A stretch of DNA of 64,000 nucleotides from NCBI GenBank assembly GCA_000733355.1, contig JNVV01000022.1, positions 1 through 64,000 on the forward strand. Reading direction: 5' to 3'. The DNA comes from Falciphora oryzae. Lineage: Eukaryota > Ascomycota > Sordariomycetes > Magnaporthales > Magnaporthaceae. The notes under the pieces were generated by a model. That model was not told the DNA's origin. It worked only from the letters and a program-made list of their open reading frames with translations, and did not search any database. Numbering within the stretch: position 1 is the stretch's first letter; each line of letters opens with the position of its first letter. Below, in pieces: positions 1 through 64,000 of this stretch. Position numbers and translations under genes: made by a program.

Positions 1-1
1 G

Positions 2-184
2 GCGTACCTGTACGACAACGACGACAAGTTCTTCGTGCCCGGCTGGCACCTCGACACGTCGTGGATCCTGGCCACCGTCAGCGCGGGCTTGTCGGTCCTG
101 TGCGCCGCGGGGCTGGCCACGTCGGCGTTTGTGCTGCCGCAGGAGAGGGGATACGAGTTCCTCGGCGACCCCGACACGGCCTGA
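2..184 (+). CDS. C-terminal fragment of a membrane protein
   Basis: An open frame enters at the window edge (first full codon at base 2) and ends at a TGA at 182-184. It gives about 60 residues. They contain one clear hydrophobic segment (roughly WILATVSAGLSVLCAAGLAT and the following SAFVL), which looks like the last transmembrane helix. A short polar tail ending in GDPDTA follows. A Trp/His-containing loop (FVPGWHLDTSW) precedes the helix, as in small fungal four-helix membrane proteins of the SUR7/PalI or claudin-like type, but the fragment is too short to assign a family. The start and any upstream exons lie outside the window. Codon use is strongly G/C-ending, like the neighbouring real genes, which supports coding. 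Confidence 0.6.
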   Translation, partial: AYLYDNDDKFFVPGWHLDTSWILATVSAGLSVLCAAGLATSAFVLPQERGYEFLGDPDTA

Positions 185-928
185 ACACGCAGCACCCGAC
201 TATTCAGTATATTCCAACTAGTCCTTGGTCGGCTTCAGGGCCGGCTGCGCCCAGCCAGCCAAGGACATTCTTCTAATTACCAACAGCACGCGAAACGCGT
301 TGATATCGTGTTTTCGAGGCAGTAGCTGCCAGAGTCAGCTTTTTCAACATCATACAGTTCATGAATTTGTACATATTCGCATACGGGATGGGGGCCCTTT
401 TCTGGCGTCGGGTTTCGTTTTTGGCACTTTGTCTCGATGTGCTTTTTCGGGGGCAACGAGGGAGCATACCTAGTCATATACGTAACTAGGTAGCTTTGGG
501 TAACAGAACACAAGTTGCGTAACATCGATACTGAGTTATTATTCCTTGTGCTCGATTTTCCTGCTGCTGGGGTGTTACCAGCTAGTCTTCGATTCCGCGA
601 CTCCGTAATGCTGCTTTTATTATCCGTCGGGATTTGCTCATGACCAGGAACCGTCGTCCTGGAACTCGGGGGTTATCAAGATCCGCCGCGCTGCGTGGGT
701 ATGACATCGGCCGGCGGCGGCCATCTGCGGGGTCCTGGCCGATAAAATGCGGCAGAGTGGAATTTGATAGAGGTCAAGCGGCAGTAGCTTCAAATTCCAT
801 GTGTCACGCCACCATAAATTCGTTCTTGTTTCGATCCAAGCCCCTTTCAGTCTTTGCGCCGAACCCCGCACTCAACGTCCTCACCATCCCACTTGTATCT
901 AGAACCGGGCAACCTAAGGAGCGTGACC
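185..928. other. intergenic: 3' flank of the membrane gene and 5' flank of the dioxygenase gene
   Basis: I see no coding exon here. Base composition is more A/T-rich than in the flanking coding regions. The frame upstream of the dioxygenase start is open for about 25 codons but does not look like protein, so this part is read as its 5' leader. Confidence 0.5.
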
Positions 929-1933
929 ATGAGCAGCAGCCCACCCAACGGCGGCGGCCTAACGCCGGCGCAGCTCGAGGCCTTCCACCGGGACGGCTAC
1001 CTGGTCGTCCCGGACGCTCTCCCCGCCGCGACCGTGTCGTCGCTGCTGGCCGAGACGGCGCGGCTGCTGGACGAGTCGCTCGACCTGGCGTCGCACCCCA
1101 TGACGCGCTTCAGCACGGGCGGCGAGTCCGGGCGCGACCACGTCGGCGACGACTACTTCCTCGGCAGCGGCGACAAGGTCCGCTTCTTCTTCGAGGAGGA
1201 CGCCTTTGACGCCTCGGGGAACCTCACGAAGCCGAAAGACCGCGCCGTCAACAAGATCGGGCACTACCTGCACGCCCTGTCCCCGCCCTTCGCCTCCCTG
1301 CTGGCCCACAGGGGCGAGGCCGGCCACGTCGAGGCGCAGCCGGCGCGGCCCGCGGCGGTGGCGCGCGCGCTCGGGTTCAAAGACCCGCGGTGCCTGCAGA
1401 GCATGGTGATCTGCAAGCAGCCCGAGATCGGCGGCGCCGTGCCGCCGCACCAGGACAGCACCTTCCTGTACACGGACCCACCGTCGGCCGTCGGGTTCTG
1501 GTACGCGTTGGAAGACGCGACGCTCGACAACGGCTGCCTCAGCTTCCTGCCGGGTTCGCACCGCTGGAGCCCCGTCGAGCGCCGGCTGGTGCGGTCCGCG
1601 GGCGGGTCGGGCACCGAGATGGTGGACAACGAGGGCGCAAAGTTCCCGCCGGGGGACGAGTACGGCGGGGCCCGGCCGACTGCTGCTGCTGCTGCTGGGG
1701 AAGACCACCAGGCTTCGGGCGCGAAGCGGCTCGAGGACGGCTACGTCGCGGGCGAGGTCAAGGCCGGGTCGCTGGTGCTGATCCACGGCAACCTGCTGCA
1801 CAAGAGCGAGAAGAACCTGAGCCAGAAGGGGAGAATCATCTACACGTTCCACATCATCGAGGGCGATCGCCCCTACGACGCCCGCAACTGGCTGCAGCCG
1901 CCCGCCGAGGGCTTCACAAAGTTGTATAGGTAG
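929..1933 (+). CDS. phytanoyl-CoA dioxygenase (PhyH) family protein, PHYHD1-like
   Basis: Single-exon gene of 334 residues. It belongs to the Fe(II)/2-oxoglutarate oxygenases of the PhyH family and most resembles PHYHD1. The start at 929 is chosen because the protein then begins MSSSPPNGGG and runs straight into the family's N-terminal motif (LTPAQLEAFHRDGYLVVPD). The iron triad is visible: His174 and Asp176 in HQDSTFLYTDPP, and the distal His286 in LIHGNLLHKS. An Arg in KGRIIYTFHI would bind 2-oxoglutarate. The segment LEDATLDNGCLSFLPGSH is typical of PHYHD1 rather than of peroxisomal phytanoyl-CoA hydroxylase. I see no clear PTS2 or terminal SKL, so the site of action is probably cytosolic. 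A low-complexity Ala run (AAAAAGEDHQ, from a GCT repeat near 1681) interrupts the region before the distal His. The substrate cannot be deduced. Confidence 0.88.
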   Translation: MSSSPPNGGGLTPAQLEAFHRDGYLVVPDALPAATVSSLLAETARLLDESLDLASHPMTRFSTGGESGRDHVGDDYFLGSGDKVRFFFEEDAFDASGNLTKPKDRAVNKIGHYLHALSPPFASLLAHRGEAGHVEAQPARPAAVARALGFKDPRCLQSMVICKQPEIGGAVPPHQDSTFLYTDPPSAVGFWYALEDATLDNGCLSFLPGSHRWSPVERRLVRSAGGSGTEMVDNEGAKFPPGDEYGGARPTAAAAAGEDHQASGAKRLEDGYVAGEVKAGSLVLIHGNLLHKSEKNLSQKGRIIYTFHIIEGDRPYDARNWLQPPAEGFTKLYR

Positions 1934-2575
1934 AGAGACTTGTGTGCTTGGCCTCTGAGAGCGTTTTTTTTTTTTTTTGATTTCTAGGAAGAGCAATGTT
2001 TCCGAGACATACAGACACGCATAATAAACGAACCAACGAACGAGCGAACTAAAGCCAGATCCAGAATTGGAGGGAAGAAGAAGAGGCAATTAGTAATGAA
2101 GATACGGAGCAAAGGTTAGGATGCCCTAATGTGCGGCGTTTCCCTGGCCTTGGATGAGCCGTCCGCATTCGCTACCCCCTTTTTATCCCAGTGAACGAAT
2201 AAGATACCTAGTAATTACACAAGCCCTTCCCATATCCTCTGGGCTCTATGTGCTGCCGCCGAGGGGAGCCCTGGATAAACAAAGGGCTGAATGGGAAGTA
2301 GACATAACGAGAAGGGTGGCAAGTGAGAATGGGAATGAAATGAGAAAAGAGAAATAAGAATGGAATGAGAAAAGAGAAATAAGAATGGAATGAGAAAAGA
2401 GAAATAAGAGTGAATGACGGATAAACAGAAAAGAGAGACAGACTGTAAGAAGCGGCCACGAGTAATATTGTCACCTCGCACTTCATGTTTTTTTCTTCGT
2501 TGTTGGTTTGGTTCGCTTTGGGGGTTTCCCCTTTTCTTCCGGTTCCGCCCGTCCTTCGCGCTACGAACGTGACTG
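1934..2575. other. intergenic between convergent 3' ends
   Basis: This is a tail-to-tail gap between the dioxygenase gene and hrp1. It has a poly-T run near 1965-1978 and the 25-bp tandem repeat listed separately. No coding exon is supported. Confidence 0.5.
2341..2410. repeat. 25-bp tandem repeat, about three copies
   Basis: The unit starts TGAGAAAAGAGAAATAAGAA and continues TGGAA. It occurs at 2341-2365 and 2366-2390, with a 20-base partial third copy at 2391-2410. The two full copies are identical by eye, so the duplication is recent. It lies in the 3' flank shared by two convergent genes. Confidence 0.9.
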
Positions 2576-5500
2576 CTAGCCACGGGCGTAAGGGTGGAAG
2601 CCCCTGTTCATGCCCCTTCCACCGCCGCGGTAGTTGGAGCCCGGCTTACCCGCATTCTTGGGCCCCGTCGGCGCGTTTGGCGGCGGCGCGTTGTTGGGAT
2701 CCATGTACTGGTTCCGGTTGTTGTTGTTCTGATGGCCGCCGCGGTTGTTGTTGCGGAAGCCACCGCCGCCGCCGCCACCGCCGCCCTGGTTGAAGTTGGG
2801 CTGGGGGACGTCGTCGTACATGCCCTCCCAAGACGTGGGACCGCCACCGCCCATCCCACCGCCGTACCCGCCTTGCTGGTGGTGACCGCCGCCGTACCCG
2901 CCACCGCCGCCCTGGTGATGCTGCTGCTGCTGCGGCCCGCGGTGTCGCTGTTGAGGGTTGTGCTGCTGTTGTTCTAGCTTCTGCTGCTCGAACATCTGCT
3001 GGTCGTATGCGTTAAACGGCGCTCGGTTCGGCTGCTGGCTGCCATCGACGCTACCGTCCGCGCTGCCCTGGCCGCCGCCACCGCCGCCGGACGGATCAGC
3101 GCCGGGACCGCCGGGACCGCCGCCCTGCTGGGCTGCCATCATCTGCTGCATCTGGGCCATCATCTGCGGGTTCATGTTGCCCATGGCCGCCATGGGGTTC
3201 CCGCCGGGCCCGCCGCGGCCCTGGGCGGCCATCATCTGCTGCATCTGTTGCATCTGCTGCATTTGCATCATCTGCATCATCTGCGGGTTCATCTGGAAGC
3301 CCATGTTGCGCTGGTTCATGGCGAGCTGCTGCTGCATCATCTGGAAGTACTGCTGCATGCGCTGCCAGTAGTTGGCCATCATCTGCGGCGTCATGCCTCC
3401 GGGCGCGGCACCGCCCATGCCGCCTGCGCCACCGCCGCCGCCACCCTGCTGGTCGTCCCCGCCCGGGCCGGCGTTGTTGTTGCCACCTTTGCGGAACTTG
3501 TTGCCGGGGCCGCCGCCGGCGCGCCGGTTGGCCTCCTCCTCCTCGCGCATGTTGCCGCGGGGCTGCGCCTTCTTGACCTCGATGGGCTTGCCGTGGATCT
3601 CGAGCTCCTGCGCCAGACATGCGTCCACGCCGGCCTCGGACTCGAATGTGACGAAACCGAAGCCGCGGGGCCGGCCTGTGTCCTTGTCCATCATAAGGGT
3701 CGCGTCCACGACCCTGCCAAACTGGGCGAAGAAGTCCTTGAACTCCTGGTCTGTCGTCTCCTGGCTCACTCCGCCAACGAAGATCTTGCTCGTCTTCTCC
3801 TGCTCATCTCGTGGAATGGCGCGCTTGGGATCGATCTAAGGGCGGGCAGGATCCACGTCAGCAAACCTCCTCCAGCGAGAGCTGGGGCCGCGGTGTAAAG
3901 AGGGGGAGAGGACTTACAATCTTGCCATCCAGATAGTGCTCCTTGACCATCACGATGTTGACCGTCTTCGGGTCCTTGAAAGTCAGAAAGCCGAAGCCAC
4001 GAGAACGGCCGGTCGAGCCGTCGCGCATAACGGTGCATTCAATAACCTCGCCGAACTGCGAGAAATATTCACGGAGGGACTCTGTAATGCTGAGTATTAG
4101 CCACGCCTGAGTTCTCCGGGTCTGAAGGGTTGTTTTATGCAGCCTCTGAATGTACGTACGGTCTGTCGTCTCCCAGTTCAAGCCTCCGATAAACATTTTA
4201 CTGCCGAGATTCCTGTGTTAGTCTGATTGTGTGCCAGCCTGCTGAAACAAGTATTGACAAAGCCAACTAAGCGCGGTAGAGGAGGTGGCTTCAGTGCTGA
4301 AGTCTCCCCAACAAAGCCCGCCTCCCCATGGCGCACGTATAGCCTAGCACGAGGCTCCCAGTCAGATGCCACCAGTTCCTCATTTCGCGTATGGCCGCGG
4401 GCCCAAGAGGTTATGAAGAGGCGAGTCGAAGAATCCCGGCCGTCACAGTATCCCAGATGGGGCACCAAAACAACTCAAGAAGGTTGCTCGTTGGATGCGA
4501 ACCCTGATGCTGCAAGAAGGATTTCCAGCGAGCAATCGAGGCCGACAGACAACAATTTCCTCAGAGCACCCTCCCTAATAGATGCAGCGTCTATCCCATC
4601 CTATTCCTAGCAATGCGGAAGCGCATGGGTGGTCGTCCATGAGGAAGGTGTGGTGGGTTGTGGCGTATTGTGTGGCCGCTCCAGCGAATCCCATCAAACA
4701 GTCAACCGGGTGGGCGAGTCGAGAAGTCCTCGGGGTTGGCGGCAGTTCGGGCTGGTCGAGGTGTCGGTTGGGCAGCACGTCCCAGTTCCCACAAGCGAGA
4801 AAACAAGACGCAGCGCAAGCAGGAGAGGCCACTTGAACGGTCGTCGAACGCTTCTTCTTTTTCTTGATCTTGCTGGTCTGTGTCTGCGTCTGTTCTTGCT
4901 CTTTCTGTCTTGCTCTGCTACCGTCAAGCTAGGTACTGCCCTTCGAGCGCTATCCGCTGCCAATCTTGCTACGGCACCCGGCGACACCCCCAAAGGGTGT
5001 CCGTCGGAGCTCATAAAGGAGTATCTGCTGGCTGGAGGCTATCGGACACAAAATGTGCTCCTGGCTTGACTATCGCTTTGGCGCTTCTGGGTATAGCTTC
5101 GACATTTTTGGTGGCGTGTGCCGGGCGTTGATCTTGTAGTAGGCTGCTCCCCCGTCCGTCTGCCCTCCGCAGCAGGCGACCATGCGGCTTTTTGCCAATG
5201 ACCCGCTGCTTCTCCCCTTGACTCGCCGCCCAGCGAGGCAGCTCGAACGTGCTTTGAAGTGCTGATCCGGGACCCTGGCACCAGCCCAAACGCCCACTCC
5301 GCCGACAACGAAGCCCTTGGAGACCTTTGGACACATTCAAGTTGTCCATCCGGCATTGCGTAGAGTTCCCCCTCCACCGCCATGAGCGAGTGGCCATCTG
5401 TGCGCCAGCCCAACGGCGTGCAGTCCAGACCAACCTCCCCCACGGAATCCACCACTGCGCCGGTATCGGTGCCTGAAGCTCGCGCCGCTGCAATGTGTTT

Positions 5501-6011
5501 GGGAGCCCGGGAAGGGAGAGATAAAAGCATGGCACGTAAAAGTCAAAAGCATCACTCACCCGTCTTCTTTCGAATTGGGACCTCGCGCGGTTGGAGCCGG
5601 CGCTGGCGCCGAGGGCATTGGTGTATGTGAAGGCCTCTCGGAGGAGTACTGTGCTGTTGAAACGGAGCCGTTACCGAGATTGAAGTCCACGTCGTCATCC
5701 TCATCATCCTCTTCGTAGTTCATGCTGTCGTCGGCGCCTTGACCAGCATCTGCTGAAGGCGGTTCGTCCCGCGCTTCTGCTGGAGCGGAGACGGCTGGCG
5801 CAGGGGCTGCAGGCTGCGCAGCTGCAGGAGCCGGCTTGGATGAAGGCTCGTCATCGGCATAGCTGTCGCGGGCAAGGCATCGTTAGCGGAAATTCTACTA
5901 TTTGGCCTGATGTCTAGGCATCGCGAGGGCGGTCGGTGACGCCAAGTTGAGCGGCTGTGGCACTCACAGATCGGCGAAGAGGTCGTCTTCGAACGACTCC
6001 GGTTCCGTCAT
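2576..6011 (-). CDS. hrp1: hnRNP-type mRNA 3'-end processing/export factor Hrp1
   Basis: Spliced gene with exons at 6011-5968, 5862-5560, 4200-4160, 4081-3918 and 3835-2576, encoding 603 residues (phases verified). Hrp1/Nab4 binds UA-rich polyadenylation enhancers as cleavage factor IB and shuttles between nucleus and cytoplasm. The N-terminal acidic/Pro-Ala region starts MTEPESFEDDLFADLYADDE. RRM1 follows, with RNP2 MFIGGL at residues 118-123 and RNP1 RSRGFGFL. The linker IDPKRAIPRDEQEKTSK and RRM2 (KIFVGGV, RPRGFGFV) come next. These linker and RNP sequences are diagnostic of Hrp1. The C-terminal half is Gln/Met/Asn/Gly-rich with RGG-like ends and looks prion-like. Intron 2 (5559-4201) is 1359 bases, more than ten times the usual size here. 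It joins ...KEDG to KMFIGG in frame with consensus GTGAGT and CAG ends. Confidence 0.93.
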
Positions 6012-6717
6012 TTTGGCGGCCGGAGATGGTGAGCGAAGAATACGACTGAACGAAAGTATTAGAGGAAGGAGAAAAAAAAAAGTAAAGGAAAAAAAAAAAG
6101 AAAGAAAAAAAAAAGTCCCAGGCGCGAACGGTCGCGCAGGTTCAAGAAAATGCCGAGGTTCGCAGCGTTGTCTAGTATCCTGATCGTCGATGGACCGCGA
6201 ACTCGAGGGTAAAGTTTCCAGCGAGTATACCGATCGAGGCCGAGTACTACCGATGGCAGAGCAAACAGCGGCCGCGGGAATAGAAGTAGGGAGGATGGAA
6301 ATGGTCCTCGAAAGCTTGTGTTTTGATGGCTGCGAAGGTGGAGAAGAAGCTGACGGATGGCGGTCCTGAGCAACAGTGGAGAGAGGCTCTCGAGTGGAGC
6401 CGGGCTCTGTGAGGCTTGTGTGGAGCGCGTGTTGGATGACGGCACGCCGATAAGGATAAGCGTGGGATGGAGCTAGAATTTTTGACTTGCCTGCCCGCGT
6501 GGAAGCTGCAAGGGCCTGGTGGCGCGCAGCAGTGCAGCGCCCAAGGGCAGGCCAGACGGGGAGGCACAGAGAATACTTTCACCACCGTCGCAACTCAGCT
6601 GCCTCCAACCAGCTGCAGCGATGCACCCTCAGAGACCGTCGACTGGGGATCTGTCAGCGCCATGGTAGTCCTCAGATGCACGTCGGGCGCATCAGGACAG
6701 GGACAGGTTTTCCAGCA
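6012..6717. promoter_or_regulatory. divergent promoter region between hrp1 and the PPR-like gene
   Basis: Head-to-head intergenic region. It contains a purine tract, A-rich on the + strand (about 6065-6115), just upstream of the hrp1 start. An open frame continues from 6487 into the PPR-like gene, but its residues before 6718 (Arg/His/Gln-rich, not mitochondrial-like) are read as leader. No specific factor site is claimed. Confidence 0.4.
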
Positions 6718-9189
6718 ATGCGACTGGCCGCCTCCTGGCACAACCGATTCACGACCACTTGCATCGTCGCCGTCGCTTCTCCCTGCCTCTCCCACACGCC
6801 GCTCCTCCGCCTTCATTCTACGCTCTTCGCGAGGCCGGAACCCACATGCCCAGCGCCGAGCTTCACTATCGGCCCTGCTCGCCCACGATGGCCACCAGGC
6901 CCGCCTCGCCCACAACCAGGGCTGCGCCGTCGAGACTCTGTCCGCGAAGTGTCCTCCCAGGGCCGCATCGTCCCCCCGGACCCCGCTGGCGAGGACACGA
7001 GTGGTTACGGGAAATGGCAGTGGTTGTTGATGGATAGCGCAAGAGCGCTCAAGGAGTCGTCTCCTGTGGGCGCCTCCCTGGAAGGCCGCCTGATAAATCG
7101 CCCGGGAGCCGGCAAAGATCTGGCGCTGTGGGCATGTTTGCTCAACGTCTGCTACAGAACTCACAAAGAGCCCAATACTTCATTTATGCTTGGCGAGCTG
7201 TTCAAACGCCGCCAGCTGTACTATCAAGAAGACCACCCGCTTACTGCCGGCTTCTGGAAAACCGTGCTGGATCTGTCACTCCGGGACGAGAGGCTACTGG
7301 TACAGCTCTGGGTCTACGCCGAATGGATGCGCGTTGCCCATGACGTGAAGTGGCCCCAGCTGTACAACACTGTCATGAGATTTCTCCTAGCCGAGGAGGA
7401 GCTGGACAGAGCGTTTCGCTGGCATGTTCGTCTCGCCGCAAACTTCGGCCACGACAGGGTCGAGTTCATGCAGCTCCTGATGGATTTCTCCATGCATAGC
7501 AACACCAACATGCAGGTCCTTCTGAGGTCCATGTATGTCGCGAGCCCACATCGTGACCTCTACGACACGTTGATCCCTCACATCTGGAATCAGGGCCAAT
7601 CGAATCTTGCCAGGTATTGGAGAAGCGTCTTGGTCCAACACAACGACCGGCCAAAGTCGGGCGAGGCGCGCATGTTCATCAAATACCTCTCAGCCTACTT
7701 CCCGCAGATATACCTACATGAGGAGGAGAAAATGGTCTGCGGTTTAGAGGGAGACATGGCCGGCGACGAGCCCGAGGGGGGAGACATGCGCACCATGATC
7801 AACCGTGTTCACGGCAAGACTTTTGGCATTACCGAAAAGCCATACGACGATTCTCTCGGGGCAAAATGGTTTGCAAGCTCCTGGGTCTCTCTCGACACGG
7901 CCATACACCTAGTCCAGGCTTTGGGAGTGCGAAGCATCGGGCCCTTGTCCCTGCAGTCGATTGCTCTGCGAGAACCGACAGTGGATTCCCTCGCCCGCCG
8001 CCTGGAGCAGCTCCAGAGCCTCAGAATCGGCACGGGCGGTTCACGATATTCGGCGGCCGTCAAGCACTTTACAGCGCAGAGGGATGAGGAAACACTCCGG
8101 GAGCTCGTCACCTCGGACATCCATCCAGAGGTCTACGATGATGCAGTCACCCAGAAGGAGATCCTTGACGCCTCCTCGCGTTCGGGCGACTGGAAGACAT
8201 ACCGCCTCATCTTGTCCGTGAGGTCTGCCGAGGGCCTCGACCATATTGCGCTGGGATTTAACGACCTCATCCTAACCTATCTGCACGGCGGTAGGCGCCA
8301 AATGGTCCTCGCAGTTCTGGCTGAGATGAGCTCCAGGGGCATTCCTATACTCCCGGGTACCAGTCACCTGATCTCCCAGTGTATCATCTATAACACCAAG
8401 GACACTTATGACACGCGCAGAGACCACAACGATTTCTACATCTCCCTCGGCCGTCGGATGATGGAGACCCCTTACCCACTGGCTTGCGATGCCTGGATGC
8501 TGTTGCTACGGTCTCTCGGCCGGCGCTACAAGTTCGACAAGCTGGAGAACCTAGCGATGGAAGTCATTCGCCACTACAGAGAAGCCGACGCCTCCGGCGC
8601 ATACATGATGAACATCCCCACGGCCGACGTTCCGGATGTGTTCTTGTACCAGTACTCGAAGTCCCTGCCCTTCCAGCGGCTGCCGGCCGATCTGCCGCTA
8701 AGTAACCCGAACCACCCGATCCAAGTCATCTTCGACAGGAAATTCCAGACCCGCCACGTCTATCGCACCGTCCGTTTCGTGCTGCTTTACCCTCAGGGGC
8801 TGAACGGCCAGGGCGGCGGGATGGCCTCCTACTCGATCGCGCGCGGCGTCAAGTTCCTGGCCGAGCTCAAGAGGGTCGGGGTCAACGTGAACGATAACAC
8901 GGTCCGGCTTGCCGTCACTGAGAGCCTCGTGGACCTGTTCGGCTACGAGTGGACCCCACGAAAGCGCCATCTCACGATGGCCATGACCCGCAACCGCCTC
9001 CCGCTCCCGCTGGCCAGGGACATGTTCAACCAGGCATGGGGGGCCGAGCTGCTGCCCCCGTTGGAAGAGTTGACAAAGTTGATTGACAGGGCTTCGCTGC
9101 GCCGCCATGCGAGAAGTGAGAAGAAGAGGGAGCTCTTGGAGCAACGCGAGGCTCGGTTCCGTGAGCTAAATGATGTAACGCTTGTATGA
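6718..9189 (+). CDS. mitochondrial PPR-like helical-repeat protein
   Basis: Single long exon, 823 residues from the chosen Met at 6718. This start is preferred over the upstream Met at 6487 because it begins a good mitochondrial presequence: MRLAASWHNRFTTT, then an Arg/Ser/Leu-rich stretch with a RLHSTLFARPE processing-like region and no acidic residue for about 40 residues. The rest is alpha-helical with repeated features such as WVYAEWMRVAHD, FNDLILTYLHGGRRQMVLAVLAEMSSRGI and CDAWMLLLRSLGRRYKFDKLENLAMEV. These look like degenerate pentatricopeptide repeats (two helices, 'AxMxxRGI' ends). Fungal proteins of this type bind organellar transcripts for stability or translation, and that role is inferred here. 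The C-terminus is basic and ends ELNDVTLV. The exact orthologue is not recognised. Confidence 0.75.
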   Translation: MRLAASWHNRFTTTCIVAVASPCLSHTPLLRLHSTLFARPEPTCPAPSFTIGPARPRWPPGPPRPQPGLRRRDSVREVSSQGRIVPPDPAGEDTSGYGKWQWLLMDSARALKESSPVGASLEGRLINRPGAGKDLALWACLLNVCYRTHKEPNTSFMLGELFKRRQLYYQEDHPLTAGFWKTVLDLSLRDERLLVQLWVYAEWMRVAHDVKWPQLYNTVMRFLLAEEELDRAFRWHVRLAANFGHDRVEFMQLLMDFSMHSNTNMQVLLRSMYVASPHRDLYDTLIPHIWNQGQSNLARYWRSVLVQHNDRPKSGEARMFIKYLSAYFPQIYLHEEEKMVCGLEGDMAGDEPEGGDMRTMINRVHGKTFGITEKPYDDSLGAKWFASSWVSLDTAIHLVQALGVRSIGPLSLQSIALREPTVDSLARRLEQLQSLRIGTGGSRYSAAVKHFTAQRDEETLRELVTSDIHPEVYDDAVTQKEILDASSRSGDWKTYRLILSVRSAEGLDHIALGFNDLILTYLHGGRRQMVLAVLAEMSSRGIPILPGTSHLISQCIIYNTKDTYDTRRDHNDFYISLGRRMMETPYPLACDAWMLLLRSLGRRYKFDKLENLAMEVIRHYREADASGAYMMNIPTADVPDVFLYQYSKSLPFQRLPADLPLSNPNHPIQVIFDRKFQTRHVYRTVRFVLLYPQGLNGQGGGMASYSIARGVKFLAELKRVGVNVNDNTVRLAVTESLVDLFGYEWTPRKRHLTMAMTRNRLPLPLARDMFNQAWGAELLPPLEELTKLIDRASLRRHARSEKKRELLEQREARFRELNDVTLV

Positions 9190-9607
9190 TACATGTACTA
9201 TGAATGCCCCGGGCCGTCTAGTCGACTCGCTCACTGGTGTTTTTGTAAGATGACGCAACTAGATGCGCATAGATAAGACTATGCATATAAGCTAGAAGAC
9301 AATATTTACAATATCTAAAATGTGCCAAACGTGTCGAACAAGAACAATGAAAAATTGATCCGTACATCAAAGTCAGACTGCAGCATACAACTCCATCGAA
9401 TTACAAGCCAAAATGCGACACGAGACTGGCCTCATAGGTTCTATATAGCCGTAATGGTAATGATTGCGATAAAGCCCCTTTTGCATCAGGGGCCCTTCGC
9501 CGAAAAGGACAGAAAGAAAGCATAATAGCAGGTATCTTACATTCCCCTTGAACGCCTTACGTGAGTTCCCTCCCCCCGGACGTGATGTGATGATGATAAC
9601 ATGGATG
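9190..9607. other. intergenic between convergent 3' ends
   Basis: A/T-rich tail-to-tail gap between the PPR-like gene and tlg2. I see no exon, tRNA or repeat in it. Confidence 0.5.
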
Positions 9608-10903
9608 TCATGATTGCTCCACCGGCTCCGGCTCCGGCGCCGGCGTAGCGGGTGCCTGCCCCTTCTTGGGCTTGATGATGAGCAGGATGATGACGCCGGC
9701 GATGATGAGCACGAGCAGCAGCATGATCTTCCTCTTTGTCGTCTTCTTCTGGTAGCCCGACGCGACGACCAGCTCCTTCTCGGCGGCCTTCACGTCGGTG
9801 GCCATGCGCTCGACGTTGTAGTCTATGCGGTCCAGCATGGTGCCCTGGTCGATGACCATGGTCTGCAGGTCGCGGAACAGGTCCGAGAGGTCGATGATGC
9901 CCTGGGCGATCTGGTCGATCTCGCGCTCGCGCTGCAGGATGGCGGCGTCGTTGGACTGCAGCAGCTTCTGGTGCGTCGTCGCCTGCAGCGTCGACTGCGA
10001 GAAGGACCGGTCCGCGTCCGACTCGAGGAGCGACGGCTCCATGTACGCCGCCGACGAGGAGCCCCCGGCCAGGGGGGTCGACGACCTCTCCCCGGCGGGG
10101 CTCATGGTGCCGCCACCCATGCCCTTTAGTTCTGTTGTTTGGCACACGTTCACCTTGTGTCAGCACTGGGTCAAGCAGATGGGGAAGAAAGAGAGAGGGC
10201 TGCTCACTTTTCAGATACGCGCTCTGCTTCTTCCTGAAGCCGGCGCTCGCCTCCTGGACCCTGGCGGCCAGCGAGACCTGGATGTTCTTGGCCATGGTCT
10301 CCTCGGCCCTGCTCATGCCGTTGGGCGACTGGCGCGAGTCCTTGACCATGCGGTCGACCCTCTGGATGCACTTGTGGCACTCGTGGAAGCCCCTGGTGAT
10401 CTGCTGGGTCAGGCGCTCGATCTCGCTCTCCTCGGCCTTCTTGGCCTCCTCGTCGTTGAAGCCGGGGAGCACGTGCTTCTGGTGCAGGCGGTCGAGCTTC
10501 TGGCCCTTTTGCGCAATGTCGGCCAGCAGGTCTGAGACCTCGTCGCCGACGTCGGCCCAGCGCGGGGGCAGCAGGTCCATCTCGATCACGGCGTCGCCGT
10601 CGTCGTTGGCGTCGTACGCGCCCGACGACAGCAGGCCGCGCCGGTCCTCGTCGGCCGAGAAGAGGAGGCTGCTGCCGGTGCCGCCGCCGCCGCCAGGGCG
10701 GTCCGCGCCCGTCGATGTCGCCGCGTGGTCTCCATACCGCGTTCGCTTGGCCGGGTGGTGTGCATACGACGACCGGTAGGATATGTAGCTTTTGTTATGC
10801 GACTTGTCAGAGAGAGTCGGGCGCAACGCGTGCGACGGCACAAGGGTTCACGGAGCGGGCTCCTAGACATGGCAGCTTACAGGTTTGTGCGATCTCGCCA
10901 CAT
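9608..10903 (-). CDS. tlg2: t-SNARE Tlg2 (syntaxin-16 type)
   Basis: Exons 10903-10881, 10788-10208 and 10131-9608 encode 375 residues. The short first exon encodes MWRDRTNL and joins YISYRSSYAHHPAKRTRYGD, the hallmark N-terminus of fungal Tlg2 that binds the Sec1/Munc18 protein Vps45. The second exon carries the Habc-like helices. The third carries the Qa-SNARE motif (roughly LQSNDAAILQREREIDQIAQ through DLFRDLQTMVIDQGTMLDRI, with the zero-layer Gln in this stretch). A single C-terminal membrane anchor follows (IMLLLVLIIAGVIILLII), then a short tail ending PEPEPVEQS. Tlg2 works at the trans-Golgi network and endosome. All introns have consensus ends, and intron 1 uses an AAG acceptor. The Pro/Ala/Glu tail after the anchor is longer than in yeast syntaxins. 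Confidence 0.93.
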
Positions 10904-12033
10904 GGCGGACGCCGCCGGAAAGGAGCGGAGGTCGGCGGCGGCACTTTCGGAGCCCTCGAGGATTGCGCGTGGAGATTTGGGTTTGATCTATGAGAAGCAA
11001 ATGTGGCCCATTTCCATAGGTGTAATCATTTCATTGGGCCGGTGGCAAGTTTCACGGGCAACGCTCGCCGGACAGGGACAACAAGGAGGGCAAAGAGGCG
11101 TTGTTCGAAACCATGCAATTTGCACAATGACATCTGAGCCTTCTGAACTGGACAGATGCGAGGGACCTGCGGCATGTGCCTCTTGCCGTCTGGCTGATGA
11201 GGCTGAGCTGCACCCAAAACCGATTGGCAGCATGCTGTCGCGCGGACCCGCAGGAGGCCCGGGCATGCTCCACTCAGAGACCAGCGCGGCGGGTGAGCAC
11301 TTTTTCCATGTCCCCCTACGTAATCACCATTGCAGGCCCAGCCGATTACGTGATCCGTTTGCCTGTGACAGTGGACTCTGGGACTCTGGGACTCTGGGAC
11401 CCCTCCACTCGCCCCCTTTCTTCTGTCCCGCAAAATGCAGCCCACATTGAGAGGAGGCAGCCAGGACTCGGCTCAAGTGGCGGCGGGGTGGGGGTTGGCT
11501 GATTGGGCGGTTCAATAGGCTGCGCGGCCTGGGATCTGACGCGGGCATGCGGCGGTCAGTTGCTCTCTGCACACAATGAATGTGCGTGCGGGCGCGAGCG
11601 TGTGTGAGGGTCACTGAGGGCGTCTGGCTGGGTGTGTGTTAGGTTGCAGGCAGCCACGCTGGAGGCCAGGGGGCGAGACGAGGCGTCTCGCCAGCCCAAG
11701 TGGAAAAGGTCTTAGGAGGGAGTTGGGTGGACCGAGGGGTCTGGTCCCGCCCATCCCTCCGATCCCAATAACAAGAGCGACTGTAACTGTGACTGTGGAC
11801 GCTCCTACCCATCCACCGACCATCCCTCCATTCCCTAACCTTGCCTCTGCCTGAGGGGACTGCCCGAACCTACACCTGCAATTCTCAAAGGCCCAACACA
11901 CCACGAGTCGAATTTGCCGATTCTCCACAACACGCCTCCCTCCCGTTTCCGCTGTCTCTCGAGCCTCAACTCAACAACACACAAACTTCCCCCCGCTACA
12001 TTCAACCGCCTCTGACCAGCGTCGTTGTCCATC
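10904..12033. promoter_or_regulatory. divergent promoter region between tlg2 and calmodulin
   Basis: Head-to-head gap of 1.1 kb with no exon seen. It contains a short direct repeat of GACTCTGG (three units, about 11374-11399). A pyrimidine-rich leader (about 11930-12030, CCTCCCTCC and CTCAACTC-like) directly precedes the calmodulin start, as is common at highly expressed fungal genes. Confidence 0.45.
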
Positions 12034-13164
<1,131 letters not shown>

Positions 13165-14851
13165 TGGCCGACAATTCCCAACGTACTTTTTTCATGGCAC
13201 GTCTTTATGGAGAAAAACGCTTCCTGGTTCTTCGTTTTCTTGATTGAGTGAATTCGGACGGTGCGACGACGGACGCAGACGTTCCATACCTGGGTTTTTC
13301 TTTCACTCGAGGATATTCGACGGGACTCTTTCCAACGGAGCGACCGCAGGGGAGGATAGCTATGTCATGGGAAACATGTCCTACTTTTGTTTCTTCAATT
13401 TCAACCCTTTTCTTCCTTTATTTCTTGCTGTTAAGATTTCTACGGGGCTTGTGAATTCCCTAGCACGTACCGGGGAACAGCTTCCTAGGGCCAGGTTTCG
13501 CAGCGCAACACGCTAGACGGCGCAGTTGTGGTAAACGGGATTGCCCTTTTCCGCGAAGAACATGAAGCCGATTCTATGATACCCTAGTCTGTGAGGAACG
13601 GGACTCTGGGGAGGCAAAGGAGAACAAACACTGGGATTGGATATTCTTGCTGCCCGACCACACCACCCCGAGATTCACATGATGGATAATAGAAGTTGGC
13701 ATTGATAGGCTGGAGCCTGATGGCGCCCGAGCACCTGTCACTTTAATGAAGGTGTTCGTCTTATTATCTAGGGGATTGAAATACGAGGACTAAGGCCGTC
13801 GCTTTAAGCTCGGCCGTAGATGGCTGCTGCAAGCTTCTTCGGATCTGGCCATCGGTCCAAGCTCATCGCTACCTACCTACCTCTTACAGTCCTTGGCCCT
13901 GCCTGGCTGGGTCAAAGTCAAACTTGCCAGCCCATAAAANNNNNNNNNNNNNNNNNNNNNNNNNNNNNNNNNNNNNNNNNNNNNNNNNNNNNNNNNNNNN
14001 NNNNNNNNNNNNNNNNNNNNNNNNNNNNNNNNNNNNNNNNNNNNNNNNNNNNNNNNNNNNNNNNNNNNNNNNNNNNNNNNNNNNNNNNNNNNNNNNNNNN
14101 NNNNNNNNNNNNNNNNNNNNNNNNNNNNNNNNNNNNNNNNNNNNNNNNNNNNNNNNNNNNNNNNNNNNNNNNNNNNNNNNNNNNNNNNNNNNGAACGGTT
14201 GCAGGCCCGAGGGTGGCTGTGCTCCCTAGCGCCCGCAACGGGGACCTGCCCTTGCCCGTCCATGCATTTCTTCTTCATGTCATGATGATCATACCCCGGC
14301 TTTTCAGCCCTATGGGCATTGGAGGGTGGCACAGTGGCCGCCGTCTGACAGGAGTCTAATTTTTTTTCCCTTGGGGCCACGAGAATGGGCTATGATGGTG
14401 ATGCTGTGGCAAGGGATGCTGTTCTCGCCTAGAATCCCGTGATGATTGAGGGCGAGACGAATGCCCCGCTCCACCACCCCTGAGTCCTCCAGCCAATTGA
14501 GCTGACCACACACGAGCCCCGCGAATTTGCCATAGCATCCATTGCCTGAAAGTCCGAGATTCTGGGAATATCTTGCATCGCTTTATTTGATCCTGCGTTG
14601 ATTTTTTATTGATCCCGTCTTGTTTTGCAATCGTCCCAAATTCACTGAGCCGGGACGGACCGGTCGCAATGTTGGACTCCGTAAGATGAATTGACAAATG
14701 GCACGTAAACTGATACCTGCAGCGGAAAACGCAAGGAGTTCGCCTTTTGGCAGACTTCAGCCGAATCCAACCCAACCGACTATTCCAACAAGCAAAACCA
14801 AACCCTAATATCCTCCCGACCCCCCGGGTGGCATAGGCTATACACACGGAC
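13165..14851. other. intergenic, interrupted by the assembly gap
   Basis: This is the 3' flank of calmodulin and the 5' flank of the GH47 gene. Apart from the N run, no exon is supported. Bases about 13420-13920 are A/T-richer than the genes. An unseen small gene could sit in or across the gap. Confidence 0.45.
13940..14192. other. assembly gap (run of N, 253 bases)
   Basis: Every base from 13940 to 14192 is N. The true length and content are unknown. Open frames spanning it are artefacts. Confidence 1.
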
Positions 14852-16708
14852 ATGCCTGTAGGCCCGCTCAGGCGATGGCGGCCTCTGCTGGTCGTCGTCG
14901 GCCTCTGGATCGTGGTCTGCTGGTTCTTCCTGCTCGGCGACGAGGACGGTAAAAGTCCCACCGCCCTCCAGCCGGCGGCACCACAGAGCGCCGCCGACTC
15001 GGCCCGCTGGTCTAAGCTGCCGGACCGGTACCCCGTGACGTCGCTCTACTCCCTGCCCCCGATCCCGACCCCGGTCCCGTCCGTCCCGCGCATCCAAAAG
15101 TCGCCGCCGCCGCAGGAGGACGGCGCGGCCAGGAAGCTGCGCCTGTCGCGGCTCGCCGCCGTCCGGGAGAGCTTCGAGCACAGCTGGGCCGGCTACAAGA
15201 AGCACGCGTGGCTGCACGACGAGGTCCTGCCCATCAGCGGCGGGCCGCACGACCCCTTCGGCGGCTGGGCCGCCACGCTGGTGGACTCGCTGGACTCGCT
15301 GTGGCTCATGGGCATGAAGGGCGACTTTGAGCGCGCCGTGGCCGCCGTGGCCGGGATCGACTTCTCCCGCCCCAACGCGCGCGAGGTCAACGTCTTCGAG
15401 ACCACCATCCGCTACCTGGGCGGGCTTTTGGGTGCCTTCGAGCTCAGCGGGAAGAAGCACCACCTGCTGCTGGAAAAGGCAACCGAGGTCGCCGAGCTGC
15501 TCATGTGCGCCTTCGACACGCCGAACCGCATGCCCGTCGCGCGCTGGGACTGGCGCGCCTACGTCGCGGGCAGGGCGCAGACGGCGCCGACGGCCGTGCT
15601 CGTGTCCGAGATGGGGTCGCTCAGCCTCGAGTTCACAAAGCTGTCGCAGCTGACGGGCGACGCGCGCTACTACGACGCCGTGCAGCGCATCGCCGACGCG
15701 TTCGAGCGCAGCCAGCAGGACACGCGGCTGCCGGGAATGTGGCCCGTCATGGTCAACGCGGCCAGCCTCAAGTTCGACCTCGACCGCACCTTTACGCTCG
15801 GCGGCATGTCCGACTCGCTGTACGAGTACTTTCCTAAGCAGTACCTGCTGCTGGGCGGCGTGCTGGACCAGCCGCGTCGCTTGTACGAGGGGTTCATAGG
15901 GGTTGCGGAGGAGCACCTGTTCCGCCGCGTGCTCAACGAGCGCAACGAGAAGCTTGTGGTGTCGGGCGACGCCTACGTTTCGGGCGGTTTTGGTGGCTCC
16001 CGCCAGCAGCGCGAGGTTACGCACAATCCCCGCGGCCAGCATTTAACGTGCTTCGCCGGCGGCATGGTCGGGATCGCGTCGCGGATATTTTCCTCGCGCA
16101 GCGCGGATCTCGAGACGGCGCTGGCGCTGACCGAGGCCTGCGTCTGGACGTACCGCTCCACCGCGTCGGGTATCGGGCCCGAGGTCTTTTCGTTCCTGCC
16201 CTGCGGCGGCGGAGTGAAAGGCAACAGCAACGACGACGACGCCGCCGCCGCCTGCGCCTGGTCCGTGGATAAGTGGCACGCGGCCGTCGCGGAGCGGCTG
16301 TCGATCAAGAAGGACGACCCGGGACTGGAGGAGATGGTCTCCCAGCACATACGCAAGAAGCGGCTCGCGCCCGGCATGACCGACATCGACGACCGCAAGT
16401 ACATCCTGCGGCCCGAGGCCGTCGAGTCCGTGTTCGTCATGTACCGCCTCACGGGGGACCCGGCCTGGATGGACAAGGCATGGGACATGTTCACTGCCAT
16501 CGAGAAGCACACGCGCACGGCTATCGCCGCGGCGAGCCTGGACGACGTCACGCGTGGGGATCCGCACAAGACGGACAGCATGGAGTCCTTTTGGCTGGCC
16601 GAGACGCTGAAGTACTTTTTCCTCGTGTTTTCCGAGTTTGATGTCCTTAGCCTCGACGAGTGGGTGCTCAACACGGAGGCGCATCCGCTGAGAAGGCCGG
16701 ATGTCTAG
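14852..16708 (+). CDS. class I alpha-1,2-mannosidase (GH47)
   Basis: Intronless gene, 618 residues. Glycoside hydrolase family 47 enzymes trim alpha-1,2-mannose from N-glycans in the ER/Golgi. The architecture fits a type II membrane protein: a short basic N-tail (MPVGPLRRWR), one signal anchor (PLLVVVGLWIVVCWFFLLG), a Pro/Ser stem to about residue 95, then the (alpha/alpha)7 domain. Family signatures are seen: SFEHSWAGYKKHAW, VDSLDSLWLMGMKGDF, NVFETTIRYLGGLLGAFELS, LPGMWPVMVN, LRPEAVESVFVMYRLTG and the near-terminal TDSMESFWLAETLKYFFLVF, closing with NTEAHPLRR. The VFETTIR, RPE and SMESF motifs carry conserved acidic residues of the calcium/active site. A short low-complexity insert, NSNDDDAAAAC, follows FLPCGGG. 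Fungi often have several GH47 paralogues, so ER Mns1 versus Golgi type is not settled. Confidence 0.93.
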   Translation: MPVGPLRRWRPLLVVVGLWIVVCWFFLLGDEDGKSPTALQPAAPQSAADSARWSKLPDRYPVTSLYSLPPIPTPVPSVPRIQKSPPPQEDGAARKLRLSRLAAVRESFEHSWAGYKKHAWLHDEVLPISGGPHDPFGGWAATLVDSLDSLWLMGMKGDFERAVAAVAGIDFSRPNAREVNVFETTIRYLGGLLGAFELSGKKHHLLLEKATEVAELLMCAFDTPNRMPVARWDWRAYVAGRAQTAPTAVLVSEMGSLSLEFTKLSQLTGDARYYDAVQRIADAFERSQQDTRLPGMWPVMVNAASLKFDLDRTFTLGGMSDSLYEYFPKQYLLLGGVLDQPRRLYEGFIGVAEEHLFRRVLNERNEKLVVSGDAYVSGGFGGSRQQREVTHNPRGQHLTCFAGGMVGIASRIFSSRSADLETALALTEACVWTYRSTASGIGPEVFSFLPCGGGVKGNSNDDDAAAACAWSVDKWHAAVAERLSIKKDDPGLEEMVSQHIRKKRLAPGMTDIDDRKYILRPEAVESVFVMYRLTGDPAWMDKAWDMFTAIEKHTRTAIAAASLDDVTRGDPHKTDSMESFWLAETLKYFFLVFSEFDVLSLDEWVLNTEAHPLRRPDV

Positions 16709-17085
16709 GAGTGTTGGTTTTAAAAGTCCGTCATGGCTATAGTAATATATTCCCCTTGGAACTTGTGTCCGGGTCTCCGCCTCTTTTTATCATCGCTCTC
16801 GTTCTTTTTTCCAGATCCGGTTCGTTTCTCCCTTTTCCCTACCCTTCCGCACTGCCATTCCTTTTTCCTTGTCAGAATCAATATAACTATCGGGCTCAAA
16901 GCCCTTTATCGCTTGACCTAGGTACTCGGAGAATTTCAAACTGAAAGCCTTTAAGCTCGCCATGGTACCTTCACGCTAATAGGCAGGCGTCTTTGCAAGA
17001 GACAAATGTGATTTATTGAGTCTCTTTGCGGCAATGCCGCCCAGACCACACCACACCGCCACGCACCACCCAGCATCGGGAGGAG
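16709..17085. other. intergenic between convergent 3' ends
   Basis: 3' flank of the GH47 gene and of the orphan multi-exon gene. It has a T-rich pyrimidine tract around 16790-16870. No gene is seen. Confidence 0.45.
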
Positions 17086-17369
17086 TTACTCCTCCTCCCG
17101 ACCCACACGGGCAGCCTCAATGGCCTTGCGGCCAATCTCCTTCTTCTTCTTGGCCTCCTCGGCCTTCTCCTTCTCAATCTCGGCCTATTCTGCCTCGTTA
17201 ATATCAGAATGTTCCCAGTTCCCATCTGCAACAATCAACTCACCGCAATGGCCGCCGCCGCCACCATGGCGTCCTAAAATGTACAGTTAGCAGGTGGTAA
17301 AAGTCCAATACAAATATGGGCAAATCCTACCTCGCGCGTGATGCCGCGCGCCTCCTCGCTAGCACGGAC
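17086..17369 (-). CDS. 3' part of an orphan multi-exon gene (Glu/Lys/Ala-rich C-terminus)
   Basis: Three phase-0 exons with consensus introns: 17369-17331 (39 nt, VRASEEARGITRE), 17273-17244 (30 nt, DAMVAAAAIA) and 17184-17086 (99 nt including TAA). The last gives AEIEKEKAEEAKKKKEIGRK, then AIEAARVGREEE and the stop. Introns are GTAGGA..TGCTAAC..TTTTAG and GTGAGT..TATTAAC..AATAG. Every junction is between codons, so each exon is symmetric. The 5' part is not resolved; a further 21-nt candidate exon (PRLSSLP) lies at 17777-17757 on the same strand. The helical, highly charged tail suggests a coiled-coil or intrinsically helical protein, but no family is recognised. The last two exons resemble those of the microexon array at 22.8-23.0 kb on the other strand. 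Confidence 0.55.
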
Positions 17370-18315
17370 CTATACTTTTGGTAGTATTCTTAGGAAAATG
17401 TCAGCCAATGCTTGTAAATAAAGTTGGTCAAGGTGCTGGAATAATACATAATTACTTTTTGTCGGCTTGCGGCATTTTCCAACTTTGATGTAACAGGCGG
17501 AAAAGGCGGCAGCGGCGGCGACGCAGCGGGAGGCGTCGCCCTCGCAGCGCGAGGGGCCGCGCGTTCGCTGTGTAAGTCCATATTCCTTTTCATGTTTGAA
17601 AAAGAAATCGTGTAAAAGTGCGGTGTAAACTAATGACGCGTATGCTTGCAACTTAGCTTGAAGCTGGACGGTTGAAAGTTTGAGCATTGCCCCCGAGAAT
17701 ATCTCGAAGGCCGACTTTTGGAAGAATCCCCTCCCTTTGCGACAGGTGTAGCTCACTGGAAGGGAACTGAGTCGGGGCTGAATGTAAGGTGCTAGCAGAG
17801 TGACCCTCAGTAGCTGGACTAGCAGGTTGAGTCAACCTTTGGTGCATAGCACGGAGGCGCTTTGGCGAAGGAGGTCAGATTCTTTGGTGGACAGCACAGA
17901 GATGTGATCAACGCGGTTGTGCTTTTGCAGGTTAATGACTACATTTTGCCAAGCCTCCCGTTAGATACTACGAGATCCTGTTTGCCTTCCATGCTTTAAA
18001 CAAAGTGATAAAAGGGGGGGGAAAAAGGAAAAGGTAACATGAAAAAGGGAAGGGAGAAGGGGAGGGAGAAGGGGAGGGAGAAGGGAAGGGAGAAGGGAAG
18101 GGAGAAGGGAAGGGAGAAGGGAAGGGAGAAGGGAAGGGAGAAGGGAAGGGAAAAGGGATAAGGGATATCAGACCGGGAATTAGTTAAGGTATCTAGATAG
18201 GTATGCCGTATAATCCACAATCACGAAGCCATTGGGTGACTGGAAGACGCCGAATCATCCATTCATCAAGGATAGGTACCCGAACCCCTTAGATTTGAAC
18301 GACTTCGGTACCCAG
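17370..18315. other. A/T-rich region upstream of the orphan gene, with exon-like pieces
   Basis: No complete gene is resolved. On the - strand 17777-17757 is a 21-nt exon-like block between CATTCAG and GTGAGC. On the + strand 17497-17571 is a 75-nt Ala/Glu/Arg block between TAACAG and GTAAGT. A GA-rich minisatellite occupies about 18018-18160. Confidence 0.4.
18018..18160. repeat. G/A-rich minisatellite
   Basis: About 140 bases of tandem 10-12 bp units of the form GGGAAGGGAGAA and GGGGAGGGAGAA on the + strand, with strand-asymmetric purine content. Several AAGGGAAGGGAG units in the middle are identical. The tract could form a triplex or G-rich structure. The ORF across it on the other strand is a repeat of SLPFSLPF and is not a gene. 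Confidence 0.9.
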
Positions 18316-19002
18316 TCAGCGCCCATCGTAAATACCCATACACTGACCCTCAGGATGCCTGGGCCGAGGGATAACCTGCTCCAAGTTCCGAACGTAAAGG
18401 TCGCTCCACAAGTCTAGGGTGCTCCTGGTCGTCATCTGCATCCAGCCGAAGAAGTATTGCCCAAGGAACCAGTTCGGGTTGCGGGACATGTAGTCCTGGG
18501 CTTGAAATCGGCCTGCCTGGAGGCACTTGACCCAGGAATTCCCACCCCCGATGTCCTCTAGGACCTGCGCGTCGGCGACCAGGAAGTGCCGTCGCTTGCA
18601 CGTGTGACCGTGCATCACCGGCGGCTCGCCGTCTGTCCCCGGCGACCCTTTTCTGTAAAGCTCGCGCAGGCTGTCGACGCTCGCGTCCCCGAGCCGGGCC
18701 TTGTCCTCCCGGGCGCCGGGGCGGATCAGCGCCCGCAGCCTGTCCGCGATGATGTCGATCTCGGCGGTGGTCGGGGCGTCTTGGCACTCAAAGGTTTCCA
18801 CCCTGATGCTCTGCTCGGCCTCGGCGCGGATATTGTCTAAGAGGACTCGCCAGTGCTGGTCCGACTGCTCGCCGTCGTAGGCGGCCCTGTAGATGGTGAA
18901 GCCCCAGTTGTTCCAGAACTCGCCCCGTTCTCTGGCGCCTGGAGGAAGATCGCTATCGGGAGGGTGGAAGAGGCTTTTTAGGAGACCTGGCAAGATTGAC
19001 AT
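18316..19002 (-). CDS. hypothetical fungal protein
   Basis: Single exon, 228 residues from MSILPGLLKSLFHPP to IYDGR. I recognise no named domain. The protein is soluble-looking, with aromatic and charged blocks: FWNNWGFTIYRAAYDGEQSD, HWRVLLDNIRAEAEQSI and NPNWFLGQYFFGWMQMTTRS. This pattern (a short 'gets an x-Y-R-T/A-Y event' start, a variable middle and an F-x-x-W-M repeat) is seen in lineage-specific orphan proteins of plant-associated ascomycetes. That is an impression, not a match. Codon use is G/C-ending, unlike the A/T-rich flanks, which supports a real gene. It lies next to the 2EXR gene on the same strand, in the accessory-looking part of the window. Confidence 0.65.
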   Translation of the reverse strand: MSILPGLLKSLFHPPDSDLPPGARERGEFWNNWGFTIYRAAYDGEQSDQHWRVLLDNIRAEAEQSIRVETFECQDAPTTAEIDIIADRLRALIRPGAREDKARLGDASVDSLRELYRKGSPGTDGEPPVMHGHTCKRRHFLVADAQVLEDIGGGNSWVKCLQAGRFQAQDYMSRNPNWFLGQYFFGWMQMTTRSTLDLWSDLYVRNLEQVIPRPRHPEGQCMGIYDGR

Positions 19003-19278
19003 AGCTGTGGCTGCGAGGGATGCCGTTTATGTGGCGCGAGGATGGAAGACCGGATGCTGTTGGTTCTGGCTTGATACTTGTTTAGCCAAGAAATTTATGG
19101 CACCAACAGCGGTTGCTGCCTATTGACTTGCCAGGGTCCATGTCATCAACATATTACATAGGGCAACACCAAGTATCGTCCCTCCAGGCAGCTCGCACTC
19201 GGTGACGATGGCCGCAATGTAGGGTCAGTGAGTACCTATGTAACTAGAAGGTACGGTACGATAAAATGCTGGGAAACC

Positions 19279-20241
19279 CTACTCTTTCACCTGCTGGATG
19301 GCATGAACCAGGCGCAGTTCAAAGCCCCGGGGAGAATGGATGCTAAGTCGAAACTCAGGATCAAGGTCCAGCTTCTCGGCGACGCTGCGGACCATGTCAT
19401 ACAGCTTCCCTTCCTCCCCCCTTCCACGTTCGGGATAGGAGAAAACGCCGCGGCCGTCGTCCCATGTAAAGGAGCGAGGCCCGTAGAATGCGTGATTCTT
19501 CAGCTCCCAGGTCCCCGATTCGACGCTGGACGGCTGCGGATCCAGAACCACGTACACAATGTCCACGAACGAATGAGCGGGGTCAATTTCGACAACGACC
19601 GTCTTGCCCTCGTCCCTGAATAGATCGTGGGGCATGGCGATGGCTTTGAGCTGGGAAACGATGTGATAGCTCCTATCCTGCCCATCCCCCTCGGCGGGGT
19701 CGTACCAGGGTTCCCAGGCCGCGTGAACGGCGTTGATCATGACATCTATCGTGGGGATGTAGAGTGCGTCGAGGCGCTGGTCGGCGGGACGCATCAAGGC
19801 CAAGGGCTGGAGTGCCCCGTCGGGATCATTGCCCGCCAGGGGCCGAGGCTCGAGCCTGAAGCCCTCTCTGCCGCGCGCCCATGCGACGACGATACGGCGA
19901 GCCTCGAGGCAGGCATTCAGGAGGGATGTTTCGACAGGAACGTCCTTGCAGAGGCGCGTGGTGAACTCGGTGGTCCAATTCGCTTCCGGGTCCGGACGGT
20001 AGTAGTACTCGTCGAACGGCGAGATTGTGCCGCGAACCCAGGAATGCTCGATGTGGGGGAACAGCGACGGAGTGAAGGCTTCGGGTAACGCCATGCGCCA
20101 AATCTGTTCACGAAGCTCGCATGGTAGCCTGGGGAAAGGGTGAAAGACGGTGTTGGCAGTAGACGCGGATTCCATGGTTGATTTACGATTCGGTTCCGAT
20201 TGTTTGGTGGTTGGTGTTGTTTGGCCGCGACCGTTAGTCAT
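19279..20241 (-). CDS. 2EXR domain-containing protein
   Basis: Single exon, 320 residues. The first 22 residues are polar and unconserved in look, so translation could instead start at the second Met (MESASTANTV, about 20175). The segment FHPFPRLPCELREQIWRMAL is the 2EXR motif (F..LP.ELR..IW..AL) found in a large, expanded family of ascomycete proteins of unknown function. Later features typical of that family are LLNACLEARRIV and the stretch ALYIPTIDVMIN. No transmembrane segment or catalytic motif is visible. These proteins have F-box-like N-terminal sequence, but a ubiquitin-ligase role is not shown. The family is often found in variable genome regions. Confidence 0.8.
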   Translation of the reverse strand: MTNGRGQTTPTTKQSEPNRKSTMESASTANTVFHPFPRLPCELREQIWRMALPEAFTPSLFPHIEHSWVRGTISPFDEYYYRPDPEANWTTEFTTRLCKDVPVETSLLNACLEARRIVVAWARGREGFRLEPRPLAGNDPDGALQPLALMRPADQRLDALYIPTIDVMINAVHAAWEPWYDPAEGDGQDRSYHIVSQLKAIAMPHDLFRDEGKTVVVEIDPAHSFVDIVYVVLDPQPSSVESGTWELKNHAFYGPRSFTWDDGRGVFSYPERGRGEEGKLYDMVRSVAEKLDLDPEFRLSIHSPRGFELRLVHAIQQVKE

Positions 20242-21213
20242 TTATGCACCACCCATTAGATAGTCGAGCGAGGATCGAAAACCAGCCACCCGTCCATTGG
20301 CCACTTCAGCCGGGTGTAACATGGAGATGGATTTACAACCGGTAGCCACTTGAACAAGATGTTAAGGGGAAGTCGAAAGAGAAAAGAAAAATGTTTGGGG
20401 AAATACAGGGAATAAAATTTCGAGAGTAAATCCAAAGAGGTGATGATGTGAGCTAGGGCGGACAGCCCCGAGGAAGGTGATGAGAATATCCAGGTAGTTG
20501 CATACTACCTAGGTACGCTGTTGGTATCGCCGTCATCGCCGTGGAGATCTCGTTCACTGCCCTAGGCATCATTGAATGTTGGAAGGACTGATAGCATCCG
20601 CAGGACATAACCGTGCCGTGATTCGAAGTGCGGTCGCGACTGGAGTAACAGGTACCTACCTCAACTGTTGCGAATGTGTGAAAACAGTTGGCTGTGGCCT
20701 AGGCTAGGGGGGAAAAAGAGGAAAAAGAAGGTGAGCACCTAGGCATTTGTGGTGTCGCAGCTTGCTAGGAGATGAACCGTCATCGTGCAAAATACTAAAA
20801 GAAGAGCACAGGTGATGGGGAGTGAATAGGGGCTTCTTTGGCTGACTACAGCCTCTGCCACTAGGCGCCTGGATCGAGTCCACCCCAAAGCATCCAGCCT
20901 TGGGACTGGTTGCAGGTGTTTGTAGGTACGTCGAGCCCCTATGTGGGGAGGTGCGTTGGAAGCAAGCGGGCAGCGCAGGCAACGGCGCGTCCCGTCTGAC
21001 TATGTCCAGGCGGCCGTGATGATTTGATTTTCTCTTTTTCCCTTCTTTTTTTGCTCGGCACCACCAAGACCATCCCCGCACGTATGCCCGTGCCCCTTGC
21101 TCGCCACCCCCAGCGGGCTGCCTTTGGCCCCTTTTCATATGTCTCCTATGCCAAGTGAACAAGTTTGCTTTGTGCTGGTTGAATTTAGCTGATAGGACGA
21201 CTATTCAACCTAG
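20242..21213. other. intergenic, A/T-richer, no gene resolved
   Basis: 5' flank of the 2EXR gene and upstream part of the microexon region. Several pieces carry an acceptor-like CTGAC..CAG (for example near 21000-21010) without a matching donor. They may be decayed exons, but none is supported on its own. Confidence 0.35.
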
Positions 21214-23023
21214 AAATCCATACTGCCAGAAGCCATACGTTTCCCCCAGGCCAATCCATCCCCCCTTCTGCATCAATTTCCCGACTCCCTCTCATTTGGA
21301 TACATGGAGAGACAGCTAACATGATGTTCCCCAAGCTAGACCACACATCAAAGCAAGTACGTATGCCTTCGACCTCTAGGTCCCTCCCGGACACCAGACT
21401 CGATCCCAGATCCCACACCGGCTAACAGGCCTCGCCGCAGACCCCAGACTCGCTCCCTAGACTCGCTCCACAGATCCCTGAATCACACCGCACATCCTAA
21501 ACTTGCTCCCCTGGCCCCAGACTCCGTCCCAGACCCCAGACTTTTTCCGCACACCCCAGATTTGCTCCGCAGCCCCGGGCTCTTCCAAATACCTACCGAT
21601 CGATCCCATAAAACCAGTCCATGCTATACATTGCAACAGCATGTCCTCCAGTGACTTGCGCTGCAACGGCAGACCCGAGAACAAGCCCAAGCCCAACACA
21701 AGGTTCCTACGCAATATCATTCGCACGACCGAGAATGCTAACCTAAACGTTTAGACTACCAAACCAACCATTGCCGTACGTTTTATCCGCAGACTTGGTG
21801 TCTATCCCGATCCATTTCCTCTTTCGGTCCTCGACATTTACAAAAAGTCTTGTTTGGCTCGCAGATAATGCCTTGCAGAGTTTGTACTTCCTCCCTGCAC
21901 CCCAATACCCCCTTTTTTGCCATCACAAGGCACAGTAGCTAACGAACTGCGCAAAAGACCAAATCCTACGTAAGAGCCCATCCCTGTGGAGGTTGGTGGC
22001 TACGTGAACCACTCATTGCTAACACAATCGTACAGAAACAGAAGCGCAACGTAACCAACTCAAACACTTCCTTCATCCTCCCCTGTTTTGGTTTCCCGGA
22101 GTTGGAACTAACAAAGGAGCAACGCGTCCATGCTTCTAGGAGAGGAACAAGGAGGTGGATCGGACGTGCGCATTTCAAAGTGCGATATATGCTAACATTT
22201 GTCGTATGGCAGTGGGTAGATTAGAAGATTGCTGTATGTTGTGCCCCAGTCCCCGTCAAATTTATTCACAAGCACCTAGTAGCTAACCTTGCTTTCGAGG
22301 ATCTCGAAAAAGACCGGGAGGTAAACAGCCAGCTTCCTATGGTTTTATCCCTAGCTCGAGAGTTAAATGCTTACATGTTTGATAGCACGCAGCCGCGGTG
22401 GTCAGGGCAAGTCTCCAATCAACAAAATCGGACATGATCGAAACTGGCGACGGCTAACCGTGCTTGTATCGAAACAGGAGCACCAGGCCATGATGGCTGT
22501 GAGTTTCCCAGCTTGACCTTGATCCTTGTACTGGTAGCTAACCGGTATCTAGAACTTCGCCGGAGAGATTGCTGTATGTTCATTTTTGGTGCTGGAATTG
22601 AGCCCATAAGTGGATGCTAGTGTTTACACTGCCACTAGCGGTATAAGGAGGTATCGAATGTAAGCAACCATAACACAATATGCATTTCCAATACGCCGAC
22701 ATTGACATGATAATATAGCGCCTCGCCGAAGAGGTGGAGGAGCGGCGTGCCGAGCGCGAGGTAAGTTTTTACCAGGATTCCCATGCAGCTTCTTGTATGT
22801 ACTAACTTCCGGAATAGGAGCCATGATCGCAGCCGAGGCCATCGTTGCAAGTGGATAAAAGGGCTTCAGGTGGGCGTATTAGGGCTGACGGGAAAATATA
22901 GGCCGCGAGGCGGAAAAGAGAGGAGGAGGAGAGGGAGAGGAGGAGAGGGAAAGGAAGAGGGTGAAGGAGAAGAAAGAGGAGGAAAAGGGTGAGAAGAAGA
23001 TCAAGGAGGGGAAGGAGGAGTAG
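21214..23023 (+). other. array of 21-nt symmetric microexons, gene or decayed gene of unknown family
   Basis: Candidate exons with AG before them and a GT/GC donor after: 21336-21356 (LDHTSKQ), 21755-21775 (TTKPTIA), 21865-21883 (19 nt), 21958-21969 (TKSY), 22036-22050 (KQKRN), 22140-22154 (ERNKE, weak donor GTGGAT), 22213-22233 (21 nt, in-frame TAG), 22300-22320 (DLEKDRE), 22386-22406 (HAAAVVR, GC donor), 22478-22498 (EHQAMMA), 22553-22573 (NFAGEIA), 22639-22659 (RYKEVSN), 22719-22760 (42 nt, RLAEEVEERRAERE), 22818-22846 (29 nt) and 22902 onward. A block at 21214-21234 is 21 nt but followed by ATACGT. From 21958 onward introns are 54-86 nt, many with CTAAC. From 22300 to 22760 the frame is open (56 codons) with every junction in phase 0. 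The terminal exon reads to TGA 22962-22964 in that phase, or to TAG 23021-23023 in the frame resembling the 17 kb gene. No start codon is identified. Confidence 0.5.
21381..21595 (+). repeat. degenerate CCCAGACTC-type repeat inside the microexon region
   Basis: The sequence returns repeatedly to CCCAGACTCG/CCGTCCC/CTCC-like words (CACCAGACTCGATCCCAG, ACCCCAGACTCGCTCC, CTAGACTCGCTCCACAG, CCCCAGACTCCGTCCCAG, ACCCCAGACTTTTTCCG, ACCCCAGATTTGCTCCG). Units are about 14-25 bases and imperfect. It could be an expanded 3'-splice-site/exon-start unit of the surrounding array, which is inference. Confidence 0.6.
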
Positions 23024-23459
23024 AAGAAGAAGGAACCCCAGCATCCGCTCGCCAATCAACCGTCATTCTAAGGAAATCACTAAGAACAGTGAACTTATGC
23101 ATGAATGTTCTGCTGCCCATCAGTCGAGCCCGACTTCAGGGGCTACCCATTGTGGGATTTGCGGCCTGGAATCTGAGGCCGAAAGTGTCAGATGCCCCAC
23201 CATCAACCAATCCCCACTGTGGACCAAGACGGCCAACGCAAGTGCTCGATGTGTCCCTGAATTCGGTGCCATGCGCGGTCTGGGACTTGCCAGGGGAGAA
23301 GAGCTGGGCATAGCGAATATCAGACAGCCAGCAACCACATGCACCACCGCCCCAATCCGGCCTCTGCGAACTCCCGACCGCGTCCCTCGAACTCCCCTCG
23401 AAGCCTGGCCCGAGTTCTCTAGACGGCCCCTCCGCGGGCCTCCCAGTCGGTGTGCCAGA
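23024..23459. promoter_or_regulatory. 5' flank/leader of the AP-1 gamma gene
   Basis: No exon is supported. The region becomes G/C-richer toward the AP-1 gamma start and presumably carries its promoter and leader. It directly abuts the purine-rich end of the microexon array. Confidence 0.4.
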
Positions 23460-26458
23460 ATGGCTTCCCGTAAGTCGCTGCCAACCCGGCCTCCATCCCA
23501 CCACCAAAAGGGCGGACAGCCAGCGAGGGCCGGGCACTGAAGCTAACGCACCGCACCCTGGGCAGTCAAGCAGTTTATCCGCAACGTGCGCGCGGCCAAG
23601 ACCATCGCGGACGAACGAGCTGTCATCCAAAAGGAGAGCGCTTCCATCCGCGCAAGCTTCCGCGAAGAGAGCGGCGATCACAGCGTGAGGTGCGTGTGTG
23701 CCATGGGCCCTGCTGCCGCCGCCGTCCGTGCCCCGACCCAACCTAGCTGCCTCACTTCCTGGCGACGGTGACGGCGGCGGCCAGACGTCACGAGATCGGC
23801 CCTGCTGTTCCTACTCCCACCTACACATCCAATCCAACGGACCGCGAGGCACTAACGCAAGATACATATGGTGGTGGGGGTGATGTCGCAGGCGGAACAA
23901 TGTGTCCAAGCTCCTCTACCTCTTTACCCTCGGCGAGAGGACACACTTCGGCCAGATCGAGTGTCTGAAGCTGCTAGCCTCGCCACGATTCGCCGACAAG
24001 CGCCTCGGGCACCTGGCCACCAGCTTGCTGCTCGACGAGAACCAGGAAGTTCTCACACTGGTTACCAACTCCCTCAAAAAGTAAGTAAGCCCGTCACTGG
24101 CATCTATGTGTGTGGTGTGATGTGATTTACTGACGACCTTGGTCCTTCTTTGCAGTGACCTCACACACTCCAACCAGTATGTCGTGGGCCTCGCCCTCTG
24201 CACGCTGGGAAACATAGCATCGGTCGAGATGTCGCGAGACCTGTTCCCCGAGATCGAAAACCTAGTATCGACCGCCAACCCGTACATCCGGAGAAAGGCG
24301 GCCTTGTGCGCCATGCGGATATGTCGCAAGGTGCCGGACCTGCAGGAGCACTTTATCGAGAAGGCCACGCAGCTGCTGTCAGATCGCAACCACGGTGTAC
24401 TGCTCTGCGGCCTGACCCTCGTGACCAGCCTGTGCGAAGCCGACGATGACGACGATGAGGGCGGCGGCGAGGAGGGCATGATCGAGAAGTTCCGCCAGTT
24501 CGTGCCTGGGCTGGTGCGCACCCTCAAGGGCCTGGCCTCGTCAGGCTACGCGCCCGAGCACGACGTCACTGGTATCACGGACCCGTTCCTGCAGGTCAAG
24601 ATCCTACGCCTCTTGAGGGTACTCGCCCGTGGCGACGCCCAGGTTAGCGAGCAGATCAACGACATCCTGGCCCAGGTTGCCACAAACACCGACTCATCCA
24701 AGAACGTGGGCAACTCGATCTTGTACGAGGCCGTGCGCACCATTCTCGACATCGAGGCCGACTCGGGCCTGCGCGTGCTCGGCGTCAACATCCTCGGCAA
24801 GTTCCTGACCAACAGAGATAACAACATCCGCTACGTCGCCCTCAACACCCTCGTCAAGGTCGTTGCCATCGAGCCCAATGCGGTCCAGAGGCATCGCAAC
24901 ACCATCCTTGAGTGCCTGCGCGACCCCGACATCAGCATCAGGAGGCGCGCTCTCGAGCTGAGCTTCACGCTGATCAACGAGGGCAACGTCCGCGTCCTGA
25001 TCCGCGAGCTGCTGGCCTTCCTCGAGGTTGCCGACAACGAATTCAAGCCTACAATGACCAGCCAGATCGGCATTGCAGCCGACAAGTTTGCGCCAAACAA
25101 GCGCTGGCACGTCGACACCATGTTGAGGGTACTGACCCTGGCCGGCAACTATGTGAAGGAGCCCATCCTGTCGTCGTTTATCCGGCTCATCGCCACGACC
25201 CCCGAGCTGCAGACGTATGCGGTGCAGAAGCTATACAACAACCTAAAGAAGGACGTGACCCAGGAGAGTCTCACGCAGGCCGGCGCCTGGTGTATCGGCG
25301 AGTACGGCGAAGCCCTGCTCCGCGGCGGGCAGATGGAGGACGAGGAGCCGGTGCAGCCAGTGCGCGAACATGAGATTATCGACCTGTTCTCGACCGTGCT
25401 CAACAGCAACTACGCCACCCAGGTGTCGACCGAATACATCGTCACCGCCTTGGTGAAGCTGACAACAAGGTTATCAGACGCTGCCCAGATCGAGAGGGTG
25501 CGCCGTCTGTTGCAGGCCCACCAGACCAGCCTTGACGTCGAGGTCCAGCAGCGCGCTGTTGAGTACAGCAACCTGCTGGGCTACGAGCAGATCCGCAACG
25601 GCGTGCTCGAGAAGATGCCACCCCCGCAGATTAAGGAGTCGTCCAGGGTACTGGGCGAGGCGACCAAGAAGCCCGCCAAGGCTTCGCGCAAGCCCAAGGT
25701 GGTCAAGCCAAAGGAGGAAGACCTCCTCTTCGACCTCATGGGCGACAACAGCGCCCCGGTCACGTCGCCAACCAACGGCGGCCAGAACAACGCCGACCTC
25801 CTTGCAGACATCCTTGGCGGCGCAACTTCGCCGGCGCCTGCCGGGTCTGTGACCTCACCTGTGGCGCCCCAGCAGTCCAACGTCGCCTCGATAATGGACC
25901 TCTTTGGCCCCGGCCCGTCGACGCCGTCCCCTGCCCCTGCGGCAGCGGCCGCCGCCGCACCGCCCGCAGCATCCGCGAGCATGGATCTTTTCGGGGCTGT
26001 CTCGACACCACCGCCTCAAGCCCAAGCGCCAGCGCCAGCGCCCCCGGTGGGCCACCCGTGCTACGACGGCAACGGGCTCAACGTGACGATACAGACGCAG
26101 CGCAACGCTGAGGGTGCTATCCAGGCCACGGCGCGCTTCCGGAACTCGGGCGGAGTGTCACTTTCCGACGTCGGCCTCCAGGCGGCCGTGCCCAAGTCGC
26201 AAAAGCTCCAGCTGCTGAGCATTTCGACCTCCCAGGTGGACCCAGGAGTTGAGGCGACACAGCTAATGAGGGTTCTGGGCTGTAAAGGGGTAAGACATCC
26301 CCTCTACTTGCTGGCCGTGTTGTTATTGATGTTTGACATGGTTTATTTGCTAACCACCGTTTACCATCTAGCCTTTGCGACTTCGTCTGAGGATAGCGTA
26401 CACCCACCCCACGGCCGGGCAGGTCATGGAGCAGGTGAACTGGGCCGAGCCTGCATGA
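23460..26458 (+). CDS. apl4: AP-1 complex subunit gamma (gamma-adaptin)
   Basis: Exons 23460-23469, 23566-23689, 23892-24080, 24156-26289 and 26372-26458 encode 847 residues. Gamma-adaptin is a large subunit of the AP-1 clathrin adaptor at the trans-Golgi and endosomes. The N-terminus [20 protein letters not shown] and the run [20 protein letters not shown] are diagnostic. The helical-solenoid trunk fills about the first 590 residues ([47 protein letters not shown]). A Pro/Ala hinge follows with [19 protein letters not shown] and SMDLFGA, then the gamma-ear beta-sandwich ([20 protein letters not shown] to VNWAEPA). The final small exon completes the ear. A run [11 protein letters not shown] interrupts the trunk. 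Its first exon holds just ten coding bases. Confidence 0.95.
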
Positions 26459-27043
26459 GCAAAGCAACCCCGACACGTTCTGGTCTTGTTTTTATATCAT
26501 TTATGCTAGCAGGATGAGCCGAATGTTATATCTTGGAACCCTACGCCGTCTGAAGGTGTCTGTCTAGTCCCTAGCCGTGAGCGAGGTTTGTTCCATGGCG
26601 TTTACACGACAGGAGGGGCTGTGCAAAATCAAAGTATCAATGCTATTTTACCTCGTCATGAGGCCAATAACTGCTTGTATCCCAGAATATAGACACGCTG
26701 TCCGTCCGTGAAGAGCGGACTACATCCACGTTTGATCTATTGTTCGCGTACCTTCTACCTTGCCTGCCAACTTGACCAAATTGAGATCGGACACGGGGCG
26801 AGTGATCGGCCCGTGTGTGATGTCACGAGGATGAGGGGGAAAATAGTCATTCGTTATCTAAATCGTTGCTATAACCCTATCCGCAGGGAGGCAGCGCCGC
26901 ATGATTTATGTCTAGACATGTACGCGGTACAAAAGCGTGTTCCTGCGCCGGAAATGGCATTGGTCTTGGTTCCAAGGTCCTGCGCACCCATAAGCGTCCC
27001 TGTTCTGAAGATGACGAACCGAGCTTGGCTTTCCGTTCGCTGC
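26459..27043. other. intergenic between convergent 3' ends
   Basis: A/T-rich tail-to-tail gap between AP-1 gamma and the exonuclease gene. Nothing coding is seen. Confidence 0.5.
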
Positions 27044-29078
27044 CTACTGCTCAGCAGCAGCGGCAGACGGATCCTTCCCGCCCGTCTCGCCGCCAGCTCT
27101 CGTCTCCTTGTCCAGGCGCGTGTACCGCGAGTGGAGCAGCGACTCGGACACGTGCTCGAGGACCTCTGCGCGCAGGCGCGCGCCGTCGTAGGGCAGCTTC
27201 TCGACCCTGACCGCCTCGAGTATGTAGCTCCGGACCGTGGCGATCTGCAGTGGCGGGTCGCGGACCAGGGCCGCGACGGCGGCCGGGTCGAGGTCAGGGT
27301 TGCTGCTCCACACGTGGTAGACGCGCAGCGCCGTCTTGGCCGCGCGCGGCTTCCTCGTTATTGTTACCGTCGTCGTCGTCGTGGTCCTTTTGGATGATGT
27401 GGTCGTCGTCGACGACGTCGTCAGCGACTCCTGGTACAGCTCCAGCCACCGCTCGGCCGCCAGGAGCCTTTCGTCTTTGGGACGCTTGACAGCTGTGCTG
27501 GCTGTCTTCTTTTTAGGCGCAGATTTCGTCGCGTCGCTGGCGGCCTCGATTTCTGATGTCGGCGGCGGCTGGGCAGTCTCCTCGGTGACATCTTCCCATT
27601 CTATTGTCGACCCCTCCAGGGGCTCTACCCCCGCCTCAACACATAGCTCCACAGGCTCCCCGCCAAATTCCTCGGCCGCGAGCTCTTCCCCCGACGCCTC
27701 GTCGGGCTCTGACTCAAGGTCAGGTTCAGCAAGCCTAATGGGGAGCTCAAGTTCAGAGTGGTATGGCCGAGGTGGCGTTGGACTGAGGCTCTCGCGCTCC
27801 TTTTCCAGGACGTCGAAAATCTGCACCGCGGCGTAAGCATCAGATGCCGAGTCTGTAATCCTGGGTGTCAGCAAGCCGTTCCAAACAATCTTGTCGCGGG
27901 TTTCGCGAATGGGGCAACGCACAGATTATCTGGTCCATCTGCAGCGGCCTCGACCATTCACTCGAGCGGACGTCCGTTCCTTTATACAAGGGAAGCTTGA
28001 GGACGGTCTGGGTCTGCTCCGCCAGCGACACGAGCCGCTTGTTGATCAGGTGCGTCTCCCCGCTCTTGGAGTACTTGACGAGCCTGAACAGGTGGCTCAG
28101 CTCAAAGACGCCCTGGGAGTGGATGCCGAGGAAGTTGCGCAGGCGCGTGCAGTCAGCCTTGATGTTGACGCCGCACTTTGTGATGGCCGGGTCCTCCATG
28201 ATGCGCCTCAGCGAGGGGCTCACCGCCGTCACGTCCTCCTTCTGCGGGTACATGGCCAGGTGGAACAGGGCGATGCGGCTCTGGCTCGCGATCTGGACCA
28301 GCGACACGTTCCTCCGCGGCCCCGAGAACCTGGTCGCGTCGGGCGCCCACTCGAGGTCGAACCCGAGCACCTCCTCGTCCAGGAAGTACTGGCACACCCG
28401 CTCCGTCGTCTCGCCGCTGCGGCAGTAGTGCACCGTGACCTTTTTGTCGTCGGGCCCGCGGTAGAAGCTGTACGACCAGAAGGAGCCCCGCGTGTTCGGG
28501 GCGGCCTTCCTCGCCGTGCGGAAGGCGCCTGCGGGGAACTTGTACTCTAGCGTCGTAGCTGGCGGGTCTTCGTCCTCGGGAACGGCCTCCTTGGCCGCCT
28601 CAGCGCCGTCGGTGGGAGGAGCGTCCGGTGCCGGTTGGGCCTGGGCGCTTGGCGCCAGTGCTTCGGCCACTCCTCGAAGTAGCGGAGGCGCAGTCTTGCG
28701 CCCGCTCACCCAAGCCGAAGAGCCGCCTAGCCCAGACTCCACAGACTCGGCTTCCCAGGAGGTCCCACTGCTGGTAGTGTGCAGAGCGCGATGGCCGGCA
28801 AAGCCAGGTTCCAGAGGATGAGGGCGCTGTTGCGGCGGCAGCGGGCCAAACTTGATACCGTTCGAGAAGTGCCACAACTTCCACCCCGGCGGATGAGGGC
28901 ACTTGGCCATGGCGTGAGTTGTGAGGCTTGGAGGGGCTGCGGAAGCAGAAAATTGCTGCTGCTGTTGTGGTTGCTGTGCGGCGGCATGCTGGCCCATCGG
29001 GGCAGCAGAGGAGAGAGCAGGTCTCGCCACCACCAGCCCACGGGATTTAAGCCCATGGTTCATGACCTGTACGGGCAT
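27044..29078 (-). CDS. 3'-5' exonuclease domain protein (DEDDy, RNase D/WRN-like)
   Basis: Exons 29078-27923 and 27852-27044 encode 654 residues. The catalytic set of DEDDy exonucleases is complete: Exo I Asp241/Glu243 in GFDLEWAPD, Exo II Asn305/Asp309 in GVNIKADCTRLRNF, and Exo III Tyr386...Asp390 in YSASDAYAAVQIF. The single intron splits the Exo III Tyr codon, and splicing restores it; without splicing the frame reads into a stop. The Gln-rich N-terminus (residues 1-60) and the long acidic, then Lys/Thr-rich C-terminus are low complexity. A run of Thr (TTSSTTTTSSKRTTTTTT) is encoded by trinucleotide repeats near 27360-27430. The C-terminal 90 residues (YHVWSSNPDLDPAAVAAL and on) look like a small helical domain. 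Substrate (RNA or DNA) is not settled. The start could be one of several N-terminal Mets. Confidence 0.87.
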
Positions 29079-29504
29079 ATGTCATAGGCATGGCCTAGTC
29101 AGAGGTTGCCAGCGAGTGAGTGACACGGGGCGCATAAAAAGTCGCCGAATCGGCGAGCCCAGGTCTGCAAAAAAAAATGGCTCTGGGGTCGTTAGGCAGA
29201 CGCGTGGGTATTCAAAAACCAGGAGAGCTGGAGGTGGTGCTGAAGAGGAGGTGACACGTGATCATGTGACTTGCCACTACTCCAATCACCTCTGATTCGG
29301 TGAGCCAGAACCCCGTTAGATGCATCAGCCACGACAACCCCACAAGCCAACTAGGCAGCCAGTGGAGGCCAAGCAATCGAGCGCCATCGCCCGCCCCTCA
29401 CAGCCTGCACAGAAGACAGAAGAGCTGCTGCAGCCAGGGTCTTTCTTTGAGGAGAGCAAACGTCAACATATCGCTGCATCCGTCAGAGAGAGAAATACCA
29501 CAGG
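29079..29504. promoter_or_regulatory. divergent promoter between the exonuclease gene and lsm5, with an E-box
   Basis: Head-to-head gap of 426 bases. It contains GTGACACGTGATCATGTGAC at about 29251-29270, a CACGTG E-box (bHLH target) beside a CATGTGAC half-site. A TCCAATCA (CCAAT-like) element follows at about 29281. These are matches to known consensus words only; binding is not shown. Confidence 0.45.
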
Positions 29505-30139
29505 ATGACTACTCCCCAGCTGCTCCCCCTGGGTAAGTTTTTGCATATATGTTTCGTCTTTTATTGGATTGTTAGGGAGTGGCGCTGACCCTTGAGAATC
29601 AGAGCTCATCGACAAGTGCGTCGGATCCCGCATCTGGGTCATCATGAAGGGGGACAAGGGTGAGGGATAGCCGCACCACCACCAGCACCACAGTTCCCCT
29701 TCTCACGTGTCTTGCTTTTTTTTCAGAGTTCAGCGGGCTACTAGTCGGGTTTGACGACTATGTCAGTAAGTCTACCAGCCGCGTCACGCGCGCTCCCCGA
29801 GCCTCCCTGCATGGGCCTGATAAAACCCAACTGACGACGACCTAAAACAGACATGGTCCTCGAAGACGTCACCGAGTTGTGAGGCGCCCCTGTGTAGTTG
29901 CTTGCTTTCGTCCCCTGGAATAGACCGGTGCTTGATGGCTGACCGGCTCTGGCGCCACTGTAGCGACTACTCGGGCAACCACACCAAGCTCTCCAAGATT
30001 CTTCTCAACGGCAACAACATCTGCATGGTATTTACCAGACGGCTCTCCTCATATCCCGGCCCTTTGTTCATCTACGTTATCCTCACTAACCAATACCGAA
30101 TAGTTGATACCGGGCGGCGAGGGTCCGGTGCAAGCATGA
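29505..30139 (+). CDS. lsm5: U6 snRNA-associated Sm-like protein LSm5
   Basis: Six exons, 29505-29532, 29603-29659, 29727-29765, 29851-29878, 29964-30027 and 30104-30139, give 83 residues, the normal LSm5 size. LSm5 is part of the LSm2-8 ring on U6 snRNA and of the cytoplasmic LSm1-7 decapping ring. The spliced protein reads MTTPQLLPLELIDKCVGSRI, then WVIMKGDKEFSGLLVGFDDY (Sm1 motif), VNMVLEDVTEFDYSG and the Sm2 motif KILLNGNNICMLIPGGEG. The Asn-Met-Val-Leu-Glu-Asp and LNGNN residues are the RNA-contacting signatures. Five introns in a 252-base coding sequence is dense. All have GT/AG ends, and none of the exons exceeds 64 bases. Confidence 0.96.
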
Positions 30140-30862
30140 GCGGGCGCACAATCATCCGAATAGTGAGAGCTCGCATGTAACCGGGCGGTTGGATGCGTCT
30201 TATGGATGGATATATGTGAGGCCAGCCCGTTCTGTGGATTTCAGCTCTTCCCTTGCCATACAAAGCAGTCCGGGCAACCTAGGAAACCTAACAGTTGCGA
30301 GTATGACGATGTGCCTTTCAGGAGAGGAGGAATCTGAGGATAGAGGGATGCTTTGCTACGAGGAAGCCCGTGCCCTCCCCCAAGTGCCTGGATTATGGAG
30401 CAGGGGAGTCGGAGCCAAAAGGTGATGAATATCCGCTGTGGATTTTGAGATTGATGCTCTGTCATGATGGTGTGGAGAGAGGCCCCCCTTCAGATAGGCG
30501 CAGAATCAACACCAGAACGAGCAAGCCTTAATGAAGCTGCCAATGGCTACTTTCGTGATGTGTCACTTTTGTTTTCTCCAGTTTATTGGCCATGCTTCTC
30601 GTAACGACGCCGCGAATGCCGGGAAGATGGAAGCACTAGAATTGCATGGAAATGACGGGGCCGAAAACACCAATCTTCATGGCAGTCGCCATGCATGACA
30701 AAAAGAAAAGCCTCCAAACCTGAGAACGCCGTGGCGCCAAACAAGATGCCCGCCTCCGCACAGCTTTGACTAGTTTTCGCTGGTGAGAGAAACAAAAAGA
30801 ACTCCCGAAATCACAGAAAAGGGAGGGTGGCAAAACAGGTCCACTCCCCAGCAAAAGACGCC
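30140..30862. other. intergenic between convergent 3' ends
   Basis: Tail-to-tail gap between lsm5 and rpb11. No exon, RNA gene or repeat is supported. Confidence 0.45.
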
Positions 30863-32179
30863 TCAGTAGCCATGTCCGGCCTGGTCTCCGTTCTGCTGCT
30901 GCTCGCCGGCGGCGACCATGCGGCGCAGCTCGAACTCGCGCGTGAACTGGCTGCTGATCTGGCTGAGCAGCTGCACGATGGTCCGGCACGCCTCAACCAG
31001 GCAGACCTTGGGCGTGACCTTGCCGTCTGTCTGGATCCGCAGGAAGAACTCGGGCACGTTTGGGTGGCCGACTGCGTGGGTGGTTCAAATGCCACAGGTC
31101 AGCGGACAGCGCAAGAGGGAGAGGGCACCATGTAGAAAGAGTACATGGGCAGGCACAGCACAGTTGAGGTCTGTTACCTTTGTAGCCCGCCATCAGGACG
31201 TTGGGCTGCTGCTTCAGGTGCTCGCACAGAAGGTTTCCCAGCGTATGGTCCTCCTTCATGAAGGTGAAGTCGGAGCAGTTTGACATTGCTGTTTGTTCCG
31301 CGGTAAGCGAAGGCCCCATATATAACTGGCAGTAGCAAAATGGGATAGCCTCCCGGGGCAGGCGAAACTGACAGGTGTTGATGGTCTCCGTGATCTTCTC
31401 TTCTCCATCAGCGAGGAGGAAGAGCTCGAAGCTATTTGTCGGATGGGTTAGTGGGAAAGCGCGGGACGCAGTTTACTCGTATACAGGGATAGGGAGACGC
31501 AACGTCATCGACATGCAGTCGTGCTTCGGATTCATGATGGGCAACCGTAGCACGGGTGATATGTGGGAATCTTGTAGGTGAGGTGGTAACAGTGGCGGCT
31601 GGCCTTGCACGTTGGGCTTCGAAAGAGAGAGGACCGAGGGGAGTGTACCAGGCGTGAATGGGAGGTGGAATATGTGATACTGAGCAGTGCTCCGGGCGCG
31701 TTTGTGAGCACATGGCAAGGGGGGTGGCCCGTTGCTCCTTCCCCAGGCGGTTTCCTCATTCCCCAGCAAGGTCCAGTGTGTTGGGTCCGTGGTTTCACAG
31801 AACCGCCCACCACTCGGCATAGTGCATGCTTCCGTCCGTCACTGCTTAGACTGAAAGCGAGCTATCAAGCCCCCCATCTAGGGGTGCCGTGGTGTTTGAT
31901 GGGAGAACGGTAAAGGAGGGAGACAATATTCCGTAGCATCCACTGGATGGAAAACAACGCCGCTTGCGCCGTATCTGCAACGGATACCGTACTAAGAATC
32001 TAGTACTTTGTAGGTATGTACCGCTCGGAATGGGGTAACTGGCCCCTGATGTAGTTGTCGTCGTTGGAGTGAAGGGGATGCGAAAGGCATGGGAGCGGGC
32101 AGTGTGTGCTGAGAAAGGCAACGAAGAAAAAAAAAAACAGGGGCAGGTTTGGGGCAACTCACCGATCGGGCGCGTTCAT
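30863..32179 (-). CDS. rpb11: RNA polymerase II subunit Rpb11
   Basis: Exons 32179-32163, 31431-31373, 31288-31178 and 31071-30863 encode 131 residues. Rpb11 pairs with Rpb3 in the alpha-like assembly platform of RNA polymerase II. The N-terminus MNAPDRFELFLLADGEEKI matches the family start (MNAPDRFELF). The signature KEDHTLGNLLCEHLKQQPNV and GHPNVPEFFLRIQTDG are clear hallmarks of the alpha-homology dimerisation domain. The C-terminal helix is LLSQISSQFTREFELRRMVA with a Gln/Gly tail. The first coding exon has just 17 bases and is followed by a 731-base intron (32162-31432), long for this genome. Without splicing no start fits, so the intron is required. Confidence 0.95.
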
Positions 32180-32850
32180 GGTAGCAAATGAGCGAAAGCC
32201 AAGAATTAGACAATAGCAGAATTAGCAATATGGATATCTCCTACGGGCGTAGGTATCCAAGCGATAAGCAATAGCAAAAGGATTGGGTTGTTTGAGTGCT
32301 GTGGAAGATGTTTTGCGCTATCCAAAAATACGAGCCAAGGGCGACAACAATGGGGGTGAATGAAGCGGTGCGGTGGACAGCGGATGGGATGCTTTTAACG
32401 GGGCGTGGCGCGCCGCCTCTTCCGCCCACTGTGTCATGCTGCAGCCACCCAACCACCGCCCCTGGGAGCTGCGCCAATGCGTGCTGCGAATTGAAGACAA
32501 CATGTTCCGAACTCACAACTGCCGTCTCCCTCAAGGACGCAAGTCTTCTCAGTGATCCCAATATTCCAATCTGATATACCTGAGCTAATTCTAATTGCGC
32601 TGGGTGTGCTGGCAATCCAGAGCCTATCTACAATTTCCTACCTACCTGCTTGTTGTACACTTCGGGGTCAAGCCTCTTTCCTCCTCTTGGATGCCGTCCC
32701 GTTTATACTCCGCTCTATGAAGGCAAAGAAAAACAAAAGGACCGCGGGAAACAATAAAAAAAATACAAGGCATAAAAAACTCAGAGTCGCCGCAAACGAG
32801 AGACAGGAGAGCCCCCAAACCCCAACAGATTTGCGTTGTGAGCTCGTCCT
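32180..32850. other. intergenic: rpb11 promoter and 3' flank of the transporter gene
   Basis: Both flanking genes are on the - strand. The region contains A-rich and T-rich tracts near 32110-32140 and 32750-32780. No exon is seen. Confidence 0.45.
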
Positions 32851-35236
32851 CTACAGGCCCTTGGCGTCACAGTACCCCGGAAGGCTGGGACCTCCGCCAG
32901 AGCTGGCCCAGGCCATGACAGTCAGGCTGGTGGTGTAGGCCATGGCGACGAAGCCAAAGATGCAGAGAATGATGTCGGCCCACTTCCAGAGTGCGTTCTT
33001 GGCGACGCCCCTGTAATGGAGAAGGGGCTATACACAAAATAGTCAGTATTGATGTCGACGAGATAAGTGCCGGAAAATGGTCATGGTTTGCTGTTGAACT
33101 TACCGGGTAGATGTAAACGAGCGGGATACAGGCAAAGTTGCCCACTAGCGCGACGAACTTGTCTAGGTTGTCGGCACCACCCCAGGCGAGAGCAGCGCAG
33201 CCCGCGACCACGAGGAAGCGGAACAGGTTCTTCTGCCACTTGATATAGGGGTTGTACTTGCCACTGCGCGTGAACAGCCCGTTCTCCATAATACGAATTG
33301 CTGGGAAGATCTGCAGCGGCGTCGACAGGAGGATGGCGAGCGAGTACAGGAACTGCACACCGTTGACCATCTTGCTGTCCTGGGGCAGGTTCAGGAGCAC
33401 GACCGTCTCCGTCTTGGAGCCGTAGGCCGCATACGACACCGCGCCCATGGTGGTGAAGATGGTGGTAATGATGATCATGATGGCGAACATGACCTTGGGG
33501 AACTTTTCCGGGTCCTTCATCGACTCCTGGATAGGGATGATCAGCCCGATGCCCTCAAACGTGAAGATGGCGGTGCCAATGAACAGGGTCCAGTCCTTCT
33601 GGTTGAACATGGCGATGTCCGCCAGCCCGTTCATGTTGAGCGTGAGCACGTCGTAGTAGAAGAGATAGGCCAGCCCGATGACGATGAAGGCGTCAGCTAT
33701 CAGCGCGGTGAACCCCAGCTTGTTGATGTCGCGCAGCAGCGAGAATGGCAGGAAGATGATCATCTGCATGAGAATGAGGTACTTGACGTCGATCATGGTC
33801 TTGCAGTCGGAAACGGCCAAGATGAAGGCTTGTAGGTTTTCCGACGTAAAGACGATGTATGCGGCGACGAATCCGACTTGGCTGATAACGATAGACGTCA
33901 GGATGAGAAGTCGCATCCATTTGCCATACAGGATCCCGCCAATATCGCCAAAGGAGCCCTCAACCTTGAGCCGGGTCGTGACGAGGAGGACGAAGCAGTA
34001 ATAGCTGAGGGCGGCGACACCAAGGAGCACAAGATTGCTGAAGAGCATACCGCCGTTGAGGTACGCTCTCGGCAGGAAGAGCACGCCCGTGCCGACAAAG
34101 GACTTGAGCAGCACGGCGGCGGCGCTCATAGGCGTAGCCTTGCCGCTGCCACCACGGTGCTTCCTCCTGCGCTTGCGGCGCGAAGGGGTAAGCAGCGCAC
34201 TGTCTTCCATAGGTTCGCGGTCATCGTCCGAACCGTCATAGCCCGCGGCCGAGAGGTCCTCCTCACCCGAGGAGAAATACTCGCCGGGTCCGAGGGCCTC
34301 GTCGTCCTCCTCCAGCTCCTCACCAGCGAAGTGGCCATATATGGAGAGGAACTCGAGGAAGCTCGAAGTGAAGAGAGGGGCGTCATGGGAAGGCCCGGCA
34401 CCGGTCTCGAGAGCGCTGGGGTTGGCCGAGGGGCTCCTAGCCGCGCGGCGGAGGAAGTTGCGGCGGAATCCGCCGGGAACCTTGATGTTGTTGATGTCCA
34501 GCACCTCGTGCTCCGGGTCTGGGCGGGGCACGCTGAAGCTCTTGCTCCGCTGAACACGGTTTGTGGCGTCCTCAGTCCACTTATAGATAGGACGCGTGAT
34601 GTCACCGCCCTGCAACCTCAGGCTGGAGAACTCCTCATCGCCAAACCCAGCGCCGGCGGCCTCGGCCGCCTGCTTTCCTTTACTAGAGTCGTCTGGGCTG
34701 TTTGCCGCGCCGCTTGACTGGACGAGATGCCTCCGCACAATCTCGGCGTCTTCGAACGCGCCGGTCGAGGTGCCGTTCCCGGCTTGCTGCTGCTGCAACA
34801 GACGAGCCCTCGCCTCGAAGGAGCCGTAGTTTGTTGGGGTTCCGGGGCCGACAGGAACGGCGGAGGACGAGGCAGCGGGGGACGAAGCCCTCACGGGAGG
34901 TGTGCCAAAGCGCGGCGGTGAGGTACCGATGGTGTGTGACAAAGCAGCGGCCAGCGCCGAGATTCCGGGACCCGGAACAGGGCTTCCAGCGCCGGCAAGC
35001 GGAGTGAGATCGCCGGTCGAGTCCGGGCGGCGGGGCCCGGATGCTGCCTGGCCCAGGGCTGCCGAGGGGGAGCCGGCGAGCTGGGTCGGGAGTGGGGAGG
35101 CGAGGCGGGCGGTAGCGTCGGCGCGTGGGATGGAGGAGCTGAGCGAGCCACGATAGGAACCGCCGGGTGAGGACGCCATTGGCAGGACGCCAGGGCGGTT
35201 GAACTGGGACGGTGAATCCCGGCCCGTGTTGGACAT
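32851..35236 (-). CDS. vacuolar amino-acid transporter (AAAP family, Avt3/Avt4-like)
   Basis: Exons 35236-33104 and 33027-32851 encode 769 residues. The AAAP/Aa_trans domain occupies the C-terminal half: STPMSAAAVLLKSFVGTGVL and FLPRAYLNGG open the first helix, and about ten more hydrophobic segments follow to ILCIFGFVAMAYTTSLTVMAW. The FVGTGVLFLPRA start and FEGIGLIIPIQESMKDP in the middle are characteristic of yeast Avt3/Avt4, which export neutral amino acids from the vacuole. The first 370 residues are Ser/Pro/Ala-rich with an acidic patch (EELEEDDEALGPGEYF) and basic KRRRKHR before the first helix, as in long fungal Avt proteins; they may carry regulatory phosphosites. The last exon supplies helix 11 and the tail GYCDAKGL. 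The start (MSNTGRDSP) is preferred over upstream Mets because the further sequence is not conserved-looking. Confidence 0.9.
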
Positions 35237-37081
35237 GGTGACGCGTGTGCTCTGGTACGGGCTACAAGGCCAATTCTCGTCAATGAGTCGGACCGGAGCG
35301 GCGAGATGGGTGGGTTTGGTGACTGGTTGGTCGGTCAGTCGTGTGCGAGCAGAAGGCTGGGACAGATCAAGCTCGCCCCGGCTCGGAATGGTGGGTGCAG
35401 TGCTAGCACGAGCCGCCAGAGGCCCAGACACAGTGCGTTCGGCGGGGAAAGCCGCCGCTAGACGCCCCCGAATTAGGAAGCCCGATAGTGGCCAGGGTGG
35501 ACAGCAGGTTATCGAGACAATGTCGGGTTGCGCTGCGCTAGGTGGATGTGGTGCCACCCGCTTCGACGGCCGAGAGATAGGGAATGAAGGGCTTGCGGGG
35601 AAACGGCTCTGGAATTGAGGGTCGGCCTGATAGCGGATGGGAGAAAGGAAGAAAAAAAAAATACTATTGCAGAGTGTGTCAAGTGAACCGAACGTCTGAT
35701 GCGTTTGACTCATGACAACAGCATCGCAGAGCCCACCGGCCTGACCTTCCGCCTGGGAAGCTCCGCTGCAGGCGGGCATAGGCGGCCGGCCAAGCGCGCC
35801 AGCTGACCGTGTAAGCGGTCGACTGGCTCGGGCTGTGCAACTTCCTGTTGATGGAATTAGGGTTGAGAGGCTATCAATGGATGGATGGTCACACATGCCC
35901 TCTTCCGCAGAGCCGAGGCGCGAATCCTAACCCTTTCTTCGTTGATCACGGCACTCAGCTATTGAGGCTGACACCCATTTGGAAACTGATCGCTGGCGAT
36001 TTCCCTAGCTTGTTCCACCCGTGTCTTGACCGCTCGGGCTGCATGCCATCATCTCATTCTGCTCACTACCCTGATACAGGCTCTTTCAGAGAACAATCTA
36101 AGAATGGCAGCCTGCCCAGCAGCTACGAGTAGGTGATGGATTGGCCAAGCGAGCCCGGTCGGATGACTCGGCTTGTGGGGGGTTGTCAGTGCTTTGCTCA
36201 CGCCGCGCTGATGTCAGGCCGTGGGGGTCATGGGCGTCGCCTTCCCGCCTGTCTTCACAGGGGGTACCGAGCTGGACCAAGAGACTTCCTGGTCCGGGGC
36301 ATTGCAAATCCGTGGTGCCGGCAGTCCGCCTAAGCTTTTCTCACGAAGCACTGAGCAGCAATGGTAAATGAGATTGCTACCAAATTGGGCGGCAGATCCG
36401 ATTGAGGTGGGGATAAAGTAGCACTCCTTAAATCCGATCAAATCGCGAACTACTCGATCAAAGTGCTGACTGCACGCGTTCTGCATCGTGAACCGGACTC
36501 GTCTAGCAGGCAGAAATATCGTCGGCTTCAACTTCCCGGGGGGGCCGGCAGCAACACAATAAACTCAAGCCCGAGATCTTTAGGGGAGCAAGGAAAACCA
36601 AACTCTCCACAGCAACCTTCAATAACGCGCGATGGGAGCTGAGTGGGCCACTCAAATTAATCTGAGTCCGTCAACCAATAAAATCGATGTAAACAAGGGC
36701 CACCGGTGGCCAGGCGACAGCCCGAAGAAGAAAGCGTACCGTCGATGGGGATAAAAAAGATCGGGGGTTCAATTGGGCCCGATTTCCGAGGTTCGTAGGG
36801 GGCCCTGCTGTCCTCTTGCTCGTTGGTCCCAGAAAACGTGGAAGCCCGCCCAAGGCCCATGCTGGACGCTGCGTCTCTCCCCCAATAGAGATATCCAGAT
36901 ATTCGCACTCGAGGCCGTCTGCGGTACTTAGGCGAGGGTGTTGCAAAACGTTGCCTAACATGTCACGATACTCGCTGAGGCAGACCCCAAGGTAAGCGTC
37001 GGGCCCCGTCATCCATAAGACAAGCGAGGCTGGTAGCTAACGCGGGAGAGTCGCTGCAGGAAGAAGGAGCTCTTCGAGGGT
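35237..37081. promoter_or_regulatory. divergent intergenic region between the Avt-like gene and erg4
   Basis: A 1.8 kb head-to-head region. The first 400 bases hold an in-frame extension of the transporter ORF that is probably leader. No other exon is seen, and the remainder presumably includes both promoters. It is long compared with other gaps in the window, so an unseen non-coding RNA or small gene is possible. Confidence 0.4.
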
Positions 37082-38908
37082 ATGGTCGAGACTCCGGCTC
37101 GCCGCTCCACACGCAGGAAGTCACAGTTCCCCGTCGATGCGGACGGCGACACGAGCTCCGCCGCCGAGAGCGACGCGCCTGTCGCCGCCACCACCCACCG
37201 CCGTCGAGGGATCCCCAAGTTCGTCGAGCACATCGATGAGACCACTGAGGAGTCCGAGGCTGGCTCTGTTGGCGGCTCCGAGTCCTCGCCCGTCACCTCG
37301 TCTTTTAACCCGGCCGAGGTCAGCGAACCCGGCCTGCGGAAGCGGGTCAAGGAGGAGCCCGCTGAAAATGGCGCCACTCCCAAGAAGCCCGCGCCAAGCA
37401 GCAATGGGAACAGCGAGGCAAAGAGCAAGGGCAAAACCGAGGGAGAGCTGGCGGTCGACGGCTGGAGACCCGGCCTGGACCACCGCGTCGACTACTCGGG
37501 CGTCAAGGAGTTCGGCGGGTCGCTGGGCACCGGGGCCATGATGATCGGGTTCCCGACGCTCATGTACTATATGTGGATCGGGGCCACGTACTACAACGGC
37601 AAGGCGCCCACCCCCGCGCCCGGCCAGAGCTGGGAGGACTTTGCCCGCCACATGGCCAACCTGGTCTACACGGGCGCGTTCCCGCACGCCAAGGCCTGGG
37701 CCATGTACTGGGTCTTCTTCGTCTTCGAGATGGCGCTCTACTGCCTCGCTCCGGGCATCTGGGGCAAGGGCAAGCCGCTGCCCCACGAGGGCGGCAAGCA
37801 GCTAGACTACTACTGCTCGGGCGTGTGGAGCTGGTACATCACCATCGCGGCCGCCGCCGGCCTGCACTTCTCGGGCGTCATGCCCATGTACACCATCATC
37901 GACGAGTTCGGCTCCATCATGAGCGTCGCCATCCTGTCGGGCTTCCTGGTCAGCACCGTCGCGTACTTTTCAGCCATCGTCCGCGGCAAGCAGCACCGCA
38001 TGACGGGCAGCTTCGTCTACGACTTCTTCATGGGCGCCGAGCTCAACCCGCGCATGTTCGGCATCCTCGACTTCAAGATGTTCTTCGAGGTGCGCCTGCC
38101 GTGGTACATCCTCTTCCTGACCACGTGCGGCGCCGCCGCGCGCCAGTACGACCGCTACGGCTACGTCTCGGGCGAGGCCTGCTTCCTGCTCATGGCCCAC
38201 TTCCTCTACGCAAACGCCTGCTCCAAGGGCGAGGAGCTCATCATCACCACCTGGGACATGTACTACGAGAAGTGGGGCTTCATGCTTATCTTCTGGAACC
38301 TGGCCGGCGTCCCGCTGACCTACTGCCACTGCACCATCTTCCTGGCCAACCACCACCCGAGCGAGTACCAGTGGAACAAGGTCTTCCTGGCCTTCCTGTT
38401 CGTCAGCTACCTCTTCGTCTACTGGGTCTGGGACTCGTGCAACTCGCAGAAGAACCGCTTCCGCGCCATGGAGCGCGGCCACATGGTGGTGCGCAAGTCG
38501 TTCCCCCAGGTGCCCTGGCAGACCCTGCACAACCCCCGCACCATCCCGACCAACACGGGCAACGCCATCCTGGCCGACGGCTGGTACGGCCTCGCCCGCA
38601 AGGTCCACTACAGCTGCGACGCCTACTTCGCCATCACCTGGGGCCTTATCACGGGCTTCTCGAGCCCCTTCCCCTGGTTCTACCCCGTTTTCTTCTGCGG
38701 CATGATCGCCCACCGCGCCCACCGCGACATCGAGCGCTGCCGCACAAAGTACGGCGACGCCTGGCTCGAGTACGAGAAGATGGTTCCCTACCTGTTCATC
38801 CCCGTAAGTTGTCTTGCCCCCTTTTTGTCGTTGCTGTTTCCCCGCGACTTGGCTCTGCATTTCACTTGTATGCTAACCTATATCCGCTCTGCTTAGTACG
38901 TGTTCTAA
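37082..38908 (+). CDS. erg4: delta(24(24(1)))-sterol reductase (C-24(28) sterol reductase) Erg4
   Basis: Exons 37082-38803 and 38897-38908 encode 577 residues. Erg4 reduces the C24(28) double bond in the last step of ergosterol synthesis, in the ER. The N-terminal 120 residues are charged ([16 protein letters not shown], acidic Ser/Glu runs). The polytopic reductase core follows: [20 protein letters not shown], then [13 protein letters not shown] and [18 protein letters not shown]. The sterol-reductase signature region is [20 protein letters not shown], then [20 protein letters not shown]. The tiny second exon encodes only the last three residues, YVF, so splicing turns ...YLFIP into the family ending YLFIPYVF. 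Without it the frame continues into intron. The extended acidic N-terminus is longer than in yeast Erg4 (473 residues). Confidence 0.95.
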
Positions 38909-39720
38909 ACACACTTTTACTTGCAACTTCCCGAGGCTTCCGACCTCCGACTTAGCTCCGTCTGGGAGTCAAGCCACCACTTCCTCTGCCCTTTCAAACT
39001 TTCGTGTATATAAAAAGTTTGAAATTTTCTACAGCTCTTTTAGTATATAATCCTTACGGCTGTCTTGCGGGTTTGGTCCGGAACACAAAAACAGGGGAGC
39101 ACGGGGTCTGCGGAGGCGCTCGGGCGGAAAAGAGCGAGTACAGCTCATAATGACGTCCGACAAGCTGTCGGATGCGTTTTCTGCATCCTAAGGAGGCTAA
39201 TAGGTAATCCTGCAGCCTCAATTGTTTGTTAATTTCTCAACAATAATACAAATACACATCATCAAAAGCTCTCTAATCGAGTAACAGTCTCCAGACCCCG
39301 ACGAGTATATGCAAAACTTCAAGATTGAAAACCCTAGACTATACAACTCTTGCCCACCAACAGTCGATGATGAACCCAAGATGAACCCAAGACCACCCAA
39401 AAGCACCGATTGTATGAAAGATGTGCCGATAGTACATGTATGGCCGCACCAACGCATCCATTAACTGTTCAACGATGCCAACACCTCACACCAGCCAAAA
39501 CACTTTTGTTCCCAACCCTGCGTTCTGGTATCGTCCCCGTCCGTTCCCGCGTGCGAGATGCTCGATCAGCGAGGAAAAGGATGTCGTTTTATTTGGCTGC
39601 AGTCGGACGCTCGCAAATGGATAATCGAAGCGGAAGCTGCTCGAAGCTACAACTTGCTCAGCTATTCAGTCGATTCCAAAATTGGCGTTTCTGCCCTTGT
39701 CCGGAAGCAAGGCTGCTCGC
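38909..39720. other. intergenic between convergent 3' ends
   Basis: A/T-rich tail-to-tail gap between erg4 and vma3. No exon is supported. Short A/T-rich stretches (for example around 39010-39030) look like 3' flanking sequence. Confidence 0.5.
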
Positions 39721-40712
39721 TTATTGGCACTTGATGCCGACCGAGGCCTTGGAGTTCATGAGAAGGGCGACAATCAGCCCGTACAGGCCTGGAGTATTTT
39801 GTCAGCTGGTCGCTTCGATAACAATGAAATAGAGGATGGGCTAAGGGAAACTGAGGTATTGTAATATCGTACCCAGAACTTCAGCAAAAATGAGAATCAG
39901 GATCATGCCGACGAAGAGCCTGGGCTGCTGGGCCGTGCCGCGCACGCCAGCGTCGCCAACAATGCCGATGGCGAAGCCAGCAGCCAGACCGGCGAGACCG
40001 ACAGCAAGACCGGCACCGAGCTGAATGAATCCGGTGTAGAGGGCGTAGTCATTCTGGCCCAGGTTGTCCGAGATCAGGACGGAGACGACCAGGCCGTAGA
40101 TACCAATGATACCGGCCATAATAACGGGGACAATGTCTAAACGAGGACGGATCGTGTCAGCAACTCAACATATGGACTGCTATACCGCCAACAGTCTCAA
40201 CGAGACATGCTTGTTAAGCCCCAAAAGCTTATTGCCTGTCTGCGGAGGGATCCTCACTCTTGACAATCAGGTCCGGCCGGAGGACACCCATGGCGGCAAT
40301 GCCAACACCAGACTTGGCCGTCCCGTACGAGGCGCCGAAGCATGTGAAGACGATGGCAGCCGTGCAGCCCATGGCGCCGAAGAAGGGCTGTTCATTGCGT
40401 CAGTATGTGCCGGGGAGTCTTCAGTGGGGTCTCGGCCCGTTCTGGTTTCGGATTCGAGTCCCCATCGACGGTCGGCGGGAGCGGAATCGCGACGGGTTTC
40501 ATCGGCAAGTACTAACCGCGTAGGCCGGGCTGGTAGGACGGCATCGTTAGCAATTGCATTCTCTATAGTTCGCGGGGGAATGCACGATTCAATGTCGTGA
40601 TGGCGTTCGGCTCGGCTCCAGTGCAGTACCGTGGCCGAAGCTCGGGAGTTCGGCAAACGTCATTTGAAAAGGAGACGCGGAATATCACTCACCAGAGTTC
40701 TGTGGGAGACAT
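39721..40712 (-). CDS. vma3: V-type ATPase proteolipid subunit c
   Basis: Exons 40712-40693, 40529-40517 (13 nt), 40387-40258, 40136-39873 and 39788-39721 encode 164 residues. It is the 16-kDa proteolipid of the vacuolar proton pump's c-ring. The spliced N-terminus [20 protein letters not shown] is diagnostic; the 13-nt exon encodes CPAYA with its neighbours. Four transmembrane helices are visible. The proton-carrying Glu140 lies in [17 protein letters not shown] of helix 4. The loop [18 protein letters not shown] is invariant in fungi. The C-terminus [11 protein letters not shown] is longer than yeast Vma3. The 13-nt microexon uses a GTTAGT donor and CAG acceptor; leaving it out would shift the frame. 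It shares a promoter region with snu13. Confidence 0.95.
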
Positions 40713-41273
40713 TGTCGAGAAGATGTGGTTGAAACGAAGAGACAAAAGGAAGTAGAGTCGGCCGGCGAATCGATCAAATGGAGATGGCGCGGAGCGATGG
40801 CGGTTGACGCGATGAAAGGGGCCGACGGGCTGATGGTGGTTGTTGTGTTTGGCGACGAGTGCTGATGCTGGTGTTTCCAGGTTGGCCAACTGATTTGTTC
40901 TGGGGCGAGTTTTGCTGCGAAAGCTTGGGGGAGCAACCAATGCACGTCGTTAGGTAATCACGCACGTCCCGAGGCCCGCGCTTGACATGGGTAGCGGCAG
41001 TGGCTAAGTCAGGTGATGTGGCGCACGCCCAGGGGGCCCACCCAAGCGGGAGCTCCAATGCGGGCGCGCAAAGGCAGAAAAAAAAAAAAGGCCGGCCTCT
41101 CGAGGTTCGGAATATTTTCTGCTACCATCGCTACCTACACACCAAAACCTGGTCTTCACCACCAACGAACAGGGCGAGCCACAGCAAGGAACCCTGGGAC
41201 GTTTAACACCTCTTTCCACCCCTCACGCGCTCGTTCTCTCCCGGCCGACCGACAGTTTCGTCGAATCGCAATC
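40713..41273. promoter_or_regulatory. divergent promoter between vma3 and snu13
   Basis: Head-to-head gap of 561 bases with an A-run at about 41078-41090 (on the snu13 side) and a pyrimidine-rich leader before snu13. No specific factor site is claimed. Both flanking genes are highly expressed in other fungi. Confidence 0.45.
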
Positions 41274-41830
41274 ATGTCTGCGAACGAGTCTGCTGGTGAG
41301 CTCCCTCCTCCATGGACAGCAAACATGAGTTCCAAGCAGCTGACCGAGTACCCCGCGTCACAGCCTGGCCTCTGGCCGACGCCGCCTTGACCCAGGAGAT
41401 CCTCGACCTGGTCCAATCGGCGAGCCACTACCGCCAGCTCAAGAAGGGCGCCAACGAGGCCACCAAGACTCTGAGCCGTGGTGTCTCGGAGCTCGTCATC
41501 CTCGCGGCCGACTGCGAGCCGCTCGCCATTCTTCTGCACATTCCCCTCCTAGCCGAGGACAAGAACGTGCCCTACGTCTTTGTGGTGAGTTTCAGTCCAG
41601 CGAGCCGGCGTCTGCTGCCCCGCGCTCGCGCCCGGGATGCTCTCCGCGCGTATGCCTGACGGACTACTGACTGCTCCTGTTTCTTTCTACAGCCCTCCAA
41701 GATCGCCCTCGGCCGTGCCTGCGGTGTTTCCCGTGCCGTCATCTCGGCCAGCATCACCAGCAACGAGGCCAGCGACCTTCAGGGCCAGATCCGCGCCCTA
41801 AGGGACAAGGTCGAGCGCCTTGCCATCTAG
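41274..41830 (+). CDS. snu13: U4 snRNP / box C/D snoRNP 15.5K protein Snu13
   Basis: Exons 41274-41295, 41364-41584 and 41693-41830 encode 126 residues, the usual length. Snu13 (NHP2L1) is an L7Ae-fold protein that binds the K-turn of U4 snRNA and box C/D snoRNAs. Signatures are [40 protein letters not shown] (RNA-binding GANEATK), [20 protein letters not shown] and [20 protein letters not shown]. The Ile/Val-rich C-terminal helix ends DKVERLAI. Both introns have consensus ends. The single Met in exon 1 is the only start that gives this protein. Confidence 0.97.
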
Positions 41831-42981
41831 AGCCACCCATCTGCTGGAAAATCTGAAAGCCAAATAAAAAAGAAGAAAAAAACTTGAAATCATATTCCTT
41901 ACCGAGAGGTGGAATTTGAAGCGAGATGTGGATATTTTTGGGGCTTTCGCTTAGCACCCATCTAATACAGATCATTGCGCCCCAGCCTCTTATGTGTGCA
42001 TGCTGGTTTCTGTGGTGTAGTCTCGTATGTGGCCACACGGTCCGTGGGGGTTTACTCGACTAGCCACAGCTGAGGATATTATGTCTAAGGAGAGAGGTAA
42101 ATATGCGCTGCCTAACTCGCCGCAGGTGCATTTTTGGATCATCGAGCTTTCTTGGTCGTCATGGATACCATATAAGAATGGGGACCTCTTCAGTTCATTT
42201 TGAAGTCTACTGCGGACTCCGTGAGATGCCCTCTGTTGATAACAAACCTCATTAATACTCCAGGTGTTATATGAGGTTAATTATCCCTGATCTACTCAGG
42301 TCATGTTGCATCGCTTGGAAGAAAGCTACCACTAGCTTACACACTCCTCACCCTCTTCTCTCTAATACATTGCCACAATTTCTCACGTCCGGTGTCCTCT
42401 TCGCCACCTCCATCAGGCACATTTAGTCACAGCCCAATATCCTCTTGCTTGTGCCAGCATATTATATCTCGAAAACATAGAAGTGCAAAGTGGCGAGGAG
42501 ACATTGGTCAGTCCGCCACGTCTTGGGCAGCAGATATCACATATTGGTCATGTGAAGCCCAGCTCGCCCTGGGCCTGCCGGAAGCGTGTCATGCACCAGC
42601 AATCGCATGCACCAATGGGCGGGCAGGTGAACCGGCACTTCCGCTGAAGGGCCGACCCCGGCAGCGGAGCGCACGAATGACGCAAGTCCCGTGTGCCCCG
42701 CCATCTGCGCTGCGAGATACAAAAAAGAAAAAAACCCATCGATCCGAACCGCGGGCGGTCCGCGGGGGACCCCTCGATCTTGATGGAGCGCCGGTTCGTC
42801 CGATTTTGCTATCGCCCATCAATGTAAATACCGTTTCTGTTTTTTCTTCTTTTGCATCTTTCTGTTCGTTCTGGGACGTGCGGGGGGTTCTTTTTACATC
42901 GGATACGATAATACCCTTACCCATCGCTCGCCACCCTTTTGCGCTTTGCTTCGCGCGGCCCCCGCCGCCATATAAGCCGCC
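41831..42981. promoter_or_regulatory. intergenic: 3' flank of snu13 and promoter of the Sac phosphatase
   Basis: Both flanking genes read +. The first half is A/T-rich; the last 200 bases have a T-rich/pyrimidine leader ending at the phosphatase ATG. No further gene is seen. Confidence 0.4.
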
Positions 42982-45900
42982 ATGGTCGGCCTGGCGCGCA
43001 AGATATTAATATCCGCCGCGGCGGACGGTCTCGTCTTGCAGCCACTATCGTCCAAGAAAGACCAGCGGCCGCCGGCCTCCCCGGTGAAACTCAAGTACGG
43101 CGATGCGACTATCACCAACAATGTCTCGAGGGAGGCTCCCTCGGATATAATGACTAAGCCCAACGCCTCGTTCGAGAGCTTCGGCATCGTCGGTCTGTAC
43201 CTGGCGCCTACTCGCGCCTCCTCCAACAAAGACTGCAGAACCACAGAATTATAACTGACCTCCGGCGCATATCTCTCCTTTCTTCTGTCTTGTTTCCTTT
43301 CTCTGCGACAGGCCTCATAACAGTCCCGCCGCACAGCTACCTAGTCACCATAACCCGCCGCCAGCAGGTCGCCCTGGTGCGCGGCCGACCTATTTACGTC
43401 GTAACCGAGGTCGCCCTCACGCCCTGCTCGTCTCAGTCCGAAGCCGCCGGGGCCGTCGCCCGCACCGCCGCGCACCTGAAGCGGGCGGCAGCAGCGTCCG
43501 ACGCCACAGCAGCCGGCGATAGCGCAACTGACAGCAGCAGCAGTGATAGCGACGACGAGAGCGCGCCGCCGGCGCCGGTGGCGTCCGATGACGTCAGCGA
43601 CGACGCCGCGGAGCCCGACGACAGCCGCGGCCGCCCGCGGTCCATCACGAGCATCGCCTCGGATGTTATGAACAAGAAGGGCGGCTACGGCCGCTTCGCC
43701 CAGCGCTGGTTCAGCGGCGGCGGCTGGATGCAGGACCAGAAGCGGAGCATGGGCCTTAGTAACGGCCCGCCCGCCGCCCAGCAGGATGCCGCCGGTGCCA
43801 GCGGGAGTGATGGAGACAGCAAAAAGGGGGGCGTGCCGAGCTCCGAGGGCCCGGTCACTGAGGATGCGGTCAAGACAGAAGCAGCGCAGGCCGCTACAGG
43901 CAGTGCGGCCGCCCTGCTACCAAAGCTGCTGCGCACCACGCAGATCCTGTTTGGGACGTCACGCAGCTTTTTCTTTAGCTATGACCACGACATCACCCGA
44001 AACCTCTCGTCACAGCCCCTGAACGGGGCCCAGTCTGAGCTGCCTCTCTGCCGGAGAGTCGATCCCGTCTTCTGGTGGAACAGACACGTGTTGAAGCGGT
44101 TCGTTGATGCTGGGGCCGACGCCTTCGTTCTCCCCCTGATGCAGGGCTTTGTAGGCCAAAGAACGTTTGTCGTCGACAGCGATCCTCCCCAGGTCGACGA
44201 AGGAGTCAAGGATTCTCTTGAGCTGAGCGATCTGAGGTCGAGGCCCCAGTCCGGCACTGCTTCCCCCCAAAATGAGCAACTGCCCGAGAGTTTAAACCGC
44301 CGGCCGTCTGAGAAGGTCTTCGATATCACCATCATATCGAGGAGGTCCGTCAAGCGAGCTGGCCTGCGTTATCTGCGGCGTGGTGTCGACGACAACGGCA
44401 ACACCGCCAACTTTGTCGAAACGGAGCAGATTCTCTCGCCTGCCGAGGGAAGCGCTGCAGGCAAGACGTATTCGTTCACCCAAATAAGGGGAAGCATACC
44501 GCTTTTCTTCGTCCAAAGCCCCTATTCTTTGAAGCCGGCGCCCGTAATACAACATTCCCCCGAGTCCAACTATCAAGCCTTGAAGAAGCAATTCTCAATG
44601 CTCAGAACGCAGTATGGCTCGCTCCAGATCGTAAATCTGGTCGAGAAGCACGGTATCGAAGCGCCTATTGGCGAACAGTACGAGAGCAGCGTTAAAAGAT
44701 TAAACGAGGAGAGCGGCTCCGGCAAAGCTATTCCGTTCGAGTGGTTTGATTTCCACTCTGAATGCAGAGGAATGAAGTTCGAAAACGTATCAAAACTCGT
44801 CGATATACTCGGGAAACAACTTGAGCGCTTCGGCAGCACCGTCGAGGCCGACGGAGAGATCACCTCGCGACAGGCCGGTGTCTTGAGGACCAACTGTATG
44901 GACTGCCTCGACAGAACAAACGTCTGCCAGAGCTCCTTCGCCAAATTCATGCTGGATCTTCAGCTAAGCCAGCAGGGCTTCGACATGTCTGCTCAGCGAG
45001 ACCAGGAGACGGCCTGGTTCAACACGCTCTGGGCGGACAATGGCGACTCTATCTCGAAGCAGTACGCGTCAACTGCGGCGATGAAAGGAGACTACACCAG
45101 GACCAAGAAGAGGGATGTTCGGGGCGCGCTGACAGACATTGGCCTGTCAGTCAACCGTCTGTGGAGTGGGTAAGTGCTGCAGCATGGCTTTTTTCTCGTC
45201 CACGATCAATGTTGTCGAGACGCGGTGATGTACTAGTTGGGCTGACTGAAAAATCACAGAATGATCAACGATTTCTTCGTGCAGACAACAATAGACTTCC
45301 TCCTGGGGAACGTCACCGCCCTGGTCTTCGACGAATTCGAAGTCAACATGATGTCTCAGGACCCAGCAGTGTCGATGCAAAGGATGAGGGAGCAAGCCAT
45401 CGAGCTGTGCCAGAAGCGGGTTGTGGCGGATGAGAAAGAGGAGTTCATCGGCGGCTGGACGATGCTGACGCCGCACACGTCCGACAGTCTGACAGCCCAG
45501 CCGTTCGAGGAGGCTGTCCTCCTTCTCACCGACGTTGCTATGTACCTGTGCAGGTTCGACTGGAATCTGGACAAGGTGTCCTCCTTTGAGCGTGTCGAGC
45601 TGGGCAGCGTGAAGAAGGTCAAGTTCGGCGCATACGTCACATCTACCACAGCGCCGTGGCAGCTGGACGAGACCAAAAACCAGGGCATCTTGGTGACATA
45701 TAAGCCCGGAACCAAAGATATCGTCCGCGTCAATACGAGATCCTTATCCGCGTCGTTCGGCAAGGCGGGTAACAAGGACAAGGCCCCAGACGCGCCAGGG
45801 CCAGTTGGACTTGCTGGCATCCTTTCCCGTCGACCTGCTCCGCCGGCTGAGAGAAAGATCGCTCTCAAAGCACTCTACGCCAAATCTTCACTTGCCGAGT

Positions 45901-46115
45901 CAAGCGGGGGCAACGGCCTCACCGAGGTCCAGCAGGTGGTAAGCATAAGCGCCCAGCTCGAGCGGCTCGTAGCCCTCAACACGCCCATATCGGCAGGCAC
46001 CGAGCGGCAGAGTATCCTCGAGAGCGGCGACATCATCTCGGCCGCCGAGGCCAAACGGAACGCAGGGTTGCTTGAGCAGCTTGGGTATTCGATAAGGAAG
46101 CTCGTGTGGGCTTGA
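42982..46115 (+). CDS. Sac-domain phosphoinositide phosphatase with hSac2 domain
   Basis: Exons 42982-43192, 43312-45169 and 45260-46115 encode 974 residues. SAC enzymes hydrolyse PI(4)P and related lipids. The catalytic P-loop is NCMDCLDRTNVCQSSF: Cys599 and Arg605 form the CX5R motif. Other SAC hallmarks are SFFFSYDHDITRNLS, YSFTQIRGSIPLFFVQSP and GIVGLITVPPHSYLVTITRR. After the SAC core comes an hSac2/INPP5F-type domain (DEFEVNMMSQDPAVSMQRMR, SFERVELGSVKKVKFGAY). This order suits the long INPP5F-like subfamily rather than yeast Sac1, and no C-terminal membrane anchors are seen. A low-complexity insert (residues about 110-275, Ala/Ser/Asp runs) sits early in the SAC domain. The donor of intron 1 is GTCTGT, a weak site, but frame and family continuity (IVG|LITVPP) support it. 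Confidence 0.92.
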
Positions 46116-46337
46116 GCTGTGCCTTGGTCGATTGGTTTTATACGGACTGTCCAGATATAATACGGCCTCGGTCGACTGGGCGGGATATCTTTGGCATAGA
46201 GAAAACGGAGCGCTGGCGTCTGGGGTTGGTGGGCGCAGATATTAATGGCATCGGGTGACGTTCTTTCAGTCATAGCCAGTAGATGGGCAATACATAGCAG
46301 CATAATTTTCTTGCCGCGGCATGTGGTGGAATAGGTG

Positions 46338-47510
46338 CTATCTCTTGGGTGATGTCGGCTTCGTGGCACGGTACAGGTGCATCTGGTAGCGCATGTTTTC
46401 CAGGGGGATCGGATATCTCAGACCCACCGGGAGGCGGAACCATAGGGACTCGTGAGACTCGACCTTGGCCCATTCGCAGTCCTCAACCGTGGAGAGCACC
46501 TTGTCGAGGAGCCAGTTCATCGGATAACGCTTAGACTCCTTGCCCACTGCCGTCTCCGAGTAGCTGCCGGGGCTGTCTATGACGAGCAGCAGGGACCCGG
46601 ACGGCACGCTCGCCGAGAGGTTGAGCAGGAACGCGGTCGTCTTGCCTATCCCGCCGGCGGTGAACAGCTCGTTGAGGGTGAAGAGCAGCGTTACCAAATA
46701 CGGGGAGGCCGCCTGCCCCGCCTCTGGAACGAGGGCGCCATAGCCGTCGCTGTCCAGAGCGAGGGCGTCCGTCTGGACAAAGGTTGCCTTGAAGCGTGAC
46801 GGCTCGATCAGGGCGCGGTTGGAGGCCTTGATCTCCGCGCTGGCGTACTTTGACAGCGTCGGGGGTGTGGTGAAGCCGACGGCTAGAGAGTCGACCACGG
46901 AGCCCCAGGGGCCTGAGTCGAGGAGCACGACGCAGCCGGACGTCCGCGGCCGCTGGCGGAGGAAGGCGGCGAACGCTGCGACCTCTGCGGCCCCGCCGCC
47001 TATAGCTAGTGCTCTCAGATCGCCGCCGCCGCCGCCGCCATCATCCTTGCTGCCGTCGTCGTCGTCGTCGACGCCAGGCGCTGGTAGGGGCTGCTCACAC
47101 AGCAGGCCATCGAGGTGCGCCGCGATGCCGGACAGGGCGTCGGCGTAGCACAGGGCCCTTGTGGGGCTGTAGCGGGCGGCGTAGACGCGCAGGTTGGCCT
47201 CGGCGCTAAAGGCGGCGTCGAAGTCGCGCTCGAACAGGGCCTGCTTGACGGCCTGCAGGGTCGCCGCGAAGGCGTCGGAGGCGAGCTCCGCGGCGAAGAC
47301 CTCGGCGAAGACGTCCAGGACGCGCTTCTGGTCCGGGGTCCCGAGGGTGGGGCCACCGCCGCCGCTACCACCATCCCTGTCTGCCGCCGTCCTGTCCCCG
47401 GAGGCTGTCAAGGAGTTTGATTTGCTGTGACCCGTCCCGACCTGCTTCTTGTTGTTTTGTGGCTTGGCATGGCTGGGAGAGACCTTTTTGCCTGGCTGTT
47501 TCTTCGCCAT
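46338..47510 (-). CDS. bmt6: 25S rRNA (uridine-N3)-methyltransferase, Bmt6-like
   Basis: Single exon, 390 residues. Bmt6 methylates a uridine of 25S rRNA in the nucleolus using S-adenosylmethionine. The N-terminus is basic and nucleolar in look (MAKKQPGKKVSPSHAKPQNN). The ending RLPVGLRYPIPLENMRYQMH, then LYRATK, is the most recognisable family feature. A nucleotide-binding-like core (LLDSGPWGSVVDSLAVGF) and LFTLNELFTAGGIGKTTAFL follow the usual order. A long acidic/Gly insert (DDDDDGSKDDGGGGGGD) divides the middle and is encoded by trinucleotide runs near 47030-47080. Assignment rests on motif recall and needs a profile search; another class I methyltransferase is the alternative. Confidence 0.78.
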   Translation of the reverse strand: MAKKQPGKKVSPSHAKPQNNKKQVGTGHSKSNSLTASGDRTAADRDGGSGGGGPTLGTPDQKRVLDVFAEVFAAELASDAFAATLQAVKQALFERDFDAAFSAEANLRVYAARYSPTRALCYADALSGIAAHLDGLLCEQPLPAPGVDDDDDGSKDDGGGGGGDLRALAIGGGAAEVAAFAAFLRQRPRTSGCVVLLDSGPWGSVVDSLAVGFTTPPTLSKYASAEIKASNRALIEPSRFKATFVQTDALALDSDGYGALVPEAGQAASPYLVTLLFTLNELFTAGGIGKTTAFLLNLSASVPSGSLLLVIDSPGSYSETAVGKESKRYPMNWLLDKVLSTVEDCEWAKVESHESLWFRLPVGLRYPIPLENMRYQMHLYRATKPTSPKR

Positions 47511-49113
47511 CGGAGTTCAGGGCCTCTTTGAAAGGTGCCGTTTTCAGAGGCTGCGCTTGGTAGCGGGGTGTGAATAGCTTCGACAAGCTGGAGCAGAGAA
47601 TGTGATATTCAGGAAGTTTAACCCTAACCCCTTGAGATGGCTGTTGGGCAGTCCCTTAGTCATCGAAAACGCAGTTCCACCTCCCGCTCTAAAAGCTCCG
47701 GTAACGGCGTGCGTCCCCGGATAGAAGTCCGAGTGCTTTGTCCCTGTGCTCCTGGTGAAGCTGGGAGAGCGGCTACCCGGTTGCTCTGTCTCTTTCTCTT
47801 TCCCTGTTCTTCCGTGCTTGGATGGAATAAGGAAACACGGACCTGTCCAGGTCTCGCTTTAGAACGGGAGGTCTGGTTGGAGCGCATAATTGGTGGCACC
47901 TCCGCCAATCGGAGGGTGGACTTTCAGGGCGTGCGTAGGGTCCAGCTTACACTGCGCCGCGCAGTGCATAGGTGGTATGCAGGCGCACGGTATATCCGGG
48001 GCTGGTCTGTAAGCATTGGCCTGCCTTTCTGTCTGCGTAATTCTCAATCAAGAGGTATCTCTGATAACATGGAGCTTTTGAAATCTGCTTGGGCAAGTAA
48101 GGCTGTTCAAGTTGGACAGGTTCGCCGTCAGGGGTTCATCATAGCCGGTTCGGATGACCTCAGCGGGGCTCAATGATGCGGATGTTCACAGCATCGATAT
48201 CTCGGCAACATGAGGTCCCCACACCCAGTATCAACCAGCATTACGTTTAAGTATCCAGCGCGGTATTTTAAGCTCTCGCTCCTTCAAGAGAGTGAGACCG
48301 GAGATGCCAAAAGCGTGGAGGTGACGGGTAGCGCAAGCCGGAGATGTAAATGACAGATACTCCCATATATGGCTATCTTACACAATCGCATCTCCCTGGT
48401 TTTCCGTGGTCGTAGTGTAATACCCCTCATCAAACTTCAATTTGTACGGGCAGGCAGAGCAAATATCAAGGGAACTCAGGAGGAAGCCATGAGCCTACTG
48501 TGTCGGCGCTGAGTGAGCGACCACCAAGCATGACTGAACAGGGTGTGCCATGGTCGATCGTCATCCTAGAGGATATGTTCTTTATCAATCCATGCTCGAG
48601 GAGGCTAAAATCCGAGGGTCTCAGCTGCCGCGGGGTCGGCGGGGCGGCAGGTTTTTGGTGGGTGCTCCCGAGCGAGAGCTCGCTGGTTGTATCATGATTG
48701 GGTCATGGCACGGTCTGGGCGGCGCTGGCTGCATTATTCTAAGAGGTGCGCGAATTGCAATGGGAAGCCACAGCCCAACTCGCAGCTCAAAGAGGTTGCT
48801 CGGCTGGGCCGGCGGCACGCACAACACCAAGATGTCAAGGAGGGGCAGAAAGAGCTGCCCGCAAAAAAGCTCCTGCGTGGAGGCGACCCCCAAAAAAGTG
48901 ACCCCACCTCAGAGCCAGAAACGGTGCCAAAACGTCTCAACGTAGCTGCGTCTCAACAGTGCCAGGCCATAAAACCTGGAGACCAGACATCACCTTACCC
49001 CCGGCCCTCTCTCCTTCTTCCCACTGTCCACCCATCCTCTCCCAATCTCTTCGGTCTCTGAGGAAGAGGCCGCACCTACCGACACACCTGCCAGACAACC
49101 TTAACCAGCAATC
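47511..49113. other. intergenic between bmt6 and transketolase
   Basis: A 1.6 kb divergent region. An open frame of 179 codons at 47637-48176 (+) has no domain and poor protein-like composition, and I do not call it. The last 200 bases form a pyrimidine-rich leader for transketolase. No tRNA is recognised. Confidence 0.4.
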
Positions 49114-51760
49114 ATGGGCTTCACCGAGACGGACAAGCTCGCCATCAACACCATCCGTGTTCTTGCTGTAAGTCCAGCACAGCTGTTGACCGGGCAAGCA
49201 TCTCGGGAGCTTTGGGTGGACGAGAAGCAGCAGCCAGATCCCTCCCCAACATCACCACCACCGCCTACACTCCACCCCCGCCAATGCTTCCCAAGTCCGG
49301 CTCGAGGACCGAAGACGTGATGGACAAGAGCAACGGAAAGCAGCTCGAGGCCACGGAATGCTAACACGGTCGCTCGAAAATAGGCGGATGCTACTGCCAA
49401 TGCCAACTCGGGCCACCCCGGTGCGCCAATGTAAGGACGATACTCCGCCCAACGACCCGAGGAGCTAACTACATAGTTCTCACCCATTCAAGTTATCCGC
49501 TCGCTAATCGACACGCTTCTCTCTTCGAATAGGGGCATGGCGCCCGTCGCCCACGTCCTCTGGGACAAGTTCATGAGGTTTAACCCCAAGAACCCCAAGT
49601 GGCTGAACCGTGATCGCTTCGTCCTGTCGTAAGTCAAATCCCCACGGCCTCAACACTTCATACTCCTCCAGTCGGGGAATCTAGACAGCTTGCTGACTTT
49701 GTTTTTCTCTACCCTCCACAGCAACGGCCACGGCTGCATGCTCCAATATGCTCTGCTGCACCTGTTCGGCTACGCCGTCTCTATGGATGATCTGAAGAAG
49801 TTCCGCGTACGCACCTTAGCCCCTGACTCCATAATATGCAGCTCAACGACCAGCTGCGCTATATGTCAAAGACTTTTGGCGAACTGAGCCTAACTTTCCG
49901 CGCCGCCCCTACACAGCAAGTCGACAGCATCACCCCCGGCCACCCCGAGGCCCACGACACCCCCGGCATTGAGGTGACCACGGGCCCCCTGGGCCAAGGT
50001 ATCTGCAACGCCGTTGGTCTGGCTATTGCGCAGGCGCACACCGCCGCTACCTTCAACAAGGACGGCTTCAACCTGATCGACAACTACACGTACTGCTTCC
50101 TCGGCGATGGCTGCCTGATGGAGGGTGTCTCGAGCGAGGCCTGCTCCCTGGCTGGCCACCTCCAGCTCGGCAACCTGATTGCCATCTGGGACGACAACCA
50201 CATCTCGATCGACGGTGACACCAACCAGGCTTTCACTGAGGACGTTGTCAAGCGCTACGAGTCGTACGGCTGGCACATCGAGGTCGTCAACGACGGCGAC
50301 AACGACCTGGCCGGCATCGAGGCCGCCATCAAGAAGTGCCAGGAGGTCAAGGACAAGCCGTCCCTGATCCAGCTGAAGACCATCATTGGCTTCGGCTCCA
50401 CCCAGCAGGGCACCCACGGCGTTCACGGTTCGCCCCTTAAGGCCGACGACATCAAGCAGCTGAAGCAGAAGTTCGGCTTCAACCCCGACCAAAGTTTTGT
50501 TGTTCCCCAGGAGATCTACGACCAGTACAACAAGAAGGTCGCTGCGGGCGCTGCTGCTGAGGAGGAGTGGAACAAGCTCTTCGCCAAGTACGGAGAGTCG
50601 TACAAGGCCGAGCACGACGACCTGGCTCGCCGTCTGAAGGGTGATCTGCCCGAGGGCTGGGAGAAGAACCTCCCCACCTACACTCCCTCTGACCCCGCAG
50701 TCGCCTCGCGCAAGCTGTCTGAGACTGTTCTGACCAAGATCGAGGCTGCCATTCCCGAGCTCGTTGGTGGCTCGGCCGATCTTACTGGCTCTAACCTGAC
50801 GAGGTGGAAGGGCGCCACCGACTTCCAGCCTCCCGCTCTCGGTCTTGGCAACGCCAGCTATGCTGGTCGCTACCTGCGTTACGGTGTGCGTGAGCACGCC
50901 ATGGGTGCCATCATGAACGGTCTGGCCGCCTACGGTACCATCATCCCCTTCGGTGGCACCTTCCTGAACTTCGTCTCGTACGCCGCCGGTGCCGTGCGTC
51001 TGTCGGCCTTGTCGCAGGTCCGCGTTATCTGGGTCGCCACCCACGACTCGATCGGCCTCGGCGAGGACGGTCCTACCCACCAGCCCATCGAGACTCTGGC
51101 TCACTTCCGCGCCACCCCGAACTGCATGGTCTGGCGCCCGGCCGACGGCAACGAGACCAGCGCCGCTTACTACGTCGCTCTCACCTCGAAGCATACCCCC
51201 AGCATCATTGCCCTTTCGCGCCAGAACCTGCCTCAGCTGGAGAGCTCGACGATCGAGAAGGCTATCAAGGGCGGTTACGTCGTGCACGATGTCGAGGGCG
51301 CCAACATCACCCTTGTCTCTACCGGCTCCGAGGTCGGCATCTGCATCGACGCTGTCAAGTACCTGGCCGAGAACCACAACATCAAGGCCCGTGTCGTCTC
51401 CATCCCCTGCTTCGAGGTCTTCGACGCGCAGTCTAAGGAGTACCGCCTCTCGGTCCTGCCCGACGGCATTCCGTCGCTGTCGGTTGAGGTCATGAGCACC
51501 ATGGGATGGGAGAGGTATACCCATGAGCAGTTCGGCCTGAACCGCTTTGGTGCCTCGGGCCCGTACAAGGATGTGTACAAGGTAAGATTTTATCACGCTG
51601 GATGCCCAACGCTACAGGGAGCACATGCTGACCCCCATTACAGAAGTTTGAGTTTACCCCCGAGGGTATCTCCAAGCGTGCCGTTGCTACTATTGACTTC
51701 TGGAAGGATGTTCCCAACATCCGCTCGCCAATCAACCGTGCCTTCCAGCAACTCGTCTAA
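49114..51760 (+). CDS. tkl1: transketolase
   Basis: Exons 49114-49167, 49384-49430, 49533-49628, 49722-49806, 49917-51581 and 51644-51760 encode 687 residues, the normal length. Transketolase moves two-carbon units in the non-oxidative pentose phosphate pathway and needs thiamine diphosphate. The start [18 protein letters not shown] is typical. Signatures: [40 protein letters not shown], the cofactor-binding [20 protein letters not shown], the catalytic Glu in [18 protein letters not shown], and the [20 protein letters not shown] loop. The C-terminal domain ends INRAFQQLV. It spans five introns, four of them within the first 95 codons. All exon joins are in frame at consensus sites. Confidence 0.97.
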
Positions 51761-52274
51761 AATATTATGCGGATACTAGACAAGGACAAAGATCCGGGTG
51801 GACTGGGCCTCTCTTTGGAACTGTGATCATGCCGTTGCTATTCACGAACAAATAGATCAAACTCTATAAACCAAAATAATCAAAAAGAGAACAAGCCAAT
51901 TTCCAATTTATGCTCAAAGAGCACTAGACAGTTGGATTTTGCATCGTCTGTGTACAAAAAAATTGCTGTTTTGTCATACAGCCCTTTTTGTTCCGAATTT
52001 AGAAGCCTCTTGAGCCAGCCCATCAACTGCGAAGACTGGGCTCTCGCTTGGGTACACTTTTTGATCCAGGATATAGCCAATCCTCTGGCTATCATAACTC
52101 TTTTCTGGGTCCACGGCTCATGATCATGACTTCATTAAGAGGGGACACCGTAGCGTGCACATGAAGCACTCCCAATGCAAGTGTACATTAGAAGGGTTCT
52201 TTTTTTTACCGTCCAGTTGAATACCTAGGTAGGTAGCCCAAGACTTGCGATTAATCCGGGGGTGGGAGTCGTGG
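51761..52274. other. intergenic between convergent 3' ends
   Basis: A/T-rich tail-to-tail gap. No exon is seen. Confidence 0.5.
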
Positions 52275-53036
52275 TCATGACTGATCGCCCTCGGCGGCCC
52301 AGCTCTCCTGGATCTGCCGGCCGATCCTTTCCAGGCGGACCGTGGCGCGCCTCGCAGAGGCAGACTCGTCCGGGTTGGCGGCGAGGATGACACCGAGCAG
52401 CATTGGCGGGGCATCGGGGGAGGAGGCGCTAGCCTCCGCCTCATCATCGTCGTCGTCGTCGTGGTGGTCTTGGTCGTCGTGGTCTTGGTCGTCGTGGGGC
52501 GTTTCGTAGGTTGCTGCTCCTCGGTCGTCACCATGGTCGTCGTAATCACGACCGACGGCCAGGGCTGTGCCTGTGCCTGCGCTCGAGAGCCCGTTCACCG
52601 TCTGCCGGGCGGCCCCTTCTGCCCGCCTCGCCGTCCCTCCGGCGCCTGCTCCGCCCGAGGGACCTGCTGCTGCTGTTGTTGACGATGCCGAGCCTGACCT
52701 TGCCACCCCCGGCCCGGGGCGCCCACTACTACCGGCCGGGGCGCCGGCGGCGATGACGGCGTTGGCCGTTGCGGGATCCAGGAAGGTCTGGATCAGCAGC
52801 GGGCCGCGGGGGCCGTACTCGACCAGGACGCGCTGCGGCGCGCCGAGGCCGAGGCGGGAGGCGGCGTCGTGCACGCCCAGGGCCGAGGAGGCGAGCCTGG
52901 CGAGGGCGTCGTGGCGGAGGGGGGATGATGGCGAGGAGGATGATGGGGATGGGGACGACGAGGAGATGAGCGGGGTGAGTGAGCGGTCGGCGAGGTGTAG
53001 CGATAGGTGCGGGTAGTGGTGAGGGAGGCTGGTCAT
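52275..53036 (-). CDS. roadblock-like protein with acidic His/Asp insert
   Basis: Single exon, 253 residues from MTSLPHHYPHLSLHLADRSL. An upstream in-frame Met at 53105 would add 23 Lys/Asn/Pro residues and is less likely. The two ends look like one small fold: RVLVEYGPRGPLLIQTFLDP near residues 65-85 and MLLGVILAANPDESASARRA with TVRLERIGRQIQESW at the end. That strand-then-long-helix pattern recalls roadblock/LC7 proteins of the Ragulator/EGO type, which is inference only. Between them is a low-complexity insert rich in Gly, Ala and Ser. It ends in an Asp/His run (DDQDHDDQDHHDDDDDDE) encoded by GTC/GTG-type repeats at about 52440-52500. It might bind metal or simply be a repeat expansion. 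The function is unknown. Confidence 0.6.
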   Translation of the reverse strand: MTSLPHHYPHLSLHLADRSLTPLISSSSPSPSSSSPSSPLRHDALARLASSALGVHDAASRLGLGAPQRVLVEYGPRGPLLIQTFLDPATANAVIAAGAPAGSSGRPGPGVARSGSASSTTAAAGPSGGAGAGGTARRAEGAARQTVNGLSSAGTGTALAVGRDYDDHGDDRGAATYETPHDDQDHDDQDHHDDDDDDEAEASASSPDAPPMLLGVILAANPDESASARRATVRLERIGRQIQESWAAEGDQS

Positions 53037-54039
53037 TTTTTTTGTTGCCTTTTTTTGGTTGGGTGGCTGCGGTGTCTGGATCTCCTTATTGTTTCTTTTC
53101 CACACCCTTTCCGATGTCTGGATGTATTTTTAAAAAATACCTTTGGTCGGGTAAAATGCCAATCCAAAGCTAAGAGACGACAGGCCGTGCCAGGTCTTCT
53201 TTTTTGCTTGTCTGGGATGATCAAGGCAGATCAAGACCCTGTTGAGTGCTAGGGCGATGGAATCAATGTGGCACTGGCGCCTTCTGTTGTTTTCCCCTCA
53301 GCATCAACACCTTCCTCTCACTCAATCGCAGCACAGCTTTTTCCGGCTCTTCCCCCAGCCCATCACCCTAGCCCCCCTCCAATGCCGAGGGCTGGAGCGG
53401 AGGGCGACCCAAGAATGAATTGGCCCAAAGAAGCGACTGGAGCAGGACTGGTGGGCATCTGACCGCGAGAGCGGGCGGCTCGTATCGGCCAGTGTCAAGC
53501 GGGAAATACGGGCGGTAATACAGCAATACAGCGCGACAACAGCACAAAGCACACAGTACAGAGCACACTTGGCGGAGCTGGATGCAGTGCGGTTTTTGGC
53601 GTGATTTGCATGGAAATGGAGCGAGAGGGGGAATTGCAGGAATGCCATCATAGCTCCAGTGCGACGGACGAGGGATTATGGTTGGAGCAAGGAGCAGGCA
53701 TTGCCGGGTCCCAGCAGGCAGCATCCCTGTCGGCACCCCCTCTGTGGCTTGACAGGGGTTCAACATTGCGGGCTTCCCCTCTGCGACAGGCGGGCGGGCC
53801 CACCAGCAATGCTGAAATGCTGCGACACGCGGGCGATGCTCGGTTGGGCTGAGCTGAGCCGGCTGGCGGAGAGAAGCCAGCTTTGTCACAAGCCTGAGTG
53901 TCATCCTTCGGCTCTGGCCAACATCAGCCTCGCGACACGGATCATCGCCGCCACGACACGCAAGGAATTGAGCACGTGCAATCAACACCGCATTGATCCC
54001 ACCTGACCTGAGCTGCACAGCAGGCACTCAACCGTAACC
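53037..54039. promoter_or_regulatory. divergent promoter region
   Basis: Head-to-head gap of 1.0 kb between the roadblock-like gene and the golgin-like gene. The first 150 bases are T-rich; the rest has no exon. Confidence 0.4.
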
Positions 54040-55969
54040 ATGGCTGACGCAGATGAGAAGGCCAAGGCGGAGAAGCTCGCCGCGGCGAAGAAGCGGGCGA
54101 GTAGCCCTCCCCTGCGCCAACCCACAAGCGCACTGCCCAAGTCCGCGGCTGGGGGTATCGGTTTCTCCTAACATTGATGAGCTTGCCGCGATGTAGGTCG
54201 AGCAAATGAAGGCCAAAAAGGCCAAGAAGGCCGGCGGCTCGTCAAAGAAAACAACCGAGGAGGAAGCAGCCCCCAAGGAGAAGAGCGACGCGCCGCCCGC
54301 CGAGGCCGCCGACGACGACAGCGGCGCCGTCAAGGAAGACGACGAGGAGGAGGGGGAGACTGCCGCGCAGCCGTCGGCCGCCGAGCAGTCCAAGGCGCGG
54401 TCCCTCTCGTTCCGCAAGCAGTCCCTCTCGGCCGGCACCCCGCCCGCGCCCCTCCCCAGCCCCGGCCTGGGCGAGTCGGCGCCCGAGATCTACCGCAAAT
54501 ACGTGACGCGCATAGAGGAGCTCGAGAAGGAGAACAAGCGCCTGGCCAAGGAGTCGGCGGAGGCCGAGAAGCGCTGGCAAAAGGCCGAGGACGAGCTGGC
54601 CGACCTGCGCGACGGCGAGGGCGACGATGCGGGTCCTGCTGGCAAGGGCGCGGGGGCGTCCGATAGTGAGGTGGAGAAGCTCGTACGTCTGGCCATTCGC
54701 TCGTTTTGCTGCCCGCGATTGCTCCCTATGTCTAGGTTTACGTTTACGGGTTGTTTTTGGGCGGCGACTACGTTGTGGTATGAGTGGCATGCAGCGGAGC
54801 TACGCTAACCATTGCATACTTATCTGGGCGAACAGAAAGCCGAGATTGCCTCCCTGCAGCGGCAAAACACCCAACTACAGGCCCGACGGCACGGGCCCTC
54901 GCCCTCCATCTCAGCGGGCACACCGCCGCAGGAGCTGGTGGAGCAGCTGGCCGCGCGCACGGCGACGATCGAGACGATGGAGCTCGAGATGTCGCGGCTG
55001 CGGGCGCAGGTGGAGCGGCTGTCGTCGTCGGCCCCGGTGTCGGAGCAGGTGACGGCGCTGGAGGAGAGGGCGGCGCGGGCGGAGCGGGCGGCGGGGCAGG
55101 CGCAGCGCGAGCTCGCGGACCTGAAGCGCAACCTGGAGCGGGCGTCGGAGAAGGCGGTGCGCGAGGGCAGCGAGCGGGCCAGCGCCGAGACCAAGGTGCG
55201 CTCACTCGAGCGCGAGGCTGCCGAGGCGGTCGAGCAGCGCGACCGCGAGGCCAAGCGGGCCGAGGCGCTGGAGAAGAAGGCGACGACGCTGACGACGTTG
55301 CACAAGGAGCAGGACGCACGGACGCAGGCGCTGCGGCGCGAGAAAGAGAAGGCTGAAAAAGACGCCACGGCGCTCCGGGAGCGACTCGAGGCGGCCGAGG
55401 CCGAGCTGCTCAGGCTGCGCAAGCGCGAGGCCAGGGACGCCGGCGGCACCGACGACGACGCCGTCGACGAGCTCGAGGCCGAGGGGCGCGCGCCGCTCGA
55501 GGCCAAGATCCGGCGGCTCGAGGCCGAGAACGCGGAGCTCAAGCGCGGCATCTGGCAGGAGCGCCGCAGGGAGATGCAGGTCGGGCCCGACGGCGAGACC
55601 CCCTTCACCGAGGTGGAGCTGGGCAGCGGCGGCCCCATCTCGCCGTCCCAGAGGCGGGGCCCCGGCGGCATCGGCGACTTCTTCACCAGCGGCATCAACG
55701 CGCTCACGGGCGCGGGCGGCGGCGGCGGCGGCGGCCACCCGCCCCACGCCGGGCCCGAGGACGACAGCCTGCTCGACGACGACGACGACTTCGAGTTCGA
55801 CGAGGCGGCCTTCCGGCGGGCGCAGGAGGAGGACGCCAAGAAGCACCTCGAGCGCATCAGGGAGACCAAGCGGGGACTCAAGAACTGGGAGGGCTGGAGG
55901 CTCGACCTTGTCGACGACCGCAACGGGAGCGGCGGCGGGGAGGGGTACGGGGAGATTTTCGAGGTCTGA
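54040..55969 (+). CDS. golgin-like coiled-coil protein
   Basis: Exons 54040-54096, 54197-54682 and 54836-55969 encode 558 residues. The start MADADEKAKAEKLAAAKKRV, then EQMKAKKAKKA, resembles the N-terminus of fungal golgins. An acidic/Ser region follows, then EIYRKYVTRIEELEKENKRL and on, with long coiled coil over about residues 145-440 (Glu/Arg/Ala/Leu heptads). The C-terminus is Gly-rich, acidic (DDDDDFEFDEAAFRRAQEED) and ends NWEGWRLDLVDDR...GYGEIFEV, a tail I have seen in fungal coiled-coil golgin models. No GRIP domain is visible. Golgi tethering is inferred. Intron 1 has a GC donor (GCGAGT) and only that splice joins KKR to VEQMK in frame; the GT one base off does not. Confidence 0.8.
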
Positions 55970-58429
55970 AAGAGGCCTCACGCCAGGTGGTGTTGTTCAT
56001 TCTGTCGGCTACCTGCTCACTCTACAGAGGCCTCGCACGGAGAACCCGTTTACTGTCCAAGGAGAGGGCGTGTGTGTGTGTGTGTGTGCTACTGGCTAGC
56101 TATACACCCCTGGCCTTGCACCAGGAGAGAGTGATCGGCCTGCTTCGTAACGCAAGCTATCATTGAGGCTGCATGCATGTGATGATGCCCAAGAGCAAGT
56201 GGTAGGAAAAGATATTGATACTGGCTGAGACACAGACTTTCCGGATGTGCGGCTGTGTCCATCTCTCCGACAACAAGCTGTTTACTTGGAGGGTCCAGAT
56301 TGGCGGAGAAGATGATGTTTGCCTGGGCAAGCGGGCAGGCAGAAAGATAGGCACTCTTCTGCTGGTCATCTTGGACGTACCGTAACTAAATAGGAACCTT
56401 GGGCCAGGGGTGAGGGGTGGGTGGCAGTGACGGAGAGGAGGGAGCATGGTGATGTATGGTGGTGGTGGTAGTGGTGGGCCACCAACAGCCTGGTTTTCCA
56501 CTCGAAGCTTGTGTCTGTATATTTTCAAGATAGTATTACACTCTGCCTAACAAGCCCACCTTACCTACATCTTGTGGTTGGGCCACGGGGCCCTCTCGTT
56601 GGAAGCTTCTGCACTCGATGCCTTGGTTTTTTGCAAGACATGCGTCTGGCGAGGGGACCAATCACCAGCCGGCGCGCTCTCACCCAACTCAGCCGACGCC
56701 GTCGGACCCAAGCAAGTGCCCCTGCCTCCGCCGCGCGCGAGGCTGTGGCTGTGTGTTCGGGGCTGCGGAGAAAGCGGCCGCTCGGCCGCATGCCGGGCCG
56801 CATTCTGGATTCCAGGTTGCCGAATTTATCCCAGTCCGATTTGTGCACGTTTTTATGCACGTTGGTCTTTTGCCCCGTCATTTAGCATCATTCTAGAAAG
56901 CCGGTGTGAAGCGCACTGGAAGCTGTCAAATTAGCGGGGGGTTTATGTGGGTGCCAGGGGGGCGCGGGGCGGAGGAGGCAGCCGGCCGGGAGCGGGGAAA
57001 GCCTGGGTACCAACCGCGAGGACTCTCCATCGTCTCTCGTGGGGTTCGGTTGGTTCCACGCGCATGGGAATGGAAATGTAATGCATGGGGCTTGTTGTAT
57101 GCAGGATGCCTCAGGAGCACCGCCCTACCAAAAGAACGAGAGGGGCATTTTTGAAGGAAATAGAATAGGTGCTGACAGGTGCAGATCTCACGTACCATGT
57201 AACCACCTACCTACACCCTCACACCCACCCTCGGGCTGCCCTCCTCCAAAGCCTCGATTCGATGTTGATTAAAGCTGGCGCCTGCTCCGGCGCTTCCGTT
57301 TTTACTCGTCATGTTCTTCCAGTAAACGGGCCATTTGACGTCTCTGCCCTAGGTTGATGATGATTTGTGATGCATACGTACCTTTGTGGTGGCGTCGAAA
57401 GGGGAGCCGTCGTTTCCAGGGGCAAAAAAAAAAAAAATATGCGAGGCGGATGACGTCCCCTCCAGGCACCAGCGCCTCCTTTGCGCAACACCATCATGAT
57501 AGGTCCCAAGGAGTCATAAAGCCCGCCAAGCAAAAAGAAGGCCAACCCCGCCTCCCGCACAAGAAAAAACGTGGTCGATAAAGAAAAACTTCCCGCATTC
57601 CGCGCCACAGTCGACCGGAATCTCCGACGGATCGTGGGGGGCCACATGCAGTGGTTCTTTCTATTGGTGCTAAGCCGCGTGTTCTCCTTGACTGCGTTCT
57701 TATACCTAAATAATATGGCACGTATGGTACATATTTCGTACACAATCTCATGCTGGACACGAAGGAAAAAAGGGGGTATTGTGCTGGGAAGGACGGCGCG
57801 AAAAGAAGCAAAATGACAAAAGATGCCAAGTAGAAAAAAAAATAATAATATCACCAGTATAAAAAACCAAGGCCAAGGATGGGGTGTAAAAAGAAGAGAG
57901 GCAGCCCAAACACCAGTTGATAACAGGATGCAAAGTGAGATGCAGCGGGAAGGGGAAATGGGAGGAGTGTTCCAATAGTGTATGTACGTGTAAGGGAAGT
58001 GCACGCATATGCGCGCTCCCCGTCAGCTCCAAACGTTCGTGTCTCGGCAAAAAGGAAGAAAAATTGATGTCATCCGTCCGTCTCCGGTCTCGTCGTGTCT
58101 AAGCCCAGCCATGTTCCACCAAACGCCGCCGAGTGATCTAAGGGGAAACGCAAGGAAATAGAAATAGGTAATAGGAGGAATAAAAAAAAAAAAAAGATGT
58201 ATAGAAATTCCAGCCTCAAACCGCATGTCTGTTCGCAGTGAATGCCAACTACGATTCTAGAATCTGAGAGGGGCGTGGTAGAGGAAGGAAAAGGTGCTGT
58301 TGGTAAAGATGGTGACAGGCCTCGCGGGGTAGAGGAAATGCCGCAAAAAAGCACGTGATTTTGGCGTCTGGTCCGCTCGTATCGAAGCCATGAAGGCATG
58401 ATTCGGGGGTAAATCTACCCGAAAGCTCA
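55970..58429. other. long intergenic region
   Basis: A 2.5 kb tail-to-tail region with no supported gene. It has a (GT)n microsatellite at about 56069-56088. ORFs such as 57309-58004 (-) are composition artefacts without domains. A/T-rich stretches with A-runs (57426-57438, 57835-57850, 58181-58195) fit long 3' flanks. Confidence 0.45.
56069..56088. repeat. (GT)n microsatellite
   Basis: About nine to ten GT dinucleotides in a row just beyond the golgin-like stop codon. Confidence 0.85.
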
Positions 58430-59942
58430 TCACTGGAGAATTTCCGGGCTCTGCTGAAGCTCAGGGGTTTGCTGAAGCTCGCGGATCTGCTGTACCATGG
58501 CCTCGATTTGTCGACTCTGTATCTCGAGCTGCTGTCGGAGCTCGTCGTTCTCCATGCGAGTTTTCTTAACCTCGGCCCGAAGGTCGGCCAGGTCGTCGTC
58601 TGTGGCCTCTCGCTTCCTCTTGGTCGCGCTCCCGGGGACGGCGACGCCTCCTGCCGCCGCAATCTCGCTTGCGGCGTCGTCCGTGTCGCCGCCCGCGTTG
58701 GAGGGAGACCCGTTCCTGTGACACCTGCGCAGGTGCTCGTTAAGATTCTCCTGTCGCGAAAAGCCTTTGCCCGTGTGGCGTTTGCATGTCGGGTGTGGGC
58801 AGTTGAGCGGGTTCTTGGGCCCGCCGTGCTTGGCGTGCACCTCGCGCTCATGGCGCAAGAGGCCACCAGAATATGTGAAGCCGGCCAGCTTCTCGCATCC
58901 TTCGGCGAGGCATTTATAGGGTCTATCATGCTTGTCCATGTGCTTGCTATGGAAAGGAGGAGCAGACAACGTTAGTAAAGTAGACAAAAAATGAAGAGAC
59001 AAGAGGCATATAAGAGACAGGGGGGAAAGCCGTCGCAAACACTTACTTCCATTCGCATTTACGATTAAACTCGCGCACCTCCTCTTGGCAACCATCCCAG
59101 GTGCAGATAAACTTCCCTGTCAGGTTCTTGGTGGGCTCGCGCTCGGGCTTGGGTATTGACTTGATCCGGTGGTTGCCGTTAACAACCTGGGGTGGCGGCG
59201 AGTCTGGCTTGGTGGCGGCAAGCACGGGAACGTCGGGCAGCCCGTGAATCTGCAGAGCCGGCTCCGACTCGACCATAACCGAGGCTTGCGCGGTGTAGCC
59301 GTGGACAGCGGCCGCCAGCTCGGCTACGTCTGTCTCGTCGAACCGCGAGGACTCGTCGGGCTGCATGTCATCGTGTAGGACGCCGTGAACCTGGTGTACG
59401 TCCTGCATCTCATGGACAACCTCGTGCACCACTTCGCCGGCGTCGCCATGGCTCTGGTGTATTTCATGTACGCCGTGCACTTCGTGCATCTGGTGGTCTG
59501 GGTGGACGTCGTGGGGCTGGGTGGCGTCTTGGGGTTCGGGGACGCCGTGGACATCTTGGACGTCATGGACGGCGTCTGGTTTGACATCGTGAATCATGTC
59601 TTGCTGTACTTCGGGATGGACTTCGGGGTGGACGTCGGCGACGTTATGGACGTCTGCGACATCGTGGCCGACGTGCACGTCGGCACCCACGTCGGGTAGG
59701 TCGGGCGCCTCCCCGATCGGCGGATAGTTGCCGTCGGGGTGGAACATGCTCGTCCTGTGTTCGAAAACGACACTCATGGTTCCCAATAGCGGGTGGCGGC
59801 CGGTGTCGGAATGGTATTCGTAGCCGTTCTCTGGCGGGTCGGGGCTGTCGGAGTGTCTGTCGGAGCTGTAGTTGCGGACCAAGTCGCGAGAAGGCGGTCG
59901 TGAGCTAAAGAAGGCGGCTGCGGAGTTGTGGGGTTCGTGCAA
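58430..59942 (-). CDS. C2H2 zinc-finger protein with a His/Asp-Val repeat region
   Basis: Exons 59942-59047 and 58946-58430 encode 470 residues. Three C2H2-type fingers lie at about residues 280-385: FICTWDGCQEEV...EWNKHMDKH, YKCLAEGCEKL...LLRHEREVH and LNCPHPTCKRHTGK...LNEHLRRCH. The intron splits finger 1 inside EWNKH. A coiled-coil, Glu/Arg/Gln-rich tail (DDDLADLRAEVKKTRMENDE, RQQLEIQSRQIEAMVQQIRE) follows, suited to dimerisation. The N-terminal half has a repeat of V-H/D-V words over residues 84-190 (ADVHVGHDVADVHNVADVHP, then EVHGVHEIH...) with about 20 His, unlike any finger. It is probably a DNA-binding transcription factor in the nucleus; no target is known. A second in-frame Met (MSVVFEHR) could be the start. 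Confidence 0.85.
59373..59693 (-). repeat. degenerate VH/DV-coding repeat in the zinc-finger gene
   Basis: Residues 84-190 of the zinc-finger protein return to D-V-H, E-V-H and V-H-D-V words at two- to seven-residue spacing. The DNA reads as repeated CACGTCGTC/CATCGTG-like words on the coding complement. About 20 His and many Asp, Glu and Val dominate, and other residue types are scarce. Confidence 0.8.
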
Positions 59943-62900
59943 GCTACTGGCGTGCGGGCTCGGGCGGTCGTGGGCGGCAGGGCGTGCTATATGGGAAGCA
60001 GTGGTGGTGTGAGCACTACACGGTATTGGAAATCAACGCCGCCAACAGCGCAAGGCAACCAGACAGGCTCTGTGAGGCTGATCTGATCAATGCCACACGC
60101 CGCTGACTCTGCGGGTGCGGGTCGGCAAAATGGGCCGCCGCCACGTGAGTCTGTGCGCAACCACTTGCTGCGCCACGGGGTGTGCCTGTAGCCTGGTGGA
60201 CTCGTGGTGTGGATCTGCACACCCCTGCAGCTGCACTCGCAATTGCGCAGAGCACCAGCCCCAGATCCCAAGAGATGGAGGCCTAGGAATCCGGCACTCT
60301 CGGGGAACTATCGCTGCCTTTGGGTCGTGCACACATACCTAATCCATCAAGCCCGTTCAAGCGGCCTCGGCTGCCCTCCGAGCCTCCGAGCTCGTTTAGG
60401 AGGAGCACTGTTGCCGTATTAGTAGTTTTCCGGATCCGAGGCAGATGACCCTCCAGCGTTGGCGGCCGCGCAAGGCCGTGGGTAGTGACTCACAGATGGG
60501 GTCGCTCCCAAGAGAGCCGCCCACACGCCTGAATTCGTCATGTGACGGGTCGGAGTCCATCTTGGTGTCGTTGAACTTGTCCGCTCCGAAAGGTGACTGG
60601 CGTCGGCCACCGATTCGTCAGCCTTACCCAGCCGTCAGGAAGCTGTGCAAGGGTCGAGAGGCAGCTGTCAGGGATCCATGCGCCGACGACAAGGCTAGGT
60701 GACCCGCAGGGTTGCACGAGTCCTACTGATGCTGAGGTCCTTCGAAGTAGGGCAGGTGGTTTTGTCGGTTTGCGGAGTGGTTGTTGGTGGGCCGTATGGC
60801 ATATGCAGAAGCTTCTTTCTCAGGACATGGCTGCCTGCCGGTTCGAAGCCAGTTCCATGGACTTGCCGGGTTTCTTTGGTGTCTTTTTCTTGCGACCCGA
60901 ATATTCGAGCAACTCTGCACGATATGGAACAGAAAAAAGAAACAAAAAGACAAAAATCGACAAGTAGCGTTCAGCACCTCCTAGGCGTTGTGTAAAAGAC
61001 TGATTTTCCACGCTTCTCTTCCGAATCTGGAAGGAACCAACTGTGCTGCGGCTCGCACGCCCCCGAAAAGGCCCGATGCTACAATTGGAGAAGGAGTTCG
61101 CGGGAGGGCTCCCAGGCCCGGTCCTGCAAGGTTGTGATGGAGTCTCCGTGTGTGTATAAAAACAGACGATATGCAAGGGCTTCCTGCCGAGACAAGGACG
61201 TCTATGAGCCTCGGCGAGGGCGACATGGGCGTTAACAGAGGCCGCATGGGTTTGTGACCAACGCTGCGGCCGCACGCTCGGTCAACGGTAGGAACGGCCC
61301 AATGAAGGAGGGCGATACGCCCGACGTCGTGCCAACACGCGCTTGCGCTGAGCAAATATGTGAATGCAGGCTCCGGTAGGTGTGCCTGCTGATAGATAAG
61401 AGTGCAACGGGTCCACAATGAGGGCGCCCTAGATGCCTAGATATCTGCGGGCACTGCTGCCTCACGGCCCATCATCCGCGGAACCAACACAACAGCAGGT
61501 GGTCATGGTGGGTGGGTAGTGCAGGCATTCACATTCCCATAAGGCTGCATATACCCCGTATCCGGCCGGCTGACTGGGAAAATGGGGTAGCCGAGACACC
61601 CGCGGACGGGACGGTGTGGTAGCGGTGCCCCGGACGGTGAGAGGGTTGCACGCCCAACGACTAATAGTTAGCCGAAGGGGCTCTGGGCGATGCTGGGGGA
61701 GTCATACCTTGCCGTCGTCGTGACTGCGGCGAGCGATATAAGGCCCATCCTGGAGCCGCATGGGCGGAGTAACGAGACCAGGCGACCGGGGAGGAAAGCT
61801 GAGCAAGCGCGTAGGTGCACTGATGTCATCGGGTTGGTAGCCAATTCGAGATAGATCGACCCGATCTCCAGGGCCTCTCAGACGCCTGCTAGGCAGCATG
61901 AGGCGGGCTGAGCCTGAACCTGAACCTGAATGCTCAGGCAGCCTCCAGCGATGAGAGCAACGGAGAGTCGGCAAGTTGCTCACCGAGGCCTGAAGAGACG
62001 GCGGCCAGGGGCAATCAATCAATCAGTCGTCACGGCCTGGCCGTCCCAATCGATCAATTGCCCCGGTGGGTGTTGGCTGTCATCGCGGCAAGTCGCGTGC
62101 AGGCAGATGGTGGGCATTCAATGGGCCCGTCTACTGCATTGTGGCCATTTCAAAAGTGTTCTCGTACGTTTTTTGCGTCGCTCGTCGGATTGAGCAGAGA
62201 TTGATCTGCTTGGCTCCAAATTTCTCACCGCAGATTGCTGCGACTGAAATCGAGCGAAGTGGCAGCCTAAGGCATTGAGGTTTGATTGACAGGCAGACAG
62301 GCGTGTGACAAAATAGTTGCCCGGGTGGTTGCGTTGCCATGGACAGCACTACAGGTTAATTGTGAATTTTCGCTTTGCTTTCCTATACTCCTATTTCGAT
62401 CCATCTCTCTTCTGTTCTCTCTTCGTTCTGGTTGTTCATGACAATTTGTCGACGTCGTGATCATTCGTGAATATTGACTTGTAGCCAGCATATATGCACT
62501 GGGCTGACTGTCCACCATCACCAGGCTTGAAAAAAATGAGTCCTGCGGACAAGAAAAAGTCCTTGGATTCGGGCCCCCTCTCTCTTCGGTCTCTTTGGTC
62601 CGCACAATATGGCGCTTGGCCTGATCCAGCGCGGCTGGCCATGATGGTTGCAATGACCTGAAGTCGTTACCTAACATCGGGCTGATAGCACGCCGAGCCT
62701 GAAGTTGGCGCACTCACGACCCACCTCGCCGCCTGTGGGGGCTGCTTTTCGGAGATGTATTGAGCCTTTTCACGTGCTGGGGTCACCACATGCGCCCACC
62801 CACCCAACCTCCCAACAGACAGGGCTGCGGTCAAAAAGACCGTAAGGTCGGCAAACTTTTCATCTCAGCTTTCTTTTCCCTCTCCTTGGACAGAAGTCAA

Positions 62901-63035
62901 TTCGAAAGGGTCGGGTCCCTGCGTCAAAACACTGCCTACATCCTTGTTTCCCGTTCATCACACAAGCTCAAACCCAAGCAGTTAGCGGCCTGAAAAGACT
63001 GGCAGCACGCTCTTCCATTGCTTCACGGTCGAAGT
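59943..63035. other. gene-poor region upstream of the zinc-finger and transporter genes
   Basis: 3.1 kb without a supported exon. It is divergent and so holds two promoters. Short repeated GAACCTGAACCTGAA-like words occur at about 61911-61930 beside TGCTCAGGCAGC (weak inverted repeat). No tRNA (A- and B-box pair) is recognised; an isolated GGTTCGAAGCC near 60840 lacks a matching A box. An unrecognised small gene cannot be excluded. Confidence 0.4.
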
Positions 63036-64000
63036 ATGGCCCAGACTGCAGAGGATGCCCTGCCGGCGCTGCAGGCGGGCGATATCAAGTCGCCTCCGAC
63101 CGAGAACATGGACCACGAGTCCTCGGACCTGGGCCGTCGCGAGAATGGCACTTCTGCCGCGGACGACTACGATACGGAGAGGGTTGAGAAGGTCTACCGG
63201 TATGCGCCAAAAGCTTTCTTTGTATCGAGGTATACACATGCAATTTGTGAATTGTGTGGGCTGACTTCCCCAACAGAAAGCTGGACCGCCGTATCATCTC
63301 AGGTATGTGACTAGCCTCATAAGCCGTCTACCATTCGGTCACGCCGGTCAGGAGTACACACTTACACTGAACCGGCGCAGCGTTCTGGATCTTGTACTTC
63401 CTCTGCTCCGCCATCCGCTCCAACATCGGCATCGCCCAGACCATGAACGCGGCACAGGGGCACGACCTGATGACGGTCCTGAAACTCACCCCTCGCGACA
63501 CCTCGACCGCCCTCTCTCTTTTCTACGTGGCATACGTTCTTTTTGACTGCCCTTCGAACCTGATCATGAGCAAGCTCAGCCCGAGTGTCTGGATGGCTCG
63601 CATAGTGATCGCCGTCGGTATTATCGGCGCCTGCTTCGCCGCCGTCCAGGACGCCTGGAGCGTTCAGTAAGCCTGCCACCGTCTCGGTTGTATGAGCAGA
63701 ACTTGCTGACACTGCATAGGCTCTTGCGTTTTCTCCTCGGCGTCGTCATCGCAGGAATGTGGCCCGGCATGGCCTACTACCTCACTCTCTTCTACCCGCC
63801 TTCGAGGACTGGCAAGCGCATTGGCCAGTACTTCACCGCGGCCCAGGTCTCGGCCGCTGTCGTCGGTCTCGTCTCAGCCGGCTTCCAGCAGATGGACGGG
63901 CTGGGCGGCCTTGTCGGATTCCGATGGATGTTCCTTCTCTACGGTCTCACTGCCGTGGTCCTGGGCATCACCCTTCTGTGGTGGCTGCCTGAGCGCCCAC
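63036..64000 (+). CDS. MFS anion:cation symporter (Dal5/Tna1-type), partial
   Basis: Exons 63036-63199, 63277-63302 (26 nt), 63381-63666 and 63720 to the window end (about 250 residues seen). The product is a major facilitator of the fungal anion:cation symporter family (allantoate/nicotinate-like transporters). After a charged N-tail (MAQTAEDALPALQAGD) comes KLDRRIISAFWILYFLCSAI, the family's first helix with the typical DRR. Then come DTSTALSLFYVAYVLFDCPS, PSNLIMSKLSPSVWMARIVI and a later conserved GMWPGMAYYLTLFYPPSRTG, part of the region after the second helix cluster. The 26-nt second exon is needed to give VYRKLDRRIISAF in frame. The substrate is not deducible; the C-terminal half lies beyond the window. 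Confidence 0.9.

Follow-up and report, generated by a model that had tools for sequence, protein, structure and literature searches.

What could be encoded by a succession of blocks, most of them exactly 21 nt long, that are flanked on both sides by splice-like sites? This question is raised by a 64,000-nucleotide stretch of the Falciphora oryzae genome (contig JNVV01000022.1, positions 1 to 64,000, forward strand; hereafter, the window), in which the original prediction had placed seven such blocks. Their coordinates, lengths, AG and GT ends and peptides were all reproduced, as was the presence of a single GC donor, at 22407. The array lies on the plus strand and opens with a 21-nt block that carries an in-frame TAG (22213–22233, WVD*KIA), the likely counterpart of an open exon, WTEGEFA, in a second gene termed L009. 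It continues with 21-nt heptad exons encoding DLEKDRE (22300–22320; weak GAG acceptor), HAAAVVR (22386–22406; donor GCAAGT), EHQAMMA (22478–22498; counterparts EYADRMA in L009 and EFCRQMA in a third locus, L034), NFAGEIA (22553–22573) and RYKEVSN (22639–22659), and with a 42-nt exon that encodes the two heptads RLAEEVE and ERRAERE (22719–22760); the last five are placed by both the frame-blind scan described below and the gene models. The introns between the seven blocks measure 66, 65, 71, 54, 65 and 59 nt, in agreement with the predicted range of 54–71 nt, and the expected CTAAC or similar word is present as exact CTAAC in four of the seven introns that precede blocks, the rest reading CTTAC, TTTAC and TTGAC.

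The array forms the 3′ part of a longer gene, with additional likely exons on both sides, four upstream and one downstream. Upstream lie the start exon (21865–21879; ATG at 21868, MPCR, donor GTTTGT), which was placed by alignment across the ATG with the L009 and L034 start exons, and coding exons of 12 nt (21958–21969, TKSY; CTAAC, AAG acceptor, GTAAGA donor), 15 nt (22036–22050, KQKRN; CTAAC, CAG acceptor, GTAACC donor) and 15 nt (22140–22154, ERNKE), the last of which has a weak donor, GTGGAT, and is the least certain coding exon. Downstream, a terminal coding exon (22818–22826) encodes EP followed by a TGA stop and is preceded by the strongest intron of the array (15.9). The coding introns of this gene are 54–89 nt long, with GT donors in 10 of 11 and GC in the remaining one. 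The probable 5′ leader begins with a CT-rich tract and a first untranslated exon (21015–21081, the 3′ end being uncertain by a few bases), a region that is recognized by its alignment with the leader of the third gene and probably acts as promoter or leader. A probable second untranslated exon of 21 nt (21755–21775), with the splice-like ends tag and gtacgt and a CTAAC at 21738, has likely counterparts of 21 nt in L009 (6397–6417) and 19 nt in L034. The 5′ half of the window gene and the frame of the TAG exon are less certain than the array itself, because in each of the three genes an automatic frame-tracking model followed a different route: in the window, it used another frame for the TAG exon, spliced this exon to one of 41 nt (22280–22320) and met no stop, and in the L009 gene and the third gene it chose longer exons (7952–7983, 1808–1865 and 2019–2059).

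The original prediction considered so long a run of equal exons to be very unlikely by chance, and as a statement about length alone this did not hold. When only AG, 21 bases and GT were required, with introns of 45–110 nt, the longest chain in the window comprised five blocks, and chains of at least five occurred in 9 of 50 Markov shuffles of the window. A frame-blind chain score was also computed from the donor, branch point and acceptor, using splice-site frequencies that were hand-set from recall and untrained, and using neither the reading frame nor the length of 21. By this measure, the window array scored 26.8 versus at most 9.2 in 15 shuffles of the 64-kb window, and it was the top chain of the 64 kb, the runner-up on either strand reaching 9.3; scored in this way, the array is far outside chance. 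Owing to the weak GAG acceptor of the second block, the scan assigned this block 41 nt in place of 21; it also appended an extra intron past the array end.

The same scan was extended to 19 further 10-kb pieces of the genome (190 kb) and 3.1 kb of contig C47. A second array was found in one of these pieces (L009, C22:114001–124000), about 99 kb from the first; with a score of 42.6, it is stronger than the window array, and the next-best chain in those 190 kb of other DNA reached 12.2. Its frame-blind chain comprises exons of 21, 21, 9, 21, 21, 25, 21, 32, 42 and 15 nt. The L009 gene model is free of stops up to its last exon, which is long; in this model, one exon is placed 7 bases off its proper site (7172–7186), two more candidate exons between 6779 and 7069 are omitted, and the ends of the RLQKDME exon were set by eye. 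Five more genome pieces contained no array, so that, of the 50.2 Mb genome, the chain scan covered about 304 kb on both strands, made up of the window and 24 pieces. Among candidate exons of 6–60 nt with good flanking introns in these 304 kb, both strands included and overlapping alternatives counted separately, a length of exactly 21 nt was found for 7 of 19 in the window and L009 arrays versus 1 of 60 outside them (Fisher p 0.0001). The in-between exons of the two frame-blind chains are multiples of three in 13 of 17 cases and exactly 21 nt in 9 of 17. For the chosen models of all three genes, the proportion of internal coding exons that are multiples of three rises to 33 of 33, partly through selection, because some exon ends were set by eye and one exon listing admitted multiples of three only.

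The third gene was reached through a motif built from EHQAMMA and EYADRMA, the window and L009 exons, which are alike at both ends. This motif had three matches in the whole genome and none when reversed, and the third match, EFCRQMA on contig C26, lies within another series of 21-nt exons. This C26 gene, which is on the minus strand of L034, reads EFCRQMA, LHHERLAA (24 nt), KHARRIA, FYEMKKE, ELEVQIL, EAANEAA and RCRLQRQ before ending in a long acidic exon. The scorer did not list the FYEMKKE exon, which was placed by eye; likewise by eye, the 24-nt LHHERLAA exon was counted as a heptad unit through its first 21 nt. One intron is 229 nt long; the model is open to its last exon and ends at GAG-TAA, which is overlapped by the donor GTAAGT. 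Alone, the C26 array is not distinguished from background by the frame-blind scan, in which the locus gave 13.5 for another intron pair and 10.1 for part of the array versus a background of up to 12.2. Since the genome holds a stronger second array, and since the shared exon motif led to a third one built alike, the existence of a multi-microexon gene with phase-0 21-nt exons is well supported. Motif searches established no further member: three exon-motif searches of the genome returned only the known genes and two single matches, one on C10 (C10:829053–829082) and one on C4 with no array within the surrounding 3 kb, and searches with leader and start motifs returned known members only. A looser exon motif gave 40 matches, four of them in known genes, versus 72 for its reversed control and is thus mostly background; four further matches to it, picked for splice-like donors, contained no array.

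A link between the three genes is also provided by their 5′ ends. In the models, each begins with M-x-x-x followed by a GTT donor: MPCR in the window (ATG-CCT-TGC-AGA, GTTTGT), MADR in L009 (ATG-GCC-GAC-AGG, GTTAGT) and MPSD on C26 (ATG-CCG-TCG-GAC, GTTCGT). Locally, the window and L009 genes align best at a single place, 21818–21920 versus 6469–6569 of L009. When 125-nt stretches of the start regions were aligned, none of 500 shuffles was as good for window and L009, and 2 of 500 were as good for window and C26, aligned across the ATG; for L009 and C26, for which the aligned part lies upstream of the ATG, 14 of 500 were as good. Because the start regions align across genes at this ATG, translation of the window gene most likely starts at 21868, with its coding part predicted to run to 22826. 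For the leaders, the window and C26 copies can be aligned around a CT-rich tract and a donor (window 21015–21136), with a score of 58 versus a best of 28 in 200 shuffles. The remaining alignments stayed within their shuffle ranges: 27 versus up to 29 for the window and L009 leaders, 27 versus up to 28 for the C26 and L009 leaders, and 28 versus up to 29 for the whole C26 and L009 genes. An ATG in the CT-rich C26 leader opens, in an alternative C26 model, a hydrophobic start of 20 residues; this candidate signal peptide was not accepted, since at the corresponding place the aligned leader of the window gene runs ATG-ATT-TGA and the start common to the genes is located further downstream. Taken as a family, the three loci probably represent at least three genes in the genome, one relative of the window gene being clear and one probable, that have a common build and start and share little other sequence.

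The peptides of the short exons follow a common pattern. In 22 seven-residue units from the three genes, I, L, V, M, F, Y or W occupies positions 2 and 6 in 26 of 44 cases versus 14 of 110 elsewhere; when the best of all registers was taken, none of 20,000 within-peptide shuffles reached 26 (maximum 22). As some units had been set by eye, the test was repeated on smaller sets, giving 17 of 30 for 15 units with scorer-listed ends (0 of 20,000 shuffles) and 11 of 18 for the 9 units of the frame-blind scan (61 of 20,000 shuffles). Positions 2 and 6 were best in all three sets, and their spacing of 4 and 3 is that of the a and d positions of coiled coils. Taken gene by gene, a period of 3.5 residues was found in the window gene (p 0.0002) and in the L009 gene (0 of 5,000 shuffles) and was not significant in the C26 gene (p 0.53), so that the coiled-coil pattern of core residues is present in the pooled units and in the window and L009 genes and is not significant for C26 alone. 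Stops occur in 1 of the 22 units in frame 0 versus 4 in frame 1 and 4 in frame 2. Because hydrophobic residues recur at positions 2 and 6, each 21-nt exon may be read as one coiled-coil heptad in a fixed register.

Similarity searches returned no relatives of these peptides. Nothing above the Pfam cut-off was found for the window peptide or its two relatives, plasmid records gave no match, and the window peptide yielded only weak matches in the PDB (best E 0.15). A database of 5.8 billion proteins, fungal ones included, was searched with the window and L009 sequences: no protein shared three words with the window peptide chain (84 aa; candidates of 46–147 aa), and none of six candidates for the L009 core (150 aa; candidates of about 83–262 aa) reached an E value of 1 or better. 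At that sensitivity and length there are thus no protein relatives, or such relatives are unannotated.

These results can be brought together in one reading, which we hold to be probable: the array is the coding part, from 21868 to 22826, of a small plus-strand multi-microexon gene for a coiled-coil protein and belongs to a very divergent family. The splice-like ends, the second array, the heptad pattern and the TAG are directly visible in the DNA; from the sequence we infer that the exons are spliced and translated, that a coil is formed and that exons can be skipped. Under this reading, the exons would be assembled by intron-defined splicing, each 21-nt exon would contribute one heptad in the same register and the 42-nt exon two, and the product would most likely be a short coiled-coil protein for self-association or partner binding. 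The earlier proposal that any 21-nt exon could be skipped without a frameshift is upheld, as these are phase-0 exons of whole codons, and it can be widened: skipping any of them would remove one heptad with both the frame and the coiled-coil register undisturbed. Alternative splicing of the array is possible at the level of sequence, and with it the proposed range of protein lengths from one locus. A stronger version, in which the family in this fungal lineage retains one heptad per 21-nt exon to let splicing add or remove single heptads and thus set coil length or partner choice, and in which inclusion of the TAG exon serves as regulated, poison-exon shut-down of the coil, seems rather unlikely.

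A challenge to this reading is the TAG of the first heptad exon, a stop that was implicit in the original prediction, which gave this block as the only one not open in phase 0 and did not follow it up. Block 22213–22233 has the TAG in frame 0, a stop in frame 1 and an open frame 2, and the latter would form a TGA with the next block. WTEGEFA of L009 and WVD*KIA of the window both begin with TGG, end with GCN and lead the heptad run, and the L009 copy is open. Because of its TAG, the downstream coil cannot be made if this exon is included in frame 0, and inclusion would be the normal outcome since the flanking splice sites are good. The window copy would thus make the coil only when the TAG exon is skipped, or it is decaying; alternatively, the exon is read in another frame, or the TAG is an assembly error. 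That the family is real and the window copy a decaying pseudogene, in which translation stops about 21 residues in and the downstream part is not produced, is a serious possibility, though one we place somewhat short of even. It would account for a frame-0 TAG between good splice sites while 21 of the 22 units of the three genes are open in frame 0, but the six heptad-sized or double exons that follow contain no stop before the terminal exon, the donors are kept (GT at 10 of 11 coding introns and GC at the other), and the TAG may itself be a sequencing error. A comparable but slightly lower weight is given to an origin of the exons as tandem copies of a single unit of one exon and one intron, a history like that of collagen genes, with the 21-nt length a functionless relic. 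Equal length, phase and register are the expected outcome of such a process, and two of six within-gene comparisons exceeded all 40 of their shuffles, the L034 exons (203 versus at most 196) and the L009 intron interiors (301 versus at most 297); the other four (window exons, window introns, L009 exons and L034 introns) stayed within the shuffle range, so that recent duplication is unlikely and any duplication is old, or there was none.

A spliced RNA that is non-coding, or an extended 5′ leader, could also account for the array, its exon size then being set by something other than protein. This is decidedly unlikely. The length of 21 nt is not confined to coding exons, because two of the three genes have an exon of this length in the leader (21755–21775 in the window and 6397–6417 in L009), and the TAG in the first heptad exon fits as well, but a hydrophobic heptad pattern in frame 0, a G+C content of 0.66/0.36/0.71 at codon positions 1/2/3 and the models of two relatives, which stay open over long stretches, all argue for coding, and Rfam had no match in the window at gathering scores. 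A chance run of splice-like motifs picked out by eye is the least probable explanation and very improbable in absolute terms. Bare AG-N21-GT chains of five or more arise in 9 of 50 shuffles and the C26 array alone falls within the background of the scored scan, but chance would have to produce the scored chains of both the window and L009 together with the shared exon motif, the start alignments and the heptad pattern.

The surroundings of the three genes are of separate interest. The window array is flanked upstream by a gene of the 2EXR family (Pfam; 19279–20241, opposite strand) and downstream by an adaptin gene, which we take to be that of AP-1 gamma; a 2EXR look-alike was read by eye near the C26 locus (L040, about 1000–2000). 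Imperfect short tandem repeats with units of 13 and 20 nt (CCCCAGACT...) are present in the leader at 21442–21571, and directly 3′ of the gene lies a GA-rich tract that contains imperfect 20-nt and 27-nt repeats (22916–23034); by eye, its composition resembles that of the acidic last exon of the C26 gene. The leader also contains, on the plus strand, a fragment (21632–21736) that matches, as an 89% copy, an exon from contig C47; this exon belongs to a conserved gene that databases list as “Pre-mRNA-splicing factor 38B”. Over 22 codons (21671–21736), the two differ at three sites, all silent, and the fragment lies within a 37-codon ORF that opens at its own ATG (21641). The first 125 residues encoded by the C47 gene are 78% identical to a Gaeumannomyces hyphopodioides protein and 67–70% identical to Pyricularia proteins, on which basis the genome would lie close to Gaeumannomyces within the Magnaporthales. 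Two more copies of the region upstream of this gene occur 7 kb apart on C26 (L034 2703–2956 and C26:495918–496123); one of them lies just behind the third array gene and points away from it, and no array was present in 2.5 kb on the upstream side of the copy at C26:495918–496123. Descent of the array family from the C47 gene, suggested by fragments in the window leader and beside the C26 gene, is not claimed, given that the fragment on C26 is oriented away from the array gene. In L011 (C47:100001–110000), several long internal repeats of about 77–91% identity were noted a short distance apart.

Several known systems resemble this gene in part. In fibrillar collagen genes, 54-bp exons encode Gly-X-Y repeats and exon length is locked to the protein repeat; the tie between exon length and repeat is alike, with a 54-bp Gly-X-Y unit there versus a 21-nt heptad here. 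The coding sequence of schistosome micro-exon genes consists largely of short exons whose skipping, given lengths divisible by three, leaves the frame intact. Most coding sequence of the present family likewise lies in short multiple-of-three exons skippable in frame, the last exon being long in L009 and C26; the similarity is one of build only, and the schistosome genes belong to a different kingdom, whereas here the exons are mostly of one length, 21 nt, that matches a structural repeat. Schistosomes, and short exons of 36 bp or less, are mentioned in the excerpted text of a 2024 paper (PMC11121469), according to which no functional microexon had previously been described in filamentous fungi; its example, Xlr2 of Trichoderma virens, a Zn(II)2Cys6 transcription factor with a switch-like microexon, is alike in being from a filamentous ascomycete and unlike in that, as presented there, the microexon is single and forms no array. 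Fungal microexons of 2–10 codons, with introns of 45–55 bp, occur in the P450 genes of Phanerochaete chrysosporium (PMC1184071), but these are scattered in ordinary enzyme genes, and the excerpted text of that paper mentions no fixed length or register. Nearest in spirit among the known systems are the bicycle genes of aphids, which, in the excerpts of their description, have many small internal exons, almost all in phase 2, encode CYC motifs and N-terminal signal sequences, and diverge so fast that relatives are told by gene structure and not by sequence (PMC9168663). Many small one-phase internal exons are likewise found in the window family, but the phase that gives the heptad pattern is 0 instead of 2, the exons match coiled-coil heptads, and neither CYC motifs nor a signal sequence was seen by eye in the three model proteins, whose start exons are polar. 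Among titles and abstract openings, with few subscription papers covered, no fungal microexon array or gene with one heptad per exon was found.

If the array is spliced as read, it would define a gene family in a filamentous fungus in which exon boundaries are locked to a structural repeat of the protein and whose members are known by their gene structure, their sequences having diverged nearly beyond alignment. Such genes would probably escape standard fungal annotation, as may be judged from the failure to find any relative in a large protein database that includes fungal proteins. The family would offer a compact eukaryote in which to study how runs of 9–21 nt exons are faithfully spliced and whether splicing tunes coil length.
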